From positions 1 to 32,599 of the forward strand of contig JAAURD010000030.1 in assembly GCA_012034075.1 (NCBI GenBank): DNA of 32,599 nucleotides, in the 5' to 3' direction. The notes beneath the pieces were generated by a model that was not told where the DNA came from, made no database searches, and was given only the letters and a program-made list of their open reading frames with translations. The DNA comes from Chloroflexaceae bacterium (GTDB lineage: Bacteria > Chloroflexota > Chloroflexia > Chloroflexales > Chloroflexaceae). A program made the position numbers and the translations under genes. Positions 1 through 32,599 of the stretch are shown here, piece after piece; position 1 is the stretch's first letter, and the number at the start of each line of letters is the position of its first letter.

Positions 1-529
1 ATTTCCTACAGCCGTGCGAATCACGACGAGAGCATCGATTTTATCGATGACACCAGCTACACCATCAAATTACCTGCCCGGCGCCCTCTGGCCCGAATAC
101 TCGGTCTATGATCTCACCGGCTACGGCCTGTACCCATCCCATTTGGTGCTTGAAGATGGCCGCCTTCTGGAGGATGTGCCGGCTGCGGAATGGGCTGCCG
201 TACCAGAAATTGCCGAGAAGCGTTTAAGCACCGGCCCCTACCGCCTGGTGGAATGGGAAAAGGGACAACGCATGGTGTTTGAAGCCAACCCGCATTTTTA
301 TCTCGGTGAACCAGGTATCCCCAACGTCACCATTGTCTTTTTTGAAGATACCAACCAGGCGGTTGCCCAGTTGCTCAGTGGCAGTATTGATGTGTTAGGT
401 TCGGAGACGCTGGCAGCTGGTCCCGAGGTTGAGACGGTGCTGGCTGCCGCCGAACAGGGCGAAATCCAGGCTTATACGTTTGCCAGCCCTTCGTGGGAGC
501 ATCTGGATATGAATCTGTTTACGCGATAG
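1..529 (+). pseudogene. Solute-binding protein (SBP_bac_5, peptide/nickel ABC type), broken fragment
   Basis: This is the interior of an extracellular substrate-binding protein of an ABC transporter, the lipoprotein that delivers peptides or similar solutes to a permease. Family signals are the segment LSTGPYRLVEWEKGQRMVFE followed by NPHFYLGEPGIPNV, and the run DTNQAVAQLLSGSIDVLG near 355-400. The gene begins before the window. Two defects are visible. Bases 1-70 read sensibly in frame 1 (ending DDTSYTIK), while from about 73 the homologous reading continues in frame 2 (YLPGALWPEY), so one base is inserted or two are missing near 70-73. The protein then stops at 529 after WEHLDMNLFTR, well short of the usual C-terminal half. 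No permease genes follow. I infer a decayed or assembly-damaged gene. The family call is confident; the substrate is unknown. Confidence 0.72.
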
Positions 530-581
530 GTGGTATAGCGAGTCCGAGAAGATTAACGGGTATTTTAGCTTATATGTAGGT

Positions 582-622
582 AAAATACAGAGATGTGTAG
601 CTTCACGCCATGCATCTCTGTA
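582..622 (-). terminator. Rho-independent terminator of the small RHH-like unit
   Basis: A perfect 10-bp inverted repeat (586-595 with 613-622, TACAGAGATG on the minus strand) surrounds a 17-nt loop. On the minus strand it is followed at once by TTTT. It lies 8 bp past the last stop codon of the small minus-strand reading frame at 630, and so closes that transcription unit. Confidence 0.7.
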
Positions 623-629
623 CCTTCCG

Positions 630-935
630 CTATCGATACAGATGAGCATATTCTTCTTCAAAGATTTGCTGCCGAAGTGTTCGTAGATACATGCTCAGAT
701 CATCAGGATCGGCCGGGACATCGAGTTTGCCGCTGCTATGGATGCGGTTTTGGATCGCAGTAACACCGTTAGCAAACGTTTGTTGTGGAGACCACTATGC
801 GAGTAAGCGTGTTATCACGGTAGGTACATCCGTTTGCAATGCTAGAGCCAGCGACTGTATTTGCTGCCCAAGAACAACAGGCCGTTCTACGGTAATGGTT
901 GTGGGATCAACGGCCTCTGCGCTTGGATGCTGCAT
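630..935 (-). pseudogene. Small ribbon-helix-helix-like protein with an in-frame TAG
   Basis: An ATG at 935 opens a 46-codon frame ending at TAG (795-797). The product has a short beta-like stretch (TTITVERPVV, residues 12-21) followed by helices LGQQIQSLALAL and VPTVITRLLA, the spacing of CopG/Arc ribbon-helix-helix DNA-binding antitoxins. The same frame stays open after the TAG for 54 more plausible codons (contains GKLDVPADPDDLSMYLRTL and EEEYAHLYR) to a second stop at 630. The simplest reading is a gene of about 101 codons interrupted by an amber codon, for example CAG to TAG; a genuine 46-residue protein is possible. A promoter upstream and a terminator downstream frame it exactly. No toxin partner is visible. 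The RHH assignment is by pattern only. Confidence 0.45.
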
Positions 936-1007
936 TGGGTTGTACTGCTCTCATTTCATGCTGGTTCGTCCTGTTCTCGGTAAGTGCCGAAGGCGAGCCC
1001 TATGTTC

Positions 1008-1036
1008 ATGATACCATGATTGCTCGCGCTTCACAA
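1008..1036 (-). promoter_or_regulatory. Promoter of the small RHH-like unit
   Basis: Read on the minus strand: TTGTGA (1036-1031), a 17-nt spacer, then TATCAT (1013-1008) preceded by TGG, an extended -10. The predicted start of transcription near 1001 leaves a leader of about 65 nt before the ATG at 935. Confidence 0.5.
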
Positions 1037-1057
1037 CCCGAATAGCCGCTGGCGGGG

Positions 1058-2212
1058 CTACCACCGACACTCCATCGGCTCTTGCGCCTGCGCATACACC
1101 CGCTCAAACTCGGCGATATACTGCTGGGCGAGCAATGGGTCATCAATGATCAACAGGTTTTCGTCATTGGTATCTTCCGCGCGACCAGTAAAATTATAGG
1201 AGCCGGTGATCACGGTGGCCTCATCAATGATGATAACCTTGTGGTGCATGGTGTAGCAGTTCCCATCTTCGTACACGGTGGCGCCAGCACCGCGCAAGTC
1301 GCTCAGCACCGACCCGGTGCCCCGCGCGTTGCGTCGTTCAAACACCCCCTGCACCAATACACCAGCCTGCCGGCGGGCAATCATCGCTCCCGCAATATCG
1401 CTGCTGGTAAAGGCAAACGCCAGAAACCGAATGCTGTGTTGCGCTCGCTCTAGGCGCTCCAATACATGCACGGCAACGCCATCCTGGGGCGCAAAATAGG
1501 TCTCAATCTGTCTATCGCCGTACTCCACCAGCGGAAAGGGTGTTTGGGTGATTTTATCATTCCCAAACGTGTTATTGAACATTTGTTCAAATTCAACCGT
1601 GTAATTCAGCACCACCGGAGGCAGGGTGATGCGCAAAAGATTATTATTATTGCGATAGGTACCATTGTTGGTAACATTCCAGGAGCCAGTCCAGAGCAGG
1701 GTATGATCAATCACCAGAAACTTGCTATGCAAAAAGGCGGTGCTATCCTCCCATGCAATCGGAATGCCCGCATGCTCCAGCAGCCCAGCCCAGAGTGCCA
1801 TCTCCGGCTCATGCAGCACCTCGCGGTCAAGCGCGAGACGCACCAGCACCCCGCGCTTGCGGGCATGCAGCAATGCCTCGGCCACGCTCATCAAGTTATA
1901 TTCAAACGCAGCAACATCAACCTGGTGCTGGGCCGCATTGATATCGGCTACCAGTGCCGCTTCATAATCGGGCATCACGCGCTCTTCGGCAATATCGGGG
2001 TAGACCAGGGTTGGCGTGGTAAAAAAGACGCGAACGATTCCATCGCGTAATGGTGGCGGGGTCGGACGTAGAGCAACTGGGATCATCCGTTCCGCCACGA
2101 CGAGCGCCACCAGAAGCAGCAGTCCGGCCATAAGCCACCATACCGATATGCGTTGTGCTGGCTGGACTGGTCGGAGTGGCGGTCGTTTACGCCTGGTCCT
2201 GCCCGTAGACAT
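1058..2212 (-). CDS. Membrane-anchored phospholipase D-fold protein (two HKD motifs)
   Basis: A 384-residue protein of the phospholipase D/nuclease superfamily, whose members hydrolyse or transfer phosphodiester bonds in lipids or nucleic acids. A basic N-terminus is followed by one hydrophobic segment at about residues 24-41, so the catalytic part should sit outside the membrane. Both catalytic motifs are complete: HSK followed by D at 162-169, with downstream TGSWNVT, and H323-x-K325 followed by D330, with downstream TGSYNFT. Two HKD copies in one chain match the usual pseudo-dimeric enzyme. It is the last gene of a minus-strand operon, starting 6 bp after the stop of the DUF2071 gene. Whether it acts on phospholipid (cardiolipin synthase-like) or on DNA cannot be told from sequence. 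Confidence 0.88.
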   Translation of the reverse strand: MSTGRTRRKRPPLRPVQPAQRISVWWLMAGLLLLVALVVAERMIPVALRPTPPPLRDGIVRVFFTTPTLVYPDIAEERVMPDYEAALVADINAAQHQVDVAAFEYNLMSVAEALLHARKRGVLVRLALDREVLHEPEMALWAGLLEHAGIPIAWEDSTAFLHSKFLVIDHTLLWTGSWNVTNNGTYRNNNNLLRITLPPVVLNYTVEFEQMFNNTFGNDKITQTPFPLVEYGDRQIETYFAPQDGVAVHVLERLERAQHSIRFLAFAFTSSDIAGAMIARRQAGVLVQGVFERRNARGTGSVLSDLRGAGATVYEDGNCYTMHHKVIIIDEATVITGSYNFTGRAEDTNDENLLIIDDPLLAQQYIAEFERVYAQAQEPMECRW

Positions 2213-2218
2213 TGGCGT

Positions 2219-2992
2219 TCAGGCTACCCGCTGCAGCGGCCAGACGAGCACCTGCTGGAACCGTGCAAAGTGTAGGAGCGGCTCAACTGCCGGTACATCG
2301 AGGCCCAGTGGTAGAGTCATCGTATTGTAGGTGATATCGGCCCAGGCTGCTTGCAACAACCATGGCGCGTGATGAATCTCGCCACAGGCGAGTCGCCCGG
2401 CGGCATCGGTCGTATAGAGGCAATAACGCTCGGTCAGCCAGTACACCAGTGAACCAGGTTGGGCCAGAAAGGGTGTGCCAACTGGCCCATAATGTGCCTG
2501 CAAGCCGATAACCGGTTGTGCAGGCACCCTGCGCTGGCTGCTATAGGCACTTCCCTGTTGCTTCATACGTGCTTGAAAATAGGGTAATTGAAACCACGCA
2601 CGGGCAATCAAAACGGCTGCTAGCTGACCGGCATCGAGGCTAAAAAAGAAGACGCCGGGCTTATCGCGGTGTCTAACATACGTGCGTACATTCAACTCAG
2701 GAAACGCTGAGAGACCGCGAACTGACGGGGTCAGACGCAAGCGCACGCCACTCATACGGAAGGGCACCACGCCAATCCATGCCTGGTCGTCAAAGGTATC
2801 CAGATCAAGACCGGCTGGCAGCAGGCGTTCCAGACGTTCTCGCGTAGATGGTTCGTTCAATGGCCAGTGGCCAAAGAGCAGATCGTGCCAGCGCTGGACC
2901 ATCACCCATGGTCGTGCTGGCAGCGGCCATGGGCGATGGGTGTCATCCAGTTGTCGTCGTAAAGGCATAAGTTTTTCCCGCTGTCTGTTCAT
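2219..2992 (-). CDS. DUF2071 / YqjF family protein
   Basis: A 257-residue soluble protein matching the DUF2071 (YqjF) family, which has no established biochemical role. Recognisable family features are WVMVQRWHDLLFGHWPL near residues 29-45, the WIGVVPF segment, ELNVRTYV followed by KPGVFFFSLDA near 100-122, and LPYFQARM. The chosen ATG lies 2 bp after the stop of the ATP-grasp gene, with a modest GAAGAG ribosome-binding site; a second in-frame ATG eight codons later (MPLRRQL) is an alternative. The close packing with both neighbours indicates one mRNA. Function is unknown. Confidence 0.8.
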   Translation of the reverse strand: MNRQREKLMPLRRQLDDTHRPWPLPARPWVMVQRWHDLLFGHWPLNEPSTRERLERLLPAGLDLDTFDDQAWIGVVPFRMSGVRLRLTPSVRGLSAFPELNVRTYVRHRDKPGVFFFSLDAGQLAAVLIARAWFQLPYFQARMKQQGSAYSSQRRVPAQPVIGLQAHYGPVGTPFLAQPGSLVYWLTERYCLYTTDAAGRLACGEIHHAPWLLQAAWADITYNTMTLPLGLDVPAVEPLLHFARFQQVLVWPLQRVA

Positions 2993-2994
2993 CG

Positions 2995-3993
2995 CTACTC
3001 TTCTTTTTTCTTGCGGCTCGCCTTGCGTTTACCCGTACTGGCGGGTGTGCGTTGCGTTAGCTGCACCAGTTTGCCCAGATTGACATCGCGTATGGTCTGA
3101 CGCCGACCACGTGCCAGTTCGATAGTAAAATCGACAATCGTCTTTACCACCCAGTCAAAATAATAGGGCGTGATTGAGTTCACATCAAAATCAGGTATCG
3201 GGTTCACAAAATCCATCACATAGATTTGATCGCCGCGGATAGCGCAATCGACTGCGTTAATATCGTAGCCGAGCGCACGGGTCAATGTCAGTGTGTGATC
3301 GATCACCTGTTCCGATTCATCCTCGGTGAGATAATCTTCATCCAGAAAATAACTGTTGGTGAAGGTGCCATCCGGATCATAGCGGATGCATATGGCATGT
3401 TCCTGACCAATACAGATACAACGAACATATTTATCCCAGGTGAGGAACTCTTGCAGCATCATTGCTTCAGTACCTGTCTGGTTGTAGGTGCTCCAGATAT
3501 CCTCAAGTGTATGAATAGGCGGCAAGCGACCAAACATATCGCCCCAGACCGGACGTAAAACCACCGGGAAGCCGCCCAGATAGTTCACAAATTCTTCCCA
3601 GGGGAGCGGATAGATCAGGTGATTGTGGAGCGATGATTCGATGCCCTCACGATACGAATGGGATGGCAGGGCAACACTGCGTGGGTGCAAAATACCCATT
3701 TCGGTTGCCAGGCTCGCTGCAAGAAAGCGGTCATCAGCACCACAGCAAAACGGGTTATTGATGACAGTCGAACCAGACATCATAGCCGTTTTGAGAAAGG
3801 TGCGATAATAGGGCACCTCATGGCTAATGCGATCAATAATGACATCATACTCGCATACTTCCGCCATACGTGTGCCCCCCAGTCGGACAAATTCGGCACT
3901 GACGCCGCTACTCCGTCGATTTACCTCTTCGATGAAAGCTGGCGGCCAGGACCATTCGCGTCCGGTCAAAACCCCGATTTTTTTTCTTGTCAC
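2995..3993 (-). CDS. ATP-grasp (RimK-like) protein, function unknown
   Basis: A 332-residue protein resembling the ATP-grasp fold, used by carboxylate-amine ligases. The nucleotide-binding strand reads FPVVLRPVWGD (residues 142-152), where most family members have Lys in place of Arg147. The metal-binding end of the fold is recognisable as YVMDFVNPIPDFD (258-270), with D261 and N264 in the usual D/E-x-x-N arrangement. The C-terminus is a basic tail ending in KKKEE. The start is GTG, chosen because GAGGAG sits 7 nt upstream. It is first in a three-gene operon with DUF2071 and phospholipase D-fold genes. The substrate is unknown. The Arg substitution leaves open whether it ligates anything or only binds nucleotide. 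Confidence 0.75.
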   Translation of the reverse strand: MTRKKIGVLTGREWSWPPAFIEEVNRRSSGVSAEFVRLGGTRMAEVCEYDVIIDRISHEVPYYRTFLKTAMMSGSTVINNPFCCGADDRFLAASLATEMGILHPRSVALPSHSYREGIESSLHNHLIYPLPWEEFVNYLGGFPVVLRPVWGDMFGRLPPIHTLEDIWSTYNQTGTEAMMLQEFLTWDKYVRCICIGQEHAICIRYDPDGTFTNSYFLDEDYLTEDESEQVIDHTLTLTRALGYDINAVDCAIRGDQIYVMDFVNPIPDFDVNSITPYYFDWVVKTIVDFTIELARGRRQTIRDVNLGKLVQLTQRTPASTGKRKASRKKKEE

Positions 3994-4033
3994 CGGTCTT
4001 CTCCTCGGTGTGTGCCTTATACGCCTGGTGACG

Positions 4034-4074
4034 ATTCTACCATATTATGCGACACCTGATAGAACTGGTATAAT
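4034..4074. promoter_or_regulatory. Back-to-back extended -10 promoters between divergent genes
   Basis: On the plus strand TATAAT (4069-4074) is preceded by TGG, an extended -10, about 80 bp before the gene at 4154. On the minus strand TAGAAT (4039-4034) is also preceded by TGG and faces the ATP-grasp gene starting at 3993. Neither has a good -35 box, which is tolerable for extended -10 promoters. The two would compete for polymerase. Confidence 0.45.
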
Positions 4075-4153
4075 AGCCGTCATCATGATGGTCAGCGTTG
4101 CCACAGGCTTGTCTGCCGCCAGACTTGCCCCAACAGATTGATATGAGAGACGG

Positions 4154-4450
4154 ATGTGCATGAACTTGGAACCAAAACTGCTGACCGTTGATATTTTCCG
4201 CCCAGAATATGGACGACGCTACTCATCATTGCCCGTGGATAGCCTCGATCGTCGCGGATTTATGATCGATTGTACCGATACCTATATGAGTCCCGAACGC
4301 TATGATCTCTGCCCTGGGGATATTGTGCGCTGGTTCACTGAAGATGGGTATCTCCAGGCAACACTCAGTAGTGTTGAACGAACGGAAACCCATGTGTATG
4401 TCACTGTACAAGGCACAAAATTGCTCTCGCCGGATTTTTTTCCATATTAA
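4154..4450 (+). CDS. Small hypothetical protein
   Basis: A 98-residue protein without a domain I recognise. It has no membrane segment or signal peptide and mixes short beta-like stretches (LLTVDIF, GFMIDCT, GDIVRWF, HVYVTVQGTKLL), suggesting a compact beta-rich fold. The ATG at 4154 follows a weak GAGAG; a second ATG two codons later is equally possible. It has its own upstream extended -10 promoter and is followed by 380 bp without a gene, so it appears monocistronic. Codon use resembles its neighbours, which supports it being real. Confidence 0.55.
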   Translation: MCMNLEPKLLTVDIFRPEYGRRYSSLPVDSLDRRGFMIDCTDTYMSPERYDLCPGDIVRWFTEDGYLQATLSSVERTETHVYVTVQGTKLLSPDFFPY

Positions 4451-4514
4451 CGCTGGCCCTGATTTGTATCACGGTGATGATCGGTGGGCTCCGATTGTTT
4501 CATCAATTTGTCAC

Positions 4515-4735
4515 TGGACAGTCTTGGCCATGTGCGTTATAGTACAGTATGAGGGAATAAGAAACATCGCACTTGATTGCTGATTCGTATGGAGCCTGGT
4601 GTTGTGATGTCTGGTTTTTGGGGTTCTCCAGGGTACCAGTTCAGGGAATATCCTGAATCGGGGTATCATTATATCAAAACCAACGGTCATCTTTCGTACT
4701 AGTAGCCTCTTCCAATTTGGAAGAGGTGTTTTTAT
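4515..4735 (+). ncRNA. Candidate structured RNA or leader, promoter to terminator
   Basis: The 383-bp gap between the genes at 4154 and 4834 holds a good promoter, TGGACA (4515-4520), a 17-nt spacer and TATAGT (4538-4543). About 160 nt downstream is a textbook terminator (4706-4731). Transcription would start near 4550 and give an RNA of about 180 nt. Inside it are a 6-bp hairpin, TTCAGG with CCTGAA (4640-4657), and a possible CTGG/CCAG helix just before it. No convincing open reading frame is present. It may be a free small RNA, or a leader with premature termination controlling the response regulator that starts 100 nt after the terminator. I recognise no Rfam family. Confidence 0.4.
4706..4733 (+). 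terminator. Rho-independent terminator
   Basis: Perfect 8-bp stem CCTCTTCC (4706-4713) with GGAAGAGG (4719-4726), a 5-nt loop AATTT and a TGTTTTT tail. It is a strong intrinsic terminator on the plus strand. Confidence 0.8.
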
Positions 4736-4833
4736 GTCGTGCATGTATCTTGGTAGAGTTCTTATGATACTCATGAGGATACAACAATGCAGAAATGTTT
4801 GTATACGAGGAAATTAGATCTAAGGAGGCAATT

Positions 4834-5238
4834 ATGCGACCCGAAGACGCTTACATCATCGTGATTGAGGATAATGCCGATAATCTCCTGGTTGCAACCG
4901 ACATGTTACGTATGATCGGTGTGAAGTATATCAATTCACGTGCATCTGGTTTGCAGGGTATCAAACTAGCAGAAAGCATGCCCCAAGTTGATCTTATCTT
5001 GCTCGATATTCAGCTGCCCTATGAAGATGGTTATGCTGTCTTACAGAAAATTCGAGCTCATCCCAAACTGGCGCAGACGAAGGTGATTGCAGTTACGGCC
5101 AACGTCCTACCGCAAGATGAGCAGAAAGCACGCGAATCTGGTTTTGATGGGTTTATTGGCAAGCCGCTCGATTTTGAGCGATTCCCGCAGCAGATAGTAG
5201 CCATTCTGGCAGGAGAAACCGTCTGGCGTGCCCGTTAG
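4834..5238 (+). CDS. Single-domain response regulator (REC only)
   Basis: A 134-residue stand-alone receiver domain, the type that relays phosphate between kinases or binds partner proteins rather than DNA. The acidic pocket is IEDNAD at 11-16, the phosphorylated aspartate is D58 in LILLDIQLP, T88 lies in AVTAN and the conserved lysine is K110 in GKPLDF. No output domain follows. The start is fixed by an excellent AAGGAGG (4822-4828) five bases before the ATG at 4834; an upstream in-frame ATG at 4795 has no such site. The hybrid kinase begins 62 bp downstream on the same strand and is its likely partner. Confidence 0.9.
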   Translation: MRPEDAYIIVIEDNADNLLVATDMLRMIGVKYINSRASGLQGIKLAESMPQVDLILLDIQLPYEDGYAVLQKIRAHPKLAQTKVIAVTANVLPQDEQKARESGFDGFIGKPLDFERFPQQIVAILAGETVWRAR

Positions 5239-5300
5239 GAAACGGGCATACCAACTCTGTATGGCGCATATCAAAGAGGACCCGAAAGCGAGCATAACGT

Positions 5301-8186
5301 ATGAGCACGACTTCTGCATCTCCCTCAGAACCACCGATGGAACTGCCAGCGGCTCACTTCCCCCCGGTGAAACGGCTCAGCCTGGGTATCAAAGCCAATG
5401 CTATTATTGTGGCTGGGCTGGGTATCTTGCTGGTCATACTGCTCTTCCTTATCAACAACCGCATCGAGCAGTTGATTATCCAGGTTGGTCAGCGCGAGAT
5501 AGATGAAGTTATCACTGCTACCAGCATCAGGTTTGCCGAAATCAGCCAGGCCTTGCTTGAAGAGACCCGTTTATTAACCACCATGCCTGGGATGATCAAG
5601 GACTCTCGTTTTCAGCCCAACGCCTTTTGGCAATCGAACTGCCTCGCAGACCTCTATCCCCCTATCGCTCTGTTTGATCGGTCAGGCCAATGGGTTTTCG
5701 ATCTCGATCATACTTCACCATCGGGACTTACCCCAGATGCTGAAGCTGCATTAATCGCCGAGGTGTTGCAAGGACAGGAACGCCTATTAGCAATCCAAAA
5801 TGAACAAACTGCTCAACTCTGCCTGGTAGCAGCAGCACCCATTCGTGATACTGCGACTGATAAAGTTCTTGGCGGGATCCTCAATGCGAGAGCCATCGAT
5901 ACCGATATGCTCCAGTCAATCAATCAGGCATTCCCTCATGTTGGCATGTATCTGGTGCATGATGATGATGTCCTTGCCTTTGCGGTATCCGAAAGAGAAA
6001 GCAAATCACTTCCTGCTGCTCTACCACCGAATATTGGGTATGATCCCCCAGTTTCGGCAACCGCGGAGCATGCTTATACTGATCATGACCATGCGGATAA
6101 CAGCATATCAGATACGTTCAATGCCCATGACCCGGCACATATGGATCACGAAGCCATCTCGATCCTGCTCGATCCGGAAGTGCTGGCACAGACCAGTGCT
6201 GGTCAGCAGTGGATAACGGATCGTGCTATCACTCTTCATGGTGTTCCCCATATGTATGCTCAGATACCCCTCATCATCAACGGGAAGACCGAAGCTAGTC
6301 TGGGTCTCTTTGTGGGGTTAGCAGATATTGTGGCGTTTCAGCAACAGATGGTGATTAACCTGACCATGCTCTTTATCATCCTGGGCCTGATTGTTATGGT
6401 GATGATGTCTGGTGCAATTCACTATAGCGTGGTTCGTCCACTCCACCAGTTAAAAGCTGCCGTTTCCAGGATGAGCGAGGGCGATTACGATCAGCGGGTT
6501 ACAATCAACAGCGGTGATGAAATAGGCCAGCTGGGACATACAGTTAATACGATGGCAAGGCGTCTGGGGTATATGTATATAACTCTTGAACAACAGGTAG
6601 TAGAGCGCACCATTCAGTTGAAGCAAGCATTGGCTGAAGCGAGAGAAGCACGGGCCGCGGCTGAAGCGGCCAACAACCTCAAATCGCGTTTTATTGCCAA
6701 CATGTCTCATGAACTGCGTACCCCGCTCAACTCGATTATCAATTTTACGCGCATTGTAAGTAGCGGCTTACGTGGTCCCGTCACGTCAGAGCAGGTGGAC
6801 TATCTCAATCGCGTCCATGCCAGTGGGGAACACCTTCTTGGTCTGATCAACGATATTCTTGACATTGCCAAAATTGAGGCTGGACGGATGGAACTGCACA
6901 AAGAAACCATCGTCTATGGAGAGATGGTCCGCAGTACTCTGTCTACGGCCATGGGCCTGACCCGAGACAAGCCGATTGAACTGTTCCATGAGATTGCGCC
7001 CCATATACCCCATATTGAGGCCGACCATACACGCGTCCGCCAGATTTTGCTGAATCTGCTCTCCAACGCTGCTAAATTTACCGATGAAGGCAGCATTACG
7101 GTGCGTGTGTGGCAAGAGGATCAATCGATTATCACCAGTGTGAGCGATACCGGTATTGGCATTCCCGCCGATCAGCTTGAAACGATTTTTGAAGAGTTTC
7201 GGCAGGCCGATGAAGGGAGTGATCGCAGCTATCAAGGCACTGGTCTCGGCCTGTCGATCTGTCAGCGGTTAGTAACGATGCATGGTGGTCGGCTCTGGGT
7301 CGAGAGCGAAGTTGGTGTTGGTTCAACATTTACCTTCAGTCTCCCAATAAACGTTGTTGCAACGGTTACAACTGGTTCGGAAGTATCCTCTTTGACTATC
7401 ATCCCAGAACAGACAACTGCTCATTTGATCATCGTGATTGAGGATGATCCCTCAGCAATCGAAATTGTCGCCAACTACCTGCAACCTGATGGGTATACCA
7501 TCTATGGTGTGACAGACAGCCGCAAAGCGCTCGAAGTCATCCGCAAGGCACAGCCCATCGCCATCATTCTCGATATTCTCATGCCCCATCGTGATGGGTG
7601 GGAATTGCTGGTCGAACTCAAAGAGGCCCATGATTTGCGACACATTCCGGTGATTTGCTACACCATTGTCGATAAGCCTGCGCTTGGTCTGTCGTTGGGC
7701 GCCAGTGCCTATCTGATCAAGCCGATCCAGAAGGAAATGTTGCGCAAGACCGTGCAGAGTCTGGTTGGGCATCAAGGACATATTCTGGTCATTGATGATG
7801 ATCCTGCTGTGCGTGATATTGTACCCCGTTACCTGGGCAAAAATGGCTATTCTGTAGTCACTGCTGCCGACGGTAAGGAGGGTATGGACAAGATTGCAAC
7901 CAGCAAGCCGGATTTGGTTATTCTCGACCTGATGATGCCCGTAATGGACGGTTTTGCTGTGCTGAATGCACTTGATGCGACCCCCGAATATCGCACTATT
8001 CCGGTGCTAGTGTTGACCGCCCGTGACCTCACCAGTCAGGAACGACAGATGCTCACCGAGCGAGTCCAGGGCTTGCTGGCAAAATCAACCTATACGATTG
8101 AACAAATGTTCGATAACGTAAGAACCATTCTTCGTCATTCTCGGATAAACCGAGCAGAAAAAACCGAAGAGTTGGATGCAGATTAG
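5301..8186 (+). CDS. Hybrid sensor histidine kinase with two C-terminal receiver domains
   Basis: A 961-residue membrane kinase. Order: cytoplasmic N-terminus; membrane segment about 33-52; extracytoplasmic sensor about 53-350, Cache-like (strands such as IALFDRSGQWVFDL and LCLVAAAPI); membrane segment about 351-374; HAMP 375-430; coiled linker; HisKA with the phosphorylated His at H470 in MSHELRTPL; HATPase with N588 in LLSNAAKF, DTGIGIP and GTGLGLSI; then two receiver domains with phosphate-accepting D758 (ILDILMP, K807) and D876 (ILDLMMP, K928). The sensor contains a His-rich stretch at residues 257-283 that could bind metal. It follows the single-domain regulator on the same strand, suggesting a multistep phosphorelay. 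The signal is unknown. Confidence 0.93.
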   Translation: MSTTSASPSEPPMELPAAHFPPVKRLSLGIKANAIIVAGLGILLVILLFLINNRIEQLIIQVGQREIDEVITATSIRFAEISQALLEETRLLTTMPGMIKDSRFQPNAFWQSNCLADLYPPIALFDRSGQWVFDLDHTSPSGLTPDAEAALIAEVLQGQERLLAIQNEQTAQLCLVAAAPIRDTATDKVLGGILNARAIDTDMLQSINQAFPHVGMYLVHDDDVLAFAVSERESKSLPAALPPNIGYDPPVSATAEHAYTDHDHADNSISDTFNAHDPAHMDHEAISILLDPEVLAQTSAGQQWITDRAITLHGVPHMYAQIPLIINGKTEASLGLFVGLADIVAFQQQMVINLTMLFIILGLIVMVMMSGAIHYSVVRPLHQLKAAVSRMSEGDYDQRVTINSGDEIGQLGHTVNTMARRLGYMYITLEQQVVERTIQLKQALAEAREARAAAEAANNLKSRFIANMSHELRTPLNSIINFTRIVSSGLRGPVTSEQVDYLNRVHASGEHLLGLINDILDIAKIEAGRMELHKETIVYGEMVRSTLSTAMGLTRDKPIELFHEIAPHIPHIEADHTRVRQILLNLLSNAAKFTDEGSITVRVWQEDQSIITSVSDTGIGIPADQLETIFEEFRQADEGSDRSYQGTGLGLSICQRLVTMHGGRLWVESEVGVGSTFTFSLPINVVATVTTGSEVSSLTIIPEQTTAHLIIVIEDDPSAIEIVANYLQPDGYTIYGVTDSRKALEVIRKAQPIAIILDILMPHRDGWELLVELKEAHDLRHIPVICYTIVDKPALGLSLGASAYLIKPIQKEMLRKTVQSLVGHQGHILVIDDDPAVRDIVPRYLGKNGYSVVTAADGKEGMDKIATSKPDLVILDLMMPVMDGFAVLNALDATPEYRTIPVLVLTARDLTSQERQMLTERVQGLLAKSTYTIEQMFDNVRTILRHSRINRAEKTEELDAD

Positions 8187-8236
8187 ACCAGACATGCATT
8201 TATGTGAATCAACAGCAAGGTATGGAAGACGGCTCT

Positions 8237-8698
8237 TTATGCTAAAGAAGACTCTCGCAAGGTCGCACAGGCTTCGCGCAACACACCCGTTACAATATCG
8301 GGCGGTGCTCCCCAGCCTTCAATCGATGAATCGACCAGCAACGGGTAACGGGTACTGATACCTCCTACATCTGTTGTTTCAACACCAATAACCACCATAC
8401 GTATCTGCGTTTCTCGAATGGCATACGAACACATCCAACATGGTTCTGCCGTCGTATAGAGCGTACACCCACTCAGGTTGAGCGTTCCCAACGTCTGACA
8501 TGCCCCACGAAGAGCAATGATCTCGGCATGGCCTGTCACATCCAGAGTCTGGGGTAAGGTCTCCTGTCCAGTTGCAACGATCCGTTCGGCAGCAACAACC
8601 AGTGCCCCAACCCCAAGATTCTCTGCCTGTCGCGCTGCTTCAGCCAGACGCAAACACTGTTCCATATACCATGTATGTTGCGCCTCATTCATGCCCAC
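8237..8698 (-). CDS. Nucleoside/base deaminase of the TadA-guanine deaminase class
   Basis: A 153-residue zinc-dependent deaminase of the cytidine deaminase-like superfamily (COG0590). The zinc and catalytic residues are complete: H57 and E59 in TGHAE, C87 and C90 in PCWMC. True tRNA adenosine deaminases usually have AHAE; TGHAE and the C-terminal GISTRYPLL region fit better with base deaminases such as guanine or cytosine deaminase, so I do not call tadA. The ATG at 8698 overlaps the end of the FMN-protein gene by 14 bp, implying co-translation; an ATG two codons later is possible. It converges on the histidine kinase gene, with about 50 bp between. Confidence 0.82.
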   Translation of the reverse strand: MGMNEAQHTWYMEQCLRLAEAARQAENLGVGALVVAAERIVATGQETLPQTLDVTGHAEIIALRGACQTLGTLNLSGCTLYTTAEPCWMCSYAIRETQIRMVVIGVETTDVGGISTRYPLLVDSSIEGWGAPPDIVTGVLREACATLRESSLA

Positions 8699-9613
8699 GT
8701 TCCGACACCTCCGGATGAAAGGGCGAATAGCTCATAAACTCCCAGCACCAGGGCAGTCGTTGCGCGGTTTCGATCACCTGACTGATGCTATACCGGACCA
8801 GTCGTTCAGCCCCCGGATACGGTTGGACCAACGCCTCATCCCAGATAATCTGTGCCTGCCCGGTCATCTGCAGCGTACTGCCAGTCGCAAAATCCAAAAA
8901 CAGGAGCCCGCTCTGAGGATGCACCGCAATATTGCCCAGGGTATTGAACATCATATTGCCGGTATAGTCCGGCCAAAGCAGTGCGCTGTCATCCAGCATC
9001 TGGATAAAACCAGGATGGCCTCCACGATGAGACGCATCAGCACCGCCGGCCGGATGCGCACTGGCAATAAAAAAGGTATCGGCCTGGGTGATCCATTGTT
9101 GCTGGCTCTGGTTCAGACCCGTAGCCACATGCACAATCGATGGGTTGAGCTCTGTTCCAGGCGTTCCCTCGATCTGACGTGCCTGAATATACTTGGGGCA
9201 GTTGGCATACACCTGTTGTGCATGCACCAGCAGCCGGCCATCAGTAGCGCGTTCAACCCGACCATTCAAGCGCATACGCCGACGTGACGCAAACTCAATT
9301 GCCAGCAGGCCAATCATCGGGTTGGTCAAGATATTAGCCGCAAGTGGGTCACCTGGCAGCGGCTTTGCATCAATCAGTGCTGTCCACTCATCCAAACAGT
9401 GATACATCCTGGGTCTCCGGTCAATATCGAAGCCCATACTTGATGTTCCGTATCGATGGAAGCGACGATCACCATCTGCTGCCGTTGCAAGAAATCTTGT
9501 GCTGCCGTTGGCAGAAACGTTTTGATGCTTTGCCCAATACGCTGGGCCTGAACTTGCACGCCAGCTTGCGCCTGCACCATGTGTTCTCCGGGGTGAAATG
9601 GATCATGATCCAT
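8685..9613 (-). CDS. FMN-binding split-barrel (PNPOx-like) protein, frameshifted
   Basis: Two overlapping frames together make one protein of about 309 residues in the pyridoxamine 5'-phosphate oxidase-like flavin-binding superfamily (COG3576 type). The first part (9613 down to about 9395) carries FHPGEHMVQAQAG and VWASILTGDPG, the usual N-terminus. The second (about 9394 down to 8685) carries LPGDPLAANI, DTFFIASAHP and PDYTGNMMFNTLGNI. Family alignment expects the reading ITV then LDEWTALIDA. One missing T in the run at 9394-9396 (AAA on the plus strand) accounts exactly for the frame change. The start at 9613 has AGAAGGG upstream. Either the gene is dead or the sequence has a one-base error. 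The substrate is unknown; the deaminase gene follows in the same operon. Confidence 0.78.
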
Positions 9614-9746
9614 ACAAACCCTTCTTTCGTTTACTGCAGAGATATCGGTGTAGGTGATATCGCTGCTTGCTGGTTCCTAGAAAAAACCGCACGATGGCCC
9701 GTTATCAGTCAGCTCCTACTGGTCGATCATCGGCGCCCGTGGGTCT

Positions 9747-10142
9747 CTAAATCTCCAGCCGAATCCCATCGGGATCGGTAAAAAAGATGCCGCCAGACGT
9801 CTTCCCCTCACGATGCGCCACAATACCATCGTAGATCAGCGCTACCTGTTGTTCACGCAGCCGTTGCTCAAACGCTATCACATCTTCGATACGCGCCACC
9901 TCGAAAGAAAGATGGTGCAGACCAGGGCTATGACTATCAAAATGACCCTCACTCTGCTCCCACAGCGTCAAGACCAGGCGTTCCCCATCGCTCAAAAACA
10001 CAAAACGATGACCCTCAACATACGATTCGTGTGCGACCGTAAAGCCAAACACATCCTGATAAAACTGCCGTGAACGTTCAACATCAGTGACATTCAGGCC
10101 AATATGCCCAGTCTGGACCTGGATCGGCAATGAACCAGACAT
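9747..10142 (-). CDS. VOC superfamily (glyoxalase/dioxygenase-fold) protein
   Basis: A 131-residue vicinal oxygen chelate protein, with metal-dependent enzymes and resistance proteins as relatives. The two beta-alpha-beta-beta-beta units are clear. The first begins GHIGLNVTDVERSRQFY with candidate ligand H13. The second begins PGLHHLSFEV (H76/H77) and ends FTDPDGIRLEI with E130. These are the positions of the usual His/Glu metal ligands. Substrate cannot be assigned. It is divergent from the CGNR regulator at 10308, and its promoter is interleaved with that gene's promoter, so it is the likely target of that regulator. The FMN-protein gene follows 133 bp downstream on the same strand. Confidence 0.88.
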   Translation of the reverse strand: MSGSLPIQVQTGHIGLNVTDVERSRQFYQDVFGFTVAHESYVEGHRFVFLSDGERLVLTLWEQSEGHFDSHSPGLHHLSFEVARIEDVIAFEQRLREQQVALIYDGIVAHREGKTSGGIFFTDPDGIRLEI

Positions 10143-10217
10143 TTGTGCTTTCCGTTCAGGTTCAAAATAAGACTTGTCTCTCCAAAATAACTACCTATTG
10201 TTGTTTTAGACGGTGTT

Positions 10218-10298
10218 ATTGTATCATGCCCATCTGGAGCTGTCAAGAGCCAGATTCTCCAATCGTAACTTGTCAAGAGCTGATTCCATGGTTATAAT
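10218..10298. promoter_or_regulatory. Divergent VOC/CGNR promoters sharing a 10-bp direct repeat
   Basis: Minus strand: TTGACA (10246-10241), 17-nt spacer, TACAAT (10223-10218), driving the VOC gene. Plus strand: TTGTCA (10270-10275), 17-nt spacer, TATAAT (10293-10298), driving the CGNR gene. The sequence TGTCAAGAGC occurs at 10241-10250 and again at 10271-10280, exactly 30 bp apart (about three helical turns). One copy contains the VOC -35 box, the other overlaps the CGNR -35 box. This arrangement would let one regulator occlude both promoters. Confidence 0.72.
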
Positions 10299-10307
10299 AG
10301 AACGACT

Positions 10308-10952
10308 ATGAATAGTTACTCGGCAGAATCGAATACGAATACAGCTGATTTCATGTTTCTTGGCGGTCACCCATGCCTGGATTTTGTCAACACCGAAATG
10401 ATGGTACAGGAACAACGTACCGATCTCTTGACCAATCCAGAACGACTGCTTGAATGGCTTGAAACAACCAGCCTCGTAACCGCCGAGACCGCGAACTGGG
10501 TTCGTCAAGGGTGGCTTGACGATGGATCCGGTGCATTGGTGCTGGAACAGGCCCGTACCTTACGTCAGATGCTGCGCACCATGTTTGATCAAATCATTGA
10601 TGGCACAACGGTTGATCCTGCCATCATTACCGCGATCAACGCCTACCTTGCGGTGCAAGCACTACAATTGAACCTGGTACAACACGCACATGATTTTGAT
10701 GCAGAGTGGGTTCTCATGCCACGCGAGCCACAGCATATCCTGGCATCCATTGCTGCCATCACCGTCGATTTGCTCACCGCCGGCGAACAACGCCGCATCA
10801 AACGCTGCGAGAATCCGTCCTGCATTCGCTATTTCTATGATACCACCCGCAACCATTCACGTCGCTGGTGTAGCATGGAACAGTGTGGTAATCGCATGAA
10901 AGTAGCAGCGTATTATCGCCGCAAACGCCCACAACAAAAAGGTTCTGACTAA
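10308..10952 (+). CDS. CGNR zinc-finger (ABATE-type) putative transcriptional regulator
   Basis: A 214-residue protein. The N-terminal half (about 15-155) begins FMFLGGHPCLDFVNTE, the hallmark of the ABATE/ginsenoside-type ligand-binding domain. The C-terminal about 45 residues form the CGNR zinc finger: C167, C172, C188 and C193, the last in CGNR, followed by a basic tail. The family is regarded as transcriptional regulators that bind DNA through the finger. The -10 hexamer ends only nine bases before the ATG at 10308, and no ribosome-binding site is visible, so the mRNA is probably leaderless or nearly so. It is divergent from the VOC gene with shared repeat elements, implying autoregulation and control of the neighbour. 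Confidence 0.88.
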   Translation: MNSYSAESNTNTADFMFLGGHPCLDFVNTEMMVQEQRTDLLTNPERLLEWLETTSLVTAETANWVRQGWLDDGSGALVLEQARTLRQMLRTMFDQIIDGTTVDPAIITAINAYLAVQALQLNLVQHAHDFDAEWVLMPREPQHILASIAAITVDLLTAGEQRRIKRCENPSCIRYFYDTTRNHSRRWCSMEQCGNRMKVAAYYRRKRPQQKGSD

Positions 10953-10966
10953 CTCATATCAGATAG

Positions 10967-11000
10967 CCTTTGTGAAACCTTCGTGTCCTTCGTGTTTTTT
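10967..11000 (+). repeat. Short CCTT(C/T)GTG repeat motif in intergenic space
   Basis: Three near-tandem copies of CCTTYGTG (10967-10974, 10978-10985 and 10987-10994) are followed by a run of six T. I recall similar CTTCGTG-type strings in intergenic DNA of several environmental phyla. It lies between the convergent CGNR and truB genes. Its role is unknown. Confidence 0.35.
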
Positions 11001-11049
11001 GGGGTAAATCTCAGACCCTCTTTTCATCGGTCGGTGTGTGTACAGCACA

Positions 11050-11952
11050 TTAACTGAGCACCTTCACCGGATGCCAGCCAGTCGCAGTAGGGCGTAAGAT
11101 TGCCAGCAAACGACCATCGGCAGTGTGTGCCCGTAGCCACACCGCCGATGGATAATCGAGCAAGACCGGCAGCCCATGCCGCACACGCTCTGCATCTGTC
11201 GGCTGCAATGTAATCATCGGCCAGTCGGCAATGGCTGTTTCGGGTGGGCGCAATACCTCGGCCAACGGCACACTCCCATCAACCAGAGGTTGCAATGCCA
11301 CGGCGTGTGCTAGCTGAAATGGGCCAACCCATGTCCGCTCCAAACGCACCAGATACCCACCGCAGCCCAATGCAGCACCGATATCACGTGCCAGTGACCG
11401 AACATAGGTCCCCTTACTACAGATAATCTCCAGCGTCAGCAACGCCCTGCCCGGTGGCGATACCCCTTGTGCATCTGGCTGCTGTTGCCAGTCAAGCATA
11501 TCCAGCGTGGTTATCGTCACCGCCCGTGGCGCACGTTCCACCACCTGGCCGGATCGGGCCAGGTCATACAACCGCTGGCCCTCATGATGCAATGCCGCAT
11601 ACATCGGCGGCACCTGCCAGATATCCCCGCGATATGCGTTGAGCACCTCCTCGATCTGGCCGGTATTCAGCAGCGGAACATGCTGCTCCGTCAAGATGTC
11701 GCCTTCGGCATCATCGGTTGTTGTCGTCATTCCCAGACCGACCGTGGCGCGATACCCCTTGCGAGCCTCGCTCAGATACTCAATGAGCCGGGTTGCTGAC
11801 CCCAATGCCACCGGTAGCACTCCCGTCGCTGCCGGGTCCAGTGTCCCCGCATGCCCCGTCTTAACCCGCCGACCGGCCAGACGCCGAATACGAGCAACGA
11901 CATCATGCGATGTCAACCCCGCTGGCTTATTGATATTGAGAAAACCGCGCAT
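11050..11952 (-). CDS. truB: tRNA pseudouridine(55) synthase
   Basis: A 300-residue enzyme that converts U55 of tRNA to pseudouridine in the T-loop. The N-terminal GFLNINKPAGLTSHDVV and the catalytic GHAGTLDPAATGVL with D39 are diagnostic. CSKGTYVRSLARDIG near 190-205 is the second family motif. A C-terminal PUA-like region (about 245-300) completes the usual length. The ATG is preceded by AAGGGAG. It sits alone, divergent from the gene at 12110 and convergent with the CGNR gene. The rbfA, infB and rpsO genes that often accompany truB are not here. Confidence 0.95.
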   Translation of the reverse strand: MRGFLNINKPAGLTSHDVVARIRRLAGRRVKTGHAGTLDPAATGVLPVALGSATRLIEYLSEARKGYRATVGLGMTTTTDDAEGDILTEQHVPLLNTGQIEEVLNAYRGDIWQVPPMYAALHHEGQRLYDLARSGQVVERAPRAVTITTLDMLDWQQQPDAQGVSPPGRALLTLEIICSKGTYVRSLARDIGAALGCGGYLVRLERTWVGPFQLAHAVALQPLVDGSVPLAEVLRPPETAIADWPMITLQPTDAERVRHGLPVLLDYPSAVWLRAHTADGRLLAILRPTATGWHPVKVLS

Positions 11953-12068
11953 TGCTCCCTTACACCAATCTTACCCTATCCATGTTGCCCTATCATACCA
12001 CGCTTGCCTGTGTTATTTCCTGGTTTATTCGATTTGTTGTGTTATGCTGTGGTGTCATATTCGACAGG

Positions 12069-12094
12069 TCATGGTATACTAAAAGAGGTATAAT
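12069..12094 (+). promoter_or_regulatory. Promoter(s) for the 12110-14971 operon
   Basis: TATACT (12075-12080) preceded by TGG is an extended -10; a start near 12087 leaves a leader of about 23 nt with the GGGAGG site. A second hexamer, TATAAT (12089-12094), would start inside the ribosome-binding site and is less likely to be used for this gene. Confidence 0.45.
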
Positions 12095-12109
12095 CATATG
12101 GGAGGAAGT

Positions 12110-12745
12110 ATGAGCGCGACACTCACAGAACTTGACCTGATTGTGGGATCGCTCATCACCACACGGCCAGAGGAAGACCTGGAAATCTTTGAAGAAGAAC
12201 AGGTCATGGTACTACAGGTGCAAGATCAACTCGCCGCTGAAGGCATTGAAATCGATCTGACCTGTCAGCCCGGCGTGGAAGTCTGGGAAGGGGGGATCGA
12301 ATCGATCGGTGCGCTCTACCAACTGAGCCGTCTCGCTATCCATCTCGAGCAGGGACACGATGTCCAATCCATTCTCGAAGATGGGCCAGTGATCTATGCA
12401 GATGATCTGGATACCGCTGTGACCAGTGTTTGGCAACACGCGAGCAGCACCCGTTTCCCGCACCTTATCAATTTGCAAGGCTTCGATAGCTACTACCTGC
12501 CCATCGATTTTGCTCAGCCGCTCTGGTTTCCCTTTCATCATCACGATGTGACGCAGGAACAGCTGGACCATGAACTCGCCTTTTTTGGCTCGACCATCGC
12601 ACTTCAACGCGAATTGATCGAATTGGCTCCCCTCTTACAACAGGCCGGTATCCCAACGCGTTCTGCCGCGTATCAGTGTTTTAGCACCCTGCAACAGGCT
12701 GTCGTGCAAAGTTTGCACTATGGTCTGCCCATCATTATCTGGTAA
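12110..12745 (+). CDS. Hypothetical protein upstream of MiaB
   Basis: A 211-residue soluble acidic protein that I do not recognise. It has no membrane segment, no signal peptide and no clear motif; several predicted helices surround residues such as FDSYYLPIDFAQPLWFPFHHHD (three histidines at about 147-149). The start at 12110 is chosen over the ATG at 12098 because GGGAGG lies directly before it. Its TAA overlaps the ATG of the MiaB gene (TAATG at 12743-12747), so the two are translationally coupled. The context suggests a housekeeping or RNA-linked role, but this is inference only. Confidence 0.65.
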   Translation: MSATLTELDLIVGSLITTRPEEDLEIFEEEQVMVLQVQDQLAAEGIEIDLTCQPGVEVWEGGIESIGALYQLSRLAIHLEQGHDVQSILEDGPVIYADDLDTAVTSVWQHASSTRFPHLINLQGFDSYYLPIDFAQPLWFPFHHHDVTQEQLDHELAFFGSTIALQRELIELAPLLQQAGIPTRSAAYQCFSTLQQAVVQSLHYGLPIIIW

Positions 12746-14130
12746 TGGTACGTATGACCGAAATCCATCTTATCGAACAACATCAAGTCAGAACGGTGTT
12801 CCCGTCAATCGACCGCAATCACACCCCACGGAGTCAGCGCTATTTCGTCTGGACCGTGGGTTGTCAAATGAATGTGTCCGACTCGGAGCGCTTAGAAGCC
12901 GCACTCCAGGCCGTTGGCTACAGCCCATCGAACCGACCAGAAGATGCCAGCTTTATTGTGCTGAACTCGTGTAGTGTGCGTGCCAGTGCCGAAGAGCGCA
13001 TCTTTGGGAAACTGGGTCAGATACAGTATATCAAACAACGTCAACCCGATACCACTGTTGTGCTCTGGGGTTGCATGGTCGGCCCCGAAAACCAGTCGTT
13101 GTTTCAAGCACAGCTCCCGATGGTCGATCATTTTGTGTCGCCATCGGCAGTCGATCAGATCGTCGCTCTGGCGCCCAATCCGGTCTATCAGATAGAAGAG
13201 CCCGTTTTGCCCGTGCGTGATTGGCAACATCCCCCCGTCTCGGTTTTTGTGCCGATCCAATATGGCTGCAATATGACTTGTTCCTACTGCGTTATTCCCC
13301 TGCGCCGTGGTCGGGAACGCAGTCGGCCAATGGCCGAAATTGCCACCGAAGTGCAAAAGCTGGTTGACCATGGGGTTAAAGAGATTGTGTTGCTGGGGCA
13401 GATTGTTGATTCATGGGGGCATGATTTACCTGGTCGGCCAACGCTGGCGCAGTTACTCCGGCATATACACGATACGCCCGGTCTGCTCCGTCTGCGTTTT
13501 CTTACCTCCCATCCCGCTTGGATGACCGATGAACTGATTCACACTGTAGCGCAATTACCACGTTGCCAGCCAGAAATCAACTTGCCCGTACAAGCCGGGC
13601 ACGATACTGTGCTACAATATATGCGCAGAGGCTATACCGTTGCGCGGTATCGCGAACTGGTACACAAAATACGCACGGCAATACCACATATTGCCCTGAC
13701 AACCGATATTATTGTAGGACATCCGGGCGAAACCCGCGAACATGTTGCCCAGACCTTGGCACTGGTCGAAGAAATACGCTTTGACAAAATCCATATTGCC
13801 ATGTTCTCGGCTCGTCCTGGTACACGTGCTGCGGCTCAGGAGGATGACCCCACCCTGGCTGTCGCAGAAGCCGAAAAGCACTACCGCCGGCGCCAACTGG
13901 AACAAGTGCAAGAACGCATTGCCACCGATATTAACGCCCGTCTTCTGGGGCAAACCGTTGACGTGCTGGTGGAAACCGAAAGCCGCGGGAAGTGGCGTGG
14001 TCGTACCGGTGGCAACAAACTGGTCTTTTTTACCTATCCAATCGATCAAACAGGGCGGGTTGTGCCTGTACGCATCAGCCATACCAGTCCCTGGTCATTA
14101 CAAGGAGTCTGTCTTGACCAAGCAAGATGA
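12745..14130 (+). CDS. miaB: tRNA-2-methylthio-N6-dimethylallyladenosine synthase (MiaB-type)
   Basis: A 461-residue radical SAM methylthiotransferase that adds a methylthio group to i6A37 of tRNA. The N-terminal cluster-binding domain has C40 (TVGCQMN), C76 (LNSCSVR) and C110 (WGCMVG). The radical SAM cluster is C175, C179 and C182 (CNMTCSYC), followed by IPLRRGRERSRP. A C-terminal TRAM-like domain spans about residues 385-455 (NARLLGQTVDVLVE). These are all expected for MiaB rather than MtaB or RimO, though the boundary is set by family detail I can only judge by eye. The start overlaps the previous stop, and the next gene begins inside its last 17 bases, so it is the centre of a three-gene coupled operon. 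Confidence 0.9.
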   Translation: MVRMTEIHLIEQHQVRTVFPSIDRNHTPRSQRYFVWTVGCQMNVSDSERLEAALQAVGYSPSNRPEDASFIVLNSCSVRASAEERIFGKLGQIQYIKQRQPDTTVVLWGCMVGPENQSLFQAQLPMVDHFVSPSAVDQIVALAPNPVYQIEEPVLPVRDWQHPPVSVFVPIQYGCNMTCSYCVIPLRRGRERSRPMAEIATEVQKLVDHGVKEIVLLGQIVDSWGHDLPGRPTLAQLLRHIHDTPGLLRLRFLTSHPAWMTDELIHTVAQLPRCQPEINLPVQAGHDTVLQYMRRGYTVARYRELVHKIRTAIPHIALTTDIIVGHPGETREHVAQTLALVEEIRFDKIHIAMFSARPGTRAAAQEDDPTLAVAEAEKHYRRRQLEQVQERIATDINARLLGQTVDVLVETESRGKWRGRTGGNKLVFFTYPIDQTGRVVPVRISHTSPWSLQGVCLDQAR

Positions 14131-14971
14131 ACGGCAACGACTATGCCGCCGATTGCAAGAATATGCTATTCAAATAGCTAGCGCCAACCGCTGGCAAGAG
14201 GCGATTGAAATCAATCAGCAGATAATCCTGTTTGGCGAAGATGCCATCACCTACAATCGTCTGGGTAAAGCCTATATGGAACAGGGGCAATATAGTGAGG
14301 CACTTGAAGCCTACCAGCAAACGTTGCGCTTGAACCCGACCAATAGCATTGCGCGCAAAAATGTCACGAAACTTGAGGCACTACAAGCACGTGGAATCAC
14401 GCAGATTGATATGGAAGAGCATCTACCACGGAAACGCATTGATCTGCGCATGCTCATTACTGAGGCCGGCAAAACAACGCTCACCAAACTGACCGAAGTC
14501 CAGCGTACTGCCGAAGTCGAGGCACTATCACCAGCGGAACAGGTGGAATTGAGTTTTGAAGACAACTTTGTCGTAGCCAAAAATCTCGAAGGCTACCTGA
14601 TTGGTCGACTCGAACCCAAACTGGGTCAACGCTTATCCGATTTGATGCGCGGTGGCAACCGCTATATTGGCATCGTTGCCCAGGCTGATCCACGGAAAGG
14701 GGAAATCCGTCTCCTGATTCGCGAAACCTACCAATCACCCAACCAACGCGACCGTATCTCCTTCCCTGGGCAATTGGGCGAAGGTCTTGGCCTGTACCAT
14801 ATGCCCAGCCTGCGCTACGACTACGATACCGAAGAAGAAGAACTCCTCGATGAAGGTCCAATGGATGACACCGAAGCCTTTGGCGCCGATGAAGAAGATA
14901 CCGAAACGGAGCTTGGCCTCGAAGATATTGAAAAAGATATTGCCGATGATGATGAATCGCTCGAAGAATAA
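14114..14971 (+). CDS. TPR protein with acidic C-terminal tail
   Basis: A 285-residue protein. Residues about 13-80 form two tetratricopeptide-like helical repeats (YNRLGKAYMEQGQYSEALEA is the clearest). Residues about 140-205 form a beta-rich region (FVVAKNLEGYLIGRLEPKLG, YIGIVAQADP, EIRLLIRE) that loosely resembles HIRAN-like or other small barrels. The last about 45 residues are strongly acidic (D/E). The start is TTG at 14114 with AAGGAG (14102-14107) six bases upstream, overlapping the end of miaB; no in-frame ATG exists nearby. TPR domains bind proteins, and the acidic tail suggests nucleic-acid mimicry or ribosome contact, but the partner is unknown. Confidence 0.78.
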   Translation: MTKQDERQRLCRRLQEYAIQIASANRWQEAIEINQQIILFGEDAITYNRLGKAYMEQGQYSEALEAYQQTLRLNPTNSIARKNVTKLEALQARGITQIDMEEHLPRKRIDLRMLITEAGKTTLTKLTEVQRTAEVEALSPAEQVELSFEDNFVVAKNLEGYLIGRLEPKLGQRLSDLMRGGNRYIGIVAQADPRKGEIRLLIRETYQSPNQRDRISFPGQLGEGLGLYHMPSLRYDYDTEEEELLDEGPMDDTEAFGADEEDTETELGLEDIEKDIADDDESLEE

Positions 14972-15026
14972 GCCAGCCATGATCACGAGATTGGGCCAAA
15001 CATACTGGCATCTCTGCCATACTCTG

Positions 15027-15035
15027 TGCTATACT
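15027..15035 (+). promoter_or_regulatory. Extended -10 promoter of the AAA+/CpaF operon
   Basis: TGC followed by TATACT (15030-15035) gives an extended -10 element in the 171-bp gap before the AAA+ gene. No clear -35 is present. Transcription would begin near 15042 with a leader of about 100 nt. Confidence 0.4.
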
Positions 15036-15142
15036 GATAGCAACAACGCTCAGATAGCAGGTTTTTGCGCTGGTATCTCGGTCAATAGCAACCGAACTGA
15101 ACAAATGAGCCATCTTGTAATAACCATGAAAGGGGTGGACGT

Positions 15143-16519
15143 ATGAGTTTCCAGGTAAGTCAATATATTCCAGATCCTGACGAACAGGAAGTTGAAACAG
15201 CGCCCAAAGTTCCCCCACAACCAACATCGATCCAGGAAACTGGCTTGAATATGAGCTTTCTGAACGATTTGGTCTTAAAAATCATCTACTTTCATGGAAA
15301 TATCACGGCCAATCAACTTCAGAATGAGACCAAGCTGCCATTTATGAATGTGCTAGATAAGGTGCTGGAATTTCTCAAGCTCGAAGAATTTGTCGATATT
15401 ATTGGTTCAGAAGGCGGTGGTTTCAGCGAGCGTTCTTTCCAATATGTCACGACCAACCGTGGTCGTCTGAAAGTACAAGAATTACTGGACCGTTCTCAGT
15501 ATGCCAGTGCTGCACCGGTACCGTTAGAACAGTATCTGGCGATGGTGCGCAAACAATCACTGACAGACGTTGTCGTAGATCGCCCAACGATTCGTCAAGC
15601 CTTTGGTCATCTGGTCATTGGTGACCGTTTGCTTGACCGCATCGGTCCATCGGCGAACTCTGCTCGTTCACTCTTTCTGTATGGCCCTCCTGGGAATGGC
15701 AAGACCACCATTGCCGAAGGTATTTCGAATCTGTTCAGTGATGATATTCTCATACCCTATGCCATCGAAATCGATGGCCAGATCATCAAGATCTTTGACC
15801 CACTCAACCATAAAGTCGTGGAAGAACCGGTAATGGAACCCGTGATCGAAGACACCAATAATCCTTTCGGCGTTGCGGCAGAGGTATCCTCCGACTATAT
15901 GCCCGATCGGCGCTGGCTTGTCTGTAAGCGTCCACAGGTTGTCGTTGGTGGTGAACTCATTCTCGAACAGCTCGAGTTGATCTTTGACCCTTATTCAAAA
16001 GTCTATGAAGCTCCCTTCCAAATGAAATCGAACGGGGGTCTGTTTCTCATTGACGACTTTGGTCGCCAGAAATGTCGGCCGATGGACCTGTTGAACCGTT
16101 GGATTGTGCCCCTGGAAAAACGGGTTGATTATCTCGCACTGCAAAATGGCAAAAAAATCGCTATCCCCTTTGATGTGCTGATTGTCTTTTCTACCAACCT
16201 CTCGCCCAAAGACCTGGTTGATGATGCCTTTCTGCGACGTATTCGGCACAAAATTGAGGTACCCAACCCGTCACCCAACGAATTTCGCGAGATTTTTAAG
16301 CGCGTTGCCAATGCCAAAAACATTCCCTATAGCGATGACGGCTTACGTTATCTGATTCAGGAGCACTATATGAAGACTGGGCGGGATTTGCGGGCATGTC
16401 ATCCACGTGACCTGTGCGATCAGATTCTCGATGAAGCCAAATATCGGGGTATCCCACCAGCCATGAACAAAGAACTCCTTGACCGAGCATGTGCTGCTTA
16501 TTTCGTTCGTCTCTCATAG
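15143..16519 (+). CDS. AAA+ ATPase with N-terminal winged-helix-like domain
   Basis: A 458-residue ATPase. Residues about 35-115 look like a winged helix (NITANQLQNETKLPFMNVLDKVLEFLKLEEFVD, then a YVTTNRGRLK wing). The AAA+ module follows: Walker A GPPGNGKT (181-188), Walker B GLFLIDDFG (299-307), sensor 1 FSTN (349-352) and an arginine-rich FLRRIRHKIEV (363-373). The helix following the P-loop is interrupted by an insert of about 80 residues (215-295) of unknown role. MoxR/AAA_5-type motors remodel protein complexes. The ATG has AAAGGGGTGG upstream. It shares an operon with the CpaF gene 71 bp downstream, so it may act with that secretion ATPase. Confidence 0.85.
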   Translation: MSFQVSQYIPDPDEQEVETAPKVPPQPTSIQETGLNMSFLNDLVLKIIYFHGNITANQLQNETKLPFMNVLDKVLEFLKLEEFVDIIGSEGGGFSERSFQYVTTNRGRLKVQELLDRSQYASAAPVPLEQYLAMVRKQSLTDVVVDRPTIRQAFGHLVIGDRLLDRIGPSANSARSLFLYGPPGNGKTTIAEGISNLFSDDILIPYAIEIDGQIIKIFDPLNHKVVEEPVMEPVIEDTNNPFGVAAEVSSDYMPDRRWLVCKRPQVVVGGELILEQLELIFDPYSKVYEAPFQMKSNGGLFLIDDFGRQKCRPMDLLNRWIVPLEKRVDYLALQNGKKIAIPFDVLIVFSTNLSPKDLVDDAFLRRIRHKIEVPNPSPNEFREIFKRVANAKNIPYSDDGLRYLIQEHYMKTGRDLRACHPRDLCDQILDEAKYRGIPPAMNKELLDRACAAYFVRLS

Positions 16520-16590
16520 CCCAAACCATGGTGGGCCTGCATACCTTGTGAACGGTGGGCCGTCCCACCACCAGAGATCAGGAGGTTTTG

Positions 16591-18102
16591 ATGTCACTCT
16601 TTAAACGCATCGGTAACAAAGATAACGCTCCCGCCGCCGAACCCGCCGCGGTCAATGGTGGGAACGCTCAAGCTCCCAAAGCAGTACCTGCTGCTGCCGC
16701 TACCAGTGCTGCGCCAGCAACGGCGGGGGCGGCTCCACCACCAGTTGCCGAAACCGACGCCGCAATTTTGCCCGAAACCGTTGGTATACCCGAAAATCGG
16801 ACCGACCCGCCCATTGGCACCGAAAAGGTGAAAAAACTGGTCGAAATGTCGCTCTGGATTGTTGACCGCATTCAATCCACTCTCGGCACCCAGAGTGAAC
16901 TGAAGCGCACTCCCGAAACGGAGCAAATGCTTCAGGAACGCTTCGCCCAATACTATCGCCAAGTCGGCGGCAACCTGAGCGATGAAGAAGTGAAATTCCT
17001 CTTCCGTCTGGTCTATGATGAAATCCTTGGGTTTGGTCCATTGCAACAGTTGATCGATAGTGATGGCATCTCTGAAATTATGGTGAACTGCCCCAACCGC
17101 ATCTATATTGAGCAGAAGGGCAAGCTCAAGGTTGCGCCGGTCGTGTTTGCCAATAATGACCATGTACTCAAAGTGATTGACCGCATTATCCGTCCGTTGG
17201 GTCGTCGTATCGACCGCAAGTGGCCGCTGGTTGATGCACGTCTGCCTGATGGTAGTCGGGTCAATGCAGTTATTCCCCCCTGCGCTATCGATGGGCCTAA
17301 TATCACCATTCGTAAGTTTAGCAAAAACAAACTGAAAGTTGATGACCTGATTCGTTATGGCTCCATGACTCCACCAATGGCCATGTTCCTTGAAGCCTGT
17401 GTAGTCAGTCGGCGCAACATTATCATCTCTGGTGGTACCGGTTCTGGGAAAACAACCCTGATTAACGTGCTCTCGAACTTTATTCCAGCCAAAGAACGCG
17501 TGGTCACGATTGAAGATAGTGCCGAGCTTCAGCTAATCCAGGATCACGTTATCCGTTTGGAAGCAAAACCGGCTGACGTTGATGGCACTGGCAAGGTCGC
17601 TATTCGCGATCTCGTTATTAATGCGCTTCGTATGCGACCTGAACGCATTATCATTGGCGAGTGTCGTGGTGGTGAAACCCTTGACTTGCTTCAGGCGATG
17701 AACACCGGTCACGACGGTTCTATGTCTACCCTCCACTCGAACAGCCCACGTGAAGCCGTCGGTCGTATTGAAACCATGTGTATGATGGCAGGTATGGACC
17801 TCCCACTCATCGTTATTCGCAAACAGATTGCCTCATCTATCCATATGATTGTGCAGCAATCACGCCTTGATGATGGTCAACGCAAAGTGACCTATATCAC
17901 CGAAATACAAGGTATGGAAGGTGATGTGGTGGTGCAACAGGATATTTTTAAGCTCGAAATTATAGGCAAAAATCCCGAAGGCAAAATTCTCTGTGAGCAT
18001 CGGCCTACCGGTGTACGGCCCAAGTTTACGCCCAAACTCGAGGCCGCTGGGTACAAACTGCCGCCCGAAGTCTTCGGCGCTGCCATTCCTGGCAAACGCT
18101 AA
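16591..18102 (+). CDS. cpaF: CpaF/TadA-type secretion ATPase
   Basis: A 503-residue type II/IV secretion ATPase of the Tad (tight adherence) pilus class, the hexameric motor that powers pilus assembly at the inner membrane. The N-terminus (about 11-60) is a low-complexity Ala/Pro linker. The N-terminal domain has EILGFGPLQQLIDSDGISEIMVN. The motor has Walker A GGTGSGKT (281-288), Asp box TIEDSAEL (306-313), Walker B IIIGECRGGE (353-362) and His box GHDGSMSTLHSN (373-384). The start at 16591 is set by AGGAGG 6 nt upstream. No tadB, tadC, pilin or peptidase gene follows; a terminator comes instead. The motor must therefore work with proteins encoded elsewhere, or in a different role with the AAA+ partner. 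Confidence 0.92.
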   Translation: MSLFKRIGNKDNAPAAEPAAVNGGNAQAPKAVPAAAATSAAPATAGAAPPPVAETDAAILPETVGIPENRTDPPIGTEKVKKLVEMSLWIVDRIQSTLGTQSELKRTPETEQMLQERFAQYYRQVGGNLSDEEVKFLFRLVYDEILGFGPLQQLIDSDGISEIMVNCPNRIYIEQKGKLKVAPVVFANNDHVLKVIDRIIRPLGRRIDRKWPLVDARLPDGSRVNAVIPPCAIDGPNITIRKFSKNKLKVDDLIRYGSMTPPMAMFLEACVVSRRNIIISGGTGSGKTTLINVLSNFIPAKERVVTIEDSAELQLIQDHVIRLEAKPADVDGTGKVAIRDLVINALRMRPERIIIGECRGGETLDLLQAMNTGHDGSMSTLHSNSPREAVGRIETMCMMAGMDLPLIVIRKQIASSIHMIVQQSRLDDGQRKVTYITEIQGMEGDVVVQQDIFKLEIIGKNPEGKILCEHRPTGVRPKFTPKLEAAGYKLPPEVFGAAIPGKR

Positions 18103-18117
18103 CGTGCTATGGCGCAA

Positions 18118-18162
18118 CCCTTCAGTCCTGATACCACAAGTTACCAGGACTGAAGGGCTTTT
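18118..18162 (+). terminator. Rho-independent terminator after cpaF
   Basis: Perfect 13-bp inverted repeat CCCTTCAGTCCTG (18118-18130) with its complement (18145-18157), a 14-nt loop and a CTTTTA tail. It ends the AAA+/cpaF operon and separates it from the desaturase gene, which begins 20 bp later. Confidence 0.82.
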
Positions 18163-18182
18163 ATGGTGTTGAGTGCAAACCC

Positions 18183-19679
18183 ATGTCTAACCCCTTTGTG
18201 ATTGTTGGTGGCGGCCTTGGTGGGCTTTCTACCGCCATTCATCTCGCTTTGCAACAGCGATCTGTCGTGCTGCTCGAAAAGAATGAACGGCTCGGCGGCA
18301 AAATGAACATCGTGCAAGAGGCTGGCTACACCTTTGACACCGGTCCCTCATTGCTGACCATGCCCTGGATCCTGCGTGATCTCTTTGCGGCGGCCGGACG
18401 CAACCTGGAAGATACCCTGGAGCTGATCCCTCTTGATCCAATCTGCCGCTATATCTGGCCCGATCAAACACAGTTCGATTTCTGGCAGAATCTGCCTGGT
18501 CTGGTGCAGGCCATTGACAGGCTGAATCCAGCTGATGTTACCGGTCTCTTTCGCTTTCTGGCCTATGTTGCACCAATCTATCAGACGGTTGCCGATGTCT
18601 TTCTGTTACAACCCTTCGATGGCATCGGCGATTTGCTTACCCCGCGCCTGCTGCGCGATGGTTGGCGGATCGATGCCTTTCGGACGATGGATCAGTCCGT
18701 TCAGCAATACTTTCAAAGCCCCTACCTACGCCAGATATTTAATCGTTATGCGACATACAATGGCTCCTCTCCCTATCTTACGCCGGCAACGTTTAACGTG
18801 ATTGCCTACATTGAACTGGTAGAAGGCGGCTGGCATGTGCGTGGTGGCATCTATCGGCTGGCCCAGGCTCTGCAGCAACTGGCCGAGAACCTTGGTGTCG
18901 ATATTCGCACCAGCAGCGAGGTGTGCGAAATTCGTCTGCACCGTGGGCGAGCCTGTGGAGTTACACTCGCTGGTGGGCAGCAGATTCAGTCGGAGGCAGT
19001 GGTCGTGAATGCCGACCCGCGTTATGCCTATGAGCAACTCCTACCTGGTCAGGATACTCAGACCCGCCGGTTGCAACAACTCGAGCCTTCGTGTAGCGGG
19101 TTTATCTTACTGCTTGGTATTAACCGCAGCTACAAGCAACTCCAGCATCACAATATCTTTTTTAGTCAGGACTATCGCACCGAATTTGAAGCCATCTTTG
19201 CCAGAGGCGTTCCCGCACCCGACCCGACGGTGTATGTTTGCAGCACCAGTGTCACGGACCAGGGTCATGCACCACCTGGTCATATGAATCTGTTTGTGCT
19301 GGTCAATGCACCATCGTTGAATGAACGTTACCGTTGGGAACGAGAAAAAGAGGGGTATCGCCAGACCATTATTCGTAAACTTGAGCGTATGGGCCTTTCC
19401 GATCTCTCACAGCATATTGTCTATGAGCAGATCATCACTCCATTGGATCTCTGGCAACGCTATCATGCAGCTGCCGGAGCTATTTATGGTCTGGCGTCAA
19501 ACAATCCGTTTGTTGCGTTTTTACGACCGCCCTTACGAGCACGCGGCATCAAGCAGCTCTACTTTGTTGGTGGTGGTACCCATCCGGGTGGCGGTATCCC
19601 GCTGGTGCTGCTCTCCGGCCAGTCCGTTGCTCGGCGCATTGCCATTGATATGCCATTCTCCGTCCGGCTCCGCTCCTAA
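18183..19679 (+). CDS. CrtI-family carotenoid desaturase / FAD-dependent oxidoreductase
   Basis: A 498-residue FAD enzyme of the phytoene desaturase family, which introduces double bonds in (or oxidises) carotenoids. The N-terminal dinucleotide-binding fold is VIVGGGLGGLSTAIHLA with E32 downstream. GYTFDTGPSLLTMP (48-61) is the next family block. The C-terminal FAD-binding signature is FVGGGTHPGGGIPLVLLSG near 462-480. Members include CrtI, CrtD, CrtN and CrtO-like enzymes, and sequence by eye cannot separate them, so no symbol is given. No phytoene synthase or other carotenoid gene lies nearby. The ATG has a weak TTGAG site, and no promoter is seen in the short gap after the terminator. Its 3' end overlaps the fabD tail on the other strand. 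Confidence 0.87.
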   Translation: MSNPFVIVGGGLGGLSTAIHLALQQRSVVLLEKNERLGGKMNIVQEAGYTFDTGPSLLTMPWILRDLFAAAGRNLEDTLELIPLDPICRYIWPDQTQFDFWQNLPGLVQAIDRLNPADVTGLFRFLAYVAPIYQTVADVFLLQPFDGIGDLLTPRLLRDGWRIDAFRTMDQSVQQYFQSPYLRQIFNRYATYNGSSPYLTPATFNVIAYIELVEGGWHVRGGIYRLAQALQQLAENLGVDIRTSSEVCEIRLHRGRACGVTLAGGQQIQSEAVVVNADPRYAYEQLLPGQDTQTRRLQQLEPSCSGFILLLGINRSYKQLQHHNIFFSQDYRTEFEAIFARGVPAPDPTVYVCSTSVTDQGHAPPGHMNLFVLVNAPSLNERYRWEREKEGYRQTIIRKLERMGLSDLSQHIVYEQIITPLDLWQRYHAAAGAIYGLASNNPFVAFLRPPLRARGIKQLYFVGGGTHPGGGIPLVLLSGQSVARRIAIDMPFSVRLRS

Positions 19680-20632
19680 TGGCTGTTCCCTCTGAGCTTC
19701 CTCTTGCATCAGCGACTGAAGATCGTCCACGCCACGCAGATTGATCAAACGCACGCCTGGTGCAATTCGTTTGATCATGCCGGTTAATGCGCTGCCCGGT
19801 CCAATCTCCACAAAGGTCGAAACACCCTGAGCCACCATGTGCTGGATCGAAGCAATCCACCGTACTGGCGACACCATCTGTGACTCCAGTTCCTGGCGCA
19901 CGTCTTCGGCATGCTTGACCGGTCGCGCCGTGACATTGGCAATCAATGGGATCATCAAACAGGCTATCGACGCTGTGGCAATCACTCCTGCCATACCGGC
20001 TGCGGCTGAACCCATCAATGGCGAATGAAATGCACCACTGACTTTCAACGGAATAATCCGTTTTGCGCCAGACTGCGCGCAAGTTTGCAGACAAGCTCAA
20101 CTGCAGCGGTCGCGCCACTGATGACCAGTTGCCCCGGCGCATTATAGTTTGCCACGACGACTGCATCACCACTGTCGGTAGCAGCTTCTGCACAAATTTG
20201 TTCGAGGATCTCTGCATTCAGGCCAACCACCGCAGCCATCGTGCCATCTTGCGCCTGGGCCATCAGTTCGCCTCGGCGCCGAACCATGCGCACGGCGGTT
20301 TCCAGGTCGATGGCACCACCAGCCACCAGCGCCGAATATTCACCCAGGCTATGACCAGCCACCAGGTACGGACGACGCATACGACCACCTGGTGACAACG
20401 CATCCATTGCCCGCAATAATGCAACACTTAACGTGAGCAATGCGGGTTGGGCATTTTCCGTAGCCGTCAAATCGGCTTCCGGTCCTTCAAAACAAAGGCG
20501 CGATACACTTACATCAAGTACGGCATCAGCCTCATCGAAAACATCTCGTGCAGCCGGCACCTGCCAATACAAATCACGACCCATCCCAACTATTTGTGAA
20601 CCCTGTCCAGGAAAGACCCAGGCAACTGTCAT
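19533..20632 (-). CDS. fabD: Malonyl-CoA:ACP transacylase, frameshifted, with unusual C-terminal tail
   Basis: This enzyme moves malonyl from CoA to acyl carrier protein at the start of fatty-acid elongation. The first part (20632 to about 20069) begins MTVAWVFPGQGSQ and carries nucleophile S95 in GHSLG; the second (about 20068 on) carries GAKRIIPL, KVSGAFHSPLM and VEIGPGSALTGMIKR. The join needs one extra G: expected LGAK, but two G (20068-20069, CC on the plus strand) stand where three are needed. AAAGGGG precedes the ATG at 20632, rather than an upstream ATG. After about residue 317 the frame runs on for roughly 48 residues antisense to the desaturase gene, far beyond the usual 305-320 length; a second indel could have removed a stop near 19676. 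It follows fabH by 20 bp. Confidence 0.85.
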
Positions 20633-20652
20633 AGGTTGTATCCCCTTTACTG

Positions 20653-21642
20653 CTAGCGGCCCCAACGTACCACGGCCGAGGCCCAGGTGAAACCACCGCC
20701 AAACGATGTAAGCAGCACATGATCACCATCATGCAATTGCCCCTGTTCGACTGCCTCACACAGAGCAATGGGCACGGAAGCCGCCGAGGTATTACCATAT
20801 CGTTCCAGGTTTACAAAGACACGTTTAAACGGTATCTCCAGGCGTTTGATGAGAACCTCAATAATTCGTAAATTAGCTTGATGAGGGATGATAAGATTGA
20901 TTGCGTCAGGTTGAAGACCAGCCTCCTCGATGGCCTGTTGTGATGAGAGAGCCATTTCACGAATTGCGTGTTTAAAGACCTCGCGCCCATGCATTGAGAA
21001 ATAACGATCTTGCAGATGCGAATTTTCCGCACTTAGGGGTTGCCGTGTGCCGCCACGCTCAATCAACATGAGTGACTCATATTCGCCTGCCGAGCCCAAG
21101 ACAGCCGAAAGCAAGCCCAACGGTTGATCTCGCTGCTGTAAGACGACCGCACCAGCACCATCTCCAAAGAGTACACATGTATTCCGATCATGCCAGTTGA
21201 GAATGTGGCTAAAAAGATCCGCTGCGACAAGCAGAATGGTCTGATGGGCACCACTCTGAATCATACTGTTTGCAATATGCAACCCATAGACAAACCCACT
21301 GCATGCAGCGACGACATCAAATGCGCCAGCGCGGGGAATGCCCAGTTGGGCCTGAATAACGGATGCCGTTGCGGGAAACGGGCGATCTGGCGTTGATGTA
21401 GCCAGTATCACCAGATCAATTGCCTCTGGTGCAATGCCAGCCCGTTCGATGGCTTGTTGACTGGCCGCCGTAGCCAGTACCGAGGTATACTCATCGGCAC
21501 TGGCAATACGTCGTTCACCAATACCAGTGCGTGAACGAATCCACTCATTTGAGGTATCGATCTGCCGGGCCAGTTCATCGTTCGTAACTACCCGTCTGGG
21601 GACAGACATACCCCAGCCAATAATAGCAGCATAGTGTTCCAT
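20653..21642 (-). CDS. fabH: Beta-ketoacyl-ACP synthase III
   Basis: A 329-residue condensing enzyme that starts fatty-acid synthesis from acetyl-CoA (or branched acyl-CoA) and malonyl-ACP. The catalytic triad is complete: C114 in VAACSGFVYG, H254 in IIPHQAN and N284 in RYGNTSAAS. EWIRSRTGIGERR is the usual N-terminal block. The ATG at 21642 is preferred over an upstream ATG because AGGAG lies just before it. fabD follows 20 bp downstream and rpmF precedes it by 112 bp. The plsX gene commonly found between rpmF and fabH is missing here. Confidence 0.95.
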   Translation of the reverse strand: MEHYAAIIGWGMSVPRRVVTNDELARQIDTSNEWIRSRTGIGERRIASADEYTSVLATAASQQAIERAGIAPEAIDLVILATSTPDRPFPATASVIQAQLGIPRAGAFDVVAACSGFVYGLHIANSMIQSGAHQTILLVAADLFSHILNWHDRNTCVLFGDGAGAVVLQQRDQPLGLLSAVLGSAGEYESLMLIERGGTRQPLSAENSHLQDRYFSMHGREVFKHAIREMALSSQQAIEEAGLQPDAINLIIPHQANLRIIEVLIKRLEIPFKRVFVNLERYGNTSAASVPIALCEAVEQGQLHDGDHVLLTSFGGGFTWASAVVRWGR

Positions 21643-21754
21643 GCTTACTCCTGGGGCATCATTGACAGAGAGCGGTCTTCGTTGACCTGACAATGCGCAG
21701 AAACGTGTTGATGTAAGACGATCATGTGGTCACATCAGGTATAGACCACGACCG

Positions 21755-21943
21755 CTAGTCTCGTTCTTTTTGGGCAATCACCTGGCGGCCACGATACACG
21801 CCGCAGGCACGGCAGACACGATGCGCTTGCATAAAGGCACCGCAATTGGGACAAATCACGATGTTTGGTGCCTTGAGGCGCTGATGACGGCGACGGTTGC
21901 CGCGTTGATGGCGCGACACACGATGTTTTGGGACAGCACCCAT
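21755..21943 (-). CDS. rpmF: 50S ribosomal protein L32
   Basis: A 62-residue basic ribosomal protein. The start MGAVPKHRVSRHQRGNRRRH is typical, and a four-cysteine zinc ribbon is present (CPNCGAF, then CRACGVYRGR). It therefore belongs to the zinc-binding C+ form. AAAGGAG lies about 10 bases before the ATG. It follows the DUF177 gene, the classic pairing. Confidence 0.96.
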   Translation of the reverse strand: MGAVPKHRVSRHQRGNRRRHQRLKAPNIVICPNCGAFMQAHRVCRACGVYRGRQVIAQKERD

Positions 21944-21997
21944 ACGTTTACAACTCCTTTATCCTAGTATCAAATCTTGGCTTTTCATTCCAACACA

Positions 21998-22531
21998 TTA
22001 AGACGATTGCTGTTGCGACCAGGTTTTTAACACGGCTAATCGTTCATCAATCATCTGTCCGTCTGACTCATCGGTCAGACCGTTTGACTCAACCGTATAA
22101 CGTATCGGTTTACCCGCATATGCTACTGAAACCGGATACACCGGGAGTTCCAACAACGTATATTCGCGAATAAGCTCTCCCACATCAGCCATATGCTGCT
22201 CATCCAGAAAGAAGGGGTCCTCTTCGGATGGGCGGGGTAAATGCACGCCGGTTGTGACATCGATCTGCGCATGCATTTCCTCTTGAAAATCAAGCGATAC
22301 GCGATAATCAAACAACTCTAATGATCGTACACAGGTTAATTGTACCATTGCCTGCACCTGCGCATGGACCAGTACCCCGGTTGCAGTGCGCGTAAAGAGC
22401 ACGCGCCCGCCGATATCACGCAAGACCAACGTGTCATCAAGGGGCAATTGATCTTCATACAGATCATATGCACGACGTGCGCCGATCAGTTCACGCAGCA
22501 ACTGCGCGACATTATATTTTATCTGTGTCAT
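21998..22531 (-). CDS. DUF177 / YceD family protein
   Basis: A 177-residue acidic protein of the DUF177 (YceD) family. Relatives are linked to 23S rRNA accumulation and lie next to rpmF across bacteria. The segment TCVRSLELFDYRVSLDFQEEM (residues about 66-86) and the following DLGELIREYTLLELPVYP-like helix region (about 116-132) are characteristic. The C-terminal CxxC-rich stretch found in many relatives is absent, replaced by a Ser/Asp-rich segment (ESNGLTDESDGQ). It is first in the DUF177-rpmF-fabH-fabD operon, with a promoter at 22602-22607. Confidence 0.85.
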   Translation of the reverse strand: MTQIKYNVAQLLRELIGARRAYDLYEDQLPLDDTLVLRDIGGRVLFTRTATGVLVHAQVQAMVQLTCVRSLELFDYRVSLDFQEEMHAQIDVTTGVHLPRPSEEDPFFLDEQHMADVGELIREYTLLELPVYPVSVAYAGKPIRYTVESNGLTDESDGQMIDERLAVLKTWSQQQSS

Positions 22532-22601
22532 ACATGTCCTACTGCATATCGTTTCCAGCTATTGAACTGGTGTAGACAGTGACGCTTGCAGAGCACGTGA
22601 C

Positions 22602-22610
22602 ATTATACCA
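22602..22610 (-). promoter_or_regulatory. Extended -10 promoter of the DUF177-rpmF-fabH-fabD operon
   Basis: On the minus strand TATAAT (22607-22602) is preceded by TGG. No good -35 box is present. Transcription would start near 22595, giving a leader of about 65 nt before the ATG at 22531. Confidence 0.5.
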
Positions 22611-22660
22611 TGGGTATGCCCGGCAAGTCGTCTCCTCTCAGCTCACACCCAATAGAGCAG

Positions 22661-23068
22661 TCAGGGCGAGAGGGTTTCGAGGCCATTGCGAACGTTGGCC
22701 AGCACTTTGGTAAGGCGGTTTTGCAAATCTTCAAGCACCTGGCGGGCATAGTCATCGGCACCGGCTCGCACCTGGGCTGCATCGTGCTCAGCTTGCTGGA
22801 TGAGTTGCTGCCGCTCCGTTTCAATCGCTTCGAGCAATCCGCGTTCTTCAAGGGCCATCTGCACTCGGGCACGTGCATCGGCTAGCAGTCGGTCCTGCTC
22901 CTGGATCACCCGCCGCGCCTGCTTTAATTCTTCTGGGATGGATACACGCATCCGGTCAATAATATCCAGAATGCGTTCTTCATCGATGAGCAGCCGTCCG
23001 CTAAACGGGACCCGTCTCCCATCGGCAATCACATCTTCCAATTCGTCTATTAAATCATCGAGTTCGAT
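22661..23068 (-). CDS. Coiled-coil protein (ATP synthase b / DivIVA-like), apparent ATC start
   Basis: About 135 residues. It begins with an acidic helix (ELDDLIDELEDVI), then PFSGRLLIDEERILDIIDRMRVSIPEELKQARRV, followed by a long charged coiled coil with Gln/Ala/Glu heptads to about residue 120. Chloroflexota carry similar proteins after coaD; no function is established. The striking point is the start. A near-perfect AAGGAGGGG (about 23078-23086 on the minus strand) precedes an in-frame ATC at 23068-23066 at normal distance, exactly where the family's first Met is expected. Longer readings, from ATG 23146 or TTG upstream, would overlap coaD and lack such a site. Either a rare ATC start or an ATG-to-ATC change is present. 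Confidence 0.68.
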   Translation of the reverse strand: MELDDLIDELEDVIADGRRVPFSGRLLIDEERILDIIDRMRVSIPEELKQARRVIQEQDRLLADARARVQMALEERGLLEAIETERQQLIQQAEHDAAQVRAGADDYARQVLEDLQNRLTKVLANVRNGLETLSP

Positions 23069-23090
23069 GGCAGATCCCCTCCTTACGGAC

Positions 23091-23576
23091 TCACTTGGTA
23101 CGACCAAACTTACGTGCCAAGGCGTGAGCCACTGATGGTGGTACAAAACCGCTTACATCGCCACCAAGTGCTGCAATTTCACGCACGGTGCTCGAACTAA
23201 GAAATGAAAACTCACCGTTTGCCATAAAAAAGACAACATCGATATCCGGGTCAATTGTTTGATTGATTTGTGCCATCTTAAATTCATAGGCAAAGTCAAT
23301 CGCATCACGCAGTCCCCGAACAATCACCTTGGCCCCAATCTCACGGGCATAATCAACCGTGAGTGACGTATAGGCCTGAACCTGGATGCCTGGCATGTCT
23401 TTTGTGGTTTCACGCAACAGTTCTACCCGTTCTTCCACCGAAAAGAGCACGTTTTTGAGCGGACGATCAAACACTGCCATAATCACTGGTTGGAAGAGTC
23501 GTACTGCACGTGCAGCAGCATCAAGATGACCATTCGTGACAGGATCAAAACTTCCCGGATAGAGTGCGAGCGTCAC
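23091..23576 (-). CDS. coaD: Phosphopantetheine adenylyltransferase
   Basis: A 161-residue enzyme catalysing the penultimate step of coenzyme A synthesis: 4'-phosphopantetheine plus ATP gives dephospho-CoA. ALYPGSFDPVTNGHLD (4-19) holds the nucleotidyltransferase signature with H17. IVRGLRDAIDFAYEFKMAQIN and EFSFLSSSTVREIA are the other family blocks. The start is GTG at 23576 with AAGGAG six bases upstream; an ATG slightly upstream is out of frame and reaches a stop at once. It follows rsmD by 22 bp, a very common pairing. Confidence 0.95.
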   Translation of the reverse strand: MTLALYPGSFDPVTNGHLDAAARAVRLFQPVIMAVFDRPLKNVLFSVEERVELLRETTKDMPGIQVQAYTSLTVDYAREIGAKVIVRGLRDAIDFAYEFKMAQINQTIDPDIDVVFFMANGEFSFLSSSTVREIAALGGDVSGFVPPSVAHALARKFGRTK

Positions 23577-23598
23577 ACCATGCTCCTTTTCTATGCCA

Positions 23599-24171
23599 TT
23601 ACGGATCAGCAGGCGGTCCCTGCTTATGTTCATACAAGGAAAAACATGAATCCCCTACGCGCCGCCACAAACACCGATTCAGGCGGTTATAGGTATCGGC
23701 GAGCGATACTCGTGGTGAATGCCCAACCACCAGCAGCGTTTGGCCTTGTACCATATGAGCAGCCTCAATGGACAAAATGGTTTGTTCAATGTGTGGGTCA
23801 GCATATGGCGGATCCATGATAATTATATCATAGTTCGTTACACTGCCATAGCTCCGAACAAAGTGCGTCACCGGCATACAATAGACCGTAGCCTGCGCTG
23901 CCAGGCGCGTATGCTCCAGGTTTTCACGAATAATCCGACAGACATGGGCGCTGCGTTCCACAAAATGCGCCAGGCTTGCTCCCCGTGACAGACATTCGAT
24001 ACCAAGTGACCCGGTACCAGCATACAGGTCAAGCACATTCCCATGCAGCGCATTGCGTGCGTCAAGCACGCCAAAGAGCGACTCTTTGACCCGATCAAGC
24101 ATCGGGCGTGTATTCAAGCCTTTGGGCGCCTTCAGCCGATGTCCCTTGGCGCTACCGGTAATAACCCGCAT
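23599..24171 (-). CDS. rsmD: 16S rRNA (guanine(966)-N2)-methyltransferase
   Basis: A 190-residue SAM-dependent methyltransferase that modifies G966 of 16S rRNA in the 30S subunit. MRVITGSAKGHRLKAPKGLNTRP is the typical N-terminus. The SAM-binding motif is VLDLYAGTGSLGIECLSRGA (46-65), and the amino-methylase motif is DPPY (120-123). The start at 24171 is chosen because the family begins here; an in-frame ATG twelve codons upstream adds an unconserved stretch. It heads the rsmD-coaD-coiled-coil unit. Confidence 0.93.
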   Translation of the reverse strand: MRVITGSAKGHRLKAPKGLNTRPMLDRVKESLFGVLDARNALHGNVLDLYAGTGSLGIECLSRGASLAHFVERSAHVCRIIRENLEHTRLAAQATVYCMPVTHFVRSYGSVTNYDIIIMDPPYADPHIEQTILSIEAAHMVQGQTLLVVGHSPRVSLADTYNRLNRCLWRRVGDSCFSLYEHKQGPPADP

Positions 24172-24330
24172 ATTGTCATTCCCACTGTTCAGGTGATTCA
24201 CCTTCACTGTAAGAGCTTATTGTAGCATGGCTATACCGAACGTTCAACCACCGAACAAGGACTGCTGGCAGTTTTCTTCTGGTTTTTGCCGTTCGCCTCA
24301 AAACCACAGCAGAAACCGTGCGTTTGCTGC

Positions 24331-24359
24331 TTGCACAAACATCGGCAATGTGCTATAAT
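24331..24359 (+). promoter_or_regulatory. Strong promoter of tRNA-Phe
   Basis: TTGCAC (24331-24336), 17-nt spacer, TATAAT (24354-24359) with an extended TGC before it. The start of transcription would be near 24366, about 48 nt before the mature tRNA. Confidence 0.75.
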
Positions 24360-24413
24360 ATAACGCAGTGTTGAAACGGGCCGTTTGATCAACGGGCTGT
24401 TGTATTTGTTTAT

Positions 24414-24489
24414 GCCAAGGTAGCTCAGTTGGTAGAGCACAGCTCTGAAAAAGCTGGGGTCACCGGTTCGATCCCGGTCCTTGGCACCA
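24414..24489 (+). tRNA. tRNA-Phe (GAA)
   Basis: 76 nt with all arms: acceptor GCCAAGG pairing with CCTTGGC, D-stem GCTC/GAGC, anticodon stem CAGCT/AGCTG around loop CTGAAAA (anticodon GAA), and T-stem ACCGG/CCGGT around TTCGATC. The 3' CCA is encoded. A terminator follows 27 nt later, so it is transcribed alone. Confidence 0.97.
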
Positions 24490-24516
24490 TTATTTCCATC
24501 GTTATGTCGATGTCCG

Positions 24517-24553
24517 CTCCCGCCAAACCTTGATCTGGCGGGAGTATTGTTTG
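24517..24553 (+). terminator. Rho-independent terminator after tRNA-Phe
   Basis: Perfect 9-bp stem CTCCCGCCA (24517-24525) with TGGCGGGAG (24536-24544), a 10-nt loop and a T-rich tail TATTGTTTGT. Confidence 0.82.
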
Positions 24554-24594
24554 TACCGGCTGCAATCAATCCTGTCTGAACGGCTCGCTGTTCA

Positions 24595-25506
24595 ATGTCT
24601 GTGACAAACTCACCAGCATATCCGATAGATGATCTGTCCGCTCAGATTGACCCCTGGCTCAGCCATATGACCTGGCGGCCTGATTTTGAGCGCTGGCGTC
24701 AGCAACGCCTGCATCAAGAAGACTACCAGGATGCTCCATTAACGTTGCTCCGTCAGGGTCTGGCCCTGACCCGCCGGGCTGCATTGGTAGACCCCACTAT
24801 GCCGGATCCAGCCTGGCTTTCAGGGCTGCAGTTGCTCGATCTGGGCTGTGGCATGGGTGGCTTTGCTGTTGCCGCAACTTGTCGTGGTGCGCATGTCGTG
24901 GCACTCGATTATAACGTCGCCTATTGCCAGATCACCTATCTGCGTAGCCAGCGTTACCAACTGGCTCTGCCCATTGCCGCCGCCGCTGGCGAAGCTATCC
25001 CTTGTGCATCGGCCAGCTTTGACGCGATTACCTGCTGGGACGTGTTAGAACATGTACAGTCGCCCGAACGCCTGCTCAGCGAGCTTGCGCGGGTCCTCCG
25101 GCCCCAGGGCGTGTTGGTGATGACGGCGATTAACCGTTATGCTTTTCGTGACCCGCACTACCATTTACCGCTGATCAACTGGCTACCGCGCACTGTTGCC
25201 GAAATGCTCATTCGTTTGGCTGGACGCCAGAAACGAGGGGCCTTTCGTGATCGCCAGCGTCTCAGCGCTATGCACTATTTCACCTGGCCCGCACTCCAAC
25301 GTCTGGCTCATTGTGTTGGTCTGCGTCTCTCTGATCTGGATCAGTTGCGGGTGGCGCGTGGTGATATCACACCCCAGCGCCAACGCTGGCGGCTGATCGA
25401 AGCGTGCTTGCCGGCTAGCTGGCAGCCGGCCCTGCGTCAGCGAGCCTATCTCATCTATCGTACCGCCTGGCAAGCTACCTGGCGCGTGGCTCTGATCAAG
25501 GTCTGA
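24595..25506 (+). CDS. Class I SAM-dependent methyltransferase
   Basis: A 303-residue methyltransferase of the Methyltransf_11/UbiE-COQ5-like class. The SAM-binding loop is LLDLGCGMGGFAV (80-92). Motif II is the segment SFDAITCWDVLEHV near 139-152, and the post-motif LARVLRPQGVLVM follows. The acceptor is not apparent. The flippase gene begins 12 bp after its stop, so both are likely part of cell-surface glycan or lipid-linked sugar synthesis. The ATG lies 50 bp past the tRNA terminator, with no clear ribosome-binding site. Confidence 0.85.
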   Translation: MSVTNSPAYPIDDLSAQIDPWLSHMTWRPDFERWRQQRLHQEDYQDAPLTLLRQGLALTRRAALVDPTMPDPAWLSGLQLLDLGCGMGGFAVAATCRGAHVVALDYNVAYCQITYLRSQRYQLALPIAAAAGEAIPCASASFDAITCWDVLEHVQSPERLLSELARVLRPQGVLVMTAINRYAFRDPHYHLPLINWLPRTVAEMLIRLAGRQKRGAFRDRQRLSAMHYFTWPALQRLAHCVGLRLSDLDQLRVARGDITPQRQRWRLIEACLPASWQPALRQRAYLIYRTAWQATWRVALIKV

Positions 25507-25518
25507 CCAGAGCAGGCT

Positions 25519-27153
25519 ATGACCAGTTCGAATCGCTCATCCCGCCTGGGGCAACAGGTAGCCCACGCCGCCATGTGGAATACGCTGCTGGCGCCGCTCA
25601 AGACCGTCACCGAACTGTTTGCCAATCTCGTTATTCTCAACACCCTGACCCTGCCGCAGGTCGGGCTGTTGCGCGTTGTTACCTCTGCTGCGGCCACGCT
25701 GGGCGTCTGGGGTGACCTGGGCATTGACCGTGCGTTGCCGCGTTTTATTCCCGAACTGGAGCAGGATCATGGGCGTGCTGCGGTAGGGCGCTTTATGCTG
25801 CTGATCTATGTGGTGAAGATTGCCCTGCTGCTAGTGCTCAGCGTAGTCACGCTCTTTCTTGCCGACGCCTTTATTGCCTATCTGCTCGAAAGCGTTCAGA
25901 ATCTCTCCGACCGCATCGACTTGCTGGCCCGCCACGAAGTCCAACAAGAGATACAGAACCTGGCGTCATGGCTTATCTTCACGGTTCTGATTCTGGTGGC
26001 ACTGGGCAGTTTTTTCGATGGGCTTATGGCCTTTCTCATCAGCTACTTTCGCCAACGTGCGTGGAACCTGATTGGTATGGTCGGTGATGTGCTGCAACCC
26101 ACGACTGCTGCCTTTCTGGTGTTGTCGGGCTATGGTGTGGCCGGTGTGCTTGTAGCTCTGGTGATTACGCCCCTGGTCAGTGTTGCGCTGGCTGGTTGGC
26201 AGGTGCTGCGTAGCCTCCGTAGGGTCGATACTCCTGTTTTCGCGGATCAGCCAGTATCTACGGCGCTGCCACCGCGCCTCTGGCGACGTTTTGGTGTCTA
26301 TACCGCTATTTCGCATGTGATGAACCTGAGCGACTACATCATCAGTTGGCAGTTTGCCATTCTGCTCTTTAATGATCTAGCCCTTGCTGCTATCTATAGC
26401 GTGGGCACGGCGATGGTACGCATGGCCCTGGGGTTGCTCTACCGCCCGCTGGTTGGGGTGCAGGTGCCGCTCTTTACCCGTGTGCGTGGCGGTGATGCTA
26501 ACTTGCCGCAGACGTTTGCCGCTATTGGGCGCTTACTGGCGCTCATTTTGCTGCCCGGTGGGGTGGGTCTGATGCTGCTTGCCCGTGAGATTATTCTGAT
26601 CCAATACCCCCAGTTTGTTGATGCGGCCTTGATGGTCGTATTACTCACACCGGCCCTCTTTCTGGAGACGTTTTTGAGCAGTTCGCAGATTATTCTGCAG
26701 GTGTATGAGCGCTATCGACTGTTGCTCTTCTCTCGTGCCGCAACGCTACTGGTGCTGCCGCTGATGCTCTGGGCTGTGCCTACCTATGGTTTGGTTGGGG
26801 CCGCTTTGAGTGTTGGCGGTGGTCGTGTGGTGGTTGGTCTGCTTGCTGCTGTGCTGGCCTGGCGCACCTTTGATCTGGCGTATTCATGGGCCTTTTTTGG
26901 GCGGGTCGGTCTCGCGGCCCTGGTTATGGGGCTGGTGGTCTGGCTGCTCAAACCCTGGTTCGGCCTATCCACAATCGGCAGTGAAGTAACCGAACGGTTG
27001 CTCGCAGTTATCCCGCTGCTGGTGCTCATTGCGGTAAGTATAGTGGTGTTTGGGGTGACATTGCGTTTGCTGGGCGGCTTAGAGCCTGGGGATCGCGAGT
27101 GGATCCGTGAGAGCCGGCTGCCATTGCGCCACTGGATGACGCGTTTTCTCTGA
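25519..27153 (+). CDS. Polysaccharide flippase (Wzx/MATE-like, MOP superfamily)
   Basis: A 544-residue integral membrane protein with about 12-14 hydrophobic segments spread over its length. The N-terminal AAMWNTLLAPLKTVTELFANLVILNTL and LGIDRALPRFIPEL resemble the O-antigen and teichoic-acid export flippases that move lipid-linked oligosaccharides across the membrane. An internal loop (about residues 125-150, rich in Arg/Glu/Gln) and another (about 228-255) are the larger hydrophilic parts. It follows the methyltransferase by 12 bp. No glycosyltransferases lie in the window, so the transported glycan is unknown. Confidence 0.82.
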   Translation: MTSSNRSSRLGQQVAHAAMWNTLLAPLKTVTELFANLVILNTLTLPQVGLLRVVTSAAATLGVWGDLGIDRALPRFIPELEQDHGRAAVGRFMLLIYVVKIALLLVLSVVTLFLADAFIAYLLESVQNLSDRIDLLARHEVQQEIQNLASWLIFTVLILVALGSFFDGLMAFLISYFRQRAWNLIGMVGDVLQPTTAAFLVLSGYGVAGVLVALVITPLVSVALAGWQVLRSLRRVDTPVFADQPVSTALPPRLWRRFGVYTAISHVMNLSDYIISWQFAILLFNDLALAAIYSVGTAMVRMALGLLYRPLVGVQVPLFTRVRGGDANLPQTFAAIGRLLALILLPGGVGLMLLAREIILIQYPQFVDAALMVVLLTPALFLETFLSSSQIILQVYERYRLLLFSRAATLLVLPLMLWAVPTYGLVGAALSVGGGRVVVGLLAAVLAWRTFDLAYSWAFFGRVGLAALVMGLVVWLLKPWFGLSTIGSEVTERLLAVIPLLVLIAVSIVVFGVTLRLLGGLEPGDREWIRESRLPLRHWMTRFL

Positions 27154-27190
27154 GCGCAGACATCTGTTTTTGCCGAACCTGACGCATTCG

Positions 27191-27234
27191 GCGTAGCACG
27201 CTGCGCCGCTGCGGATGGCGGTGATGCTATGGCA
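27191..27234 (+). repeat. Dispersed repeat, degenerate copy
   Basis: GCGTAGC, then CTGCGCCGCTGCGGATG and GTGAT..TATGGCA, parallel the element at 28608-28659 base for base apart from a deleted left arm and scattered changes. It lies in the 159-bp gap before the Clp_N-M50 gene. Confidence 0.5.
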
Positions 27235-27276
27235 CAAGGTAATCTGGTATCAACCTGCTGACCCGCTGGTGCTTTC

Positions 27277-27305
27277 TGTTCAAAGCGCACAACATGTGGT
27301 ACACT
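27277..27305 (+). promoter_or_regulatory. Promoter directly abutting the Clp_N-M50 start codon
   Basis: TACACT (27300-27305) with an extended TGG before it ends seven bases before the ATG at 27313; a weak TGTTCA (27277-27282) lies 17 nt upstream. The predicted first transcribed base falls at or next to the A of ATG, so the mRNA would be leaderless. Confidence 0.45.
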
Positions 27306-27312
27306 ATGCCCT

Positions 27313-28539
27313 ATGAACATACCAGAACTCCCGTACACGCCTAGAGCACGCAAAATACTCGATGTTGCCCTACGTGAAGCAACCCTGCGTCCCACCAATA
27401 GCGTCAACCCCGATCATCTGCTGCTTGCCCTGCTGCAGGTACGCAAGCACTATGCTGTTACCGTGTTAGAGGCCATGGGCGTTGATATCAATCATCTCTA
27501 CGAGTCGCTTACCATTCAATTGCCACCATCAGGGACATCCGCTCAGTCATTTCCGCCCCTGGGCGAAGACCTGGAACGGGTGTTGCGTTATGCGCTGAAA
27601 GAGGCCACGCATCTTGGCGATACCCAGATCGATGCCCATCATCTGTTGCTGGGGTTGCTGTACGAAGAGCAGGGCCGTGCCGCTACCATGTTGCAGTCGG
27701 CCGGCCTGACGCTTTACGATGTGCGCCAGCAGGTGCTGGCCCAGGAAAAACCGGCCAAACGGCAGCAACGCCAATCGGGGCAGCTACCACTGCCCAGCCC
27801 ATACTTTTTTGTGCCTCTGGGTGCAATGATTATCAGTGGCATCCTGCTCTGGATGGGGATGGATTCTGCATGGATGCGTCCGCTGGTGATGATCTTTGTG
27901 ATTGGCGGGTGGATTACATCGCTCTGTATTCACGAGTTTGGGCATGCTCTGACGGCCTATCTGGGTGGCGATCAATCGGTGCGTGATGCTGGCTATCTCA
28001 CCTTGAATCCGTTGCGCTATACCCACCCTGTTTTGAGCATTTTGCTGCCGCTGCTCTTTCTCTTTATGGGTGGCATTGGTCTGCCCGGTGGTGCGGTGTA
28101 TATTAACCCGTATGCCCTGAAAAACGACCTCTGGCGCAGCTTTGTATCAGCTGCTGGCCCATTGGGCACTATTCTGTTTACTATCTGTATTGTCTGGCCC
28201 TTTTTTCTCGATTGGACCGCTTTTGCTACCGAAGCCAATATTGGTTTCTGGTCTGCGCTGGCCTTTCTGTGCTTTTTGCAGGTTACGGCACTCTTTTTTA
28301 ACCTGATCCCCTTGCCGCCGCTCGATGGTTTTGGCATTGTTGCCCCGTGGTTGCCCGAAACCATTCGCATGCAGGCGTATCGTTTTGGCAATGTGATCTT
28401 GCTGTTGCTCATTTTTCTGCTCTGGCAGGGTGGCCCAGTTACCGATGCCTTCTGGACTGAGATTATCCGTGTGGTTGATTTGCTCAATATTCCACTTCCG
28501 CTCGTTGGCGTAGCCATGGACTACTTCCGTATCTTTTAA
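27313..28539 (+). CDS. Clp N-terminal domain fused to an M50-type membrane metalloprotease
   Basis: A 408-residue fusion. Residues about 5-145 contain two Clp_N repeats (YTPRARKILDVALREATLRPTNSVNPDHLLLALL, then LERVLRYALKEATHLGDTQIDAHHLLLGLL), the adaptor and substrate-binding module normally attached to ClpA/ClpC ATPases. Residues about 160-405 form a membrane protease of the site-2 protease class: HEFGH (207-211) within a hydrophobic segment, then NLIPLPPLDGF (330-340), whose D338 is the expected third zinc ligand. There are about 5-6 membrane segments. No AAA+ domain is present. No ribosome-binding site precedes the ATG. Both halves are recognised with confidence; what the Clp_N half delivers to the protease is inference. 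Confidence 0.87.
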   Translation: MNIPELPYTPRARKILDVALREATLRPTNSVNPDHLLLALLQVRKHYAVTVLEAMGVDINHLYESLTIQLPPSGTSAQSFPPLGEDLERVLRYALKEATHLGDTQIDAHHLLLGLLYEEQGRAATMLQSAGLTLYDVRQQVLAQEKPAKRQQRQSGQLPLPSPYFFVPLGAMIISGILLWMGMDSAWMRPLVMIFVIGGWITSLCIHEFGHALTAYLGGDQSVRDAGYLTLNPLRYTHPVLSILLPLLFLFMGGIGLPGGAVYINPYALKNDLWRSFVSAAGPLGTILFTICIVWPFFLDWTAFATEANIGFWSALAFLCFLQVTALFFNLIPLPPLDGFGIVAPWLPETIRMQAYRFGNVILLLLIFLLWQGGPVTDAFWTEIIRVVDLLNIPLPLVGVAMDYFRIF

Positions 28540-28607
28540 GCCCATCGGATGGGCACCAGACCGAGCCGTTGGCGGATTGTCAGCCTGTTCTTATGTTCCC
28601 TGAATAT

Positions 28608-28659
28608 GCGTAGCGGCGCAACATACTGCGCCGCTACGGATGTTTGTGATAAGATGGCA
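28608..28659 (+). repeat. Dispersed palindromic repeat (REP-like), full copy
   Basis: A perfect 12-bp inverted repeat CGTAGCGGCGCA (28609-28620) with its complement (28627-28638) and a 6-nt loop, then GATGTTTGTGAT and AAGATGGCAA. It lies between the convergent Clp_N-M50 gene and the gene at 28680, and could also stop transcription. Confidence 0.6.
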
Positions 28660-28679
28660 ACGCAACAGACTATCGCGTA

Positions 28680-29156
28680 TCAATCGGTCCATTCCTCCGG
28701 CGGTACATCATCCAGCGAAGCGACCGAGCGAGAAAACGCCTCAGCATGGTCATGTTCGGTAGCACCGCACAAACGCAGCAGTTGCTCGACCAACTCCCAT
28801 GCCTGATGTTCAACCCATACCATCGCTTCATTGGCGGTTAAGAACAGCGGGCTTTCATGGGCAACCGCCATTTCAATCGTCGTGCTTGCCTGGGACTCGT
28901 CGTCGTGCTGGAGCGGATAGGCCACGCACAAACTGGCTCGGTATCCCGTGTCGCTCAAGCGTACTAGCCCCGATTTGCCGCCGTTTTTATGTGACCAGGC
29001 GACCCACACATCATCTTCTGGCTGGTCACCCGCCCGTCGCTCCCATGTCCATTGGGGTTTGCTTTCTATCGACTCAATAAACTGCTCAAAGATATTTGAT
29101 TGCATTGTTTTCACTTTCTGCTTCACATCGGTCGTATCAGTTCGGCTTGCACTCAT
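28680..29156 (-). CDS. Hypothetical acidic protein
   Basis: A 158-residue acidic soluble protein that I do not recognise, with WTWERR, VWVAWSHKNGGKSGLVRLSDTGYRASLCVAYPL and a C-terminal helix HQAWELVEQLLRLCG. The middle looks like a beta-sheet, the end helical. The longest reading starts at 29156; a shorter one from the ATG at 29105 (MQSNIFEQFI), with a weak AAAGTGA before it, is about as likely and drops a low-complexity 17-residue lead. It stands alone between convergent and divergent neighbours. Confidence 0.6.
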   Translation of the reverse strand: MSASRTDTTDVKQKVKTMQSNIFEQFIESIESKPQWTWERRAGDQPEDDVWVAWSHKNGGKSGLVRLSDTGYRASLCVAYPLQHDDESQASTTIEMAVAHESPLFLTANEAMVWVEHQAWELVEQLLRLCGATEHDHAEAFSRSVASLDDVPPEEWTD

Positions 29157-29289
29157 CCTACCATACGATAGCCGGAAGGAGAATCATACTACCACGTTAG
29201 TTGGCTGAGAAAAAAATGAGAAAGCTGTCAGAAATCTCTCCAGCATACCGGTTGGGTAAATCTTGTGTGAGCCTGTCGTTCATGCGAGT

Positions 29290-31619
29290 ATGAGACGTTC
29301 ATTTCGTACCCGACAACGTTCCCGCACAAGCCATCACCGAGCACCCGGCGCGGTCGTTCCGCCGCTCCAACCTTTGGCGGGCCAACGCTCAAAGCGGGCC
29401 AACGCCCGGCGCGGTCGCCAGAGCCGCAGCCTGCGTCGTTCGCTGGTGCTGGCGGTGGCTGGGGCAACCCTGTCGCTGCTGCTGCTGCTGAGCTGGAAAG
29501 CCTGGCACAGCTATCAGTTGGCCCAGTCCATTTCCTTTGATCTGCAGACGCTTGAGACGCTGGTGGCACAGCCGACCACGCTTGATGGTATGACGCTCGA
29601 TACCATCGATCTGTTGCTGAGCCGTATGGCAACGCAGTCGCAGGCGCTGCAACACGAGGCGGCGCCGTTTCTGTGGGTGATGGGCGGATTGGGCTGGTTG
29701 CCCGCCTATGGCGCGGATCTGGCAGCCGTGCCGCCCCTGCTCGATACGGCCAGCAGTCTGGCGCAGGCGCTGGATAACGCCGCGCCCCTGGCCCTGACGC
29801 TGCTTACGGCTCAGCAGCAGATAGGCGGCTTCGACCCGTCGCTCATTGATCAGCTGGTGGCGGCGCGTTCGCGGCTGGTTCAGGCCCAGCGAGCGGTTAC
29901 CCAGGCGCAGGTCACCTGGCAGCGTATCGAGGGTACCCAGCTATCAGACTGGCTGCAACCGCGGCTTCAGCGCATCGAGACGCTCTTGCCCGTGCTCGAT
30001 ACAGCGATCAACACGGCCCTGGTGGCCAGTGATACGGCGGTGGCACTGCAACCGCTGCTGCGTGAACCGGCCCTGGACGGCCAGGCGATGAGCAGTATGC
30101 TCACCGAACGCCTGGGGACGGCCCGGCCACAGCTTGCGGCTGCCCAGCAGCAGCTCACGCGGTGATCGCCCAATGGCAGGCCATCGACCTGACCGCGCTA
30201 CCGCCGACGCTCCAGCAGCAGAGCGAGCACCTGCTGCCCATGCTCACCTTTGCCCGCGATAGCCTGGACCTTGCGCTCGTACTGCCCGATATGCTTGGCG
30301 TCAGCGAGCGGCGCGACTACCTCTTTATTGCGCAGAACGAGGACGAACGCCGTGCCACCGGTGGCTTTATCAGTGCGGTTGGTACGATGAGCTTTGAGCA
30401 GGGTCAACTCACGGCGCTGACGGTTGATCATACCGATGTGTTTACGGGTGGGCCGTATCCGCCGCCGCCGCTGCCATTTCAACGCTATATGGGTATTCAG
30501 CTCTGGGTTTTTCGCGATGGCAACTGGTCGCCGGATGTTCCAACCGCTGCCCGCACGCTGTTGCAGCTCTATCAGATTGAGCATGGCACGCGACCGTCCC
30601 ATCTGCTGGCATTCAATCAGACGGCGTTGCGACTGCTGTTGCAGGCGACTGGTCCGGTTGTGGTAGAAGGGCAGAGTACACCCGTGTCGGCGACAACCCT
30701 GTCGGCGTATATCCGCACCGAATATGACCGCAGCATCGAGACGGGAGTCCATCGTAAAGCATTTCTTGGCCCACTGCTGCAAGCAATTATCGCGCGGATC
30801 CAGCACGAGAGCGCCAGTATCGATCTGCTGACGCTAGCGACCGCGCTGAAGCAGGCGCTGGATGAGCGCCATCTGCTCTTGTATACGCCAGACCGTGACG
30901 CTGCCCGTGCTCTTGCCAACCTTGGTTGGGATGGTGCCGTGCACCCCGGTGATCAGGACTTTCTGCTGCTGGTGGATTCGAATATGGGCTATAGCAAAGC
31001 CAATGTCTATATCGATCAGGCCATCACCTACACGGTGGATCTGCGCAACCCGACGATGCCGACTGCGATGCTGGCGATCCAGCATCACCATACGCTTGCC
31101 AGTGCTACGCCGCAGTTCTGCCCGCACTGGTCCGAGCAGCCGCTGCCCGCTGATATGCCATCACGCTATGCGGCCTTGACCGACCGTTGTTATTGGAACG
31201 CGTTGCGGGTTTTCACGCCACCGGGCAGCACCTTGATTGATGCGACCAGTCAACCGCCAGCGGGGAGCTGGGGTCTGCCTGATTTGGATGATGGCGTGGT
31301 GACGAGTGCTGCTGGTGAGCGAGCAACGCAGGTCTTTGCGACGTTTCTGGTGGTGCCGCCGGGCGGTGTGCGCGAAACGGTGCTGCGTTATCAGCTGCCA
31401 GCGGGTGTGCTGCGGGCGCAGGCTGATGGGTGGCACTATCAACTGAAACTGCAGAAGCAGGCCGGCCAGGAAGCGATACCGGTCCAGGTGGAGGTGCTCT
31501 TGCCGGCAACGGCGCAGGTGCTGGATACGGGTGGTTTGGGCGCGGTGAAAGACGGCAACCAGCTGCAAGGCACCCTGCAACTGAACCACGATCAGACACT
31601 GGACGTCAGCTTTCGTTGA
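29290..31619 (+). CDS. DUF4012 membrane protein, split by a frameshift
   Basis: Two frames make one DUF4012-family protein of about 776 residues. The first (ATG 29290 to TGA 30165) has a basic start, one membrane segment (LVLAVAGATLSLLLLLSWKAW) and long helical repeats rich in Gln, Ala and Leu. The second (from about 30162 to 31619) has the family core: RRDYLFIAQNEDERRATGGFISAVG, then FTGGPYPPPPLPFQRY and later LLLVDSNMGYSKANVY. The join reads CGG TGA where CGG GTG would continue in frame, so loss of one G (30161-30162) is the simple explanation; a GTGA stop-start overlap as real translational coupling is the alternative. DUF4012 proteins are common in Chloroflexota and Actinobacteria. Their role is unknown, though a cell-surface location is expected. 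Confidence 0.82.
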
Positions 31620-31626
31620 GTATAGC

Positions 31627-32283
31627 TCACTCTTCCGATGTGACCAGGCCCATGCGAATGGCATAGCGCACCAGGCCCACAATATCGTGAATGCCCAGCC
31701 GTTCCATCAGCTGTGCGCGGTGGGTTTCTACGGTTTTGACGCTGATCGTCAGCGTCTGGGCAATATCCTGGGTCGTGTGGCCTTCGGCAATGAGCTGGAG
31801 CACTTCGCGCTGGCGGGGCGTCAGCCGTTCGAGCGAACTCGGTTCGCCACCAACCCGCCGCACATAGTCGGCCACGACATGCTTGGAGACGGCCGGGCTA
31901 AGATAGGTTTCGCCACGTGCCACCGCCCGGATCGCCAGCTCCAGTTCTGCGGTGCCGGCGTCCTTCAGCAAATAGCCCACCGCCCCAGCTCGCAACGCTT
32001 GCAGCACATACTCTTCACTGGCATGCATTGAGAGCATAATAATGCGCACGTTGGGGAAGTCACGGGTTGCCCGTGCGGTGGCATCCAGCCCATTCAGGCC
32101 CGACATGGCAATATCCATAAAGACGACATCAGGTTCATCAGATTCGATTAAACGCAATGCCTCACGACCATCACCCGCTTCGGCGATTACTTCAATGCCT
32201 TCAATATCGCGGAGCAATGCACGAAAGCCGGCTCGTACCAGGGTATGATCTTCAGTGAGAAGAATACGAATGGGTTTTGTCAT
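31627..32283 (-). CDS. NarL/FixJ-type response regulator
   Basis: A 218-residue DNA-binding response regulator. The receiver domain has E11/D12, the phosphorylated D57 in VVFMDIAMSGL, and K in GYLLKDAG near 104-110. A LuxR-type helix-turn-helix spans about residues 150-215 (LTPRQREVLQLIAEGHTTQDIAQTLTISVKTVETHRAQLMERL). It converges on the DUF4012 gene with 7 bp between. The usual histidine kinase partner is not adjacent; upstream lies the end of an insertion sequence, which may have separated the pair. The ATG has only a weak ribosome-binding site. Confidence 0.92.
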   Translation of the reverse strand: MTKPIRILLTEDHTLVRAGFRALLRDIEGIEVIAEAGDGREALRLIESDEPDVVFMDIAMSGLNGLDATARATRDFPNVRIIMLSMHASEEYVLQALRAGAVGYLLKDAGTAELELAIRAVARGETYLSPAVSKHVVADYVRRVGGEPSSLERLTPRQREVLQLIAEGHTTQDIAQTLTISVKTVETHRAQLMERLGIHDIVGLVRYAIRMGLVTSEE

Positions 32284-32344
32284 AGAAGTTCGCGCTGCTA
32301 CTTTCTACGTGTTCAGATGTACTCGAACGTACGCCTTACTCACT

Positions 32345-32451
32345 TCTGAAATTCCTGATTCATCCTGCACTGCGCTCTCAAGCGAGCGTCTTACACGCAG
32401 TCCACAGGCGCGTTTTACGTCCCGACGTAGCCACTACCGGGGACGGTTGGT
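32345..32451 (-). ncRNA. Possible omega-RNA / right end of IS605-type element
   Basis: The 107 bases after the tnpB stop (minus strand) carry a 5-bp hairpin CGCTC-loop-GAGCG (32388-32384 with 32377-32373) inside a wider ACTGCG/CGCAGT pairing (32401-32396 with 32374-32369), then GAATCAGGAATTTC. TnpB guide RNAs come from this position, and GAAtCAGGAAT resembles the 3' scaffold of some known ones. The element end and guide boundary are inferred near 32345-32350. Confidence 0.35.
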
Positions 32452-32598
32452 TTAGGCGGCACCAACAAGCCATCGTCCTTCGTCTCGAATATTCCGGGCC
32501 GCGTTTCCATCCCGATCGAGCATCGTGCCGCAGCCTGGACATGTCCACACTCGATCTGCCAGCGTCAAGGCGTAGTTGATGTGCCCACACTCGTTGCA
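32452..32598 (-). CDS. tnpB: TnpB (IS200/IS605 OrfB) C-terminal end, partial
   Basis: The last 48 codons of an RNA-guided nuclease/transposon accessory protein, continuing past the window edge. The zinc finger is CNECG then CPGCG (Cys at 1, 4, 20 and 23 of the visible part). The RuvC-III signature [10 protein letters not shown] follows, then a short tail ending GAA before TAA (32454-32452). TnpB uses an omega RNA made from the element's right end to cut matching DNA and favour element retention. No tnpA is visible. The family call is firm; whether the gene is intact cannot be seen. Confidence 0.85.
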
Positions 32599-32599
32599 C

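Follow-up and report, generated by a model that had tools for sequence, protein, structure and literature searches.

Local regulators that control a divergently transcribed neighbour are exemplified by the Tn10 TetR–tetO system, in which two palindromic operators lie between the regulator and its target and the regulator represses its own gene. That divergent promoters can overlap and use one −35 region in common is likewise a general concept. CGNR/ABATE proteins are widespread and are annotated as putative stress regulators. The solved ABATE–CGNR member, Jann_2411 (PDB 3h0n), has been described as a dimer whose zinc finger probably binds DNA, and the portion of that description drawn on here names neither a ligand nor a DNA site (PMC2954205). 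A search of the open-licence literature in PubMed Central returned no DNA target for CGNR/ABATE proteins, and the Jann_2411 structure paper was its only relevant result; subscription journals may differ.

In this work, we analysed a contig of 32,599 nucleotides from a Chloroflexaceae bacterium (the window), which holds a CGNR regulator gene divergent from a gene of the VOC superfamily, with a PPOX-type flavoprotein gene 3′ of the latter (Table 1). As in the Tn10 system, the target and the regulator diverge and operators lie over or beside both promoters. Unlike TetR, the protein encoded here consists of an ABATE domain and a treble-clef zinc finger, an unrelated fold; its putative operator arms are widely spaced, at 18–19 bp, and in many CGNR relatives the two promoters use one −35 hexamer within the operator. 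The concept of a common −35 fits L002, the nearest relative, and further loci (24 of 56 in total), where both strands of TTGTCAA serve as −35 boxes, whereas in the window the shared box is split over two copies 30 bp apart. With Jann_2411 the regulator shares the same two domains, the four zinc cysteines and the fold; beyond what that part of the Jann_2411 paper covers, we propose an operator together with its geometry and the residue likely to set specificity (PMC2954205).

Table 1. Features of the CGNR–VOC control region and adjoining genes (positions in the window)
Feature	Positions	Strand	Remarks
PPOX-type flavoprotein gene, 3′ of VOC	8685..9607	-	two reading frames, frameshift ~9401-9428
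VOC gene (glyoxalase/bleomycin-resistance superfamily, PF00903), divergent target	9747..10142	-	Pfam
Left operator (putative), degenerate, TAACTACCTATTGTTGTTTTAGACGGTGT	10188..10216	.	abuts VOC -10, covers predicted VOC start
VOC promoter -10 TACAAT	10218..10223	-	17-nt spacer from -35
Repeat unit 1, holds TGTCAAGAGC copy 1	10229..10258	.	TAAC arm lost (GAGC); L002 has one unit here
VOC promoter -35 TTGACA	10241..10246	-	leftward
Repeat unit 2, containing copy 2 of TGTCAAGAGC and left arm of right operator	10259..10288	.	unit alignment
Right operator (putative) TAACTTGTCAAGAGCTGATTCCATGGTTA	10266..10294	+	arms TAACT/GGTTA, 19 bp between; overlaps CGNR -35 and -10
CGNR promoter -35 TTGTCA	10270..10275	+	within right operator
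CGNR promoter -10 TATAAT	10293..10298	+	17-nt spacer; overlaps right arm of right operator
CGNR regulator gene, 214 aa	10308..10952	+	ABATE (PF07336) and CGNR zinc finger (PF11706); CGNR at 193-196

An ABATE–CGNR regulator beside a VOC gene

The regulator is a member of the ABATE–CGNR family and does not belong to the TetR family: Pfam assigns to it an N-terminal ABATE domain (PF07336, E = 7.2e-25, whole profile) and a C-terminal CGNR treble-clef zinc finger (PF11706, E = 1e-20), and these alone. The zinc-finger cysteines C167, C172, C188 and C193 are invariant across 59 sequences, and a Foldseek comparison of the AlphaFold2 model (pLDDT 90.7) with the PDB gives 3h0n as the sole match at E ≤ 0.001 (E = 5.5e-8, TMq 0.59). 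The ATG of the CGNR gene lies 9 nt past its −10 box, with similarly short distances in other loci from many relatives, and we infer from this spacing that the mRNA is likely to be leaderless or near-leaderless.

The divergent arrangement is kept in genome G008 (L002), where the CGNR protein is 51% and the VOC protein 73% identical to those of the window, and a search of 400 genomes from the phylum turned up none that is closer. The arrangement is seen again in a Paenibacillus locus (L053) and on a plasmid from Streptomyces (L120), with VOC identities of 53–54%. A PPOX-type gene follows VOC in the window, L002 and L120. In the window this gene is probably a co-target and is split over two frames, so that either the gene is broken or the assembly has an indel; the L002 homologue is open.

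Divergent promoters and a direct repeat

The 10-mer TGTCAAGAGC is present in two copies with an offset of exactly 30 bp (10241-10250 and 10271-10280), and the preliminary description was right that each copy coincides with the −35 box of one of the two divergent promoters and that both promoters have near-consensus hexamers. Each matches 11 of 12 consensus bases, and the 5.0-Mb genome has 24 instances of the pattern TTGACA-N17-TAYAAT (0 when it is read backwards). That the copies share a helix face holds roughly, as 30 bp correspond to 2.86 turns at 10.5 bp per turn.

An exact 10-bp repeat is by itself not rare in the window, which has 12 pairs of start positions within 10–60 bp against 1.55 expected. 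The resemblance extends further. At a lag of 30, 18 of 30 positions of the region match, and no other lag between 10 and 60 gives more than 15; when the two units of about 30 bp are aligned with gaps, 0.15% of 2,000 shuffles score at least as high.

The same description points to the direct repeat itself as the CGNR binding unit, which would mean two copies bound side by side on one helix face, and offered its conservation in related genomes as a test. Both copies do lie at −35 boxes, but only two of the 112 distinct CGNR upstream regions contain the 10-mer, the window (twice) and L007 (once), and at copy 1 no pairing scores above 0 with an operator matrix. The conserved object is an inverted repeat instead. 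We therefore reject the direct repeat as the operator and hold this reading to be extremely improbable. The broader idea of a compact regulator–target module, in which a CGNR protein with its own DNA site controls both genes, is supported in another form, with the site being an inverted repeat beside the direct one.

An inverted repeat upstream of CGNR genes

This inverted repeat, TAACY-N18/19-RGTTA, has TGTCAA as one flank, and its half-site extends to about tRTAACCtgTCAAA. A single-protein scan of genome contigs gave no relative; an alignment query then yielded 80 loci. A total of 121 loci were collected, 9 of them duplicates, and in the resulting 112 distinct loci, which include the six in which the motif was first spotted by eye, TAACY-N17-20-RGTTA was present within 260 bp upstream of the CGNR gene in 81 and absent as an exact pattern from 31. 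Dinucleotide shuffles of this first set gave a mean of 0.4 loci with the motif (maximum 2), and control tiles of the same loci gave 7 of 2012. After the motif had been fixed, it was found in 17 of 24 new Chloroflexota loci (L205, with 22 bp of upstream sequence only, was set aside from this set) and in 33 of 60 more distant loci, of which 3 others had a TTACC form and 24 showed neither the TAACY nor the TTACC form. All sets together, the motif precedes 131 of 196 CGNR genes.

The distance between the arms is narrowly distributed, with peaks at 18 bp (53 loci) and 19 bp (39 loci) where 0.07–0.11 were expected, and no other spacing above 7 loci. Seven loci, against 0.03 expected, have a spacing of 8, one helical turn shorter; such short-spacer operators, TAACC-N8/9-GGTTA, are seen in L004, L017, L099 and L108, which group together in the CGNR tree (from which L040, a truncated protein, was left out), and also in L193 and L196. 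Two exact copies are present in 53 loci, and lie 38–57 bp apart in 52 of them, the exception being L119 at 192 bp. The arms and the distance between them are unchanged in left operators that lack TGTCAA.

The motif was found in 13 named phyla or candidate phyla, as well as in plasmid-borne loci of Actinomycetota (L190, L192) and Deinococcota (L119). In the first set, it was present in, among others, 25 of 29 loci of Pseudomonadota, 12 of 12 of Bacillota, 7 of 8 of Acidobacteriota and 2 of 11 of Gemmatimonadota. A counter-group is formed by a nine-locus Gemmatimonadota clade (SH-aLRT 100) on a long branch, in which no operator was detected (L067, L084, L086, L090, L101, L103, L107, L109 and L113); these CGNR proteins may have another role or another site.

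In the window, scored with a matrix built without it, the right operator is the top match in all 32.6 kb (21.9 bits) and the left operator the second best (14.2; next 13.4). The left operator is degenerate, with GGTGT as its right arm, and its L002 counterpart scores 17.8. Shuffled windows hold 0.295 sites of at least 14.2 on average; when the 165-bp intergenic region is shuffled, such a site arises in 1.1% of cases.

Specificity and candidate targets

Across 158 genomes of the class, the pattern TAACYTGTCAA-N10-14-GGTTA occurs at 13 sites (3 when read backwards), of which 10 lie directly upstream of a CGNR gene; the remaining three are upstream of a DinB-like gene (L140), at a contig edge (L143) and overlapping the start of a LacI-like gene (L135). 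In 20 further genomes, chosen for carrying the TAACYTGTCAA...GGTTA pattern, 20 of 25 sites are at CGNR genes, with 10 matches backwards. The relaxed pattern alone is not specific: it matches at 16 places in the 5.0-Mb genome of the window, and 15 of these are without TGTCAA, which is present at the CGNR site alone. A larger regulon in this genome was rejected on the same grounds. One further sequence of this genome, TAACCCGATTTGACCCTTGAAAAGGTTA (C44 of G000, 7574-7601; L123:1501-1528), lies just downstream of a TTGACA-17-TATAAT promoter that belongs to an aldehyde-dehydrogenase-like gene. It scores 13.7, and this gene is possibly a second target, as a weak lead.

The genes next to the motif are diverse. 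Among 68 divergent ORFs, selected by the author as plausible genes, Pfam identified 23 alpha/beta hydrolases, 5 MFS, 4 VOC, 4 DinB, 3 EamA and 3 AzlC proteins; since these partners differ, the CGNR gene is the common factor. Because the motif recurs upstream of so many CGNR genes beside very different targets, the CGNR protein is its probable reader. In line with this, 18 distant VOC homologues without a CGNR gene have no site in their loci, and two with one have a site. In loci where target and regulator do not diverge, the two operators are still located in front of the target, as in L121 (a hydrolase–CGNR operon) and L088 (a downstream hydrolase-like gene). In L140 (1501-1575), two operators 47 bp apart lie upstream of the DinB-like gene with no CGNR gene adjoining; this genome has a CGNR gene on another contig, so regulation of the DinB gene in trans is possible.

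Covariation of the arms with the CGNR tetrapeptide

Loci with TTACC...GGTAA arms encode CGSR in place of CGNR. When symmetric arms with any base at position 2 were tabulated for 194 loci with a readable zinc-finger motif, the 173 loci with Asn at the third tetrapeptide residue had A at base 2 in 132, T in 2, C in 1 and G in 2 (4–5 each in shuffles), and the 13 loci with Ser had T in 11, A in 1 and G in 1 (0.3–0.5 in shuffles). The single locus with Gly had C. In a tree with the residue masked, the residue changes three times and the arm twice, and both independent pairs agree; the link comes from two or three evolutionary switches, the two pairs being too few for a sign test. Asn or Ser need not be the sole cause of the change in the arm, because neighbouring residues also change (AKA to xKM).

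We lean, by a narrow measure, towards the CGNR tetrapeptide acting as the reading head, with its third residue setting base 2 of the arm: Asn with A (TAACC) and Ser with T (TTACC). Further pairings, of Gly with C (CCACC), of CANR with TACAT-like arms and of CMDR with TATCC-like arms, are leads; those for CANR and CMDR were seen after the fact and would need to be read as leads only. The loci concerned are L268, L271 and L272 (CMDR), L275 and L276 (CANR), and L033 (CGGI), with CCACC arms; L245 (CGSI) has CTACC arms. An apparent loss of the fifth operator base with CGTA and CGNA proteins (L034, L036 and L037) was inseparable from poor sites and was set aside.

These data also bear on two readings in which the inverted repeat is no regulator site of this family: a promoter architecture made up of −35 and −10 boxes that overlap, or a site for some global regulator unrelated to CGNR. 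TGTCAA and GGTTATAAT do overlap promoter boxes in many loci. Yet the left operators lacking TGTCAA share the arms and their spacing, the sites are nearly confined to CGNR loci, and the arm sequence follows the CGNR tetrapeptide, which makes either possibility very unlikely. TAACY-N18/19-RGTTA is probably the long-missing binding site of the CGNR family, as judged from comparative sequence evidence.

A −35 box shared in relatives and probably split in the window

L002 has one TTGTCAA where the window has two. Read rightward, it gives TTGTCA-17-TATACT towards CGNR and, leftward, TTGACA-17-TAGAGT towards VOC. The window equals L002 plus 30 bp, since the outward distances match from copy 1 to VOC and from copy 2 to CGNR; L002 has its two operators 48 bp apart, the window 78 bp. 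Among 56 loci with TGTCAA-type right operators, 24 have a leftward −10 (4 or more of 6 matches, A2 and T6 included) at a distance of exactly 17 bp from TTGACA; other spacings have 0–8 loci. The rightward −10 has its spacing peak at 16–17 bp from the −35 of the right operator. Back-to-back overlapping promoters inside the operator are thus common, and the split in the window is an exception. In L002 and about half of the TGTCAA-type relatives, one TTGTCAA in the right operator serves as the −35 of both promoters.

The direct repeat has the look of a 30-bp tandem duplication whose units have diverged, and it is seen in this window only. We infer the direction of the event: a duplication would have split the −35 once common to both promoters, leaving VOC with a separate −35 outside the operator. 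Conversely, the repeat could be ancestral, with L002 having dropped one unit through slippage; L002 is the only close relative and one event suffices in each direction, but the 78-bp spacing is the odd one, because 52 of the 53 exact operator pairs are 38–57 bp apart and the nearest clade members, L031 and L038, have about 41–42 bp. An ancestral repeat is accordingly improbable, and we favour a duplication in the lineage of the window.

The same geometry is relevant to the sign of regulation. Activators often bind just upstream of a promoter, and the duplication has left the right operator in this position relative to the VOC promoter, 20 bp from its −35, such that CGNR could be an activator or dual regulator that recruits polymerase to VOC from this site. 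In L002 and about half of the relatives with a TGTCAA-type operator, however, the same site overlaps the −35 of the divergent gene, and in the window it overlaps the CGNR promoter; blocking fits both arrangements better. Position is the sole ground on which we would prefer a repressor to an activator, which we consider unlikely, if a shade less so than an ancestral repeat.

Discussion

We consider it highly probable that this region serves as control site for a local, self-repressing CGNR regulator that reads TAACY-N18/19-RGTTA and has a detoxification-type target. The operator, its conservation, its pairing, the common −35 and the 30-bp difference from L002 are all present in the sequence, and the steps that follow are a model built on them. 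The CGNR protein, probably as a dimer, would bind the inverted repeats. Occupancy of the strong right operator would shut off the CGNR promoter, self-repression being expected because a dimer on a wide inverted repeat would cover the −35 to −10 of the regulator's own promoter. At the weaker left operator, repression of the target is expected because this site covers the divergent start. As the right operator in the window is off the VOC −35, control of VOC is predicted to be weaker or dependent on the left site. A small molecule on the ABATE domain would free the DNA and turn on VOC, and probably the PPOX-type gene too. The adjoining genes, which include hydrolases, VOC enzymes, efflux pumps and DinB, suggest the sensing of toxic small molecules.

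For a family that is widespread and known chiefly by a putative stress-related annotation, an operator that can be read from genomes and is tied to one residue would make the binding, the targets and the ligands of CGNR proteins directly testable. Such an operator also allows targets to be found away from the regulator gene, as for the DinB gene in L140. If the pairing of residue and arm is true, it would amount to a simple code of DNA recognition in a family of zinc-finger regulators spanning many phyla, one that could be swapped between modules controlling detoxification-type genes.

Follow-up and report, generated by a model that had tools for sequence, protein, structure and literature searches.

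A ClpC-type N-domain and a site-2 protease core joined in a single polypeptide of Chloroflexota

The site-2 proteases (S2Ps) described to date carry PDZ domains (group I), CBS domains (group III) or no extra domain (PMC10202637). How these enzymes choose their substrates is an open question, and PDZ and CBS are the accessory domains that the sources cited here describe (PMC10202637, PMC11486902). The PDZ tandem of the group I enzyme RseP is thought to filter substrates (PMC10202637). In SpoIVFB, which like MJ0392 (mjS2P) belongs to group III, the substrate is contacted by the interdomain linker, and the CBS domain is believed to aid in positioning it there (PMC11486902). The N-domain of the unfoldase ClpC offers two kinds of binding surface. 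One is a pair of pockets for phosphoarginine, to which E32 and E106 are crucial; the other, distinct from the pockets, is a hydrophobic groove that takes unfolded segments and cyclic peptides (PMC12583610). Clp_N also occurs apart from an unfoldase in mycobacterial ClpC2, an autorepressor and ligand sponge (PMC10030653) whose description includes neither a protease nor a membrane domain.

Here we describe a gene that joins Clp_N to an M50 protease. It lies on a contig of a Chloroflexaceae bacterium, analysed as one window of 32,599 nucleotides. The open reading frame, which starts with ATG and ends with TAA, matches Clp_N (PF02861, E=1.7e-14) and Peptidase_M50 (PF02163, E=8.1e-9), both above the curated cut-offs. 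These were the sole families matched in Pfam, which found no AAA+ module in the frame. A PDB sequence search aligned residues 8-142/143 with ClpC N-domains. An earlier note on this DNA had proposed such an unfoldase-free join, with Clp_N in the N-terminal residues and the two protease motifs where Table 1 lists them; the Pfam and PDB searches bore out the architecture, with a ClpC-type Clp_N over residues of about 8-145, and the motif positions were correct. We found no paper pairing Clp_N and M50 domains in the open-access literature. The protein is thus a member of a known enzyme class with a new domain architecture, its accessory domain being one for which we found no report in that literature. 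With the N-domain of a Clp unfoldase in the accessory slot, two proteolysis systems meet in one chain, and the fusion offers a testable system with one surface and one active site.

Table 1 Features of the Clp_N-M50 fusion gene, in window coordinates.
Feature	Position	Strand	Basis
Clp_N-M50 fusion gene, 408 aa	27313..28539	+	ORF; Pfam Clp_N and Peptidase_M50; 32 homologues
Clp_N repeat 1, residues about 8-70	27334..27522	+	Alignment to ClpC N-domains
Clp_N repeat 2, residues about 84-144	27562..27744	+	Best Pfam stretch 94-142; ClpC comparison
Basic linker, residues 146-162 (KPAKRQQRQ...), predicted cytosolic	27748..27798	+	Charge count, 32 homologues; low pLDDT 147-152
M50/site-2 protease membrane core, residues 163-375, six predicted TM helices	27799..28437	+	AF2 models; PDB profile matches
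Zinc motif HEFGH, residues 207-211	27931..27945	+	H207, E208 and H211 invariant, 32/32
NLIPLPPLDGF motif, residues 330-340, with third zinc ligand D338	28300..28332	+	N330, P335 and D338 invariant, 32/32

The same architecture was found at full length in six further genomes of the order (47-51% identity), and 32 of 32 non-redundant fusions from across Chloroflexota match both Clp_N and M50 in Pfam; the residue counts given below for the fusions come from an alignment of these 32 proteins. Such recurrence answers the concern, raised in the same note, that a frame error had merged two separate genes, and it equally speaks against an assembly join: seven genomes of the order encode the fusion at full length and the distinct proteins number 32, so that such an artefact is ruled out. 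The M50 core was present in 7 of 61 genomes of the order, each time inside a fusion frame, and at the loci of M50-only relatives in our tree no Clp_N open reading frame was detected. Purifying selection maintains both halves: in five close pairs Clp_N had a dN/dS of 0.09-0.33 and M50 one of 0.11-0.26. Two homologues (L128 and L129) lie in frames of 695 and 654 aa with more than 200 residues ahead of Clp_N, representing either an extension or an open GC-rich frame.

Fusions occur in Chloroflexales, Herpetosiphonaceae, Chloroflexaceae, soil Chloroflexi, Dormibacterota (Dormibacteria-like), Anaerolineae and Thermoflexus, a list that includes the results of a named-genome scan. In a sample of 400 genomes of the phylum, where fusions were called from query coverage and open-frame length, the M50 core was detected in 39 genomes and the fusion in 19. 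Matches in 296 Actinomycetota and 194 Cyanobacteriota genomes were M50-only and no fusion was seen, at six to nine candidates scored per genome, a depth at which a rare fusion could be missed. The core without Clp_N is also found in Verrucomicrobiota, Planctomycetota, Armatimonadota, Pseudomonadota and many Anaerolineae, as well as in Actinomycetota. Some cyanobacterial proteins carry C-terminal TPR repeats on this core (L044 and L073 by Pfam, L055 and L075 by eye); they share with the fusion the M50 core subfamily and a protein-interaction module, which in the fusion is an N-terminal Clp_N instead. Since Clp_N, TPR repeats or neither may be attached, the core looks like a site-2 protease that accepts various protein-binding modules. 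In the M50 tree, 26 fusions formed one strong clade (SH-aLRT 99), with a few long-branched Anaerolineae fusions placed elsewhere. Mapping the fusion state on the tree gave five changes, and a single origin, with all fusions constrained to one clade, was not rejected (p-AU 0.369). The window protein was left out of the tree by the duplicate filter, and its placement is taken from its close relatives (L002-L007).

The catalytic residues of the M50 core are intact, with H207, E208, H211 and D338 invariant in all 32 fusions and the HExxH motif within a predicted helix (residues 185-217). The M50 profile matches seven PDB sequences, all of them site-2 proteases (RseP, MJ0392, SpoIVFB and aq_1964), with RseP chains as the best match. 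A Foldseek search of the PDB with an M50-only model (pLDDT 93.1) returned no significant match and no S2P; membership of the core in the site-2 protease fold is thus assigned by sequence motifs and profiles. With SpoIVFB and MJ0392, whose structures are both matched by the profile, the fusion shares the M50 core, an HExxH motif with a downstream Asp ligand, six predicted transmembrane helices (PMC11486902) and, by prediction, a cytosolic accessory domain. It differs from them in that this domain is an N-terminal Clp_N and not a C-terminal CBS domain, and in having no sporulation context. With RseP it shares the M50 catalytic motifs, but the fusion has its N-terminal Clp_N and no matched PDZ domain. 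Neither PDZ nor CBS domains were matched by Pfam in any of the 32 fusions.

The full-length AlphaFold2 model, built from the 32-row alignment, reached a pLDDT of 91.4, and the sole segment below 50 was residues 147-152 of the linker. This linker, which measures about 17 residues in the window protein and about 16 to 53 among members, is net positive ahead of the first transmembrane helix in nearly all of them. Because of this basic stretch and the hydrophobic segments that follow, Clp_N is predicted by the positive-inside rule to be cytosolic, and it most likely lies next to the active site. We infer a topology in which the N-terminus would be inside, TM1 would run from inside to outside and HEFGH would sit on TM2, leaving the active site accessible from the cytosolic half of the membrane.

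The N-terminus is a bona fide ClpC-type N-domain with two Clp_N repeats. Its model matched ClpC N-domain structures in Foldseek with a target-normalised TM of up to 0.90, the phosphoarginine complex 5hbn being among the matches, and the sequence comparison with a ClpC N-domain gave an E value of about 1e-23. The fusion nevertheless departs from ClpC in lacking the AAA+ module and in its binding surfaces. Both phosphoarginine-site glutamates are kept in 17 of 17 ClpC N-domains from related genomes; in the fusions the glutamate of site 1 is present in 11 of 32 and missing in 21 (D34 in the window protein), and that of site 2 is present in none (H109 in the window protein). In many members residue 95, aligned to L92 of the groove in Mtb ClpC1, is N or H instead of hydrophobic. 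Repeat 2 is the better conserved half (pairwise identity 0.43, versus 0.33 for repeat 1) and bears a signature of its own, D107 (28/32), Y117 (25/32) and Y135 (26/32); the ClpC residues at these positions are Gly, Arg and Glu. With the glutamates lost and repeat 2 conserved around this signature, Clp_N has been retained and re-specialised, and a role as phosphoarginine reader is unlikely. The idea that the domain would read the marks known from ClpC finds no support in this comparison.

Taken together, we propose that the protein is a zinc-dependent intramembrane protease whose cytosolic Clp_N docks a partner or substrate through the new repeat-2 surface and so selects or gates cleavage, a reading to which we give an even chance. 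Tethered beside the active-site cleft, Clp_N would dock either a partner protein or, where a membrane protein is the substrate, its cytosolic part, and would in this way select or gate cleavage. For docking it would use a lineage-specific surface of repeat 2 (D107, Y117 and Y135) and not the phosphoarginine site of ClpC. This proposal draws on the analogy with the RseP PDZ tandem and the SpoIVFB interdomain linker outlined above. If Clp_N does select substrates in the fusion, Clp_N domains can act as receptors without an unfoldase.

A more specific possibility is that Clp_N is a receptor for proteins that are damaged, bear a degron or are marked with phosphoarginine, or for the adaptors ClpS or McsB, and feeds them to the M50 domain, triggering regulated intramembrane proteolysis. 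The ClpC-type identity of the domain speaks for it, since adaptors and unfolded segments are ligands of Clp N-domains (PMC12583610), and ClpS is encoded by three Chloroflexales fusion genomes, the source genome included. Against it stand the lost glutamates and the N or H that many members have at residue 95. A search for ClpS in 22 fusion genomes also failed to find it in 19, which rules it out as a general partner of the fusion. Nor do the gene neighbourhoods point to stress signalling. Around the window fusion lie genes for a methyltransferase and a DUF4012 protein, unassigned open reading frames and a gene for a probable polysaccharide flippase, whose Pfam match falls slightly short of the cut-off. 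Neighbours differ across clades, and only the Dormibacteria-like clade (L152-L160, family f25) has a fully conserved neighbourhood, of fixed order cysS-rlmB-fusion-yacP-pyk and made up of housekeeping genes, in which the fusion sits between rlmB and the gene of a YacP-like NYN nuclease. No linkage to a stress operon, an anti-sigma gene, clpP or clpC was seen among the fusion gene neighbours, and since no partner gene is conserved across clades, the substrate cannot be named from context. A sensor of damaged proteins or degrons, which we consider unlikely, would be a special case of docking, its phosphoarginine and ClpS versions being weakened. The earlier suggestion of direct delivery to a membrane protease therefore stands in part: the protein is a single chain free of AAA+ with a Clp_N predicted to be cytosolic, but neither an intact pair of phosphoarginine glutamates nor a general ClpS partner nor a conserved anti-sigma or stress neighbour was found.

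Alternatively, Clp_N could serve as a decoy or docking copy of the ClpC N-domain. It might recruit ClpCP or partners of ClpC to the membrane, so that ClpCP receives the fragments that M50 releases by cleavage, or it might sequester ClpC ligands in the way that ClpC2 sequesters cyclomarin A. The source genome and its relatives encode full-length ClpC-type proteins as separate genes, ClpC2 provides a precedent for an AAA+-free Clp_N protein that binds ClpC ligands (PMC10030653), and RseA fragments pass from RseP to ClpXP (PMC10202637). Yet the fusions depart from the ClpC of related genomes in the site glutamates and in parts of the groove, making shared ligands less likely, and neither clpC nor clpP was seen linked to the fusion gene; we regard this coupling as doubtful. 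Least probable, in our view, is that Clp_N rests against the membrane domain of its own chain, serving as a passive lid or for oligomerisation and not as a receptor of substrates or adaptors: the conserved repeat-2 residues unlike those of ClpC could face the M50 domain, and the linker of the window protein is short, but the range of linker lengths among members suggests a flexible tether and not a fixed interface.

In a broader and quite speculative reading, Clp_N-directed intramembrane proteases would operate independently of ATP throughout Chloroflexota; the repurposed ClpC N-domain would capture cytosolic degrons or stretches of membrane proteins that have unfolded and deliver them directly to the S2P. 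We hold this to be improbable; if true, it would constitute a quality-control or signalling route that needs no unfoldase.

Further features were observed in the window. The DUF4012 protein is encoded downstream of the fusion (27313-28539) at 30162-31619, beyond a 300-aa open reading frame without a Pfam match. A hybrid histidine kinase of 961 aa with a HAMP domain and two receiver domains is encoded at 5301-8186. Finally, a palindromic GC-rich, REP-like element (TGCGCCGCTACGGATG and its inverse) lies on both sides of the fusion gene, at 27202-27217 and 28605-28642; it has three matches in the window, versus 0.01 expected, and seven in the genome with one mismatch allowed.
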